DNA of 64,000 bases from Buxus sempervirens (Eukaryota; Streptophyta; Magnoliopsida; Buxales; Buxaceae), in assembly GCA_947561395.2 (NCBI GenBank), contig OX387185.1, positions 38,048,213 through 38,112,212 of the forward strand. The letters run 5' to 3'. Positions 1 to 64,000 of this stretch are shown here, in pieces. Numbering within the stretch: position 1 is the stretch's first letter; each line of letters opens with the position of its first letter. The position numbers were made by a program, and so were the translations under genes. Below the pieces are notes generated by a model. That model saw only the letters and a list, made by a program, of their open reading frames with translations. It was not told the DNA's origin and did not search any database.

Positions 1-1715
1 CCAGAGCTTTCACCTTCTTCTTCTTTTGTAAATAGGATTGCCTCATCAGGGAAATTAGTCTTCAAAGGTTGGTATTCTGGTAAGGGGTGTGCAGCTAAGT
101 GATCAACTATGACTTGACCTTTAATGGCTTTCTGTGTCATATAGGTGAGGTCAAATTCAGAGAGTAACAACTGCCACTTTGCTGTTCTTCCAGTTAAAGC
201 TGGTTTCTCAAATAGATACTTCAAAGGGTCCATTCGGGATATCAATAAGGTGGAATGACTAAGGAAATAATGCCTCAGTCTCTGAGTTGCCCACACTAAG
301 GCACAACAAGTCTTTTCCAAAGGGGAATACTTTGCTTCATATTCTGTAAATTTCTTGCTTAGGTAATAAATTGCCCTTTCCTTTCTGCCTGTATAGTCAT
401 GCAGCCCCAAGACACACCCCATTGACGTCTCCAAAACTGACAAGTATAAAATCAATGGTCTTCCTGGAGTTGGTGATACTAGCACAGGTGGGTTCAATAA
501 ATACTCCTTTATTTTGTCAAAGGCTTCTTGGCAATCGTCATTCCAGACTATCGGGTTATTCTTTCTTAGAAGCTTGAAAATTGGTTCACAGATAGCGATG
601 AGCTGTGCTATGAACCGGCTTATGTACTGAATCCTTCCAAGAAAACCACGAACTTCTTTCTCCGTTCTGGGTGATGGCATTTCAATGATTGCTTTGGCTT
701 TAGCTGGGTCAATCTCAATTCCCTTCCTGTTTACTATAAAGCCCAATAATTTTTTTGATGTAGCCCCAAAGACACATTTCGCAGGGTTAAGCCTTAGACT
801 ATATTTCCTGAGCCGGTCAAACACCTTCTTCAAGTTGATCAAATGGTCTTCTTCTTCACATGATTTGGCTATCATATCATCCACATAAACCTCCATCTCC
901 TTATGGATCATATCATGGAATAAGGCTGTCATGGCCCGCTGGTAGGTCGCCCTGGCGTTCTTAAGCCCAAATGGCATGACATTGTAATGGAAGGTACCCC
1001 AAGGTGTAATGAAGGCTGTTTTTTCTTGGTCCTCCTTAGCCATCTTAATTTGATTGTACCCAGAAAACCCGTCCATGAATGATAACAGGCTATGTACAGC
1101 AGTGTTGTCCACTAAGATGTCTATATGTGGAAGTGGAAAATCATCCTTTGGGCTTGCCTTATTCAAGTCTCTGTAGTCTACACACATTCTGACCTTTCCA
1201 TCCTTCTGTGGCACTGGTACTATATTTGCAAGCCATTCAGGGTATGTGGAGACTGCCAAGAATCCAGCTTGGAATTGCTTAACCACTTCATCTTTGACCT
1301 TCAATGTCCATTCAGGTTTTAACCTTCTCAGTTTCTGCTTAACTGGCTTGGCATCTGGTAGAATGGGTAGCCTGTGCACAACCATGTCCGTGTCTAACCC
1401 TGGCATATCCCGATACGACCATGCAAATACATCTTCATAGTCAGCTAAGAACCGTATCATTTCATCCCGCTGTACCTTAGATAAGCATACCCCAATCTTT
1501 ACTATTTTTGGGTCATCTTCGGTCCCTAGGTTTATTGATATGGTCTCTTCAATATTGGGTTGGACCCCCTTTTCATGATGCTTCAATTGATATGTGATTT
1601 CTTTTGGAGGGTCGTCTTCTTCATCCTCAATCTCTTCTTCAACCCCCATTAGGTCAAAGTCAAGCTCGAGGTTGAAGTTATACTCTACCCGGTCCAATTC
1701 CGTTTGCTTATATGG
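1..1715 (-). CDS. Ty3/gypsy (Tat lineage) pol: reverse transcriptase and RNase H, cut by window edge
   Basis: The frame is open from a TAA stop at 1716-1718 down to the window edge (about 571 codons, no stop). It begins with an acidic linker, then a reverse transcriptase with CVDYRDLNKASPKDDFPLP, the PFGLKNA block and the catalytic YVDDMIAKS, then RNase H blocks such as KYSPLEKTCCALVWA and KWQLLLSEFDL. YVDDM and the DLNKASPKD block are typical of the Tat/Athila branch of plant Ty3/gypsy elements. Integrase would lie beyond the left edge. The gag fragment upstream (1896-2430) is in the same frame, separated by only two stops; gag core, zinc knuckle and protease are missing. The enzyme would copy element RNA in cytoplasmic particles. 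The upstream deletion suggests this copy is not autonomous. Confidence 0.9.
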
Positions 1716-1718
1716 TTA

Positions 1719-1895
1719 ATAAGTGGTTTGGACTTTTTTGAAAAATTTATCTTTTCTATAAAAAGTTTGAAAATCTGTTTGTGTTTTTTTAGAGCCTTCT
1801 TCAAAATCTTTCCCTAAAGACGGAGGCTCATTAAAACTTTCAGGAAAAGGGCATTCCACTAATGGAGTTTTTTTTTTGGAAGCCATGTCTGTTTG
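1719..1895 (-). pseudogene. Short linker ORF between the gag remnant and pol of the Tat-1 element
   Basis: A 56-codon stretch starts at an ATG (complement of 1884-1886, MASKKKTPLVECP) and ends at the TAA at 1716-1718. It is in frame with both the gag remnant and pol, so gag, this linker and pol form one reading frame broken by two stop codons. Its sequence is basic and low in complexity, and I recognise no domain. It probably marks the scar of an internal deletion that removed most of gag and the protease. Confidence 0.5.
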
Positions 1896-2425
1896 CTAAA
1901 CAAACGCGGCTTCAAAAGTAAGGGGAGTTTCCTCCCAATTGTTCAAAATAAAAGAATCTGGGGCAGGGTACAGGCATAAGTCCTCAAAATTGGTGCCCCC
2001 AAAGTTATTCACGCCTTTAACTTCCCTCAGTTCATCTTGGATCATTTCCAATCTGTGCATGAACTTCATCTCAACTTCTTCCCTCATCCTTTCCTTTTCC
2101 TTAGCTTTGTCCGACTCCACTGTCTCATCCCTGATCAGTATAGGTTCAGGGGTGGGTTCATAGATGGGTTCAGGAATAGGTTGAACCGGAGGTGGAATGT
2201 TGATTTGTGGTGGAGGTGCTGGGTTGGAAGTGGATGCTTGGTTCTGGGCTTGCACTTGTTGGGCCTGCACTGACAGGATGTTTTCTAGCATTCGGGCTAG
2301 TCCTGCCACTTGCTCTTGAAGCAAGAGAATGTCTGGGTGAGGAGCATCAGTTTCAGCCTCAATGGGATTCATGGTGTGAGCTCTTGATCTGGTTACAGGA
2401 GCTATGATTGCAAGTGTATTAGTAC
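1896..2425 (-). pseudogene. N-terminal gag remnant of the Tat-1 element
   Basis: Minus-strand frame ending at a TAG (1896-1898). It contains the start-like TRSRAHTMNP, a heptad-like stretch (ILLLQEQVAGLARMLENIL), a proline/glutamine-rich linker and a basic-acidic helix (EKERMREEVEMKFMHRLEM). This order resembles the amino-terminal gag arm of plant Tat elements. The nucleocapsid CCHC knuckle and capsid core that should follow are absent. Upstream of about 2430 the open frame continues into the tandem repeats, but that part (GPLKAFEFQ repeated) is probably not real protein: a good splice acceptor (T-tract then GCCAG) lies at 2426-2436 just before the gag arm. The likely start is the ATG at about 2371, or an upstream spliced exon. 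Confidence 0.55.
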
Positions 2426-2440
2426 CTGGCAAAAAAAATA
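2426..2440 (-). promoter_or_regulatory. Putative splice acceptor before gag
   Basis: On the minus strand a run of Ts followed by GCCAG sits immediately upstream of the gag arm. Matching donors (CAG/GTAAG-type) occur downstream of the TATA box in the LTRs of this family, which suggests a 5' UTR intron running from the LTR to gag. Inferred from sequence only. Confidence 0.4.
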
Positions 2441-2614
2441 AAGAAAGAAAAAAAATCAGTGCCCAATTAATCTCATTCACATGCCTATGTATGCCTATGT
2501 GCAAGCTGGGTGAACACGAGTTTGGATTTTGTTTCTTTATTTGCTTCTTTTTTTTTTTAGAATTGTTGGAATATTCTAGGGCTTCCAACAGGTCCCACAA
2601 TAAAGAGAAAATGA

Positions 2615-3290
2615 TCTGAAATTCAAAGGCTTTCAAAGGCCCAGGGGGTTTTGAAAAAGGTTTGAAATTCAAAGGCTTTAGAGGCCCAGGGATATTTTTG
2701 GAAAAGGTCTGAAATTCAAAGGCTTTCAGAGGCCCAGGGATATTTTTGGAAAAGGTCTGAAATTCAAAGGCTTTTAGAGGCCCGAGGATTTTTGATAAAA
2801 GTCTGAAATTCAAAGGCTTTCAGAGGCCCAAGGAGTTTTTGAGAAAAGGTCTGAAATTCAAAGGCTTTCAGAGGCCCAAAAGAAAAAGGTGTGAAATTCA
2901 AAGGCTTTCAGAGGCCCAAAAGAAAAGGTCTGAAATTCAAAGGCTTTCAGAGGCCCAAAAGAAAAAAGGGCTGAAATTCAAAGGCTTTCAGAGGCCCAAA
3001 AGATAAAGGTCTGAAATTCAAGGCTTTCAGAGGCCCAAAAGATCTGAAATTCAAAGGCTTTCAGAGGCCCAAAAGAAAAAGGTCTGAAATTCAAAGGCTT
3101 TCAGAGGCCCAAAAGATCTGAAATTCAAAGGCTTTCAGAGGCCCAGGGATTTTTGAGAAAAAAGTCTGAAATTCAAAGGCTTTCAGAGGCCCAAGGAGTT
3201 TTTGAGAAAAAGTCTGAAATTCAAAGGCTCTCAGAGGCCCAAGGAGTTTTTGATAAAAAGTCTGAAATTCAAAGGCTTTCAGAGGCCCAA
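2615..3290. repeat. 16-unit tandem repeat with a hairpin in most units, Tat-1 5' UTR
   Basis: Sixteen units of 33-48 bp share a 29-bp core beginning tctgaaattcaaagg and ending agaggccca. Length variation is confined to the A/G-rich tail. Most cores contain the inverted repeat CTGAAA-N9-TTTCAG. The array separates the primer binding site from gag. Tat/Ogre elements are known to generate tandem repeats in untranslated regions, usually 3'; here the array is 5'. Confidence 0.9.
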
Positions 3291-4769
3291 AGGATTCTCT
3301 CCCACATTTGTTTTTATTCATTTATTTTTTTTGGAAGCATTTTATTCAAACTCATTTCCCTTTATCATTATTTAAAGGTTAAAGGAATAAGATTTAGTGG
3401 GAAAAACTGATTAAAATTGAATTTTCCACGAAAACCGTATACACAGTACGGTCCAGCTCTGCCCGTATTCAAATTACGAGCGAGCCGCAACCGTATGAGA
3501 TCCACGGGCGAACCCCGCCCGTATAACTAATACGGACAAGCCCAGCCCATGTGTCAAATACGGTTTTACGGAGCTCTTTTATGTTTTCTCAGTTTTTTCA
3601 CGGTTTAATCACTTTAATTGCTCATCCAAACATACGGTTCACCCAGTGCAGGGCTTCTAAACTGTTCCAAAGTGGACTTTGACCTTTTTGCTAAAACACA
3701 TGTTTAGGAAGGCACATGTACCCTCCAAATTGACACCATACTTAAGAATTTGGTACCCTTTTTGTTGCCTCTTGTATGAACATTGGGTAGGATTGATTCT
3801 AAACAGAGTTAGAAACTCTTCCTATGGGCTGCACCAATTTTAGAAACATGCATATTTTGGGACCAATTTTATCCCGAACCAATGGGCACCATGACACCCC
3901 TATGACATGAAAATAATGCAAAACAATAGGATTACCTTGTTACCTTGTTTACCTTCAATATGGCATCCGCATTATGCCCTGGTTTGTAAGCCATGCAAAT
4001 GGCCTTCCCACAATTACAAGCCCATATCCCCACGTAATTGTGTACTTTAGCCAAAAACGTGTAACTCCACCTTCAAGCATAGGGGTTTTGGGTTTTGGCT
4101 TAATGGAAACTTAGCATTCAAGCCTAGTGATGACCAGAATCACAGATCCACATTATCATCACATCATTAGCCCAAAGTTCTAAGGTGAATGTTTTCACTT
4201 TCGTTTTCTGAAGTATCGACCTCGTTGCGCCAAGCTACACACATTCGGGTTCAACTTCCTATAGGTCAAGAGTAGGCCGTGTAAAATAAAAGGTGCACAG
4301 TGCATTGTACAAATAAAGTGCATTCACAACGTCCCAAACCCTTGCCACTCTTTTCGTAGCCATGCATAAACAAACCAAGGCATAATAGGAAAGCATATTT
4401 AAAGTAAACAAATACACAAACAGTCCCTGTAGCACCTAAAACATGCTCATAAAAAATCATCTAATCATGCAAACATATGATCATGTTATACATCCAAAAA
4501 CACATCATGGAGATCATGCTGAAAATTAAAACATGCTATCATAAAAATTTAGCAAGAAATAAACATGGTTCAGCAAAACGAACCTCCCCTACGCATGTTT
4601 GTAGAAACAATCCTATATATCAAAATTAAGCATGTTTCTACCCCCATGAGTTCTTAAGCAATAATTCAGATTTAAAACATACCCAACATGCTTAAGAACA
4701 CAAAATAGCAAGCAAATCAAAAAATATTAAAAACATGAACTAAAACACCAAAAGGCTCAAATCCTCAAG
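3291..4769 (-). other. 5' untranslated region of the Tat-1 element
   Basis: About 1.5 kb between the tandem array and the primer binding site, with no convincing ORF. It holds the five-box palindrome array at 3433-3565 and otherwise AT-rich leader sequence. Confidence 0.6.
3433..3565. repeat. Five 21-bp palindromic boxes phased at exactly 28 bp
   Basis: Boxes start at 3433, 3461, 3489, 3517 and 3545: constant 28-bp steps, each box 21 bp plus a 7-bp spacer of variable sequence. Half sites are (A/G)CC(C)GTA on the left and TACGG(T/G/A) on the right, with substitutions in some arms. The same box occurs in every Tat LTR in the window. Confidence 0.85.
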
Positions 4770-4787
4770 TCCCCAGCAGAGTCGCCA
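4770..4787 (-). promoter_or_regulatory. Primer binding site of the Tat-1 element
   Basis: The minus strand reads TGGCGACTCTGCTGGGGA two bases inside the end of the 5' LTR. It has the expected TGG start and length for a tRNA-primed site. Ogre-type Tat elements use a similar site usually assigned to tRNA-Arg; that tRNA assignment is from memory. Confidence 0.8.
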
Positions 4788-5887
4788 GTTGTGAGACATG
4801 GAAAAAATCAAATCCAATGACTTCCTCAATCATCACACGAGATTAAATAAAACAAAGAGTCGCCACCATTCAATTTAGGTGTGAATGGACACCAAAATAT
4901 TAAATAAGCACAAAAGGCAATTTTTAGGGTAAAAATAACCCTCCTAAAAAAAACAACCAGAGATGGGTAAGGGGATTAGGTTATGAACAGGGGAAGGTGT
5001 TAGGCACCCCTATTCATCCACACAAGGTGGTTGCCAGGTATTGTTCATGTTAAAATAAAGGAAAAAGGCTTGCTATAAAATTCACGAAAAATCACAAAAA
5101 AGACAAAATATATGGTTTTTTCATATGAAAAGTCTGATTGATCCAGAACTTTCAAATATGATCATACCATTCCTAGGGTTTCATGATCAAAATAAATTTG
5201 AGATAAAATCAAATAAAATCAATTTAAAGTGAAAAATCCAAAAATCTGGCTTCAAATCAAATTCTAGAAATCTAGAAAAATATGATTTTTATAAAATATT
5301 TCAAAATTGAACTGTAACGCCCCGGATCCGAGTCACGAAATAACACCGTAACTCATCCCCGGAGGTTAATTTAAAACACAGGATCGCAATATCAGAGTGA
5401 AGGAAAAACATGAATACAGCAATAGCTATATAAAAGAGTGCGCTAAAATATTCCCCAAACTAAAAATAAAACTCACATGTCCAAGTAACTACCTGCAAGT
5501 ATCGAGCTCTCCAAGAGTATCTGAAAACAAAACGAAAGCAACGGGGTGAGATACGAATATCCCAGTGAGCAGCACATGCATGCACAAATACATTTATTTC
5601 AGTTCTAAAACATGCCACGGTTATAAACCATATACAATGATGATAACACACATATTCCGAATAATCCGACTAAACTTCAATAATCCAATTCATATCAGAG
5701 CGGAAAACCATCAGGTAAATCAAGCAATAACAATCCGTTTACAATCCCGAAGCTATCAATAAAATAATGATTAACTGAGAACAACATAGCAATTAACCAT
5801 AATTTCGTATCTCAAGATATAATTCCAGATATACCAATATCATATAACACAAAGTCTTCTCATAACCATGCCCACGCCTCCAAATGT

Positions 5888-6312
5888 ATATCCGGCCTAC
5901 TTAGGGTTTCGGATATTGAAATGACTGCGTCATCCAATGCAGGCCTACTCCCCGGGTTTCTGCATTGACAACCAGGCCTACTCAGGGTTTCTAGCTGCTC
6001 TACACCGGTGGGAGGTACAATACCCAATAATTGGTAAACGATATTCCATGAACCATAAATACCAACAAACCAGCGAATAAAACATATCACGTCGAATAAA
6101 ATCAAATACCAACATTGGTCAATGTCATGACTATTGTTTAGTTGATAAATTAAACATGCCAAGTAGACACTCCACACCTCCACGTACACAGTTCCGGCCT
6201 ACTCAGGGTTTCGGAAACTCTGAAATGACGGCCTACTCAGGGTTTCGTCATCCAATGCAGGCCTACTCCCCGGGTTTCTGCATTGACAACCAGGCCTACT
6301 CAGGGTTTCTGG
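5888..6312. repeat. Hairpin array with constant loop and variable stems (Tekay LTR copy A)
   Basis: Two sub-arrays (5888-5994 and 6192-6312) repeat the segment GCCTACTCAGGGTTT (variants with TTAGGG or CCCCGGG). Each copy is bracketed by different but complementary arms: ATATCCG/CGGATAT (5888-5916), CAATGCAG/CTGCATTG (5935-5967 and 6253-6285), TTCCG/CGGAA (6192-6216), ATGACG/CGTCAT (6225-6251), CCAG/CTGG (6290-6312). One arm pair, at 5972-5994, has a mismatch. Confidence 0.85.
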
Positions 6313-7326
6313 CTGCTCTACACCGGTCGTGGCAACACACAAGGCCATGCAATTTCAACAACCAACAATAACACTACATTACTAAGCTTAGACTCTGGAT
6401 CCAGGACAAGCTAAACCAGTAGTAAGTATAAAATTAGCAAATCAACCCAATGTATTTTCCATCATGTAAAACTGATATATATAGATCAACGTGTTCAAGT
6501 GCATACCATATGTCACTCAGGACCAGCTTACTCGCTCATGGAGTCCTCAAAGAAATTCTCAAATAATTTACCAGAACAGAATAAGATATGATTCTAAACC
6601 AACCACCGATATAAAACAATATTCAAGTAAATCATTCCTGAAGTGCACCGTGCATTCAAAGGTGAACTAGTATAATAGTGTAGATGTATTTCAGCAAAAC
6701 AATATGGTTTCAAAACTGACTTTTCAGAATAAAGCACAATATACAGAAATGATTTCAGCATCCAAACTTCGATTAAACATAATTCAGCAAAACATCTCCT
6801 AGATTCTCAATTTCGCTTTCATAATCCAAATCAATCAAAACGAATGTTGTAAAGGCTTCAAAACACATTTGGATGAGTGGAATAGTCTTAGGATCTCCTA
6901 TAAGGTCACCATACCAAAAAGCAATCAATTCTGAGACAAAAAGTTTCGGACCTCAAAATATTCTAAGTCTAGTTAAAAACGTTGACTTTTGGTATATAAT
7001 TTTTCTAGACAAATCTACAAGGAGTTTCGGGCTCAAATTTTGGTTGTAGTCTATTGAAGGATAAACACATCTCCTAGAATTTTATGGGCTCCTGAATCAC
7101 TCATCTGGGTATTAAACCCAAACCGGGCTTTTTGATAAAAACCGGGATTTAGGCATGAACTGGAAAGTTGACTTTTTATTGGCTAGGAATTAGACCTTGG
7201 AAGTATTTTTATTGGTTCCAAATGGGGGGTAAAACCTTATTTACATGTAAAGACTTAAGTAAATGGAGCAATAAATACACAGGTGAGCGCCAGTCGGCGG
7301 ATAGGAAACAGGCTAAAATCGACTAT

Positions 7327-7501
7327 GCGCTCACTCGACGCTAAGTGAGCGCGAGCTGAGCGAGAGAAGGGCGCGAGAAGGGCGCGGGATAGGCACGAGA
7401 TAGGTGCATCTAATTTAAGTGGCCGCGAGCTGAGCGCCAAGTGGGCGCGAGCTCGGCGCCAGGTCAATATTTCTATGCGCCTACTTCCCGAAGTGGGCGC
7501 A
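7327..7501. repeat. GC-rich hairpin block (Tekay LTR copy A)
   Basis: GCGCTCAC at 7327-7334 pairs with GTGAGCGC at 7345-7352. TGCGCCTACTT at 7476-7486 pairs with AAGTGGGCGCA at 7491-7501 (11 bp, one G-U, CCCG loop). The stretch between is rich in gcgc, gagc and gggcgc words and much more GC-rich than the rest of the LTR. Confidence 0.75.
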
Positions 7502-9152
7502 AGTGGGCGCCAAGTGGGCGGATACCCACTGCGATTTTCAAGTCTCTGTTATTTCGAGATCTCCATGTTTGGCTGATTTGTTTTGGTCTGTAATTGTTCC
7601 AATACACTCCCAATGTTCCCAGAATACTTCCCAACCAGTTTTGGATTTAATCTAAACACCTTTAATTTCAAATTGAATTTCAATCTCACGTTTGGACTCA
7701 TGGTATTCCAGAAAACCAGAAAACTCACAATACACCCATGCGTTTCAAAATACATCACGAATAAACTAAAACCTCAGTTGTAAAACAGTGCTACTCACCC
7801 TTATATGCTTATCCCAGAATAAAAGCTCATTCCACAACCGGCCGATCACGATTTCCGGCTGCGCGCGAGGATGTGAAGGTAGCCGAACTATCCCCTGTTC
7901 GCGAGAGGAAAAACCCACTGAAATCTGGATCTCCGACTCCACTAATCCAGTCGTAGCTCTCGCGGTTCTCATCTCTTCCCAGCGAAACCCTAATCGCCAC
8001 AGTAGCCGCAAAACACCAAACGTCTTTAGTTACAAAAATACGATGCGAGCATTCGAAACCAAAAACCTAATTTCCCCTTTAGTATATATACCTTCCACAC
8101 GCTCCCATACGTATTGCCGCACGACAACCTTTTAAAAGCCTTGATCCTGTGCATGCTCGCCCACTGAAAACCCTACATTTTCCCGCATCCACTTAAGCTT
8201 ATTCTCTTTGACAACTAATGACCACAAATCTCCAGCAATAAATAAATTTTGATTAAGCCTGTCCATAAATACATGTGTTCATACTTTTGCATATATTTTA
8301 TTTTATCTACTATTTTATATTGTTTATTATTTTTTTTTTCTACTCAAAACTGGGGTTTTACATTTGAATAGTCCAGGATATAGATAAAGCCCAAATTTCA
8401 CATTAAATCAAGAAATAAAAACCAAAAATACCCATGTTAATGAAAAACCCCAAAATGGGAGAACTTAGACCGTAGGGTCTTCTCTCAATAATGAAAAACG
8501 ATTTAAAAACCACATCATGAAACCCTAGAATTTATTTTCAGGCTTCTGCATCCAGATCTATCATATTGATCATGATAAATCCAAGATCTTAGCCTAAAAT
8601 CACGAAAATCACAAAAACGGTGTTGTAGGTGCAAAAGTGGTGAAAATCCAAATTTTGGAAAAAAAGTGGGGATCTCATGCTATAAACATTATGGATTCAT
8701 GTTATTCATTCAGATATATCATAAAAAGCATTAAAACATGATCAGGATATTTAAAACAGCCACATCTCACAGATTAGAGCACATGGGCGTCTACCCTACG
8801 GATCCCCCTGTTCTCTTTTCCCCTAGCTCTCTCTTCACGTTTTACGTCTAGAGAGGATTCTTGAGGTACTTGGAGATAGGTTTGGTTATACGAACACAAT
8901 CAGAGGCTTTATTCTAGAAAAAAAAGAAAAACAGATATGGGGTTCTATTCTAGGGATCCACCTGTTCTCTTTTCCCCAGAAGGATATATCCTGATCCTCA
9001 GGATAGAGTCAAAAACAGAGATAATGCCCATCCATAGCCAACCAAGGTGGCTTCAGCGAATAAAAGACATAATTCGCTCATTTAAAGGGATATTGGGCTA
9101 AAGATAAAGCTCAGAAATCGAGAGAAGAATAAAACTCGCACGACTCTTTAGT

Positions 9153-9256
9153 GACCGTAAATGATTTACGGTCCAATGGTACCCGTATTACCAATACGGA
9201 TGCGCCTAACCGTAGAGAAATTTCGAGCGTGAGCAGCCCGTGAATAAAATACGGGC
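9153..9256. repeat. Four palindromic boxes in the Tat-1 5' LTR
   Basis: 21-bp boxes start at 9153, 9181, 9208 and 9236 (steps 28, 27, 28). The first has nine-base arms ACCGTAAAT/ATTTACGGT. They correspond to the boxes at 53147-53222 in the solo LTR. Confidence 0.8.
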
Positions 9257-9359
9257 AAAGCATGCCTTGTCAGTTCTTATGCATTTTTGACCTATTTTAA
9301 GCTCTAATTACATGTTTTTAATATTTTCTCATTCTGTAGTGCAATTTGGGGTGTCTACA

Positions 9360-10337
9360 CAATCCAATCAACTCAACTATGGAATCTTTCTTTTCAAGAA
9401 ACTTGAATGTTCACCAACTTTCTAAAATTTTTCGCACCACTCTAGGCATCTTCAAATTAAATATCCTATTCATATTGTAGCCCTACGAGTCATGAACATA
9501 ACCTAAAAATTGGAGGCCAATCCAATGGTTGAAAATCTCCAGATCTTAATTTGATGACTGCTGGTCGGAATTCTTTAGCACTCCTTCATAAAGTTTCTTT
9601 TTTTCTCTCTATTTTTCCAGCCCTATGCACGAATTTTCTCTCTTCTTTTCTCCTCACGATTGAATTAATGGAAACCTCAAATCTTCCCTAATGCCTTCCT
9701 TTTATAGGCTCACCCAAATATAGGTCCTAATTGGTTTAGGAAACTTTCCAACTAGGATTCCTAATTCTATTTGGAAAACTTTCCTATCTTATCTCTCCTA
9801 ATTATTTTCTCTTAAATCTAACTCATAAGAAACTTCTAATTTAATTAATTTTCGTGCTATTTATCATCCCTATTTTAAATATTAACTAATCACTTGATTT
9901 TCTCCCATATTACTAAAATTAAAGCTCATAAATAAGCAAAATTACAAGTAGGCCCTTTTTTCTTCGTTTAAACCTTAAATTCATTATTTAAATCCAATTA
10001 AACACAAATTTGGTCTAATTAGGTTTCCTAATCTAATAATTAATTATTTTATTCTTTTCATGGATTTGACTAATTAGAAATGATTAAAATGCCCGTTCTT
10101 TAATTTCCACACTTAATCATTAAATTTCACCAAATTCTATTCTTTTTATTATTTCTTATCATAATTTGAAATTTAAATCCCAAATATTAATTCTACAAAT
10201 TCTCACTTATAATAAAATTTAGATTCCTATACTTAATTCCTATTTTTCCTTTTTAAATTTATTTACATTTCCAAATCTCTCTAGTTTATTTATTATTTAC
10301 TTGTTTATTTTATATTAGGAGAATCCAGGGTTCTACA
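9360..10337 (-). mobile_element. LTR fragment of an older element, truncated by the Tat-1 insertion
   Basis: The minus strand starts TGTAGAACCCTGG at 10337, immediately after a purine-rich tract (GAGGGGGAGAGTGGATAAG) that fits a polypurine tract, so this is a 3' LTR. A TATA box is visible on the minus strand at 9699-9706. The far end is missing beyond 9360. Its internal region begins at 10338 and continues, interrupted, to about 34010. Confidence 0.65.
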
Positions 10338-10553
10338 CTTATCCACTCTCCCCCTCTTTTTGAGGAAGAGGCAAAGGAAATCAAAGGATGTCAAGACTCA
10401 GGGGCAAGGGTAGCTGGTGCAAGAACATGGCGTTCAGGCTCATTGGATTGAAGCATCAAATATTCGTCTCAAATGTACTTAGCATTACTTGGAAGAACAT
10501 ACTCTCCAATGATACCTTCAGAAGCTACTTGGTCAACTGTCCTCTGTTCTCCC
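10338..10553 (-). pseudogene. 3' end of the internal coding region of the older LTR element
   Basis: Minus-strand fragment reading through EGIIGEYVLPSNAKYI with stop codons, ending near the polypurine tract. It continues from 13267 once the Tat-3 solo LTR (10554-13266) is removed. I recognise no domain here. Confidence 0.4.
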
Positions 10554-13266
10554 TGTAAGCACCTCATTTTTTTACCCCTCTAAAAAGTCAGAAAGCAAAA
10601 CCCTAAAAGATAGGTCAAAACCCTAAAGAGAAAAAGGTGACTTTTTTCCTGAGCCTGAATTGATAGTCATACCTTATTCCAATGAATAGAGAATCTCGAC
10701 ACGGTTTCAATGCAATTAAATTTGCACGAATTAGAGTCCGGATAAAGAAGATATAAGCAAAACAATCCCAAGGGTAAAATGGTAATTAAATGTAGAAAGA
10801 CCCATCATGTGGCAAGTGTGTGGGCCTCACTTGACAAATGGCAAATTAAAGTGCTAAAAGACAAAAACAAGGACAGAACAAAGGACAAAATACCTGTAAT
10901 AAAATATCAATAAAAGCTTAAAATATCTTAATTAAATTAATTAAGATAAATAAAAAAATTGGAAAATCCTGATTAGTCCAGAGTGGGCGGTTGAGTCACC
11001 TCAGTCGTCAACTCAAGCCAGTCAAGAGAGAAAAAGGCAAATCTTGAAAAGATTTGCCGTAATTGTATAATTCATACGGTTATGAAATAACCGTATCAAA
11101 TATATGGTTATGAAGTGACGTTTTTTCGACGCACCGCTCATCCAGTGAATGACAACACACGGCATTGATCGATGGGACTAAAAGGAACCGTATTGCATCT
11201 ACAGTTGCCTTTAGCCCCTTGATCAACATGTTGCGCGCATCAGTGGCTGTCTGTGCATTTAATGATGAAAAGACCCCAGGGAACCGTATGAATAACGCGT
11301 CAGTGGTTGTCTATGCATTTAATAATGAAAAGACTCCAAGGAACCATATTAATTATACTGTCATAACCTAACCATATGAATTATACGGTCTTGAAGAAAC
11401 TGTATAATGTATACGGTTTTTTGTTTGTGCAGTATAAAATGCAAAGTTCATATACAGAACAGAGGTTGGTCATTTTCATCGGTTTTCTCCTCTTCTCCCA
11501 GTAACCCAGAGCTTCGAAATCCTTTGGCTTCCTCTCCTAAACTCTAAAACCATATCAAATCAACCTTAAACCCCACTAGACCCCTCCCCCTCATCATCCT
11601 CGCCAAGAAAAAACCTCAAGGATCATCTTGGAGAAGGAAGGAAGGAGTTGTAACTTGCTGTCAAAGGCTTCAAGGGATGTCAAGGCATCACCAAAGGCCT
11701 TCCTACAGCAAGGTAAGTCTCCTCTTTTAATTCTAATGTAATATACATGATTTAATTGAGAAGCATGCTTTAATCTCCAAGTCCTTGAGTTTCTCCTTCT
11801 CCCTTTTCTTCTTGTTATGGTGACCTCCATCCTCAAGAATATGACACACATAGGGTAAGATGGACAGAGGTGCTCGGGTAAGGAAGTGAGAGGTCCATAA
11901 AGTCTGTCAAGGCCTTTTAAGGCCATTTAATCACTACCTAGTTTACTTCTTCTCCTCCCTTTTCCGGAATCAATGTAATCCCTTAACTCCCGTTAACCTT
12001 TCTTTAGGGATTAGTTATAATGGATTCTTGCATGTCTAGAGGTGTTTTATTGTGTAGAGATGATTTATGTGCACATTCATACACACACCACTTTAGTATC
12101 ATGATTCAGTAGATGGTTTAAGCATGTAATAATCCATGTTCACTTTCTTTGTTAACACACACTCCACAGTAGATTTTATAGGTATAATGATTAGTTTTTC
12201 TGTTCTCCCTTGAATGCAATGCATGGTTTGGTCATTGACCCAAGCACAAGGCCCGTCGGGCCTCTTGACTAGCCTCTTTCTACAAGAGGCTACGTCCCTA
12301 GCTTGAAACAGAAGTGAGGGGATTTCTTCCCCACTTCATAACACCTGAGACCCATTCTCAGATGAGGGAGAAGGAGCCCCAAGCCCTTCTCCCTTCCTTG
12401 TTGGCTTAATCACCTAGCAAAGCAGGTAAATTGAGTTAAAATCAATTTGGCAGCCATTGTGGGTCAGCCGATAGACCCACAGTTGATATCCAACTCATAT
12501 GGGATGAGGGACCCCAAAAATCTCTCTACCAAGAATCTGTATTTTTAAGTGTGAATCGTAAAATCAGGTCGGTTTTGGCATAACCACAAATATATATGGT
12601 TATGACTGAACTGTATGAAATCTACCACTACTTATGAAATTTTGCAGATTTTAGGTTTTCTTGCTAATTCTCAGATAAAAATCAGTTTTAATCAATTGCC
12701 TTCAAGCCAACAGGGTCTCTGGGCATCCAGAGACCCAAATTGGGACTTTAGGCTTACCCTAAGCCCAACATGGAGTTTGAGTGGGCCTTCCAACGGCACC
12801 CACACATCAGACTCATATCACATGGTTTAAAGAAGATAAAAATCAAAATAAATGGGACCTACAATATGCATGTGGTCCCCACCAAAGTCCAAATCAAGTA
12901 AGCAAGCTTGCTTAGAACGGGTGAGGTAAGAATGAGTTGACTCGCTTAAAGGCTGACCAAGGATAATCCATGGGACCCGTCTTTTGATGGGGGTGGACCG
13001 GGGTGTTTACGGACTTCCCCGAACCGTAACAAGACCGTTTCCCAGAATCTCGATTCGCAGACCATCTAATAGACATCTTTTAGGCATCCAGGTGTTTGTC
13101 TGCACCCCATCAGGTAGTAGTGACTTCTAAACAACCCAATTCCTCAAATTCAACATCCTGAAAGTGTGTCGATCCTTCACGCTCTCACAGGAGAGTGACG
13201 AGCCTTCTCGAAAAAGGGACCCATATTCCCCTCTGCATCCGTACACTGCGGATTGACGTGCGCACA
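10554..13266 (+). mobile_element. Tat-3 family solo LTR
   Basis: Starts TGTAAGCACCT, ends GTGCGCACA, and is flanked by a perfect 5-bp duplication CTCCC (10549-10553 and 13267-13271). The termini and the downstream part match the minus-strand LTR at 21867-27508. A TATA box (11433-11440) and a GTAAGT splice donor (GT at 11713-11714) are present. Palindromic boxes lie upstream of the TATA box. There is no coding sequence. Confidence 0.85.
11342..11418. repeat. Three palindromic boxes phased at 28 bp (Tat-3 LTR)
   Basis: 21-bp boxes start at 11342, 11370 and 11398, ending 15 bp before the TATA box. Other single boxes occur at about 11089 and 11186. ATACGGTTAT-GAA-ATAACCGTAT at 11074-11096 is a perfect ten-base inverted repeat joining two half sites. 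Confidence 0.8.
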
Positions 13267-14588
13267 CTCCCCCATCCCTAGAAAGCTTATGAAGTTCCTG
13301 ATTTTCCAATTCAAAGTGCTTCATAGCCCGGTTATAGTCTTGTTTCATCTCCAAATAGACCTTGTTCATCATGTTTTGATTATCATGCACTATTTTGAGT
13401 TTTTCATCGGCCTTCATAATGTTGTCCTCAACCAATTCAACCTAGTATCCAATTCTTGAAATTTCTTCCCAAGAACTTTTCTTACATTGAAGGACGTAGA
13501 TTGGACTTCACCTTGTACTTTCTTAAGAAGCTCTTTTTGCTAGCTTCCGATAAGTTGTTGTCTTGTCCGCCCTGTGAACCTCATCCAAGTCATCAATCTG
13601 CTTCTACATCTTGCCTTGGTTCTTAGAAAATAGCTTGGTTTGACTCATCAGATCACTTTGCATGCCCAATACCTATGAAAGGAGTGTTGTGATGTATGTA
13701 GGAGATGAGGAAGAAGTAGATGCAACTGGAGGACCAGAAGTGGGATCAAGCACTGAAGTGGATGGAATATCAGGTTTGACATCATGATGATGTGGAGTAT
13801 AGTCTAGAAGAGGAAGATCATGATCATGTCCTGGAGAAACATAAGCAGGAGCATCTTCAAGGTCAGGGGGAGGAGATGGAGGAGTGGGAGCAAGAACTTC
13901 TGGAACAGGGGGAGGGGGTGGAAGATGAGGATGATTCTTCTTGAACTGTCCATTGGATTTATTATATGAAGCTGTACTGATAAGAGGTTCCAAAGGCAGT
14001 AACTCATGATTGGGGAAATCAATTTCATGCATCTTAACTATCTTAGCAATGACATATCCCAAAGGAAGTCCATAACTAGGTCTAGTATCAACAAAAGAGT
14101 CAAGTATAGAGCTAATCATGATGTGGGCAACATCAATTAAATGTCTTTTGACCAATGCAAAAAGCAAGAGTGCTCTGGGTACAAGAATAGTGGATCTATG
14201 AGAAATTAGTGAAATGTTAGAGCATTAGATTTTGTATATAAAGGAGGTGTCAAATGTAAAATTATAGGAGTCTAGAGCTTTTCCATCATAGTCCCCTTCC
14301 CTCCTAGTGGTTAGTAAGAAATCAACCACTTCATTAAGAAATCTTATATCTTGGTCAACATAAAGGAAGTGAGCATTTTCAAATTTGGCAATAAATATAA
14401 CATGAACAAGGGTATCACAATCTACATTGATGGACTACCTTCTGAGAGATGTATCAAAAGAAATAGGATCCTTGTTGATGTTGTGAATATTTGAATAGAA
14501 TTCAAATTTTAGCTGTGCGGATGGGAGCTCAAAGTTGGTAAAGAGGATATCCCAACCTCTACCAGTAAATGCTTCAGAAATAGACTTA
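13267..14588 (-). pseudogene. Decayed element ORF: plant transposon-type domain, proline-rich linker, coiled coil
   Basis: Minus-strand reading gives AFTGRGWDILF, LPSAQLKFEFYSNI, then ALVKRHLIDVAHIM and YGLPLGYVIAKIVKMHEI, a pattern resembling the domain annotated in plants as putative plant transposon protein. A linker rich in P, D and H follows (PPPPPVPEVLAPTPPSPPP), then a charged coiled-coil-like segment (MKQDYNRAMKHFELENQEL). Stop codons at about 14220 and 14440 break it. The N-terminal part continues at 33923-34000 beyond the Harbinger element. It belongs to the older LTR element whose 3' LTR is at 9360-10337. The domain match is from memory and moderate. Confidence 0.45.
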
Positions 14589-15244
14589 GGGTCCGTTTGG
14601 ATCGCGTGAATTTAAACATCCGTGAGAATTCGAACACACATGAATTTGAAATCCAGTGAATTTGAATTCATAGGTATTAAAATTTTGGTGTTTGGCTAAT
14701 TTATGGAATTTTCTTGAAATTCACACGTGAATTTCAATTCCATTGTTTGGATGAAAACAAATCCGTAAGAATCTTTATTGTTGATTTTATCAAGATGCAT
14801 GATATGATGTAATCACATACAAAATATGTGGTTCATCAAGCCTACATAATACAAGATGATCATGAAAAGGTGTCATCCAGAATAGGCAACAACCAATCCA
14901 ATCATTTGGCGCTCTTAGGTGGAATACCTAATTTACAAATATAGCTATTTCTTTTTTATAGTAAAAAGTATAACAAATTGAAAATTATTATTGCCTCATA
15001 AATGGATTAGACAACATAAATTGAACAAGAACATTTAATCCAAAAAAAAAATTGAACAAGAACAGCCAATAACCATTAATGTGCCCAATTAATAGTAAAT
15101 AAAATAAATTCTAACAGTTGGTAGAAAGCTCCTAAAAGTCCAAAGTAAACTACTTTATATCAAGGTCTAAAGTAAAAAAATAAAAAAATTATAAACATTT
15201 AAAGAATCAATAATTTAGAAAAAAAATAAACTAAGAAATCTTTT

Positions 15245-16336
15245 AAAGATTCATGTTAACCATATGCCTCGTCAACCATCGTTCCTTCATTTCATTATCA
15301 AGGCTCAAAAATATCTCTACTTTCTTATCATCAGAAGACAGAAAGTCTACAATATCAAGCACTTGATCATCATCAATATCTGGGATCTTACGGACCTCCT
15401 TATATAACCTTTCTGCAATAGATGTGGGCTTAGCTCGCTAAGCATATGCATCTGCCATAATTTTATGGTTTCTGTCATTGAAGTAACAGCAGAAGCAAGT
15501 GCGTCAATACTGCGGCTCCTCTTTCTGGTTAGACATTGTGCATTTGTTGTTGAAGATGATCCTGCTCTTTGATTTTGACCTCCTACAGTATTGGTTGCAT
15601 TTGTTTCAGTTTCATCAATGTCTTCAAGACCAACTTCATTGGATAGTGGATCATCATTATTGCCTTTTTCATGAGTCCCCATATCGATATCAATTTCATC
15701 AGCATTTACGGAACGATCTCCATTCGCATGATCAGCTCCAACAATAATTGCGAGATCTTTAAAATTTTCAATAACCTTGAATTGATATACTCTAGCTTCT
15801 TTGTGGGACTATTAAAAACAAAAATAATAATAAATAAATAAAAGAAAAGAAAAAAAATTAGTTAACAAAGTATCATACATGTACATAATTGATAAAAAAA
15901 AAAAAGAACATCTTTACTTTAAAAATATCTGTATATAAGCATTCCACACAGCTTCATCATCTACTTCTATCATATTTTTTGTTTCATTCCATCCAAATCC
16001 ACTTTGTTTGATAAGTTCATTAACGATCCTGTAGTGTTTCTCCCACGTCTTTAAACGAGATCTTACATTTTCTTTTGATATAAGAACATTACATTTTTCA
16101 TATATAACCTTTGTTGCAGATGTAAGCGCTACCGGTTTCCATCCATTACCTGCTTTGTTTCCTTGGTGTATTTGATCAATAAGTGTTTCAGTTAATACAT
16201 GATCCATCTCAATTGTCCATGATAAATATTTTCCCTTCTCTTTAGCATTTGTGTCCTGAGATTGAAATTGAGCTTCTCCTCTTTCCATTCCTAGTAATAT
16301 GAAAAATAGATATTTGGTTTCAAAAAGTTCTTCCAA
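15245..16336 (-). pseudogene. MYB/SANT-like DNA-binding protein of Harbinger (broken)
   Basis: The first exon (16273 or 16336 down to 15914) encodes the SANT-like domain found in PIF/Harbinger accessory proteins: SWTIEMDHVLTETLIDQI, GNGWKPVALTSATKVI, and KNMIEVDDEAVWNAYI. An intron of about 100 bp appears to follow. The second exon contains a basic stretch (CLTRKRSRSIDALASAV) and a C-terminal helix region. A 1-bp loss near 15458 and an in-frame TAG near 15440 disconnect the last 65 codons (SIAERLYKEVRKIPDIDDD). This partner normally helps the transposase enter the nucleus and bind the element ends. Confidence 0.8.
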
Positions 16337-16579
16337 TATGAAACAAAAATTGTTCTATCATGTAGAATAACAAGAAGCAAAAGTAAAGTTGTGATAAAGC
16401 TTAAACCAATAAATTTTATATAATCTCAACTCACAAAATATCCAAGTGGAACAATAAACGATATCAATTTCAATAAGCAAACTATAAATTGATGAATACA
16501 TCCCAAATTATAAAAAAAAACCCAAAAATTGAATTCAAAAGCCAACTATTTGGCATAAAAAAATTAATATAAATCTTAA

Positions 16580-17520
16580 TCAATTTCGACTTAATAGAAA
16601 ATCAGCAAACATCTTCTGAGCAAGATCATCTCGAAATTTTTGCCATTGCTCCGTAACTTCAATTTGTGTGATCATTTCATCATGTTCTTGTGGTGTAGGT
16701 TCAAGTTGCAACTCCTCTTCAAAATCTTGAAGATAATCATTTGGATTGACATTTCTAATATGATTATGAATAATGCAACATGCAATCACAATTTTAGCTT
16801 GCGTATCTATATCAAAGAAAGGGGCAGTTCTCAAAATCGCCCAACGTTTCTTCAATAACCCAAATGTCGTTCAATTACATTACATGCCGAAGAGTGTCGA
16901 TGATTAAATAACTCTTTAGGGTTTTGTGGTGTACGACCAACCCATTCATTAAGATGGTAGCGAACACCGCGATATGGAGCAAGAAACCCTGTAGCATTTG
17001 CATATCCCGCATCCACCCGATAATATTTACCTACGATAAAAATGTATTATATCATTTCATATGTTTTTATGATATTTTAATTAAATTTACAATCCCAAAA
17101 AAAGATGAAAAAGAATACCAGTAGGAACAACCAACGGCTTCTGTCTTCTAAGGGCAGATTGTAGGACTCTAAAATCAGAGGCAGAACCTTCCCAACCAGC
17201 TAACACATAGGTGAATTTCATATCCATAGAGCAAGCCCCTAAAACATTTTGTGAAATATCTTGCTTTTTATTTCGATATCTGCCTTGGTCGATAAGTGGA
17301 ACCATTGCTGGAATATATGTTCCATCTAAAGCTTCCATACAGTCCTATTGGATTTCATGAGAATATAAGAAAATATAAATAGAAAAAAACTAAAATAATA
17401 GGTTCATGTTGTATATTTTTATCGTAAAATACTTCAATCTTTCATCATTGATGATTTCTTGAGGCAGTAAACGATCAGGAGGTTTTAAAAAGTCTTGATG
17501 CAAACTAATGACTGCATTTA
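16580..17520 (-). pseudogene. Harbinger DDE transposase, C-terminal part
   Basis: Minus-strand exons encode MEALDGTYIPAMV (first catalytic D), then YYRVDAGYANATGFLAPYRG (second D), then NVIERHLG (catalytic E) and KRWAILRTAPFF, the standard Harbinger order. At least one short intron separates the first two blocks. A single missing T near 16862 shifts the frame right after VIERHLG, so the protein cannot be completed. The N-terminal part lies at 31582-31976 on the far side of the Tat-2 insertion, which split one exon (SRYFNKVL joined to NAVISLHQDF). Confidence 0.85.
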
Positions 17521-17638
17521 ACACCTGTAGACACCCCAAATTGCACCTCAATATAAGAGAACCCTCAAAAAGAATTTTAAATGTTTTATTTGAGCCTTGA
17601 CATGTGTCAAACACTCAAAAACACTCAAAAATGGTGCT

Positions 17639-17900
17639 AACCGTACTAAATGTGCGGTTTTTGAGAATTTGGTCTCAACCGCTCTGTATGTGCGGTTGCG
17701 ACCGCACACACAGCATGGTTGATGTTCATGCTTGTTGCGTGAGCTGCCACGTGGCTTCCGGAAGCTTCGGCTGTTGAGCCACATTGATAGCAATCATGGC
17801 GAGCGTAACTGAATTGGAGCCGCCCTGTATGTGCGGTTGAGGTGAATTTGCATAGAAACCGCACATATAGTGACAGTTCTGTGGAAACCACACTGTGTAT
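17639..17900. repeat. Palindromic AACCG/GCGGTT boxes in the Tat-2 LTR
   Basis: About six boxes of 21 bp, for example those starting at 17639 and 17677, with half sites AACCG and GCGGTT, upstream of the TATA box. Spacing is less regular than in Tat-1 and Tat-3. Confidence 0.75.
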
Positions 17901-19379
17901 GCGGTTTTTGTTGTTTCGGGGATTTGCGAAATGGCTCAATCTCTGAGCCTTATTTACGCATATTACCTTTCTCTCAGGGACTTGAACTCCCTATTTCACC
18001 CTCCGAAACTTGCTAAATTACTCCAATTCAAGCCTTTAGGGAGAATTGGAATAATCTAGAAGAGTTTTTAGGCCTACTCTTGGGACCTTTCTACCTTTGG
18101 CTTGGCCTATAAATAGAGGGGTCCTCCTCTTGCAAATGGCTGACAATTTGAAGCTTAGAAGCTCTGCAAGAAGAGTAGAAACTCTGCTGGATTGTCTACT
18201 CAAAGTTCAAGCTACCTAAGGTAAAGTTCTCTTTAGATTTTTGGTTTCCTCTTTACATTCCAGCAACCTCTCATCTTCTACCTTTCTGTAGTGTAAGGCC
18301 ACTGTCTGTATTTTTGCAACCCCAAACCTCTTTCAAAGTACCTGGGATTTCTCTCTAGCCGTAATACGTGAAGAGAGAGCCTTGGGAAAAATAAGTAGGA
18401 ATGGATCCTCTAGGCTTAGAACCTATAAATGATGAAGAGCATGCTATTTGGTTATTTTGAGCCTATGGATGAATTTTTTGATGTTTATGTATTTTCTTCT
18501 GGAGAAGTTGAGTGAATCCTTGCTCTCAATAGCAATGGATTCCAGACTTCTCCTAGAGAATTGATTTCCACTTATACACACACTTTTCATTATTTTCATC
18601 AAATAGGCTAGATCTAGGATTTCCGTGTCTAATACGGGAAATCTGAGATTATTGGCTTTAGAATGAATGTTAGAACTTCATGAGATGGTTTCTATTGATT
18701 TCCAAGTGTTTTGGTCGAATTCACTTGCACACATGCACCATTTTGGCTTTCTCTTCAAAAATTTTCAAAACAAGGCAGCATCTGTGGCTTGTCTTAGAGT
18801 GCTCATAATTTCATCCTCCGGATGAATTTTTGAGTGATTCCAAAGACATGTGATAGATGTGATGGCCCACTTTATATCTGGAAATTTTCGTTCATTTTTA
18901 TGAAGCCAAATTTTGACACCGTCTGTTCAAAGTCTGTAAGTCAGTTCAGCCCAGATTGCTGAACTTGCCGCTTTGATGGTGCACCATTTGCTCAATTTTA
19001 ATCCGTTTTGAGTGATTTCAGTTTCTGAGTTTTCCTTGAGAAGTCTATTTTCATTTCCAATTAGTTTCAGTAGATTTTGATCTGATTTGTGCCTTGGGTG
19101 CTTAATTGACTCAGAACTGCACGCTGGCATAGTCCAGAGCTAATCTGTGGTCTTCTAGGCCTGTTCAAGAGAGCACACAAGTCACATCTGGATGGAGTTT
19201 GGTGTGAGGCTTATTTTTTTGGAAAGATGGCAAAACATACTTCATCCATGTAAATTTTCATGGATTTTTATGAAGCCAAACTCCACGAATAAGGTTTTGA
19301 AAATGCCTACTCGTCACTTTTTCTGAGTTATAACAACATTGGTGAGAGGCGATTAGGGTTTTGGGCGTTTTGGTTTCTT

Positions 19380-20932
19380 TTGCTTTTCTCGTCCATGGAT
19401 GTTCAGGTTCAAGGTGTCTCTTCTTCTATTCCTCCAGACATTCCAAGATCCTTTGCCTCTGTTGTTTCTTGTCTTCCAAAGGCTCTAGTTGTTGAAGACG
19501 TTAATGTTCCTAGAAAAGTTCCTTCCTCCTTCCATGGTTGTCCAGCAGTTGAGTTTTCGGATATGGAGATAAACAAATCGATCAATGCTTTTAGCTTTGC
19601 TTTGATTGCCAAGTTTGTTTCAGGCAGGCCATCTGTGGACGTTGTTAGAGATACAATTTTTAAATCTTGGGGTGTGCAAGGCAGCTTTCACGTTGGAGTT
19701 CTGGATGGGAGGCACCTGCTGTTTAGGTTTAAAGAGGAGAAGGATTTTATTAAGATATGGACAAGGGAGTCTCTTATTATAAAGGGCTATCATTTTCGAT
19801 TATTTCAATGGAGTTACAGGTTTGATCCATCGAAGGAATCCTCTTTGGCTCTGGTATGGATTTCTCTCCCTAAACTTCCTCTAAATTTGTTTCTAGAATC
19901 TTTCTTGTTTTCTATTGCAGGCACTGTGGGAAAGCCTTTGTGTTCTGATGCTCCAACAAAAAATTTCACTTGTCCAAGTCTGGCCAGAGTTTGTATATTG
20001 TTAGACATTCTTAGTCCTAGGCCTGATAAAATTTGGATTCGTATGGGGTCTGATTTTGGAATATGGCAGAAAATTTTGTATGAGAAAGTGCCGTCCTATT
20101 GTACTGGTTGTTTTCATAGAGGTCATGAAGTTGCTCATTGTAGGATTGCTTTGACGAAAAAAATACCGGAAGAAAGAAGTAAGGAATATGTTGCTGTAGG
20201 GACTTTTGTCAATTTTCCTTCATTGGAAAATACTTTTGACCTTCTTCCTCCAAGGAATGTGAGCAATACGAACCAGGATCAATCCTTGGGAATTGCAATC
20301 TTTCTATTAGTCATGAAGAGGCGGATAATGTTCAGAATTTACAGGCTTCGATTGTTGAAGAGGGATCTCAAGATACTTCACATAAAATAACGAATTCTGG
20401 AACAATTTTGGAAGAAGAAATCAGTAAAGATGCTGAAGGTACTGTTTCCTTAGATACTAACTTGGTGAATGTGCAGAAACAGAAGCATAACATTGACATT
20501 CCTTTGAGGGAGATTGTGCCTGTTCAGAATAGAAAAAAGAATAAAGAAACTTCTAAATCTGTTTCTCCGTCTCAACTGCCGATTTTTGATTTAGAAGTAA
20601 ATAAAGGGAAAGGAAAAAAGTTATTTACTGGATCCGGTTACAACATTCAGGCTTTTCTATTAGAGGATGTGTGAGGCTTTTTCTTAGAAGGTTTCTCTTC
20701 TCTTTCTTTGGCAAAGGAAGAATTAAAGCAGGATCAGAAATTTATCACAAGAAGGATGGAGCACACTTTGTCTAATCTGGAAAATTTGTCTCACAAGGAA
20801 ATTGGTATCTCTGCATCTTTGGGAAACTCTCAACAGTCGGTCAAAAAAAAGAAGAACAAGATGACCTCAAGCATCAATACTAGGTCTCAGCTTAAGACCT
20901 CATCCAAAAAATCTATGGTTTCCCATGATTAA
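19380..20932 (+). pseudogene. LINE ORF1 (RNA-binding protein, frameshifted)
   Basis: The likely start is at 19395 (MDVQVQGVSSSIPPDIPR). It contains the DUF4283-like region common in plant L1 ORF1 (INAFSFALIAKFVSGRPS, FRFKEEKDFIKIWTRE), then a CCHC-type knuckle YCTGCFHRGHEVAHC near residue 240. A frameshift near 20285 moves the reading into the frame of 20408-20674, and a TGA at about 20672 precedes a lysine-rich tail ending at 20932. The stop overlaps the ORF2 start (ATGATTAA). ORF1 proteins coat LINE RNA. Confidence 0.8.
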
Positions 20933-21866
20933 TACGATTGTTTGGAATATTCGAGGGGTTGCCAATATGGAATCTGTTAATATGTTAAAACATCATGTCT
21001 TCAAGAATAAGGTGCAATTGTTAGCTCTTTTAGAGCCCATGACAAGTAACTCAAGATGTGCTCAAGTTGTAAGTCAATCAAGATGAAGAACTTTTTCTGC
21101 AATTCTGAAGGGGACAGCAAAATTTGGGTGTTTTGGACTGATAAAATTAAATTGGATATCATCTTTTCAACCTCTCAATTTATCACAGCTTTGGTGTCAT
21201 CAGAAAATAATGAAGGTTTCAGTCCTTTTTTGATATCTTTTGTGTATGCTAAGTGCGATGTGTATGATAGAAGGGTTCTTTGGGAGGATTTATTGGCTTT
21301 CTCTCGTTCAACTTCTTCTCCATGGATTATTGGGGGGGACTTTAATGCTATCCTCTCCATTGATGAAAAAATAGAGGGCAGAAATCCAGTTGGCCGTTCA
21401 ATGCATGAATTTCAGGATTTTGTTCATAGAGAGGGTATGAAAGATCTTGGTTTCTCAGGGGACAAATTTACTTGGTGTAATGAGCAATCTGGGCAAAGGA
21501 GAATTTGGGCAAGACTTGATAGATTCCTTATTAATCATCTGGGTTTAACTTCAGCAGCAGACTTAAAGGTTTCTCATCTGCCTAGGGTAAGTTCTGATCA
21601 TTCTCCTATTTGTCTTTGTTTTGAGCCTAGTCCTAGAAGATCTACTCTTTCTATTTTTAAATTCCAAAAGATGTGGAGAACTCATGAGAATTTCATGGAA
21701 GTGGTTAAAAGATCTTGGGAAGTTCAAGTTGCTGCCGCCCCTTTGATTGTGTTCTCTCGAAAGCTAAAAATTTTAAGATCCGTCCTTCAAAAGTGGAATT
21801 GGGAAGTGTTCAGGGATGTTCACAGAAGAATTGAGAAATTATCTTCAAAAGTGCTGGAAATGGAAA
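20925..21866 (+). pseudogene. LINE ORF2, endonuclease part
   Basis: Starts MINTIVWNIRGVAN, the usual plant L1 ORF2 opening, and is shifted by an indel near 21060. APE-type endonuclease motifs follow: LLALLEPM, GGDFNAILSIDEK, DLGFSGDKFTWCN, RLDRFLIN and the catalytic SDHSPICL. The frame is cut at KVLEME by the Tat-3 insertion at 21867 and resumes at 27509. This enzyme nicks target DNA to prime reverse transcription. Confidence 0.85.
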
Positions 21867-22589
21867 TGTGCGCACCTAAAACCTGGATCCTAGATCGCAC
21901 ACCGGGCGCACCTTCAGTGCGTGCCTCGGGACATTCAGAGTCGCCACTGCCTGAGAGGTGCAGGCAGACACGGTGTTTGCCCTATATGGGTCTAAGTTTG
22001 ATCTGCGGCTTTTCAGAGTTCTAGCTAAGTCCTCGGTTACGTCCGGGGAAGCCCTAAGACACCCCGGCCCGCTCCGTCGATCTGACGGGTCCCTCGGGTC
22101 TCCCTGGTTTTTTGAGTCAATTTCACCCTTTTCCTAGACCAGCATGCTACCTTGTTAGGTCTGGCGGGGCCCTCTGGAGGTGTGGGTCCCTTTTTATTTG
22201 ATTTAATCTTTTTATTTATTTAAGTGAAGTGGGTTGGATCCAGGCCCCGTTGGAAGACCCGTGGGTTGCCATGGTTGGGCCTTGGGCCCAGTTGGGTTAT
22301 TGGGTAACCCATTTGGTTATCTACTTAAAATATTTACACATGCCATGGGCTTAGTGGGCTTGGATTTGGCCCGTTAGCCAAGGGTCAAAGGGCCTGGGCC
22401 TGTTTATTGAAAACAGGCTTGGTTTGGGCCGGTCTAAGGTGGACCACTCATGTGGGCCAAAAGGAGGTCTTGGTGGGCCCATGGTCCAAAAATGGGCTTA
22501 AGATAGCCCAAATTGTTAAAGGGGCCGGTTCAGGCCGGAATAGATCCAACCAGGCCGAAAAATTACATTTTTTATGTTACTTTACATTT

Positions 22590-22694
22590 GCCCATATTTT
22601 CTATACGGTCCCCACTTGCCCATGAATTAAATCCGATATGAACTTGCCCGTGAAACAAACACGGTCCAGGCTGGACCGCTCTGAGTTTACGGAC
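22590..22694. repeat. Four palindromic boxes at exact 28-bp steps (Tat-3 LTR downstream part)
   Basis: Boxes start at 22590, 22618, 22646 and 22674, each 21 bp with a GCCC or ACCG left arm and a CGGTC or CGGAC right arm. The second box has a degenerate right arm. In element orientation this array is downstream of the TATA box. Confidence 0.8.
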
Positions 22695-24484
22695 ACGACT
22701 AGTTTTGCATTTCTGCTACCGATTCTGCTTGGGGTCAGTTCCGGTAGACTCCTTGGATGTTCCGACGACGCCTGTGGGGGTTCTCAGCACTTTCATTATT
22801 CTGCATTTGCTCCATTTGCCTTCAAATCCTCCTTTTTTGTCTTCAATGCCTTGTAAGGAAACAAAGTCCCTCCTTCTTCATTTTGTTGGTTCATCTTTTA
22901 ATCATTGTCAATGAATAAGGGAAGGAGGGATAAGGATTACATGGGATAAGTTTGTGGGGACATATTCCCCTTTATATTGGCAAGTGAAACCAAATGAAAT
23001 ATGTTGGTTTCCATATTCTTTGGCTTGATTCACTTCTCTATTCTCCTTCTTTTTCATAAAGAAACTTTCATTCATATAAGAGAACTTCAACAATAGTGAA
23101 GCAAATGGGTTAGTAGCAAAGTAACGAGAAATATTGTTTAAAGGAGACAATTCACATGTATATATTGAAAAAGAAGATGTTAAAAGGGTTACCACAATGT
23201 TACTCCTTTAATTTGATGATGTAGTGGTTCTCTGAAGATTCCGGCAGCGCTTCCGCGTCCTCCAAATTTTGTTAGGACAAAATGGGAAGAGGTGGGGAAG
23301 GTAGTTTATGCATGGGGTTAGGAAATGAAGAGTTTTAAGCATACAAGGGCATTTTGGGTACTAAAGGAGGCTTGGGTATTGGGGTGGCAGTAATTTGGCA
23401 AGGGTTGGCCGTGGTTAACATGCAGACAGAGAAGGGAGAGGCCAAGGAGAAGGCTTGTTCAAATGAGGGGGGAGTGTAAAACCCCGAATTTTCACTAAAT
23501 AAATAAATAAAAATTTAATACGAATATTTGAAGTGTCAATGAATTTGTCAAAATAAATTGGGGATTTAATATAAAGGAATGATTTGCGGTACTTATAATT
23601 CATTCGGGATGTATAACGGACTAATAATGACAAAGAGAATAAACTTGGAAATTTCGGAAGAAATTGAATGGGTAGATGTGAAAATATTAAGAGAAGGGTA
23701 TTTCGGTCAATTCACATTAGTTATCGGTAAATAATTAAATACGTTAATTAAAATTTGTTATTAGACTTGAGGAATAATAATAGATTTAAATTGGGGTTTA
23801 GATTGTCTATTAACCATGATATTTAAAGCTTAGTAATTGGAATAATGGTATATTGGTAATTATGTTTGATTTGAAGCCTGAAGTCGAGGAGATGAGAATT
23901 TTATTGAAGGATATTAATTATAATTATAGATGATCACACTGATAGGGGAGATCTGGAGTTTGACGCAGATCTGACCGTTGGATCGCGAGATATCGAGTTA
24001 AGTATGGATTAACGGTCCTTATTAAGTCTAATGGGTGGATGAGTATGGAACCTGATCCTAGGGAGATGCGTGGGATCAGGGAAGAATAAAATAGGGTTGA
24101 ATAGTTTTAGTTGTATTCGTAGGATGTCTTGTGCGTTGAAGTTGGAGGCTGCGGCGGAAGAGAAGAAGAACGAGAGAGAGAAAGGGAGACCGAGAAGAAG
24201 GAGGAAGAGGGCATATCTCTGGTTTCTCACCGTTCCTGGAACATCTCTTGCCTGCGAAGAGGAGAGGAAGTCTCTGGTTGGAAGAAGAAAGGATCGTGAG
24301 CGGACGGATGTAGGTAGCACCGTTTTCTCGTCCGTTTTGATTTCCTACAGTTTATTCGGTTCGATTGCATGATTTATGGTTATATAGGTATGTAGATAGA
24401 TTGATTGTATGTTTATATGAATGTTAGAAGCAATTTGAATACAAAAAAATTAGTATTCGAAACTCCGTTCGTCGTTTTGGTTAG

Positions 24485-24512
24485 AGCGCTGAGCTCGCCT
24501 GCACTCAGCGCT
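24485..24512. repeat. GC-rich hairpin (Tekay LTR copy C)
   Basis: AGCGCTGAG at 24485-24493 pairs perfectly with CTCAGCGCT at 24504-24512 around a 10-base loop. The next 150 bp contain further gcgcc, gccgag and cgcctagg words. Confidence 0.75.
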
Positions 24513-25236
24513 CCTAGGCGATGTTCGGCGTTAGTTAAAAATTTGGAGCGCCCGAGACCGCCGAGTGACGGACTATCGGCGCTCGTGTTAGAAGAAAATC
24601 ACAATTAAAATAAAAGAACCGCTCACCTAGGTCGCCTAACTTCGCCTAGGCGACCAAATCGTCCAAATACACAAAAAGGGCTTGTAATCATTACAAGCCT
24701 AATTGTTGATTACAAGCCTAATTGTTAATAATTTTTATTAAAATTTAGTCAATAACACTCATTTGTAATAACTCCTTTTTTTACTTTATTTGACTTAAAC
24801 TAAAACCTAAATACTTCTATTTGTCTCTTTTGACCATGACTAAACCTTAATAACTTGAAAAACACAAACCAAATTAAAATCATGCTATGTACGTGAATTC
24901 CTCCCACTGTATCCAAACTTGAATAATTTTTATATTATAACCGAATCTTAATTAAATTCTATTACCTTAAAAACCACTCACCTATACTATTAAACAATTG
25001 AGTATTAATGTAATTAATACATGATTAGAACCGCACTCTAGCGTACGTGTTATGCATCAAATTTCTTACTTAAGTAAATATCTACCTGACACTAAATTGG
25101 GTTATCATGCTGAAGATATTTTTATATACTGAACAAAATATTATGATTAATAAACTGGGGAACTATTTAGAACCGAACTTTGAACATGAACTTAATATGT
25201 TATAAATAATAATGGAATTGAGAATTATCTGTGTGA

Positions 25237-25569
25237 TGGCTTGGTGGCCAGATTTATTAATAACCCGCTTGGTGGCGGAGATACCCGTTTGGTGACGGAG
25301 ACCCTAACCTGCTTGGTGGCAGAGATACCCGCTTGGTGGCGGAGACCCTAACCTGCTTGGTGGCAGAGATACCCGCTTGGTGGCGGAGACCCTAACCCGC
25401 TTGGTGGCGGAGACCCTAACCCGCTTGGTGGCGGAGACCCTAACCTGCTTGGTGGCAGAGATACCCGCTTGGTGGCGGAGACCCTAACCCGCTTTGTGGC
25501 GGAGACCCTAACCCGCTTGGTGGCGGAGACCCAACCCGCTTGGTGGCGGAGATACCCGCTTGGTGGCGG
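25237..25569. repeat. Hairpin minisatellite, constant TTGGTG loop with covarying stems (Tekay LTR copy C)
   Basis: Fourteen units of 20-24 bp plus an outlying first unit at 25237-25250. The loop TTGGTG is constant (one TTTGTG). The stems are CCGC/GCGG, CTGC/GCAG, CCGT/ACGG and TGGC/GCCA, so changes on one side are matched on the other. Confidence 0.9.
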
Positions 25570-25870
25570 AGACCTTACCTCCTACGGGAGAGATTCATTA
25601 CCTCCTGTGGGGCAGATGTATTTCCGATGGATTGCATCCTACAGGAGAGATACCTCATGTGGGGGAGATGTGATTATGCGTGATTGCATCCCACATGGAG
25701 GATGGGTGTGTGAGTTACCACTGGAAGGTGAGGAAGCTATCTCCTACGGTAGAGGTAGATGCTAGGTGTTCACATCCTGCGATAGAGTTATGCTGTCTCC
25801 TGCAGGGGGTACCTGTAGTCTTAGAGATGTGCATTCTCCTGCGGAGCTTGTGTGGATACTACGTGTTTGC
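25570..25870. repeat. Degenerate small-hairpin field (Tekay LTR copy C)
   Basis: A run of short inverted repeats such as CTCC-TAC-GGGAG, TCCT-ACA-GGA and CTCC-TGC-GGAG at irregular intervals of 25-45 bp. It looks like an older or more divergent version of the neighbouring array. Confidence 0.55.
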
Positions 25871-26734
25871 GTTCTATGGTAGAGATAGGCTACTACCTGA
25901 AGGTTGGCTTTTATTACTGATATGATGATTGATTCTCAGGATGATGGATTGTTTATTTAAAAAGGAAATATTGAAATGTCATAACTGAATAGAATTGCTA
26001 TGATTTAATGAGAACTGTTAAAATGGAATATTATGGAATCACGAATAAAATGTGGAACTGCTCTTAAGATGACACTAAAGAAAATAAACCAGAAACCATG
26101 GGAATGTGAAATATAATACATTGTCCTTTAAATTGAACGGAAATGCACAGGATTAACTTATTTTATTTCGGGCACTGAGTAAATGTTTGTTTTATATTGA
26201 GATTATTAGTTTATCTTATTGACCGTAATTAGTCGTCTATTTTACCGAGCATGAAACCACTGTTATTTTCTATATGTATAAACTGTTTCCTCATGCATGT
26301 GTTACCTACTGAGATAGTTGTATCTCACCCCTACTTCATATTCTACTTTTCAGGTCATCTTGGAGAGGACGCCACGGGTTAGACAGATAGTGGGTTGAAG
26401 TCTAGAAATTTCATATGAAAAGAGTAGGATGATTTTATATAGCTGTATTTATTTTATTGGAATCGTAATAGGTGATTTTGTAGGATATTAAGAGTAGTTA
26501 AATTTGTAGTTGCCTTTCATTTGATTAGTTAATGTAATCGGATGACTCAGCTTCTAATAAATGATTTAAGCTTCCTAGTACTCTGATAAATCTTAGTTCT
26601 TTATTTCCTTATATTTGAATTGATTGTAATGTACCACAAGTTAATGCCTTAATCCGAGTCAAAATGAGAAAAAAAATGACCCGGATTCGGGGCGTTACAG
26701 GGAGGCCTCTCTATTTATAGGCAAAAAGGGGCGT

Positions 26735-26949
26735 GCCCGTATTTGAAGTACGGGCGTGCCTTACCCGTACTTCAAGTACGGGCGTGCCTTGCCCGTAATT
26801 CAAATACGGGCGAAAAACGCACATTTGTAAATCTCGCAGAGTCGGCCGTACGGGACGCGTGTCCCGCCGTACAGCGACGCGTGTCTTCTTCCAGAAGCTT
26901 GCCCGTATTTGAAATACGGGCATGCCCTGCCCATAATTGAAATACGGTC
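26735..26949. repeat. Palindromic boxes upstream of the Tat-3 TATA box
   Basis: Boxes start at 26735, 26763, 26791, 26901 and 26929; steps are 28, 28, 110 and 28. Arms are mostly perfect GCCCGTA/TACGGGC. The gap at 26819-26890 holds degenerate boxes, including CGGGAC-GCGT-GTCCCG. Confidence 0.85.
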
Positions 26950-27508
26950 CAGCACGTTTTTAAAATGTTTGGATTTCAAACCTTTATTCAATTTGGGTTT
27001 TTTGCAAGATTTCGTCCGATTTCTTTGATTATTTTATTGAAAAGCGAGATTCCTTTTATTAAAATATTATTAAACACATTTATCTTATTTATTTTATTGG
27101 TTTATTCCATTTTTGCTACCTTTTTGCCACATGGGCAGTTTTTCTGAAACTTCAACTGCCCATAACTTCTTCGTCCGGTGTCCGATTTCATCAAACTTAG
27201 TGTCGTTAGCACCGGCTCGGAACCACCTATCCATTAGGATCAAGTTTTGCAGTTGAATTGGGGTCAAGCAAAAAGTCAACTTTTTGCTCCTCAAAAGTTT
27301 GACCAACTCATATCTTTCTCATCTGGACTCCGATTCCAGCAAGTTCAGTTGCGTTGGAACCGTGTCGAAATGCTCTTTTCAAAGAGATAAAGTTTGATGG
27401 CCAAATTTACTTGAATCAAAAGTAAATTTTTGGCCCCCTCAGGGTTCGACTTTTAGTTTGACTTTTCATTTTTCTTTATTTTGGGGGTGCAAAAATCAGG
27501 TGCTAACA

Positions 27509-30500
27509 GGAAAATTTGCTTTCCATACAATGGAGTCAAAGTACTTTGGATCTGCTTCATCAAAGCAAAAGGGATCTTCTAAATAGCATTTCTCAGCATG
27601 AAACGCTCTATAGGCAACAATCAAGAGTGAAGTGGCTTAAAGAGTGTGACAAAAATACTGGTTTCTTTCATGCCTCGCTGCAAATTCGTCGCCAGAAGCT
27701 TATGTTGCTTGGTAGGGATTGGTTGTCTGGTAATTCTAACATTGAAGAGGAAGCAGTTTCTTTCTTTTCTAATTGTTTCTCTTCAGCCCCTCACTCTTTT
27801 AATCACTGTTTAGATGTGATTCCAAACATTTTGGACTCTAACTTAAATGCTTCTCTTTCTGAGTCTCCTTCCTTTGAAGAAGTGAAAATGGCTGTTTTTG
27901 ATCTTGATTCTGACAGTGCTCCTGGTCCGGATGGATTTACTGGTAGTTTTTATCAAAGCTGCTGGGATATTATTGCTGATGATTTGTATGCTGCTGTCCT
28001 TGAGTTCTTTAATGGAAGCTCTCTTCCTGTCTCTTTTACGGCATCTCACATTGCGTTAATCCCGAAGGTTAGTAAGCCTGTTTCTTTTTCTGATTTCCGC
28101 CCTATAAGTCTATGCAATTTTTCCTATAAGATCATTTCAAAGATCTTAGCTTCTAGACTTTCTGAAGTTCTTCCTCTCATAATAAGTAGAGAGCAAAGTG
28201 CTTTTATTAAAGGAAGAAACATTTCAGATAATATTGCTTTAGCCCATGAGATGTGTCAAGACATTAACAGAAAGTGCTTGGGTAGTAACATCATGATTAA
28301 GATTGATATGGCAAAGGCTTTTGACAGAATGGAGTGGGATTACATTATTGAAGTTTGCAAAAGATTTGGTTTTTCTGACCTTTGGTGTAATCTCATTAGA
28401 AGATGCTTGGATAATTACTGGTTTAGTATTTTGGTGAATGGTGCTTCTTGTGGTTTTTTCAAATCTTCTCGGGGTCTTCGGCAAGGGGATCCTTTATCTC
28501 CTTTTCTTTTTATTATTGCTGAAGAGGTGATGAGTAGGGGGCTTTCTAAAATGCTTCAAGACGGTAGTATGGGTCATTTTCACACAGGCAGAACTACTGT
28601 TAGAGTCTCCCATTTGTTATTTGCTGATGATATTCTCATATTTCTAATGGTAGAAGGTCTTCTTTGAATAATCTTCTGAATTTTCTTAGGTTGTATGAAA
28701 ATGCTTCTGGGCAGTTAGTTAATGTGGAGAAGAGCTGCTTAATTGCTTCATCCAAAATTTCTCCTCAAAGATTGGACATGTTGCTTGCTATTTCAGGTAT
28801 CAAAAAGGCCACTTTCCCAATCAAATATCTGGGGGTCCCTCTTTTTAATGGAAGGACTACTTCGTCTATGTTTGCAGAACTGTTAGAAAAGATTCAAAAG
28901 AAAATTAGTGGATGGAAGTCAAAATTTTTATCTCTTGGAGGTAAACTTACTCTTATTCAAAGTGTTTTGTCAAGCATTCCCATTTATTCTTTATCTGCCA
29001 TCCCTTTCCCTAAAGCTGTCCTTAAAAGAATTGAAGTTCTTTTTGCTAATTTTTTCTGGGGAGAAAGCTTTGATCATGGGACCAAGAAGCATTGGTTGAG
29101 CTGGGAAAAAATAGCCAAGCCTAAGAATGAAGGTGGTCTGGGTATTAAATCTGTGGAGGATGTGATGGTTAGTCTTCAAATTAAAATGGGCTGGAGGGCC
29201 TTTCATGGGAATAGTTTATGGTCGCAGTTCATGCGTGCAAAATACTTTCCTTCATCTCATCTTCAGAATATTCAAGACAAAAGTGGGAGTTCTAAAATCT
29301 GGAGAAGTATTTTAAAAGTTAAGGATATCATCCTTGGTAATACTGCTTGGGCGTTGGAAGAAGGAAGAGTCAATTTTTGGCTTGATCAATGGTCTCATAT
29401 TGGAAAGCTTTTGGATCATGTTATGTTGGACATGTCTCCTGATCTGGAATTACAAGTGGCTGATGTAATTAGTGAGGCTGGTACATGGAGAGTTCACATG
29501 TTTTCTCAGTTTCTCCCTCAAGTTATTGTTGCCAAAATAGTTGATTTATACTACAAGCCGACTAGACTCAAAGATAGGCCTTTATGGAAAGCTTCTTCCA
29601 CAGGTAATTTTTCCACATCCACGGCTTGGGATTTAATCAGAAAAAGAGGAAATCCTTCCCCTTGGGGGAAATCTTTATGGGCTAGTTTTTTGCCTTCTAA
29701 AGTTAGCGTTTTTATTTGGAAACTTATGAGGGGTGCAGTGGCTACAGATGACCGAATTCAAGGATGTGGTATAAATATATGTTCCCAATGTAACTGCTGT
29801 CTGGGAAAATCAAGAGAATCCATAAACCACCTTTTTGCTTTTGGTGATATAGCTAAATCGGTTTGGTTACATTTTTTTGAATTGTTTGGCTGCCGTTTTC
29901 ATCCTCTCCATGATCTTGTCACTAGATTTTCTTTCTGGTTTTCTCATCCTAATGCAAATGATCAGTTGGGCATTCTTTGGAAAGCTTCTCCTTTATTCAT
30001 CTGTTGGGAAATATGGAAGTCTAGATGTAATAGCAGATTTGAAGATGATCATATGGATGCAAATAGGATTATATCAAAGGTTCAAAGATGGCTTCAAGAG
30101 GTTTTGTACAATACAAAACCGGTCAAAAATTGTGGGGTGAGCAGAACTTCTATCATTGAGAAACTTAATATCTTCATTCCTTCTCTTCGTTTTTCTATTC
30201 CCAAATTTGTTAGATGGAAGTATCAAAGGTCTTGTTCTTTTATTTTGAATGTGGATGGTGCTTCAAAGGGTAATCCTGGCTTGAGTGGAGAAGGTGGGGT
30301 TATTAGAAATGCTGCTGGTCATTTCATTGCTGCCTTCTCTAATTTTTATGGAAATACTACAAATATTACAGCTGAACTCTTGGCTTTGAGAGATGGTCTT
30401 CGTCTTGTTGATAATTATGGTATTCAAAATTTGCACATTGAATAGGACTCAAAAACTATTGTGGATTCTTTTGTGGGTCTCGCTTCCATTCCTTGGAAGT

Positions 30501-30719
30501 TCCTTCTTTACTGAAGAGAAATAAAAGATAGGTTAAAAGTTGCTGCCAGGGATATGCGTCACATCTACAGAGAAGCTAATTTAGTTGCAGATAGATTGGC
30601 AAATGAAAGTTGTATTCATTTCTCTAAATGTGTCTATGAGTCCATTGATGATCTGTCCCAGAATGTTAAGCATTGTTTGTTTCATGATAGATCAGGTTTA
30701 TTTAATATTCGATACTAAA
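27509..30719 (+). pseudogene. LINE ORF2: reverse transcriptase, zinc-binding domain, RNase H
   Basis: Continues ORF2 after the insertion (NLLSIQWSQSTLD). Reverse transcriptase motifs: SAPGPDGFTGSFYQSCWDII, LIPKVSKPVSFSDFRPISL, SAFIKGRNISDNI, KIDMAKAFDRMEWDYI, GLRQGDPLSPFLF and the catalytic LLFADDILIF. A 1-bp loss near 28655 shifts the frame into 28664-30445. That part carries a CxxCNCC zinc region near 29780 (the RVT-associated type) and an RNase H domain (LNVDGASKGNPG, ITAELLALRDGL). A TAG at 30443 and a TGA near 30512 cut RNase H; its tail (RDMRHIYREANLVADRLAN) continues to 30719. RNase H in ORF2 is typical of plant L1 elements. Confidence 0.9.
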
Positions 30720-30897
30720 TGTCTTTTTGGATTGGGATTTTGGTTGTATGTCCCCCCCTTTCAGTCTGTCTTGCTGGTCTTTAGTGTGTTCTTTGCAGGG
30801 GTTTGGTTTTATGTCCCCCCCGATTTGATGTATCTTGTTTTTGGAATTAATCTACAGTTCAGGGGCTGCCTCAACCCTCCTCCCACCGTTGGAGTGT

Positions 30898-30922
30898 CAC
30901 TAAGGTTATTCCTACCTTAGTG
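30898..30922 (+). other. 3' stem-loop of the LINE RNA
   Basis: CACTAAGG at 30898-30905 pairs with CCTTAGTG at 30915-30922, a perfect 8-bp stem with a 9-base loop, 13 bases before the poly(A) tail. Some plant L1 LINEs are thought to recognise a 3' stem-loop for priming; the role here is inferred. Confidence 0.7.
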
Positions 30923-31581
30923 GGTTTTTTCTATAAAAAAAAAAAAAAAAGAGTTATAACAGCAGATTTCAGTAGAACATTTCTCTCTCATTATGAATCG
31001 GATTGAGCTGAAATTTTTACTGTATACTCTACTATATACCAGTTTTCAAATGGCTTTGGTTTCATTGGATTTGGATTTAAATTGAATGAGTTATGGTTAA
31101 ATCGAAGCTTTCAAGCTCTTTTAGTCTGAATTTTTTCCAGATTTATCTTAGCTTGATTTTTCTTCATTTTTACTTTGATTTCCATTCACTCATGAAGTTT
31201 TAGAAGTGATGTATCCACGAAGAGAGTTCCAGCTCATTGGATTGCTCATGTGGAATAATCACATACATTGTGCTTATTTTAAGCATCTCTTGTTTTTCTC
31301 CATTATTAGCAAACAATCCTTAGCATAAGCAAGCATGTGGCAACCGTCTTAGACGGATGAGTGGGGGTGCCTAACACCTTCCCCTGCTCATAAATAATTC
31401 CTCTTACCTTATCTCTGGATTTTTCCTTGTATTAGAGCTACTTTGGCTCTATTTGGATTTTATGAACCCTTTGGTGTCCATTCACACCTTAACTTGGATG
31501 GTGGTGACTCTTATTTTTATCGATCCCCGCATGACGATATCGGAATTCATCCTAGATGACATTTTCATGTCTCACAACACC

Positions 31582-31976
31582 TTATTGAAGTACCGACTTA
31601 CTGTTTCTGTAGAACGCCTAAAATATCCTCGGATAGCTCTGATTTTGACATTATGGGCAATAATGTGTAAAAAAATTGTTACTTGTTCTTCCACAGTTAC
31701 ATACCTTGAATCACACAACCTTTGATTACATCGTAAAAGATGACATAATCTATAAAATGCAGTCTGATCAAGCCGTAACTGATCACGACAAGTTTGGTTG
31801 CTTTCTTTGTACATTCCTTCTAAGAACCTACATCTGAAATAGTCATCACTTAGTGATGGTTCTTTTGTAAGATATCTTTGATGATACCATACTTCAACGG
31901 TAGTCATAGTAGCTCCAACAACAGTAGAAATCATAGGCATGATTTCTTCATCACTATCATAACCACGGTCATCCAT
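31582..31976 (-). pseudogene. Harbinger transposase, N-terminal part
   Basis: A 134-residue open stretch starts MDDRGYDSDEE and includes VWYHQRYLTKEPSLSDDYF, MYKESNQTCRDQLRLDQTAF and VEEQVTIFLHIIAHNVKIRA, the helix-turn-helix region of plant Harbinger transposases. It ends at SRYFNKVL, exactly at the ACACC duplication of the Tat-2 LTR. The protein continues at 17520 and below. Confidence 0.85.
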
Positions 31977-33194
31977 CCTATATGTGATAATTAAAATATT
32001 AATAATAAGGTCATCACGTATGACATACTAAAAGAGTTCAACATTTACACACAAAAAATGATATTCAAACAATTTTCACAATAATTAATTTTTAGTATAC
32101 AAGTTGAAGTTGGCTATCACAATCTGGGTATGCTGATTTAAGTTAATGAGAAAGGTTGAAGTTGGCTGTCTAGGATTTGTAATTTTTCAGAGTTCAAATA
32201 TGTGTTGTGGGGTTTTGAGAAGTGTAAGGTCACCATAGCTAAAAGTTGATGTAATGGACTGAAATCTAAGAAGCAATGCCCTGAATATTCAAAATCCGTC
32301 TACTTCCAAATAGATGAGAAGTCAATTGGCTAAGGCATAAAAGTGTAGGCAACAGAGCTACAAGATTTCAGTGTTAAACATGGTCAGTGACTAATGCTGC
32401 AACTCCATGAGGTTATTTGGAGAACATGGTAAAGGTTGATGATTACTTAACACTATTGGCCCATTCTATTTGCATCTGAATAGCTTGGTGGCCTAGTATA
32501 TTAGATTGTTATTCAAAAATGATTACTTAACACTAGTGGCCTAAAACAGGTAGTTCTTCGACACTATTGTTAGATTTAAGGGGAAAAAAAAAACGAGAAA
32601 GAGTAACTTTAGCTAAAAACGCCTTTTGCCATTTTGTGACCCTATGAAAGATTAGAACTTGAGGATTCATGAAAGCAAGATTTGATGCAATATCTCTCAC
32701 AAGTTAAAACAAGTTGTGACTGAGAAAGTGCATATTCCACATGCATTAAAAACATTTTTCCATTAAAACAAATTGTGACTAAGAAAGTGCAATTTCACCA
32801 AGATGATCATAATATTAAATACTGAAACATTTTTCCATTAAAAACATTTTGTGGAGGAATTTTGTTTTTGAAAACATTTATGGTAACTAGCATTCTGTTT
32901 TCAATCCTATAAGACTGTAAACATTTATGGTAACTAGGATTTTTTCCCCAAGAAGAACAAATGATTAAATTGCTGGAATAAAACAATCACAACAGGATAA
33001 ATTCTATAAATCATCACAGATGTATAGAAAAGAGGATAAAGTCCAAGGATAGATGTATAGAATTAGTTCAAAAAGATGAAATGCATACACAAACTTTCAC
33101 TTCCAAAACATGTATGACAACAGAATTTTGTGGCTGCAAAATATTTCATGTTGGTCCAACAAAAAGAATCAAGTGCATATAAATCAGTTCAAGA
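31977..33194 (-). other. Harbinger 5' region, no gene
   Basis: AT-rich sequence upstream of the transposase start. No ORF or motif that I can support. Confidence 0.5.
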
Positions 33195-33365
33195 AGCAAA
33201 CCTTGTAAATCAGGTTTCTATAAGCATGCTAATGACAACTTGATAGATTTGTTGGATAAAGGGTTTAGACCTGATGAGACCACATATTGCCATCTCATCA
33301 GTGGCTATGGCAAAAGGGGGGAGATACAAGAAATGCTCAAGCTATATTATGAGATGGAATACAAG
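33195..33365 (+). pseudogene. Captured PPR gene fragment
   Basis: The plus strand reads NLIDLLDKGFRPDETTYCHL and then ISGYGKRGEIQEMLKLYYEM. This is the end of one and nearly all of a second 35-residue pentatricopeptide repeat (P type). It lies inside the Harbinger ends, opposite in strand to the transposase. PPR proteins bind organelle RNA; this 50-residue piece has no start, signal or further repeats and is not a working gene. It is probably a host fragment acquired by the transposon. Confidence 0.7.
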
Positions 33366-33922
33366 CTTTGCAAAAGTTTTTTCACGCAGATTCAGAGAGT
33401 TAAAGAGAGAAACGGAGAGAGGTTTTCTTCACAATCAGTCCAAAAGAACAGACGACGGTGGCGAAGAAGACTATGCTTCTGTGAAGAAGAAAATCTCAAC
33501 AAGGATCAAGAGAATGTTGACGAAGGAAGGCTTGTCATCCATGAATGATGAAGATGAAGTCGAGCGTTCTTGGGAAGGCAATCGTTGAAGATGGAGCAGC
33601 TGAAGTTATCGGGCTATCGTCCTCGGGAACTCTGTTGAAGGAGTTGAGACCTATTGAAGAAGGAGTGCTGTTGAAGAAGGAGTCGAGACCTATTGAAGGA
33701 GCGAGACTAATTCTTGCGTGATTTATAACTCACGTGAATTACAAAAAACACCCCCCTGGGTTTGACTTATGATTCCCGTGACAAGCAGGAATTGGGGTCT
33801 AAAAAAAACACGTGAGATTTTGAATTCTCACAGGAATTGGTATCCCAAACATTGAAATTGACTTTTTTTTATCTCAATTCCAATTCTCACCCTCCAATTC
33901 ACGTGATCCAAAGGGACCCTTA

Positions 33923-34010
33923 GGGAATTTCCCTAGAATAACCTCTCTTTTGCATTGATCATATCACTCACAAGGCTTTTGAATCTTTTAGGTGAAATTA
34001 CTTGTGGTCA
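33923..34010 (-). pseudogene. Upstream piece of the decayed element ORF split by Harbinger
   Basis: The minus strand reads FKSLVSDMINAKERLF with a stop, and joins the SEAFTGRGWDILF segment at 14588 when Harbinger and one TTA copy are removed. Confidence 0.4.
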
Positions 34011-35934
34011 TGCCAACACTAAATGCTAACCTTTTTTTTTTTCTAAATGGTTAAAGGCTAAGGCATTTTTTAGTGAAATTACTGTGAGCGTTATGTTTTA
34101 GAATCGAGCTTTAGATATGTCTAGTGGAAATCTAATGAAAATTTCATCTGGTTCTCTGTTTCTGCAGGATGCAATGACAGGAAAGCTTAATTTTCATTCT
34201 TCAGTGGCCTATATTTTAGGTCATAGGCATTCTTGTGCTAGTATCTGTGGGATAGCTTGGTATCTGACTGTTCTATTGAACTCATTTCATTCATATACTT
34301 GTACACACATATTCTGGGTTCCTGGAAACTGTAGTTGACTTTAAAAATCAGTGGGAAAATTTTGGAGGATAAATTAATACTTAAGGAAACTTATAGCCTA
34401 ATGACCACCATCTTAAAGAATCTTCATCTTTATTGAAGGATTTTAATAAATAATGTTGGATGTAGTAATATTTGTATCTTCTGGGTTGATCTCTGGAAAA
34501 TTTAGAGTTTGAATAGAAGGCAAGGTTATTTCCAGAAACATATATTCTCTCTTCAGTGTACCGTGTATCTATTTGGGGAGCAAAATTAGGATTCTTATAC
34601 TTGTAGTCAAAAGTTTAACTTATGTTGGATTCAGGTTCACAAACGCTCAGTCAACAGGATTTTGAGACTGTGTTAATCCAATGAAGGTTTCTATATGAAA
34701 GATGGTCAATTTATTGCACCAATCCGTAATATTCCAAAATAATACTCATCAACCCTTTCCTCTTTGCAGGAGTAGGTATTTATTTGTCAGTGTTCGTTCT
34801 TATAGAAATATATGTGGAATGCATCTGATTGCTGGTATCTTTTGCCTTAGGTAGTGCCTTGTCATTTTAAAGTTATAAAAGAAGTACTAATAACCAACCT
34901 TGGACGTGATCTTTAAGAGACTAAGTCTCGCTTATGAAATTAACTTAATATTTTAGATTTTTTTTTAAGGAATTATTTTTTCCTTCCATCATGATTTGTA
35001 GTTGAGAGTTCAATGATACTTTGTGCCTATTTATGTTTCATGCATATGCATGCATATAGGACTTTTTCAAAATAATTTATTTTCCAGATAAACAAATTTT
35101 ATCTATAGGACATTTTAACATCTTTTCCATATTTAATTGAGCTTTCTTATTTTCAAATTATTTTTCCACTTGTCTTCCATTTTGATAGTCTTTATTCGGG
35201 CTCTCTTCTTAGTTCATGGGTTTGGAACATGGAACATCCCTTCTATTATGGCTTCCTTCTTTGATCATCACTGTACTTTATATGACTTCTTGGAAGAATG
35301 CTTTGATCATTACTTGTGATAAATATCATTGTTTCCTCCTTGTTGTACTTCTATGACTTCTGTCTCGTAGTGTTATAGTTGTGTAAAAAATTGAATTCCA
35401 TTAATATTTGTCCCAGAAAAAATGATGGTCTCCTGACGAGATCAATCCTTGATTCAGCATCCAATTCAAGGTTCTAAATTTTCTGAAATTTCCGTAATGT
35501 TTCCATAACAGCACACCAGCTCTCTCCCGGGCCCGCCAAAGTAGGGTCGCATAATTAGAGATCTGTGCTCATGTTTTAAGTGAGTCACCTTCTCTCATAT
35601 ACTTTGGAAAGGTAGTAGTGTTGCGGACTCTCTTGTCAATTATGATATAGATAAGTACTCATGTGTTTGGATCGGTAGGCCTCCTCTTTTTTTTTTTATC
35701 TAATATTCTTTTTATGAAGCAAGGGACCAATCTAATGTACGATGTGTTAGTAATGATGGTTTTTTTATCTTTGACTACCAAAAAGAAAAAAAGAAGGTCG
35801 GCATAAATTGACTCGTTATAAAGACTTGCAAAGATTCCTCCTGCTCGTCTTCTCCCTTTTCTTAAAATAAGGAAAAGAGAGGCTTACCGAACTTGCAACT
35901 AGTGCAATGCGAATCCATGTGGAATGCTCAATAT
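34011..35934. other. Low-feature DNA, possible old gene or element remains
   Basis: No domain or element end recognised. A splice-acceptor-like TTTCTGCAG at about 34168 is followed by a 50-codon open stretch (DAMTGKLNFHSSVAYILGHR), which I cannot identify. The rest is AT-rich with short ORFs only. Confidence 0.35.
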
Positions 35935-35950
35935 ATTTTAAATTGCAAGT

Positions 35951-38203
35951 TTTTTTTTTTTATCATAAAATATGGATCTATTATTAACGAGACCGAATGT
36001 AAACACGGTCCCTCCTTTCGTCAAACAAGAGATTGACAAGGAAAGGGGGAGGGACTACAGACCAAAGACAACTAAACCCATCAAGTGCAAAGTTTGCGAG
36101 GGAGTCCGCCGCACTATTAGCTTCCCGGAAAATGTGAGAGAAAGACACTGAAGGAATCAAGGAGCACATCTGCCGAATCCTCAGAACCGCCGCCCGAATG
36201 CACCAGGGGATAGTCAAGACCTCAGAAGAGAGGATGTTGATCAGAACTAGTGAATCTCCTTCAAAGATAACCGAATTGAGCTTCATCGCCCCTGCAAGAG
36301 AGACTGCTTCAAGAGCAGCCAGCGCCTCCGCCTGCAAACTTGACACCGCATCAACCCGAGTAGCAAAACAAGCAAGACAGTTTCCAGCATCATCCCTGGC
36401 AATACCCCCCGCAGCAGCAAAAGCATTTAACCTTCTAAAAGCTCCATCAAAATTTATTTTAATCGACCCAACCAAAGGCTTTGACCAGGAGACCTCGATT
36501 GACCGCTTGGAATTGGTTGCCTGCTTACTACAATCTTCCAAGAAGGCCGAATCTGACTGAAGCTTTCGGAAGTAGGAGCAAGATGTTTGAATTGAGACCC
36601 TGCGCCCATTGAAAATGGAATCATTCCTCGCCTTCCAAATGGTCCAGGCGAAATTGAGAACCGCTGACATGAGAAGGTCTTTGTTGTGGGTATAGTTTGT
36701 AGGTGGGATTGGCAAACTAATGAGATTGGAGAACCAAGAGAAAAAGGAAGATGGGCCATGACTTTGAGTGCTGCCGCCAATTTCCTTCAACCATATTGCC
36801 CTGGAGAAAGGGCATTGCAGTAGAAGATGATCTATGGATTCATGTTGTTCGTTGCACAAGGTACACCCAGGGTCGAATCCACCCAACCTGGAATTCAGAA
36901 GATCTATGGTGGGGACTGCCTTTGCTAAGCATTTCCACATGAAAAGCTTCACTCTGTTGGGGCAGAATAGGTGCCACATCTTCAACCAAATGGGGCTACT
37001 CTGACCAGCATGGGATCCTGAGATTAGCCGATATGCTGAAGCAACCGAGAACTTTCCCGAAGCTGTCTTTGCCCAGAATCGAGAATCCTTTCCTGCCGCC
37101 TGATTTATTGGGGTGCTTTGAATTTGTCGTGCCATATCCGCTTCCCAAAATTTGTTTACAATCTGCATATTCCATTTTCCCTCCGTTTGATCGATCAATT
37201 GGTTAACCATAGTGATGTTGAAACTGTCGTGATTTCTTTGAATCTGAGCTTTTGAGGTTGCCGCTTGGATCCAATTGTCTTGGGTGATATTAACATCAGC
37301 ACCATTGGAGATAAGCCATGTGCTCCCAGTATTTATCCATTTCTTGAGACTTGCCATTTGTCTCCAACCAAAGGATTGGTTCCTCCTGCAAGGAGCTGAA
37401 AGGAAATTAGAATCCGGGTAGTATGTGTTTTCCATAATCTTACCCCAGTAGGAGTCCTGGTTAACCGTGAGATTCCAAGCAGGTTTTAGAATCAGAGCTT
37501 GGTTCATCTGCTTGGCGTGTTTGATGTTGAGACCTCCTTCCCTCCACGGCAGTGTCACCCTCTCCCAACATACCATATGCATCCCTGCATTAGTCTCACT
37601 TTTGCGCCAGAAGAACTTCCTTATATCCCGGTCAATCTTATCCGTAATTCCACAAGGTAGTGTAAAGCAGCTCATGTAATGAATTGGCATGGCACTTACT
37701 ACAGATTGTATCAAAGTTACCTTGCCCATTTGAGAGAGGGTGAGAGCCTTCCAGCCCGATAGACGAGTCTGCATTTTCATAAGCAAATCAGCACAGTCAG
37801 CCGCATTGATTTTTCTCCCCAGCGAGGGCATACCCAAATATTTGTTGAAACTAGGCGACCTGGGGACAGAAAAGATACGGCGGACTTGGGCTCTTCTAAT
37901 CCTTGACGTGGTGTGACTGAATTGGATTGTTGATTTCCCCTGGTTTATCATTTGTCCTGACTCCACACAGTACCTCTGCAGTATTCGAGTTAGGCAGTGT
38001 GCTTCTCTTTCTGAAGTATACCCATATAGGTTGACATCGTCGGCGTACATTAAGTGCGAGACCTGCATTCCTCCCCTTCAAATTCTAATACCATTGCACC
38101 TACCATCATTCTCCGCTCTAGTTATTGCACATGATAAGACTTGCTGGCAAAGTATGAATAAGTACGGGGAGAGGGGGTCACCCTGACGCAAGCCCCTTTC
38201 CGC
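35951..38203 (-). mobile_element. 5'-truncated L1-type LINE
   Basis: A 16-bp duplication ATTTTAAATTGCAAGT lies at 35935-35950 and 38204-38219. A T-run at 35950-35961 is the minus-strand poly(A) tail. The 5' end starts inside the reverse transcriptase (GLRQGDPLSPYLF), a typical incomplete LINE copy. A GACCG/CGGTC inverted repeat lies near the 3' end. Confidence 0.9.
35984..38203 (-). pseudogene. LINE ORF2 C-terminal part: reverse transcriptase end, zinc domain, RNase H
   Basis: A 694-codon open stretch (38068 to 35984) begins at the catalytic MYADDVNLYG. It continues with the thumb region (YLGMPSLGRKINAADCADLL), a Cys-rich zinc domain (GCTLCNEQHESIDHLLLQC) and RNase H (INFDGAFRRLNAFAAAGGI, LQAEALAALEAVSLA, FREANSAADSLANFALDG). 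The upstream codons down to the truncation point carry a stop near 38085. The long open frame suggests insertion more recent than the other LINE. It differs clearly in sequence from that LINE, so it is another subfamily. Confidence 0.85.
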
Positions 38204-38219
38204 ATTTTAAATTGCAAGT

Positions 38220-39475
38220 TGTTCAAGACGCGTTGAATGACTCCTGATTATTTTGTGAGACTTTGAAGAGAATCCATCATATAAAAGGAGGTCAGGTGTC
38301 AGGTTGCAAGTTAGGAAGAAAAAGATGCAGCTCTAACAGCCTCCTCCTAATCTCCCCCGTTTACTAATTAGCTTGAAAAAAAGGTACCATCTCTCCCACT
38401 CTCTCTTAAATGGTTCCAGTAAATTTGTGATGGAGTTCCTATAGGTCTAATATTAATCGATTTGTCAAGAATGCTAACATATTTCATTGATCTATTTTAT
38501 CTGATTTTTTTTTCTTTATATATACCAGGTTGATATTATTCTTTTTACTAGAACAGGCATTACATAATTGTGATGTTAGTCTTGAGATTCTTAGGAATGG
38601 TTTTTCTGGAGTTGGGCCAAATTGTCAATCTAGCTAATCTTCTTTATTCTACACTTCGATGGAAGGCTAGATACAGCCATTTTGAAGGCTATTGCTTGTT
38701 TTCACACTCATAACAACTGAATCAGCCAACATTGTATTAACAGTAGTAAAAATAACCCATAAAAACATTGGTATGTTTGTAACGTATCTTTATTTGTCTA
38801 TATCTATATTATTAGTAAAGAGAACCCAGGGAATATTCCCCAGGATTTTTGGCCTTTCTTTTTCTCACCAAAAATGCCTTTACAAAGCCAAAAAAAACCA
38901 CTCAAAATCCCATAGGTTGAAGACATGTTCAGAAATTTATGCCCACGTTCCGCCACAACAGCAACTTTATCTTCTTCTTAATTAATTTTAAACTCAAAGC
39001 GTCTGCTCCATCTAAAACTGACATCTTTATCTAACATAAAACCAAAAATATTAAGAAGGAAATGAGACTGGGAGAAAATATTGGAGATGAATGATTGACA
39101 TGGGAGAAAAAGTAGGAAAAGGGAGAATAATTAGTATTAACCTACGAAGAAAATTGATTTGCATGCTTTAGCAATATATTATTCCTAGTGGGATACATTA
39201 AATTAGTATTAGCATTCCAAGATGGTTTAACGTTACAATGCAACTATTACAATGTAAGAAGGGTATACCAGCCAACTAGATAATAAGTCAACACATGCAA
39301 CTATTACAATGTAAGAAAGGTATACCAGCCAACTAGATAATAAGTCAACATCTGCAAGATTTTGGAAACAAAATTCCTAAAAATCAATTGTCTAAATTGT
39401 TTGAATGAGAATTGTAATTGATAAAATTAGAATAAATGATTTTGCACATAAAAATTTTGATGATGTGGCACTATA
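38220..39475. other. Intergenic DNA with a 57-bp tandem duplication
   Basis: No gene or element recognised. A 57-bp segment at 39241-39297 is repeated directly at 39298-39354 with few differences. Confidence 0.6.
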
Positions 39476-40758
39476 TGTGACGTCCCAAGAGCACCCCAAA
39501 GTTAAAATAAAATGTTCTAAATAAAAAAAAAAAGAAAAAAAAAAAAAAAGGAGAAGATCTTGGATTCGTGCACAGGGGGGATCACATGCGCCAACCCCCC
39601 CCCCCCCCCCCCCCCCCCCCCACCCCCCACCCCCCCTCCTTTAAATTAAAATAAAAAAGGGGCTCTTTAATATAATCCTTTGAAGTGGACCCCACACACT
39701 TTTCTCATGTGAGAGATGTATGGACACGTAAAGAATAAAAAGAGAAAAAAGGAATCTTGGTTATTTGAAAAGGACATGTGGCAAACAAATGGGAAGTGGA
39801 GAGTTTTTTTTAATGTCCCACTTCCCACATTCTCTCCCACTTGCCCTAAATTTCTATAACTAACTACCTCAAATCTCATAAAAAGCCAATGAATGAGAAG
39901 AAAAAAAAAAGGTTGAAAAAAACAAGAGAGTTGAGAGATTAACAAAAAGATGAGAGACAGCTTTGAAGGCTGGGAACTTGAACACTGCATCACAGAGAAG
40001 AAAAGGTAGGGCTGAAATTATATTTATCTCTTCTTTTATTTCTCTCAATCTTCTCCTTTCTCTCTAATTTTTCTTCGATTGAATTCTGGAGAGTCAGGGA
40101 TTCTCATTAGGGTCACTTGGACTCTGTGTTTTAATTAGATTAAAAGTAGAGACGAAAAGAATTTTAATCTCTTTCTTCAACTAAATAAATCTGAAGGGCC
40201 AAGGGTTCTTTTCAGGACCACCTGGACTTCAACAAATAAACTCCCAAAAATGAGAGTTGGGGACTCATGTTTGGGTCACCCTGACTCCTATTAGAAATTA
40301 TTCTAAAAAAGGAGAAGATGTTGGAATGATTTTTAAGTTCTCTAAAAGTACTTAAAATAATTAAAATAAGTTTTTGAGCTAAAATTGAAGTTTACAGGGC
40401 CAAAATTTGGCTAAAAATACCCAAAATTCGGTAAAAAGCGAGTTTGCAACTTGCCTAAACTTGACAGGTGATAAAAATCATAAATTTGAAGCAAGACAGA
40501 GGGCAAAAATGGATTTTTAGGGGTCATGGGCCATATTCGCCCCTTAAAGTGAATTGGGCCGCGCGTTGGGTCCAGGGGCTGCCAAGACCCACTCGCCCAG
40601 GTGCTGCAACCCGCACGGACCCAAACATTTGAACAACCCATCCGGCCCAAGCATACTCTCTCGGCCCAAAATTCTAGCCCGCAATTTGGACCGCACAGTG
40701 TAAAGCCCCGAACCCGGGTCAATGCAAACTGGCACCCGACCCGAACCCGGTTCGCTAC
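39476..40758 (+). mobile_element. LTR-like fragment with a long C tract
   Basis: Begins TGTGACGTCCCAAGAG, a plausible LTR start, and contains promoter-like AT-rich and leader-like sequence. The end is not seen; Tekay copy B begins at 40759. It contains an A-rich tract (39522-39550) and a tract of 27 Cs followed by A-C6-A-C7 (39595-39636). Confidence 0.35.
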
Positions 40759-43069
40759 TATAACAACCCGAATTCAATTCAACATCCAAATCCGAGGTGT
40801 TACTGGCTCATATCAAATATATATCAAGAATATACCAGACTAAAGAAATAAATAATCCATTCAATTAATTAACTATCAAAGTGCAGAACAAGTATGTGTA
40901 GAAGTATAATCTAAAATCCTCAAGAAACTAATATGATTAACCAATCTTAATATGAAAGTCTGATGAAATAAAAAGTCACTAATCTCTCATCTCTCTAATA
41001 CATCAAACCAAAATGAATATAATAATCTGATAAAATACTGAATCCATGACAATCCACAACCTCAGACAAAATCCAGGTAATAGTAATCCTCCAGTGAATA
41101 ATCAGCTATCTCTCCCTGGAAATCAATACTATGATCCCCTCTCGAGTATCAGCTGAAAGATGAAATAAAAGTAGGGTGAAATACGAATATCCCAGTAGGT
41201 AACACATGCATTTTTAAACAGTTCATATAAGTAAAATAACAGTTCATGCACGATTAAGCAATCTCGACTAATCAGGCTCGTATAACCATCCGTATCAATC
41301 ATGAATACAAAATAGTATAATAAACAGTTTTAAATATGAATTTTCAGCATGTTCTATTATAAGAATCCCATATCAGAAATCAATAGCATAATCCATAAGT
41401 TACTAGGATGCACTAAACAGTCACATCCAACCAATATACCAAATACATGTCTCGGCATGTATGCAACAGTAATAACAAGTGTTTATGATTTTAGTGTCAT
41501 TGTAGGACTCAAAAAGATAGATAAACCATTTGAGATGACTCTCGACCAATCGCTTTACCACCATGTGGCTTAGGAGCAATGCTACTAATGATACTTAAGT
41601 CCCATGCAGCGCAGCTTAGACAAGAGTCGTAGTCACTGACTTATTGCACACGTACCCATCAAAGTTGGCATGTACCACCAACATGCAGTACCAGAATCAA
41701 TACATGGAGATGGTCGCTTATCCACATATACAGGGAATCACCAGCGGCTCACCAGGGTATCCCTCCAGACATAGGACCTTCCAAAACAAACCAACTTGCG
41801 AAGGAAGCGCGCTTGCACAAGGGAGAAACTCAACCCAAATGACATATCCCTTAGCTATCTAGCCACAACTATAGATTCATAACCAGCTATGCCCACTAGA
41901 CTCCAAAACTTCCCTAAAGTATAATAATTCTATAAGGGTTGGTGCCTAGCCGCATATAAAGGTTAAATCTGACATTTAATTCAATATTCGGGTTAACTGA
42001 GTTGAACTTATGATCTGAATTCTCTTTATGTAATTATCTGGTTTATAGTATAATTTAGAAATATTTTGATAATCAAATAATAGGTCAATTCTTCCAAATA
42101 CTAGATTTCACAGTTTCATACAAAGTTTGGCAACTAGTGTTCTAAATATCTTCCTAATTTATTTTTCTGTACAACAGGAAATTAGATAATTTATTTTGGT
42201 CTTAAAACATCTTAATTAATGATTAAAATTGACTAAAAATAGTTTGACATTGAATCAGGGTTTAAAATTACAAAATTCTGCATTTTCTCCACAGAGCGCC
42301 TAGGATCGCCCTGGCGATCTAAGGTAAGCGGTAGTTCAATTAAGATCGCCGACGATAAGTCATCTCGCGATCTCGAGTAGTCTCAAAAGTTATACTAGCG
42401 CCTAAGAGCGCCGAGGATCGCCGAGCACAGTCGAGGTTGGCGGTCCCTCGAAAACGTTCAGAAACAGTGTAAAAATGTGTTTTTTCACGTCCAAGATCAT
42501 TCTAACATACATATAATATTGTTATCAAACTAAATACATGAATATATCATATAAAAACGTGCTTTGGAGATTAATCAATCGTAAATCCAAAAATAAACAG
42601 AAAACGGTGTCACCTACCTCTGTCTACGGTTGTTTCTCCTTCTCTTCTCTAAATAACTACGATCACCATCACCCAGCAATGCTCTGGACGATGAAGAGCA
42701 CAAGACGAAGTCCTCTTCCTCCTTCTTCTTCTCTTCTGGTCGTTCATGTTTGTCTCTTGCGGCTGTCGAATACGAACGAGTATTCCAAAACGTATAAGAT
42801 TAGGGTAATAAACAAGTATATATACTCCCTGATCTCATGTAGCTCACTTACAAGTTTTCGTATACACACTGCCCAATCAGAACACAACAACTTAAAATAT
42901 GAATCATACCTTGATAACTCATGATCAAACGGTCAGATCTGCGTCCAATTCTGGATCTCCACTAATTACATCATCCCTTACATTAATAAAATATTTCCAT
43001 CAATTAAAATTCCCAAAGATATTATTTATTAATTTATTATATTATTTAAGGAAAAGTCGGGGTTTTACA
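40759..43069 (-). mobile_element. Tekay/Del-type solo LTR, copy B (diverged)
   Basis: On the minus strand it begins TGTAAAACCCCGAC at 43069 and ends CGGGTTGTTATA at 40759, a diverged form of the Tekay termini. The flanks GCTAC and GCTCA match at three of five positions, a doubtful duplication. Length is 2311 bp. A GATCGCC-CT-GGCGATC hairpin lies at 42304-42319 in a GC-rich block equivalent to those of the other copies. Confidence 0.7.
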
Positions 43070-43441
43070 GCTCAGTAGGAACTCTCGTTTACTATCTTCT
43101 CGAACTAGGAAGTCCAAAGTCTTAGAACAAGGAAGAAGAGAAGATTTTAGTGTGTCGAAAGAGCAAAATTACAAAGGAGAAGTTTATAAGAATAATAAGA
43201 TGGCTAGGGCTACAAAAATATCTTAAATTATATTTTAGAATGAACTCTAGTCGTATTTATAGGTTTCCCCCCAAGAGTTTTGGTTGGAATTGAATAGAAA
43301 ATAGGGATTTTTAAAAGTTTACAGAATTTCACGCTTAAGCGCGGGACGAGCGTGAAATTATAACTTATGAATAAACCTCAAGCTCATGTCGCACTCCAGC
43401 TATAGGTCATGCGCGAACGTTTGATGATGGTTTGTCACTCG
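43070..43441 (-). mobile_element. LTR-like sequence hosting the chimera, left part
   Basis: Contains a minus-strand TATA-like box near 43255 and the perfect ten-base inverted repeat ATTTCACGCT/AGCGTGAAAT (43326-43335 and 43349-43358). It continues at 52308 on the other side of the chimeric element. Family not identified. Confidence 0.45.
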
Positions 43442-43446
43442 AAAGG

Positions 43447-43799
43447 TGTAACGCCCCAGACCCATAACCAGCAAGATATTGTCCGCTCTGGGCCCACGGG
43501 CCCTCACGGATTTGTTCTTAAGGATAACACGAGAAAACTTCCCAGGGGTCACCCATCCTAGTAGTGCTCCCACTCGAGCACGCTTAACTTCAGGGTTCCC
43601 AAGGGATTTAGTCCCGTGTTGTTCCTTAAAAGGCCTCTTGCTAATTTGGGGTCTTAAGACTATTTATAGCATCCCCGAGCGTTGTGGGATCCCAACCATA
43701 TGCACATCCTCGCCTGGTAGCTCGCCACTGTGGTAGCTCGCCCAGGTCTCTCACCCCGCCCACATCACAGCCGCCCACTCAGACAGCCAGGATGTCACA
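43447..43799 (-). repeat. Cassandra LTR with 5S rRNA-like promoter (3' copy)
   Basis: On the minus strand the LTR carries a 5S-like block: A box AGTTAAGCGTGCT (complement of 43577-43589) and C box AGGATGGGTGACC (complement of 43547-43559), 30 bp apart as in 5S genes. This is the hallmark of the Cassandra TRIM family, whose LTRs contain 5S-derived sequence. 5S genes are transcribed by RNA polymerase III through these boxes. Confidence 0.9.
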
Positions 43800-43882
43800 T
43801 ACTCCCCTCCATGGGACAACGCGTCCTCGCGTTGGGCAGAACCCCCACACTTTCCGGTCGGGGCAGGCTCTGATACCATCTC
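43800..43882 (-). mobile_element. Cassandra internal segment with polypurine tract and primer site
   Basis: 83 bp. On the minus strand: GAGA, then TGGTATCAGAGC (43867-43878, fits initiator tRNA-Met), a GC-rich stretch containing AACGCGAGGACGCGTT, then the purine tract GGAGGGGAG just before the 3' Cassandra LTR. No coding sequence, as expected for a TRIM. Confidence 0.85.
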
Positions 43883-44473
43883 TGTAACGCCCCGGATCCG
43901 GGTTACGTAAAATAACCGTAACTCGTACCCGAAGGTTAATTAAAAATCCACAGGATCAACAGAGTAAGGGAAAACATGAAATAAAATAATATAAAGATTC
44001 AAATGCATGAAATCAAGGTTCACTAATTTTCCCCAAAACACTATTCAAAAGTAATACAATGTTCATAATAAAACTCACTAGAGTAAGTAAAACCAACTAC
44101 TAAGGATCTACTCAATAAAATAATCCTCCTCACGATACTCCGGATAGTCCACCGGAATATCAACCCCCACGGTATCGTCCTCGCGGAAATCTGAAAACAA
44201 AACAAAGCAGTGAGATACGACTATCTCAGCAAGTAGCAATGCATGCACAAAAATACAGTTATAACAATTCTAAACATGCACAAGTTATAATCAATTAAGT
44301 TACGATTAATCTCGGTTAATCCGACTAATCTCGGAAATACATCGACAATTACAATTTCGGAAAAAAAACATTATATATTGGGACTCATGAAGTTCGTCTA
44401 TTTTGTGTGGCTAAGCACTAGAGTTCCAGACAATCCAGTCTAACACTGCAACAGCTCGAACATCCAATATCGT

Positions 44474-44568
44474 CGCCCTCATGGCGGAAAACTCAAGTGA
44501 CCTCACCATCATGGTGGAAACGGAGTTGCTGCAGCGCTTCCCTCATGGAAGGCCTCTCCATCATGGAG
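44474..44568. repeat. Hairpin array with (C/A)TCAT loops and variable stems (Tekay LTR copy D)
   Basis: Four hairpins: CGCC-CTCAT-GGCG (44474-44486), CACC-ATCAT-GGTG (44504-44516), CTTCC-CTCAT-GGAAG (44537-44551) and CTCC-ATCAT-GGAG (44556-44568). Inner CC/GG and the loop are constant; outer pairs change together. Confidence 0.85.
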
Positions 44569-45514
44569 GAAACGCATGAGGGAACCCCAGACTTAAATCC
44601 AAACAAAATATACAAATTCACTACAACTAGACTGTGGATCCACACTAAGTCTCACCCTTAGTACTAGGCAAAAGATATCGTATATCAAGTAAATTTATCT
44701 TAATAACCATGCTTATGATAAAAGAAGACATTTTGTAGTGAAAAATATCAATTTCGGTTTCGTGTACTCATTAAAACCATCCAACAGAAATATTTCAGCA
44801 TTTAATACTACTTTAGAAATACTCTTAATATCATTCCCCGGAATAAATGAACACGTGAAGAATTCATAAGTAAAACATTTCAGGTAACCATGAAATTCAG
44901 CAATATTAATGTAAGATTAAAACAATTCCATAATTCCTAAAACTTAGTCCTCCTAACTTAAAGTGCAGAATTTGTTTATTTCTTTACTAATTGAGTGTTA
45001 AACCACTCATGCTCAAAAACTTCTGCAGATCACCAACAGCAATGAAGTCCCATCGAACCAATATATATAACAAGAAAATCTGATATGATAATTTCCCTTT
45101 TAAGTGCAAGAAATCAGATTTTGCTCATTTTATCCATATGTTCTCAACATCCGTTTCTCCTGAATTTATTGTCTATAAGGAATTGCCATAGGTTTCTAAT
45201 ACGGCGGAAAACCTTGATTTATCACTACGTAGCTCAGATACAGCAACTACAAAGTTAATATCATCATAAGTTTAAAGAGTCACCATATTTGCTGCAAACA
45301 ATTACAAGAGGTATTCTTATCAAGACTTTTCCATCAAAAATCCCAAATCCATGCTAATATTTGAACTTCACTTGAAATCTATAACTCCAGGTGTTATTTT
45401 GATCTTCTGTAAACTCAATTGAATCGGTCTAAGAAGCTGGAAACCAGGTTACTCTCATGTATCAAACTGCTGTAAATTTCTTTACAAAAAAAAAATATGG
45501 CTCTGATCTACACC

Positions 45515-45604
45515 ATCTGGTGCTAACCTGGTGAGGTTGGCGCCAGATCAAACCCCTAAGTGCCAAGTCGTTTTGAGTCTGGTGCTAACCTCTTTGAGGT
45601 TAGC
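45515..45604. repeat. Two long related hairpins (Tekay LTR copy D)
   Basis: Arms at 45515-45529 and 45534-45548 pair over 15 bp with two G-U pairs (GGTG loop). Arms at 45581-45592 and 45596-45607 pair over about 12 bp with one G-U (TTT loop). Both share a GGTGCTAACCT left arm. Confidence 0.8.
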
Positions 45605-47023
45605 GCCCAATAATGAAAGTTGTCGCCAGGAGTATTAGCTGCACTCAGGCTGTGTAAATCCATTTCTTTCACACCAGTAACATCTTCCTATCTTCCAAAC
45701 AATTCTAGTACAACACCTAGGATTTGATGAACACCAACATACCCCTTCGAAACCATTTTAGAACCAGATTATCATGGCTCATAGGTTAGACATCTTTTTA
45801 CTAATGAATTTCTGATTTCATTCGAACACAAATCTAATGTTTCTAATAATCACAAAACCCAAACAAAAACAGCAAATTTTCTTGAAGGTACTACTTACAT
45901 AAAATACCATCTAACTGACCATCTTTAAACTACTGTAAAAGTATTCTAAACAGTGTTATTAAAACAAAATTTTAAACGCCAAAACAGAACCTGGAAATGG
46001 TGTTTCGTTTAATCCAATTCTACCTTTCTATTCGTTCAGGAAACCCCATGAAATCAGGAAATTATCGAAGATGCTACCTGCTGTTCCATTCTCCAGATTT
46101 TTCGGCAGGTTCTAGTTCTTCTTTTTGGAACCAAATGCTTCCATTCTAAACATGTCTAACATGATTAACAAGTGATAATTTAAACAACTAACATATCCAA
46201 CCTCACCCAGATTTGGTCAAATCCATAAACCAACAGCACTCATAGAGTAGATGTTGAAAACATGAACAGAAACTGGGCACTTGTTACATTCCAATCTAAG
46301 TTCTACATGGTCACAAACACAACAAAAAAACATGATGTTTTGAAAGGCTACTTGCCTCTTGATTCCCTCTTCACCAAAACAGCAACTCAATGGAGGATCT
46401 TCACGTCTAGAATCTCCAACATAGCAATGGACGACCTCCTCAAACAACAATGTTATTCACATCCAGAATCTCCAAATAGCAAAACTGAACTGAACGTGTC
46501 TTGCTCCAACAGCAATGGACGACCTCCTCTTCTTCCAAGCCAAGGTTTCCTTCTTCTTCTCCAAGCAATCCTCTCCACTCACCTCAACTCTCAGATCTAC
46601 TTTGCATTCGTTTTACCTTCTCCAACATTGAAGTTATTGGTAACGCCCGGAGAGAAAGCAAAGGTTACGATCAGAAAATTCCATACGTTTTAAAAGAAAA
46701 CTGCTTGTCTTCTATTTCTTTTGATCAAGTGTGGTGCCTTACCACCATATCACCTACACCAGCATCCTATTCTCTTTAATACTTTTATTTATCTAATCTT
46801 AAATGAAATATTAGTACCACTAATAGTTAACAAAAATTATTACATATTACTTATTGAATGTTAAAAATTGTATCATAACTTGACTTACCTTAGTTTAGCT
46901 AAATCCAACCTTTAAGAAATTTACCAACTTGCCCTTATGCATTGCTCACCTGAAAGTCCACCACATAAAGAAATAATTTTTTATTAATTATTTCTCAAAA
47001 TAAACCCCAAAAATTTCGGGGTT

Positions 47024-50000
47024 TTACATCCTCCCCCCCCTACAAATAAATTTCGTCCTCGAAATTTTACCTCTAGACGAAAAGAACAATTCCGGGTATT
47101 TTCTTTGCATTTCATCCTCTCGCTCCCATGTAGCTTCTTCAGTGGTGTGGTTCTGCCATAAAACTTTCACCAAAGGTATAACCTTAGTTCGCAAGACTTG
47201 ATCACGCCGATCTAATATTTGAACCGGTCTCTCTTCATAAGATAAATCCTCTTGAATGATTAATGGCTCATAACTGATTACGTGGCTTGGATCTGGAATG
47301 TATCGCCTCAGCATGGATATGTGAAACACATTATGCACTCCTGACAAATGTGCTGGCAAGGCTAACTGATACGCCACTGGATTAACTTCTTTTACAATTT
47401 CAAATGGTCCAATATACCTTGGTGACAATTTTCCCTTCTTCCCAAATCTCATAATACCCTTAGATGGTGAAATCTTCAAGAAAACATTGTCTCCCACTTC
47501 AAATTTTAGCTCTCGCCGTCTATTGTCTGCATAACTCTTCTGACGGCTCTGTGCAGTCAACAATCGCTGTCTAATCAACTTCACCTTCTCAACACTGTCC
47601 TGCACAATCTGAGGACCCAAAAACTGCCTCTCACCAACCTCCTCCCAGCAAACTGGTGATCTACAAGCACGGGCATACAAAGCCTCAAACGGTGCCATCT
47701 GTATACTGGCCTGGTAGCTGTTATTATACGCAAACTCTACCAAGTGCAAATGATTGCTCCAACTACCACTCCAATCCAACACACAACACCGAAGCATATC
47801 CTCCAATGTCTGGATAGTCCTCTCTGACTGACCGTCCGTCTGTGGGTGATAACTGGTGCTGAAACTCAGTTTAGTACCCATGGCATCCTGAAAACTGTTC
47901 CAAAACTGGGATGTAAACCGAGTATCCCTATCTGATACGATGGAGACTGGAACTCCATGCAGGCGTACTATCTCTCGGATATACGTCTCCACCAAAGAAT
48001 CCAAAGTCTGGGTAGTGCGAATAGGAAGGAAATGGGCTGATTTGGTCAACCGGTCTACAATTACCCATATAGCATCCTGCCTCTTTGTAGTGACTGGCAA
48101 CCCAGTTACGAAATCCATAGTGATGTGTTCCCATTTCCACTCAGGAACAGGCAATGGGTGTAATAACCCTGGAGGTCTACGGTGTTCTGCCTTAACCTGC
48201 TGACAGACTAGGCATCTGGACACATACTCAGCTATATCTTTCTTCATCCCAGACCACCAATAAACAATCTTAAGATTCTTATACATTTTAGTGCTACCGG
48301 GATGAACTGCATACCTGGACTTGTGACCTTCCTCCAGAATCACTCTACGAATCTCTGCATCATCTGGTACACAGATCCTGCCTTTAAATCTCAACATGCC
48401 ATCACGGAACTCATAATCACTAGTAGAATCATCACCTTTCTCTACCAAGTCCTTAATGTGCTGTAACCCTGAGTCAGATATTTGCCCCTCTCTAATGCGC
48501 TGAATCAAATCTGGCTCAACATGAACTCTGGCTACAATCCTGCCATTCCCCTGAGGAATAAACTCGCATGGCCAATCCTTAATAGTGTCAACCAAACTAC
48601 ACTGACTGACCATGAAAGAAGCCAAGGTAGCTATCTGGTCCTCTGTACCTCCTCTGCGGCTCAAAGCATCAGCAACCACATTTGCCTTGCCCGGATGGTA
48701 CTGCAATGAAAAATCATAATCTTTAAGAAGATCCATCCACCTTCTCTGCCTCATATTAAGATCCCTCTGTGAGAAAATATATCTCAAACTCTTGTGATCA
48801 GAGTAGATCTCGAACTGTGCACCATATAAATAATGCCGCCAAATCTTAAGTGCGAACACTATGGCAGCTAACTCCAAGTCATGTGTGGGGTAGTTCCTCT
48901 CATGAGAACGCAATAGACGCGATGCATACGCCACAACTCTCCTCTGCTGCATCAGCACACAGCCTAACCCAACTCTAGATGCATCACAATACACTGAAAA
49001 CCCTTCATTCACCGAAGGTACGATCAACACTGGAGCCTCGGTCAATCTCCTCTTCAAATCCTGAAAGCTTTGCTCACAACTATCATCCCAAACAAACTTC
49101 ACCGCTTTCTTAGTCAAGTTAGACAAAGGAGCGGCTATCCTTGAGAAATTTTCAATAAATCTCCGATAATAACCAGCCATACCCAGAAAACTACGCACCT
49201 CAGTCACGGTAGTGGGTCTAGGCCAATCTGCTACTGCCTGAACCTTAGCTGGGTCCACTGCAACTCCATCTCTAGAAACAATATGCCCAAGGAAAGAAAT
49301 CCTCTGTAGCCAAAACTGACACTTACTAAATTTGGCATACAACTGGTGATCCCTCAAAGTCTGTAAAACTGTCCTGAGATGTTGGGCATGCTCCTCTCTA
49401 CTGCGGGAGTAAACCAATATGTCATCTATAAACACTACCACAAAACTGTCAAGGTAGGGATGGAAAACCCGATTCATAAGTTCCATGAAGACAGCTGGGG
49501 CATTAGTTAGCCCAAATGGCATAACTAGAAACTCATAATGCCCATATCTAGTGCGGAAGGCGGTCTTCTCCACATCCTCTGGTGCAACTCTCAACTGGTG
49601 GTATCCAGATCGGAGGTCAATCTTAGAAAACCACGATGCACCCCTCAACTGATCAAACAGGTCATCTATACGAGGTAGTGGATACTTGTTCTTAATCGTC
49701 ACCTGATTCAACCGACGATAATCGATACACATCCGCATGGATCCATCTTTCTTCTGCACAAACAAAACTGGTGCACCCCAAGGTGATACACTCGGTCTAA
49801 TATACCCCTTCTCCAATAATTCATCCACCTGCTTTTTCAACTCTACATACTCTGGCTGAGACATCCTGTATGGTGGTCTAGACACTGGTGTTGTGCCAGG
49901 TATGAGTCGAATCTGAAAATCGACCTCCCTAGGTGGTGGTAATCCTGGCAAGTCATCAGGAAACACGACCAAGTACTCACTGACCACAGACACATCTGTC

Positions 50001-51784
50001 ATACTAAGGGTATCTTCCTTTGGTTCCTCTAACACAATGGAGGCCACTAACTCCACTCTACTAGTCAACCCCTCACATCGGAAACAGTATACTGGCTGAT
50101 CCGGCTGACTCACAGTGATAGTACCTCTGGAACAGTCAATACTGATATAATATTTAAACAACCAATCGATGCCTAAAATCACATCAAATTCCCCAAACTC
50201 CAAAGCTAATAAATCCCCAGGCAGCTCTAACGATCCAAGTCTAATTAAACAATCTCTATATACTTTCTGTACACTAGTGGACTCTCCCAATGGTGTGTGC
50301 ACAGTCATAAGAGTATCCATAGAATCAGGCAATAATCCAATGCGACTAGCACAACACGGTGTAATAAATGAAAGAGATGCTCCAGAATCAAATAAACAAA
50401 TAACTGATCTCCCAGAAATGTAAATAATACCTCCAACCAACTGCGGGGTATCACGCTGCTCCTCCTCCTGAGCACCAACAGCAAACACTCGAGTCTGCTG
50501 TCCCTGAGGTGCCGGTGCAGTCTGCCTCTGTCCGGCTCTAGTTGGTGCCCCTCTACCTCTGAGAGCTCTATCTTGTTGCCCCTGCCTTGTAGGTGCAGGT
50601 GGTACAGGTCTCTCATCACCAGGCCTCTGCCTCTGGAATCGATAAGGTGCCACATCTCTCTGTGGTGCAAAACTGGTATCAGTCTGCAACAATTGATATG
50701 TAGCCGGGTAGGTGCACTCTGCTACATGGTGACCTCTCTGGCCACATCGGAAACAAGCACCAGGTGGGGCAAAGCATGGCCCTGGTACATGCCTCCGACC
50801 ACAACTACGGCATCCATCTCCCTGACTATCCCATCTCGGCCTCTTGTCCCTTCCAGAGACATTCCGCTGCTCAGTACCAAATCTGGTGGGTACACGAGTT
50901 CTACTAGTCTCAGTCCTGCCCCTCTGCATCAACCTCTCAGCTCTCTCTGCCCTCCGAACCAACTCAGCAAACTGAGTGTTCAAAAACACTAACACCTTCT
51001 CCTGAATCTCCGGCCTTAAGCCCTCCTCAAAGTGCTGTATCTTCTCCTCCTCACTAGCCACCATATGTGGAGCAAAACGTGATAATTCCTCAAACTTCGC
51101 CTCATACTGGCCTACAGATAGTGTTCCCTGGGAGATGTGCATAAACTCCCTCGCCTTACCCCGGCGAAACTCAGCTGTGAAATAACGACTGTAAAATAGC
51201 TCCCTAAACTGCCCCCAAGCCATCTGAACAACTGGGGCCTCCCCCCTCATCACACTCTGCCACCAGTGATAGGCTTCCCCCTCTAGCATGAAGGTAGCAA
51301 GCCTCACTCGACTCTCCTCTGAACACTGCATCACATCTAGAATCCTCTCGATCCTCTGTATCCAACGCTCTGCTTCCAAAGGATCAGGCACTCCTCTAAA
51401 TATAGGAGGTCCCATCTTCCGGAACTGCTCCACCTCTCTAAGATGCTGTTGCTGCCCATCAGTACGACCCACCTGTACCTCTCCATGTCCATGCCCATTT
51501 CGGTGGCCATTTCCGTTGCCAGACTGGTTCACCCTCTCCTCACGCTCCATAGTCAAAAGCTGAGTAAGAGTGCCCACTGCAGCCCATATGTCCTCTCCCC
51601 TCTGAGGAGGTGCCTCACGAGGTGCCTCACGTGGTGCCTGAGGTTGGGGCTGCTGGCCCTCAACAGGAACATGGGGCTGCTCAGGAATGTCATCCTGGTA
51701 CAAATCCTCTATTGGGCGAACTCCCCGAGTGCGTGCTTGTGTAACTGGTCGACCTCTGCCAGCCATATCAGCTGCAAACAACAA
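47024..51784 (-). CDS. Tekay/Del chromovirus gag-pol polyprotein, uninterrupted
   Basis: 1586 codons without a stop; the likely start is Met-7 ([10 protein letters not shown]). Order by residue: gag capsid region about 125-290 ([28 protein letters not shown]); CCHC knuckle [14 protein letters not shown] about 344-357; aspartic protease [11 protein letters not shown] about 464; reverse transcriptase about 640-800 ([20 protein letters not shown], catalytic [10 protein letters not shown]); RNase H about 925-1045 ([15 protein letters not shown]); integrase zinc HHCC about 1150-1195, then the D,D,E core ([30 protein letters not shown]); a C-terminal chromodomain about 1515-1567 ([16 protein letters not shown]) that defines chromoviruses and guides integration to chromatin. 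The reading frame crosses the polypurine tract and its TAA stop comes from the first bases of the LTR. All catalytic residues that can be checked are present, so it may be functional. Confidence 0.95.
47029..47042 (-). promoter_or_regulatory. Polypurine tract of the Tekay element
   Basis: The minus strand reads a G-rich run ending GGGGGAGGA directly before the LTR start TGTAAAACC. It would prime plus-strand DNA synthesis. It is also translated as the last codons of gag-pol. Confidence 0.85.
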
Positions 51785-51919
51785 TAATTTAAGTTAGATA
51801 AAATCAATCCCTATATTCCTAAGTGCTATCTAGCGTGTACACAAATTCCGAAGGCCATCCTATAGGTATTTTTATTTCATGCTTCCTTAATATATACTCT
51901 GTTGCTCTGATACCATCTC
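51785..51919 (-). promoter_or_regulatory. Tekay leader and primer binding site
   Basis: The minus strand has TGGTATCAGAGC (51904-51915, initiator tRNA-Met type) preceded by GAGA (51916-51919), then a short untranslated leader before gag. Confidence 0.85.
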
Positions 51920-51948
51920 TGTATCGTTCCAATTTTATCGGATGTCTT
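51920..51948 (-). other. 29-bp junction segment between Cassandra LTR and Tekay leader
   Basis: The minus strand ends GGAACGATACA just before GAGA and the primer site, like an LTR 3' end, yet it differs from the end of the attached Tekay LTR (GGGGCGTTACA). It may be a leftover of another Tekay subfamily LTR. Confidence 0.6.
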
Positions 51949-52302
51949 TGTAACGCCCCAGACCCATAACCAGCAAGATATTGTCCGCTCTGGGCCCACG
52001 GGCCCTCACGGATTTGTTCTTAAGGATAACACGAGAAAACTTCCCAGGGGTCACCCATCCTAGTAGTGCTCCCACTCGAGCACGCTTAACTTCAGGGTTC
52101 CCAGGGGATTTAGTCCCATGTTGTTCCTTAAAAGGCCTCTTGCTAATTTGGGGGTCTTAAGACTACTTATAGCATCCCCGAGCGTTGTGGGATCCCAACC
52201 ATATGCACATCCTCTCCTGGTAGCTCGCCACTGTGGTAGCTCGCCCAGGTCTCTCACCCCGCCCACATCACAGCCGCCCACTCAGACAGCCAGGATGTCA
52301 CA
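51949..52302 (-). repeat. Cassandra LTR with 5S rRNA-like promoter (5' copy)
   Basis: Nearly identical to 43447-43799. A box complement at 52079-52091, C box complement at 52049-52061. In this position the internal promoter points toward the Tekay leader. Confidence 0.9.
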
Positions 52303-52307
52303 AAAGG

Positions 52308-53037
52308 CAACTCCAACGTTATCTGCCGCCACTCTTGAGTTTTGCAGGTGCTTTCAAAATCTTTGAAATAGTGCTCATTTTGCACAAGAGCGTGGGATAG
52401 GCTTGAACATCGAATAGTAGCAATTGTCCCACGCTCAAGCCGGGGTTGAGCGGCAATCGAGCGCTAGGTGAAAACTTGCTTATTTTGATTTCGTTTTCAA
52501 CGTTGTTTGAACCACGAACACTTTGACTCAACTCAAACACTTTAAACCTACTTTCGGCACAGAATTTAGCCAACACAACAGTCTAAAACCTAACATTAAG
52601 GGGTTCTTTGGGTATTGTAAAACCATGGAAAGCATCTGATTTCTACTCATTTTACATGCATATTGGCATAAAGGAATTGCCACCATCAAATGAGTTGAGG
52701 TATGGATGGTCATCAAAATGCATCGAAACTTCAAAAATCAGACAAAACATTGATCAAAACACTAGGTGAGGTGTTAGGCAGTCTCACCCATCTACCATTA
52801 GATGGTTGTCTATTTCACCATTTCCTCACTACTTGCTTCAAAAATAAGAAAATAAAATGTATGACTTTCAATGATGACTGCTGTGTGCACTGGTGCATGG
52901 GCGAAGTCAGGGGTGTTTCGAGAGTTGCCACTATTCATTCTTGTGGGTATGAATAGTAACATGAATTTTTTTGTCTAAGGGTCCAGTTATGATCTGGGGA
53001 AGTCTGTGAGAACCCCAATTCATCCCGCTAAATATTA
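52308..53037. mobile_element. LTR-like sequence hosting the chimera, right part
   Basis: Continues the 43070-43441 sequence. Contains the perfect ten-base inverted repeat GAGCGTGGGA/TCCCACGCTC (52388-52397 and 52427-52436). A TGTGAGAACCCC at 53004 could be an LTR start on the plus strand. No coding sequence. Confidence 0.4.
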
Positions 53038-53146
53038 AATTCTGTAGACACCCCAAATTGCACTACAGAATGAGAAAATAGTAAAAACATGTAATTAGAG
53101 CTTAAAACAGGTCAAAAATGCATAAAAAACTGACAAAGCAGGCTTT

Positions 53147-53222
53147 GCCCGTATTTCATTCACGGGCTAGTCGCACCCGAAATCTCTCTACGGTCAGGCG
53201 CGCCCGTATTAGAAATACGGGC
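53147..53222. repeat. Palindromic boxes in the Tat-1 solo LTR
   Basis: 21-bp boxes start at 53147, 53175 and 53202 (steps 28 and 27), with GCCCGTA/TACGGGC arms in the last. A fourth, degenerate half site follows. They lie about 220-290 bp upstream of the TATA box. Confidence 0.8.
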
Positions 53223-53440
53223 ACCATTGGTTTACGGTCACTAAAGACTCGTGCAAGTTCTGTTCTTCTCTCGATTTCCGAGCTTTATCTTTAGTCCAAT
53301 ATCCCTTTAAATGAGCGAATTATGTCTTTTATTCGCTGAAGCCACCTTGGTTGGCTATGGATGGGCATTATCTCTGTTTTTGACTCTATCCTGAGAATCA
53401 GGATATATCCTTCTGGACCAGCCTTGCCCCTGTGTTTGCC

Positions 53441-53448
53441 TATAAATA
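53441..53448 (+). promoter_or_regulatory. TATA box of the Tat-1 LTR
   Basis: TATAAATA in the context GCCTATAAATAGAGG. The same context occurs in Tat-2 (18108-18115; minus strand 59210-59217) and Tat-3 (minus strand 26712-26719). Confidence 0.8.
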
Positions 53449-53541
53449 GAGGACCTTTCCTCAAGCAAAAGGCCACGAAATTTTGAAGTTTAAAAAGCTC
53501 CAAGAGAAGAAAAGGAACCCCTGCTGCTCTGCTTGCTCAAT

Positions 53542-53551
53542 CCAGGTAAGT
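53542..53551 (+). promoter_or_regulatory. Conserved splice donor in the Tat LTR
   Basis: CCAG/GTAAGT about 100 bp after the TATA box. Comparable donors are at 18220 (AAG/GTAAAG), 59096-59104 on the minus strand (AAG/GTAAAG) and 11711 (AAG/GTAAGT). Confidence 0.5.
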
Positions 53552-54690
53552 CCCTTTTCCCTTTTATTTTCTGTCTTCAATTCTAGATGTAATAGGATCA
53601 TCTCTATTACTGTAGAATAAGGCCATCTTTTGTATCTTGTATTCCTAAACTTGCCTCTAAGTACCTCAAGAGTCTCTCTCGCCGTAAAACGTGAAGAGAG
53701 AGCTAGGGGAAAAGAGAACAGGTGGATCCGTAGGGTAGACCCCCATATGCTGTAATCTGTGAGATGTGGCTATTTTGAATATCATGATCATGTTTTAATG
53801 CTTTTTATGATGAATCTGAATGAATCCATGAATGTATGATGTTTATAGCATGAGATCCCCACTTTTTTTCCAAAATTTGGATTTTCACCACTTTTGCACC
53901 TACGGCACTGTTTTCGTGATTTTTGTGATTTTAGGCTAGGATCTTGGATTTATCATGATCAATATGGTAGATCTGAATCCAAAAGCCTGAAAATAATTAT
54001 ATGGTTTCATGATGTAGTTTTTGAATCCTTTTTCATTATTGAGAGAAGACCCTACGGTCTAAATTCTCCCCTTTTGGTGTCTTCATCAACGTGGGTATTT
54101 TTGGTTTTGATTTTCAGATTTAATGTGAAATTTGGGCTATATCTATGTCCTGGACTATTCAAGTTCAATTTTGAAATATTTTATAAAAATCATATTTTTC
54201 TAGATTTCTAGAATTTGACTTGAAGCCAGATTTTTGGATTTTTCACTTTAAATTGATTTTATTTGATTTCATCTCAATTTTGTTTTGATCATGAAACCCT
54301 AGGAATGGTATGATCATATTTGAAAGTTCTGGATCAATCAGGCTATTCGTATGAAAAAACCATACAATTTTTTTTTATGTGATTTTTCATGAATTTTATA
54401 GCAAGCCTTTTTTCTTTGTAAAACATGAACAATACCTGGCAACCACCTTGTTTGGATGAATAGGGGTGCCTAACACCTTCCCCTGTTCATAACCTAATCC
54501 CCTTACCCATCTCTGGTTGTTTTTTTTAGGAGGGTTATTTTTACCCTAAAATTGCCTTTTGTGCTTATTTAATATTTTGGTGTCCATTCACACCTAAATT
54601 GAATGGTGGCGACTCTTTGTTTTCTATAATCCCGCGTGATGATAGAGGAAGTCAAAGAATTTTTGATTTTTTCCCATGTCTCACAAATTC

Positions 54691-55780
54691 CCACAGGTTT
54701 GATAAAAAATAGCAACATTATTCTTAAATTTTTTTCTCTCTATGAGTGAGTCCTCTTTCTTATATTATATTTTTATTAATAATAACAACAACATCAATCT
54801 TATATTATTTTTAGAACAACATTACCCTTTTTTGAATTCTATTTTTTTTATATTATTCCCATAAAAAATTTTAAAAAAAGAAAGAAAAATCCTTTTTAAT
54901 AATTCCATCTACATCTAAGTTAATTCCATCTACATCTAAGTTATCAATTACTAATACCCATGTTTAAATAAAAATATTTATCCATTATAGAATCCTAATA
55001 ATTTAAATAAACCTTACTATAATTCAAAATATTTATGTAAGAAAACAAAATTGAGAATGATACTGTAATTGGAAATCTTTTCTAACTAAAAGGGATAATT
55101 TTTTAACACTAATTTATAATGTAGGAAGATTTTTATTTTTTATTTTCTTCTTATCTTAAATTTTTATTTATAATAATAATTCATTTCCTTATTTCTTAGA
55201 AGTCTACATAATTTATGTTTTACAATATTTTTCCTAAAATATTTATACTTTTTAAAGTATCAAATTGCTGGATCACGTCTTGAAGAAAAAGAGAATTCCT
55301 TAGCTCTTTTTGGAATTCTATCTTATATTTTATATCATTTCCATTAATAATTTTATCGTATTTATAATGAGAGAAAAAATAATAAATATCATTTGTTTTC
55401 ATCTTATATTTTTCTATTCATAATAGTTTGTTACAAAATTCAGTCCTTTTATTTTATATTATTAAATATGTATCTTAAATTTTCTAATCTTTTTATTTTA
55501 TGTTATTAAATATCTATATGCAATTTTCTAATTATCACATTAATAGAACAAAGAAAATAGTGAATCCTACTATAATTCAAATTCTCTATCTATGACATTA
55601 AACTAAAAAAAACACACAAAATTTTCATTTTCATTTATAGTCCCAAAATGAATTCTTAAGAAAAAGGAAAAATATTTTTTAATTTTTTCCAAATAGTTTT
55701 CTTATATTAAATAATAAGAAAAAAAACATATTTATCATATTTTAATAATAAATCATTAAGACCATAAAGTAATACCCACT
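54691..55780. other. Very AT-rich DNA, no gene
   Basis: About 1.1 kb dominated by A/T runs and ttatattt-type words. Possibly the body of the LTR-like host sequence; nothing else can be supported. Confidence 0.5.
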
Positions 55781-57384
55781 CCCAACCCCCTGACCCCTCG
55801 CAAGATGGAGATATATGTTGTCTGTTGCTAGCATGGAGAGATAAGTTAGGAAAACACGAGAAAACAAAGCTTTATTAAAAATGTCAATCAATCGGGAAGA
55901 AGTGCAAGTGAGTTGTCTGAATATAGCTATCGTGTATCTTATCTAGTATTAAATGGTAACCAAGTTAATTAGATGTTTTTTCATGTGCTCATGAAGCACG
56001 GGATTAGTTGAGATATGAAGAGCAACTTGACTGTCATGGTAAAGAGGAGCTACTTGTGGATGAGGAACGTGCTAATTAGTTAATATATATCTCACCCATG
56101 TGATTTTGGAGCAAGTGGTGGCCATTGCACGATATTTTGCTTTGGCTGAGGAACAACAAACTATAATCTGCTTCTTCGACTTCCTAGAGACAAGTGAATT
56201 ACCCAGCAAATTAAAATACAATAGCCTATAATAGACTTGTGAGTGGTAAAACAAGAAGTCCAATTTGAGTTACAATAAGCAAGCAATTCTAGGTAAGAAG
56301 CAAAGAATAGTCTTTGACTTAAAGAAGCTTTTATATATTTCAGATGACTGTGTAAAGCAGTCAAGTGATACTAGTTGGCTTATCCATGAATTAGCTCAAA
56401 GTTTAAATACTATAACTAAAGTCTGGCCAAGGGACTGCAAAATACAGTATCCTTCCAATGAGCCATCTAAAAATGGTAGCATCAGCCAAAAGCTGTCTAG
56501 CTTCTTTGTTGAGCTTGACAGTCTAGTCCATAGGAATCTTAGTAGGCCTAGAACCAGTGCCTAAATTATCTAAGATATCTAAAGCATACTTGCATTGTGT
56601 AAATGTCATTAGGAGATTTGGCCACTTCAATGCCAAGAAAATATCGTGGTGAACCAAGGTCTTTGATTTTAAACTTATGAAGCAAGACGTCTTTTAGGCA
56701 GCAACTAAAGTCATGGAGTTGCTATCAACAACAGTATCATCGACATAAATAACAAAGGCTGTAAAAAGTCAGCAGTGCTCCTGGTCCAAAAAAAAACCTA
56801 TAGTTAGCCTTTGATTTTTGGAAGCCAAATCCAATGAGAGACGTAAACATTTTTTAATAACACCACTTGAAGCTTGTTTAAGGCCGTACAAGCTTTCCAG
56901 CAACTTGCACCTCTGATGAGGACCGCCTTTGTTGTATCTGGGTGGCTTGTACATATAAATTTCTTCTTGCATGTCTCCATGAAGAAAATAATTGTTCACA
57001 TCGGATTTATGTAAAACCCAACCTTTAACAGCATCAATAGAGAGTAAACTTCTCATAGTCATCATCTTAGCAATGAGAGACAAAGTTTCTTTGTAATCAA
57101 TTCCTTCTTGTTGTGTATACCTTTTAGCTACTATCCTGGCTTCCTTTCTATAGTGCCATCAAAATTCTACTTCCCATTTATAGACATATCTACAATCTGT
57201 ATTAGTTTTACCAAGTGATAGGATGGTTAACACATCGGTTTTTTTTGCTTCCAAAGACAATAACGTGGTCTCCATTGCTTGACACCATTTAGGATCTTTC
57301 GCAACTTGTTATGAGTGGTAGGTTCAAGATTAGTGGAAATGGGAGAGCAAAAGGCTTGAAAATGGGGATAAAGTCTTTGGTATC
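55781..57384 (-). pseudogene. Decayed Ty1/copia pol (reverse transcriptase and RNase H)
   Basis: Minus-strand fragments in several frames. Reverse transcriptase: VLHKSDVNNYFLHGDMQEEI, MYKPPRY, LLESLYGLKQAS. RNase H: LLAYCNSNWTSC, IIGYCILICWV, SSAKAKYRAMATT, VAPLYHDSQVALHISTNPV. The order and motifs are those of plant copia elements. The DD motif region and many codons are broken by frameshifts and stops. The 5' part is cut off at 57384 by the Tat-2 element. Confidence 0.8.
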
Positions 57385-59798
57385 TGTGAGACATGGATTC
57401 GTCATCTCGGATGACTTCCGATTATCGTCACGCGGGGATCGATAAAAATAAGAGTCGCCACCATCCATTTTAAGGTGTGAATGGACACCAAAGGGTTCAT
57501 AAATGTCAAATAGAGCCAAAGTAGCTCTAATACAAGGAAAATCCAGAGATTGGGTACGGGGAATTATTTATGAGCGGGGGAAGGTGTTAGGCACCCCCAC
57601 TCATCCGTCTAAGACGGTTACCATATGCTTGCTCATGCTAAGAATTATTTTTCTAACAAAATGGGCAAAAGGATGCTTACAACAAGCACCATGTATGTGA
57701 TCATTCCACATGAGAAGTCTAATGAACTTAGGCTCTCTTTGTGGATTCATCACTTCTAAAACCTCACGAGTGAAGGAAAATCAAAGTAAAATTGAAGAAA
57801 ATCAAGCCAAGGCAAATCTGGAGAAATTGGTCAAAAGAGCTTGAAAACTTTGATAAACCATAACTCATTCAATTTAAATCCAAATCAAATGAAACCATAG
57901 CCATTTGAAAACTGATACATATTAGAATATACAGTAGAAAATTCAGCTCAATCCGATTCAAAACAAAAGAGAAATCCACATATGAAATTTGCTGTTATAA
58001 CTCAGAAAAAGCGTTAAGTAGGCATTTTCAAAGCTCTATTCGTGGAGTTTGGCTCAATAAAAATCCATGAAAATTGGTATGGAGGAAGTATGTAGTGCCA
58101 TCTTTCCAAAGAAAAAGACCTCACACCAATCTCTATCCGGATGTGACTTGTGTGCTCTCTTGAACAGGCCTAGAAGACCACAGATGAGCTCTGGACCATG
58201 CCAGCGAGCACCTCTGAGTCAACTGAGTACCCAAGGCACAAAACAGATTGAAATCTGCTGAAATCAGTTGGAAATGAAAATAGACTTCTCAAAGAAAACT
58301 CAGAAACTGGAATCATAGGAAACGGATTAAAACTGAGCAAATAGTGCACCATCAAAGCGGCAAGTTCAGCAATCTGGGCTGAACTGTCTTACAAACTTTG
58401 AAGAGATGGTACCAAAAATTGGCTACATGGAAGTGGACGAAAATTTCCAGATATTAAGTAGACACATCCATCTATCACATGTCTTTGGAAACACTCAAAA
58501 ATTCATCCGGAGGATGAAGTTATGAGTCTTCCAAGACAGGCCACAGATCTGTCCTGTTTTGAGGTTTTTTGAAGAGGAAACATGGAAACCAGTGCATGTG
58601 TGCATGTCGATTCGACCAAAACCTCAAAATCAATAAAAAACCCTCTCATGAAGTCCTAAAAAACTCATTCTAAGGCCAATGATCTCAGATTTTCCATATT
58701 TACATGGAAATCCAAGATCTAGCCTATTTTGATAAAAAATGGTGGAAAGTGGGTGTGAAGATGTGGAAAATCACATTTTTATGAGAAAGTTGGAATCCAT
58801 GGCTATTGAGAGCATGGATTCACATCTTCTCCAAATACAAAATAACTCAGAGAAGCATTCAAGGGTTCAAAATAACCATATAGCATGCTTTTCATCATTT
58901 GAGGGTTCTAAACCTAGAGGATCCATTCCACCTTCCTTTTCCCCAGGCTCTCTCTTCACGTTTTATGGTTAGAGAGGATTCCCAGGTACTTTAGAAGGGG
59001 TTTGGGGTTACAAAAATGCACAAAAGCCTTACACTACAGAAAGGTAGAAGATGAGAGATTGCTGGAATGTAAAAGGGAAGACTGGAAATGAAAGAGAGCT
59101 TTACCTTGGTAGCTTGAGCCTTCAGTAGACAATCCAGCAGAGCTTCTCCTTTTTCTTGCAGAGCTTCTAAGCTTCAAATTGTCAGCCATTTGCAAGAGGA
59201 GGACCCCTCTATTTATAGGGCAAGTCAAGGGTAGAAGAGTCCCAAGGGTAGGCCAAAAGGGCCTTCTAGATTATTCCAATTCTCCTCCAAGGCTTGAATT
59301 GGAGTAATTCAGCAAGTTTCGGAGGGTGAAATAGGGAGTTCAAGTCCCTAAGAGAGAGGTAATATGCGTAAATAAGGCTCAGGGATCGAGCAATTTCGCA
59401 AATCCCCGAAACAGCCAAAACCGTATACTCAGTGCGGTTTCTACACAACCGCCACTCAAAGTGCGGTTCCTGTACAAATTTGACCAAACCGTATATACAG
59501 GGCGGTTCAATTCAGTTATGCTTTAATTGATTGCTGTCCACGCGGCTTAACGGCCGAAGCTTCGCGAAGCCACGTGGCCGCCAGCACAACAAGCATAGAC
59601 CTAAACCGTGCTGTGTGTGCGGTTGCAACCGCACATACAGAGCGGTTGAAACCGAGATTATAAAAACCGCATATTCAGTACGGTTGGCACTAATTCCTAA
59701 AGTTTTTGAAAGTTTGACATATGTCAAGGCTCAAATAAGACATTTAAAGCCCATCTTAGTTAATCTCTTATATTGGGGTGCAATTTGGGGTGTCTACA
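57385..59798 (-). mobile_element. 3' LTR of a Tat-2 element
   Basis: On the minus strand it starts TGTAGACACC at 59798, right after a polypurine tract, and ends TGTCTCACA at 57385. Length 2414 bp. TATA box on the minus strand at 59210-59217; splice donor at 59096-59104. The element body extends rightward past the window edge, so its other duplication copy cannot be checked. Confidence 0.9.
59419..59685. repeat. Palindromic AACCG/GCGGTT boxes in the Tat-2 3' LTR
   Basis: Boxes start at 59419, 59447, 59487, 59604, 59627 and 59665. The first step is 28 bp; later steps are less regular. They lie upstream of the TATA box in element orientation. Confidence 0.75.
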
Positions 59799-59813
59799 AC
59801 TGCCCCCTCTTCG
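59799..59813 (-). promoter_or_regulatory. Polypurine tract of the Tat-2 element
   Basis: The minus strand reads GCGAAGAGGGGGCAGT next to the LTR start. Confidence 0.8.
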
Positions 59814-61700
59814 CTGGAATTGGAATCAATTGACAGCGGAGAGCAAAAGACCCGCAAATTGCACCTCTCAGGATCATGTCCATTCGATTATGAGCTGCAA
59901 GAACTCCAATATGGTTTTTGAAAAAGAATTTGTTTAAAGGATTTGATGAAAAGTCCCTAACCTTAAGGGTCAAATCCTCTCCTCGCCTCTCACAGAGCAC
60001 TCGTGGCTATGAAGTGAGATTTGAGCAAATTTTAAAAGCAAAAGTTGATAGGGTGGTGTTTCTTGCAATTCACAACTGCCCTGGACATAGATCTTTTGAG
60101 AGAGATTGAAAAAAGTTTTGAAAATTCATTTTTGGGTGCCAACCGTACTGAACATGCGGTTTTTAGCATTTTCAATTTCAACCGTGCTATATGTGCGGTT
60201 TTAGGTACTTGCAATACTAACTGTTCTGTATGTGCGGTTTTCTAGGTTTCATAAAATCGAGACCGCGACCGCGCCTGGCTTCATTTCTCTTGCAAAAACC
60301 CTTGAATATCGGAGCTTACCCTTTCTTCTCGCGACCGCGCCTTCTCTCCGGTCCTCGATTCTTTCTTCTCAGGTGCCGTCACCTCCTCCGGCGAACTCTT
60401 CTTTTTCCGGTGACATTGCTTTTCTGGTGATTCTTCTATTCTCTTCCGGTGACCCGAACCCTTTCGAGTGATCGGCGATCCCTGTGGTGATTGTGGCTTC
60501 CGGCGAACATTTCATACTGTCCTCTGGTCCGCGCCTGCTCGACCGCCATTTCAATCGACCATCCTCGAAGTTCTTGGTGAGGTCAAGTTCCAAACTTCTT
60601 CTACAACCATATTTTCGACCAAAACAGGTAGGTGGCCGAATCTGGATTTCTCTTGGAATCTCTCCATCCGAAAAATCTGGGCATATATGAGCTTGTTTTA
60701 GGCACGATCTTGATTCTTTGCCCTTGATTGAAATAGTGTTGGTTGTTTTGGTTGGCAATGGGATAAAATCCCCATTTTGTATGTGCCCATTGCTTGTATT
60801 GACCTGAACCATGTAGTGCTTGGATTTTCAGCATGATTTTGGTTTCCTGCTCACATTCTGATTATTTCTCTTTAACTTTTGCCTGTGAACATGTATTTAA
60901 GCGCCTACATATGGACCGATGTCCGGATTAGCACTAGATTTCCTTTGTTATTGTGCCTTGATTTGCCACATTTGACTTGGTTGGTTCTCTTTGATCATGT
61001 TAGCACCCTGTTTTGATCCGAATGCATTTGCTTTAAGCTTTTGCTTCGATGGCAGTGTGACCTCTTTGTTCTGATCCCTTGAGTATTTGGTGTGTTCAGT
61101 CATAACATGCTTCTGAATACTAGCTATTTTATGCACCTGTTCTGACTTATTGCCAAGGTTTTATTGGTTCTGCTCTGTCAATATTTAATTTGATCTGAAC
61201 ACTCGGATGAACAGGATTGAACCTAGTTTGACACCTCCAGTTAGCTAGGGTCCTGTCTTGACTGTCCTTCCTACTGTCTTTCCTCTGTAAACCTGAAAAG
61301 TAAAACACATTTACAGTTTAGGGCTTTAAACAATTTGTAAACTTCTCAGAATCCTAAAATTGGAAATGAATTGAAAATTCTAAATAGCCTGCTTTAAAAA
61401 ACCCCCCTTTTTTTTTCTTTTTCTTTTTTTTTTTTTGTTTATAAGAAAGATATATAGGAGAGATTTTTTTCTTATATATAGTTCTTATATATAACAGAAA
61501 TAATAAAGAAGTTAGTAAAGAATCAAATCCTGATTTGGCGGGGCACTTTTTGAAGTGCTTCTTCCGATCTCCATTTCTTTTCCTGTAAACAAAACAAACT
61601 TGATTAATCCATGGCCATACTGAAGAAATCATGAATAAAATCTACTGGCTTTAAGTGTTAAAAAAAATAATGAATTTCTCCCTGCACTCTGATCCTGTAG
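59814..61700 (+). promoter_or_regulatory. Tat-2 3' noncoding region; probable promoter and 5' UTR of the antisense gene
   Basis: No convincing ORF. On the plus strand: palindromic boxes (60142-60240), a TATA-like CATAAAAT at about 60248, a C/T-rich leader, a donor CAG/GTAGGT at 60625-60632, and an acceptor TGTAG ending at 61700 directly before the start codon. A 5' UTR intron of about 1.07 kb is therefore likely. Confidence 0.5.
60142..60240. repeat. Three palindromic boxes upstream of the antisense gene
   Basis: Boxes of 21 bp start at 60142, 60181 and 60220 with constant 39-bp steps. Right arms are all GCGGTT; left arms are AACCG, AACCG and AACTG. Confidence 0.8.
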
Positions 61701-63560
61701 ATGGCCCGTACACGTCGCGCTTCTCGGGGTCCCGCAGATGAGCCTTCATCTTCGAGGGTTCGGAGGGACCCGGCCGATGTGGCATCTTCTTCTAGGGCCA
61801 AGCCGGACCCTGAGCCTTCTTCTCCTAGTGGTCTGGAGCTTTCCGATTCAGACTCTGGAGCGTCTGGGGATTCGCTGGAGTCGATCCCAGAGGTATTCCC
61901 TTTCCTCTTTTTTTTTTTTCTTTGCTTTGCTTAACCTCTTTTTTTTTTTTTTTTTTTTTCTTCTTTTCTTCTCTTTTTTTTTTCTTTTTCAGTTCTTTGC
62001 TCGGGTCTATGTGGCCCACTTTCGCCCTACCTCCACCTTGTCTGAGGGGACGTTTCCCTTGGCCCGTCGGTGGAATCAGATTAGGCGTGACTCAGAGAAG
62101 AGTCGCCCTAGGTCGGCCAGGGCTCACCTGGATAGGACCTTCAGGAGAGAGGTAAGCACTTTCTCCATCTCTCTTTTCTCATTTCCTTTTCTCCTTTTTA
62201 TCAGATTCTGATATTCTTCTTTGTTTACCCTCAGCTATCTGTTCCCCGTCTTGACGGCCTGCATGACGAGTTGGCTTTTCAGCCTTTTGTGGACGACGCT
62301 TTCGCCCTGGATCAGCGGCGCCAGAGGTACCCATTCTTTATTGGGCAGTTGGGCAGTATATGGTACCTCGGGGAGCGCTTCTTCTTCCAGCATACTGGCG
62401 AGCCCCGGATCCCAGCGGCTCCTCCAGCTACAGCCCCTTTCATCCCTCCTGGTCCATTCGACCCTGCCCACTTCGGCGAGTGGGAGGCAGGAGATGGCCT
62501 TTTAGTCGATGGTGACTATGATGTCTGGTTCGGGCAGGTCTCAGTGGGTTGTCTGATGCAGCCCATGCCCGTTCGAGGTGGAGTTACTGAGATAGGAGGG
62601 GTAGTGATCCGCCTCTATGATACCACGGTATGAACCTCCTTTTCTTGTAAATTCTTCTAGTCTTCCTTTCTTATTTACTGATATCTTTTCTCTTCTTATC
62701 TTATTTCAGGAGGCACAGCTAGAGGAGGTCCGGGCTAGATATGCGGATCTGGAGCGCCAGCTGGCTGCGAGAGATGCCGCTATTGCTGAGAGCGACGTCA
62801 TCATCACTGGGCAGGCCGCTCTTATTGCTGACTTGCGGGCCCAGTTGGCCAGTGCTCAGGGCCAGGCGGGGCCTTCCGGAGCTCAGGTCTGTCTTCTTCA
62901 GTTTCTTGTATTTTTTCCTTTATCTTTCCTGCTTCTGATCAGTCTGTCTTTGTCTTCCAGGAGGATGTGGTGCCTTCACCATCCAGCTCTCGCACTCTAT
63001 CTTTTTCCTTAGGAGCTACAGAGATCCCAGAGAGAGAGAGCGAGATGGCGGCCAAGGCTACCTCTGCTGCAGCAGTTCCTGAGTCATCTGAGATACCAGA
63101 GGCCGTGCCTGTATCTGAGACTGCTCCTGCATCTGAGCCAGAGACTGCTCCTGAGACAGCGGATGATGACTCAGAGGCTCCTGCGGTTCCCGAGGCGGCC
63201 GAGCCCGTGAGAGAGGAGGGGATGCCAGATGTAGCTGATCCAGAGGCGACCGAGCCTATGAGAGAGGAGGATGTTCCTGGCGTAGCTGAGCTAGCAAATC
63301 CATCTCCTCCTGCCGAGGACTCTCGGGTTCTGGAGCTGGTCCCTTTGGCGACGGACACTACAGTTTCCTGTTTCATGGACCTGAGCCGGGAGGATCCAGT
63401 TCCAGTTCCAGACCCTTCTACCGATCCGGTGCCTTCTGCAGACCCAGAGCCTCTTGCTGGTCCATCCTTGCTTGGCGAGCCTTCTTCTCCCGCTAGCCAG
63501 CGCTTCTCAGATCACTTTTTCATCCAGCAGCGACGGCGAGGTAGAGGCGATAGGGATTGA
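61701..63560 (+). CDS. Five-exon gene antisense in the 3' region of the Tat-2 element, unknown function
   Basis: Exons 61701-61892, 61993-62151, 62235-62627, 62710-62886 and 62961-63560. Every intron is GT-AG and phase 0, and every exon is a multiple of three, giving 505 residues with no stop. Exon 1 is basic and serine-rich (MARTRRASRGPADEPSSS), nuclear-signal-like. Exons 2-3 form a compact domain (ARVYVAHFRPTSTLSEGTF, YPFFIGQLGSIWYLGERFFF). Exon 4 is an alanine/arginine-rich coiled coil (YADLERQLAARDAAIAESD). Exon 5 is a long acidic P/E/A-rich tail. Tat elements are known to carry extra, sometimes antisense, ORFs near the 3' LTR. I do not recognise the domain; a plant mobile domain relative or a captured host gene are possibilities. 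The clean splicing frame suggests recent selection or recent insertion. Confidence 0.8.
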
Positions 63561-64000
63561 CCTGTTAGAGATAGGTCTAGATTAGGATTTTATTTGACAT
63601 TTGTATATAAACATGATGTATCCATTGGCAGTTTATATGAAAAGAGAAGATTTTTGGTTTTGTTTCTTTTTTGTAGATTTTTTTTTTGTTTATTTGTGTA
63701 TGTTTGTCATGTTACAATTGTTATACAGGTAACAAGTTTTCTGGGGAACATGACTTATTAAAAGAAAGGAGAAAAAACCTTTTTTGTGCAAAAACCGTAC
63801 ATTCAGGGCGGTTATACAAGAACCGTACTTATTCCGCGGTTTTTTAAACCTTGCGGGAATGCAACCGCATATTGAGTGCGGTTCAGGCACAACCGTTCTG
63901 TGTATGCGGTTTTTGCCCTTAGGTTATTTTAAAACCGCGAATTGCTGGCAGGACGTCATTTTGACGTATTGCTTAGGTCAGAAACCCCCTGTTTCGGTGA
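63561..64000. other. Region downstream of the antisense gene, Tat-2 internal
   Basis: T-rich 3' flank with no ORF, then a palindrome array. The Tat-2 pol genes would be expected beyond the right edge. Confidence 0.5.
63793..63911. repeat. Four palindromic boxes downstream of the antisense gene
   Basis: All four fit AACCG-N10-GCGGTT exactly (21 bp) and start at 63793, 63821, 63863 and 63891; steps are 28, 42 and 28. Confidence 0.85.

Follow-up and report, generated by a model that had tools for sequence, protein, structure and literature searches.

The window that we analysed is a 64,000-nt stretch of the Buxus sempervirens assembly GCA_947561395.2 (contig OX387185.1, forward strand, 38,048,213 to 38,112,212). 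Between 43447 and 52302 it holds a composite retroelement whose structure we confirmed to be real: a pair of Cassandra LTRs, flanked by the duplication AAAGG, encloses an intact gag-pol frame with a Tekay-like leader, a single complete Tekay-like LTR and the Cassandra interior. Apart from the duplication, all parts lie on the reverse strand, and we describe them from high to low coordinates. The high-side target site duplication (TSD; 52303..52307) is followed by the 354-bp 5' Cassandra LTR with its 5S-like promoter (51949..52302), an AA that equals the native spacer between a Cassandra LTR and its primer binding site (PBS) (51947..51948), nt 12-42 of U6 snRNA (51916..51946), and the Tekay PBS TGGTATCAGAGC (51904..51915), after which comes its leader. 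The gag-pol frame (47024..51784; 1586 aa) is listed from a TTG, with the first ATG 18 bases later, and its stop codon falls within the first bases of the Tekay-like LTR. Next are the Tekay purine tract GTAGGGGGGGGAGGA (47029..47043), the complete Tekay-like LTR (43883..47028; 3146 bp, TGTAAAACCCC...GGGGCGTTACA), a GAGA spacer (43879..43882), a second TGGTATCAGAGC (43867..43878), the Cassandra interior downstream of that site, which matches native Cassandra interiors and ends in the purine tract GGAGGGGAGTA (43800..43866), the 353-bp 3' Cassandra LTR, also with a 5S-like promoter (43447..43799), and the low-side AAAGG (43442..43446). The two outer LTRs differ by four substitutions and a 1-base gap. 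The first-pass annotation of this DNA had described the Cassandra LTRs with 5S-like promoters, the AAAGG outside both of them, and the gag-pol with one full Tekay LTR inside, all of which held up; its view that the whole integrated as one unit is supported as well.

Both outer LTRs carry box A and box C, spaced 18 nt apart, in exact agreement with the Cassandra query published in PMC7215508. Their Rfam 5S scores are 30.5 and 29.2 bits, below the gathering score of 38, and over the window neither Rfam at its gathering threshold nor ARAGORN gave a match. Cassandra is recognised by 5S-like boxes about 18 nt apart together with the primer site TGGTATCAGAGC, and we found both, the primer site of the 5' LTR being within range with the U6 piece intervening. 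Cassandra is also defined by having no coding capacity between its LTRs. Because a gag-pol frame of 1586 aa sits between the outer LTRs here, the unit is a composite rather than a plain Cassandra. That frame contains gag, protease, RT, RNase H and integrase in the gypsy order, as in a Ty3/gypsy chromovirus; the match to a C-terminal chromodomain is weak (20.0 bits against a cut-off of 25.1). Tekay is the lineage name given in the first-pass annotation, and we use it for a putative placement.

The first-pass annotation had not mentioned what lies between the leader primer site and the 5' Cassandra LTR; we found there 31 sense-strand bases of U6 snRNA, together with the Cassandra AA spacer. The U6 bases are identical (31/31) to nt 12-42 in all four U6 genes that we read from the B. 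sempervirens genome, and this identity to the host gene is what marks a U6 retrocopy; 26 of them match a published rice U6 probe. Rfam scores the piece at 24.3, below the gathering score of 44, covering model positions 1-47 of 105. The word TACAGAGA joins U6 to the primer site and is common to U6 and the Tekay LTR end, and the last bases of the piece are common to the Tekay spacer. In the 676.5-Mb genome the U6/PBS junction occurs once when up to three mismatches are allowed, with no occurrence of the reversed control, and in the window U6 is present beside the 5' LTR only. A conserved U6 feature of the Tekay family is thus unsupported in this genome, where the junction was found once. U6 as a primer was rejected, since antisense U6 would be expected in that case, and the AA at the U6 join is the native Cassandra spacer instead of filler. 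Viral contigs scanned for the junction and for U6 gave no matches, and one stretch found in them with an RT piece was unconfirmed by tblastn.

The AA spacer is carried by 51 of the 52 exact native-type Cassandra matches, and for this reason we place the left join at the LTR/PBS boundary and the right join, where the Tekay-like LTR gives way to Cassandra, within the PBS. GAGA after a Tekay-like LTR end is also found at C6:32753042-32753059, and GGGGCGTTACA with the primer site is common to Tekay and Cassandra. The junction at 43883 had been ascribed to crossover or template switching at the LTR end and adjacent primer site; template switching there is supported, and the point of exchange itself moves into the primer site, given that the spacer is GAGA and not AA.

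Similar fusions elsewhere in the genome suggest that Cassandra and a Tekay-like element have been copied and inserted together. A Tekay-like LTR lies upstream in 6 of the 44 Cassandra interiors that we read (five of 43, plus the window), always joined at the primer site. Scoring covered 40 of 1489 candidates, and because its query included 18 bases of Tekay LTR it may be biased towards composites. Two of six matches in one search (L020 and L021) are native Cassandra variants and were left out of the composite count. Perfect 5-bp duplications (AAAGG, TGGCC, CCACA, CAATG and TTTTA) surround the whole unit in five of six composites, a count that leaves out a seventh, C15; these five units are on four contigs. 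The search for further copies with the same two junctions and a different duplication, as proposed in the first-pass annotation, was positive at C10:853319-863663 (C10b), where Cassandra outer LTRs differing by five substitutions enclose gag-pol pieces within a TGGCC duplication. Its Tekay-like partner is a different one from that of the window (63% amino acid identity in gag, 82-86% in pol). In a tree of 19 LTRs the outer Cassandra LTRs are sisters in the window (93/87), in C10b (91/93) and in C11 (81/85), with none of the three pairings attaining the tree's starred level.

In C11 and C4, one integration joined a Cassandra U5 end with a Tekay-like U5 end. With its two Cassandra LTRs as ends C11 gave no TSD, and the match came after the abutting inverted Tekay LTR had been added to the unit; for C4 and C10a, too, the unit ends were set only once the inverted LTR copies were known. 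By blastn the C4 LTR does not match the Tekay LTR of the window, and only its end motif marks it as Tekay-like; the C10a partner has no encoded protein resembling that of the window. The remaining composite, C6b, is a concatemer spanning at least 26.9 kb, and its outer ends could not be defined.

Judging from sequence, we think it quite likely that the window composite is a chimeric cDNA made by template switching of reverse transcriptase among co-packaged Cassandra RNA, Tekay-lineage RNA and U6 snRNA, and inserted once by one integrase. From what is observed, namely the anatomy, the U6 piece, the LTR/PBS junctions, the whole-unit TSDs and the recurrence with different Tekay-like partners, we infer a stepwise route. 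Minus-strand synthesis would begin on Cassandra, run past its primer site and transfer onto Tekay via the common primer site, after which the Tekay LTR would be copied by the usual R-to-R transfer, followed by gag-pol. At the Tekay primer site and spacer, synthesis would jump to U6 at TACAGAGA, copy it back to nt 12, within the base of its 5' stem-loop, and jump from there to a Cassandra LTR end, whose purine tract would set the left terminus. Integrase would then join both Cassandra ends to the target. The switching would thus take place at U5/PBS, in the window via U6. To finish on the left with a full Cassandra LTR, this route requires an extra transfer, which is without trace in the sequence.

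Among other explanations, a resident plain Cassandra with the TSD AAAGG could have suffered a break where its 5' LTR meets the PBS and, during repair, taken up a U6-tailed Tekay cDNA. For the window and C10b this would account equally for the TSD and the sister LTRs, but the break would have to fall within a few bases of the LTR/PBS boundary every time, and it misfits C11, C4 and C10a, where the TSD encloses units with Tekay-like or X LTRs at their outer ends, and we consider it unlikely. Still less probable is a post-integration event, either ectopic DNA recombination or gene conversion, between a Tekay element and a Cassandra: the common GGGGCGTTACA and primer site offer short homology, but the 31 bases of sense U6 at the join are left unexplained, and one matching TSD is unexpected after recombination of separate insertions, as argued in PMC1950507, whereas TSDs surround five of six composites. 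It is highly improbable that the two junctions are an assembly artefact, as a chance misjoin is unlikely to put U6 at a shared 8-base word or to surround five units, spread over four contigs, with matched duplications. Least credible is a Tekay nested into a Cassandra with later loss of one Tekay LTR, which the first-pass annotation had already argued against: nested insertions are common in plants according to PMC11899658, but we saw no second or remnant Tekay LTR and no inner duplication in the window composite, GAGA and a primer site come after the Tekay LTR, where native Cassandra has AA, and the same boundaries recur in other composites with other partners.

Under the template-switching reading, the window copy looks like a founder product and not a replicated copy, because U6 sits beside the 5' LTR only. 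Upstream of the gag-pol there is no Tekay LTR; it lies behind a Pol III-type LTR, which may bear on its expression. The earlier proposal that a non-autonomous element thereby gains its own enzymes fared less well: with the U6/PBS junction found in the window alone, no descendant carrying it was seen, and there is no support for a Cassandra lineage that acquired its own enzymes. The composite is best understood as a relic of co-packaging rather than a new autonomous element.

Kojima 2024 (PMC10886601) states that nothing points to the family responsible for moving Cassandra. Tekay-lineage elements are candidate helpers: mixed-end units, with a Cassandra end and a Tekay-like end, would show a single integrase accepting both, and we infer that Tekay-lineage particles and integrase normally mobilise Cassandra. 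On sequence grounds, Tekay-lineage chromoviruses probably help Cassandra in this genome by packaging, reverse transcribing and integrating its RNA, with U6 snRNA also present in these particles and serving as a template by accident. Composites with one TSD and mixed ends are physical records of reverse transcription and integration shared by Cassandra and Tekay-like elements, and therefore a census of these units across the genomes of other plants offers a test of the helper question. A spliceosomal RNA, as the U6 piece suggests, was accessible to the reverse transcriptase of a plant LTR element; in retroviral particles, about one U6 per virion is reported for MLV and RSV in the review PMC4997597.

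Abnormal template switching between co-packaged RNAs has been proposed for complex LTR insertions, and VejuL and BARE2 were apparently formed by switching between different packaged RNAs (PMC1950507). The complexes of Sabot and Schulman 2007 (PMC1950507) have, like the window composite, three LTRs, two interiors, one whole-unit TSD and similar outer LTRs, and the window composite shows an internal LTR, two interiors, a flanking TSD and outer LTRs from one cycle. However, each of their four complexes (two Angela-like, one Squiq, one Opie) is named to a single family, whereas here a TRIM is combined with Tekay-like elements whose LTRs are unrelated to its own, one join contains a cellular U6 piece, and two units used mixed ends in a single integration. 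Tandem arrays of LTR retrotransposons and Cassandra, for which template switching is one suggested origin, are known from the accessible portions of PMC11899658 and PMC7215508; their interiors also share internal LTRs and a TSD is present, but they repeat one family, and a Cassandra-Tekay join is not seen in those portions. The U6/LINE-1 chimeras of PMC4476161 and PMC13174262, as far as the available excerpts describe them, likewise have sense U6 on the 5' side of a retroelement, formed by template switching, but they involve LINE machinery and full-length U6, and internal entry is described there as never observed, whereas in the window composite the entry into U6 was internal, at ACAGAGA, and made by an LTR element. 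According to PMC4476161, Giles et al. 2004 found a small number of old snRNA copies with LTR elements. Finally, in Gao 2016 (PMC4717578), 11 of 289 subfamilies have larger related elements, and these coding elements share the LTRs of the TRIM (79-98% similar) and, in the worked example, its interior as well, whereas the window composite has its coding part and one internal LTR from an LTR family unrelated to the TRIM.

The composite in the window reads along the minus strand. Its 5' outer LTR (52302-51949) and its 3' outer LTR (43799-43447) each carry a box A and a box C with an 18-nt spacer that are exact to the published Cassandra query, and because of this match we identify both as Cassandra. 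Between them, in order and all on the minus strand, are an AA spacer (51947-51948), a 31-base piece of U6 without mismatch (51946-51916), a Tekay-like primer site and leader, an intact gag-pol frame (51784-47024), a purine tract, a complete Tekay-like LTR of 3146 bp (47028-43883), and then GAGA, a primer site and Cassandra interior. AAAGG flanks the unit on both outer sides. The coding part comprises gag, protease, RT, RNase H and integrase with a weak chromodomain match, and we assign it provisionally to the Tekay lineage. Elsewhere in the window, a solo LTR of Tekay-like type, about 3050 bp long (5313-8364) and showing no clean flanking duplication, lies inside a repeat whose empty version occurs inverted at 54162, and a 1.8-kb inverted repeat pair with 84% identity occupies 17526-19338 and 57990-59798.

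This structure is real and recurs in the genome. A 461-base query, which included 18 bases of Tekay LTR and may therefore favour composites, gave 1489 candidate places, of which 40 were scored and read (the window and 39 others). These held 44 Cassandra interiors with a matching 5' part, preceded by a Cassandra LTR in 37 cases, by an inverted Cassandra LTR in 1 (C3:40023000-40024800, where it is joined to a Cassandra unit), and by a Tekay-like LTR in 6, namely the window and 5 of the 43 interiors outside it. An exact pattern search returned 52 native-type and 6 Tekay-type matches, the latter being four composites and two Cassandra variants; one of the four, at C15:6415470, adds a seventh composite, whose Cassandra LTR has diverged further (87%). 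On contig C10 (20169900-20173700), Cassandra copies in both orientations form a dense array.

Composite C10b (C10:853319-863663) runs Cassandra LTR, AAGA, primer site, leader, gag, pol, Tekay-like LTR, Cassandra interior, Cassandra LTR, with the TSD TGGCC and no U6 at its left join; its proteins match those of the window at 63% (gag) and 82-86% (pol) of amino acids, with a frame change near the RT end. C11 (27090261-27097471) has the same order with an inverted Tekay-like LTR in front, another gag (57% of amino acids), and no pol match. No TSD match was found with our first definition of its ends, but CCACA encloses the whole unit, which is bounded by a Tekay-like U5 end on one side and a Cassandra U5 end on the other. 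The same two kinds of end lie outside in C4 (56915161-56920907, TSD CAATG); its foreign LTR is Tekay-like on the end motif only. In C10a (C10:6241937-6252137, TSD TTTTA), a partner element, X, holds Cassandra interior and LTR and part of an inverted X LTR lies at the end; X has no match to the window gag-pol, the longest stop-free stretch of its interior is 460 codons, antisense, and its direct LTR pair is 3 substitutions and 2 gaps apart. In C10a, C4 and C11 the inverted LTR copy is part of the composite and the TSD lies outside it, and self-integration or snap-back cDNA may have been involved. C6b (C6:32738864 to at least 32765800, at least 26.9 kb, ends undefined) alternates direct and inverted X-type LTRs and interiors, encloses a single Cassandra unit as well as a Tekay-like pol, and resembles a retrotransposon cDNA concatemer. 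A whole-unit TSD is thus present in five of six composites, C6b having no defined ends and the seventh being outside the count. With equal base use, any one such 5-base match would arise by chance about once in 1024, and the unit ends of C4 and C10a were set only after the inverted copies had been noticed.

AA separates LTR and primer site in 6/6 native Cassandra copies read and in 51 of the 52 native-type matches, so the AA at 51947-51948 belongs to Cassandra and the left join falls at the primer-site boundary. The sole GA spacer, at C21:14933048, is possibly another recombinant. The right join has a GAGA spacer, as is also found after the Tekay-like LTR end at C6:32753042-32753059, and this places the crossover inside the primer site.

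A permissive Rfam scan detected U6 at 51963-51914 on the minus strand (24.3 bits, E 0.013), below the gathering score of 44. The 31 bases contain a published 26-nt rice U6 probe (PMC12608615). Of 48 scored host candidates, 47 U6 matches were listed, 45 above cut-off, with U6-like copies clustered at C3:1232581-1410818. In all four host loci read, the 31 bases are nt 12-42 of U6 and are followed by AGATTAGC, not by a primer site. The copy appears to end at nt 12, within the 5' stem-loop, counting from the U6 start GTCTCTTCGGAGAC at host loci. TACAGAGA occurs both in U6 and in the Tekay LTR end plus spacer found at the right junction. Across the whole genome, the U6/PBS junction word matched only the window with up to 3 mismatches, and its reversed control matched nothing.

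Co-packaging and template switching best explain the composites. A single TSD round mixed units indicates that the chimeric cDNA predates integration, and the mixed ends that one integrase took both. Strand transfers take place at U5/PBS, where the composite joins sit, and a minus strand templated on U6 would yield U6 in sense. The sister outer LTRs fit one reverse-transcription cycle; they differ at 4 of 353 positions in the window and 5 of 355 in C10b, or about 0.4-1.0 My at rates of 1.3e-8 to 7e-9 per site per year. When an LTR element is reverse transcribed in the usual way, the stretch between R and the primer site ends up in both LTRs. U6 adjoins only the 5' Cassandra LTR in the window composite, so this copy does not descend from a leader-PBS-primed element of like anatomy, and it looks like a primary product. 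The first-pass annotation's view of one mobilised unit holds; there is no support for its proposal that the Cassandra lineage acquired enzymes.

In the literature covered (titles and abstract openings, few subscription papers), we found neither a Cassandra-Tekay composite nor a plant LTR element containing part of U6. Published work describes U6 joined to LINEs (PMC4476161, PMC13174262), retroviral packaging of U6 (PMC4997597), recombination between Onsen family members during transposition (PMC5668417), a Cassandra helper that is still unknown (PMC10886601), and tandem Cassandra, which was thus already known (PMC7215508). Template-switching complexes with a single TSD were also already known from a paper that attributes VejuL and BARE2 to probable switches from one kind of packaged RNA to another (PMC1950507).
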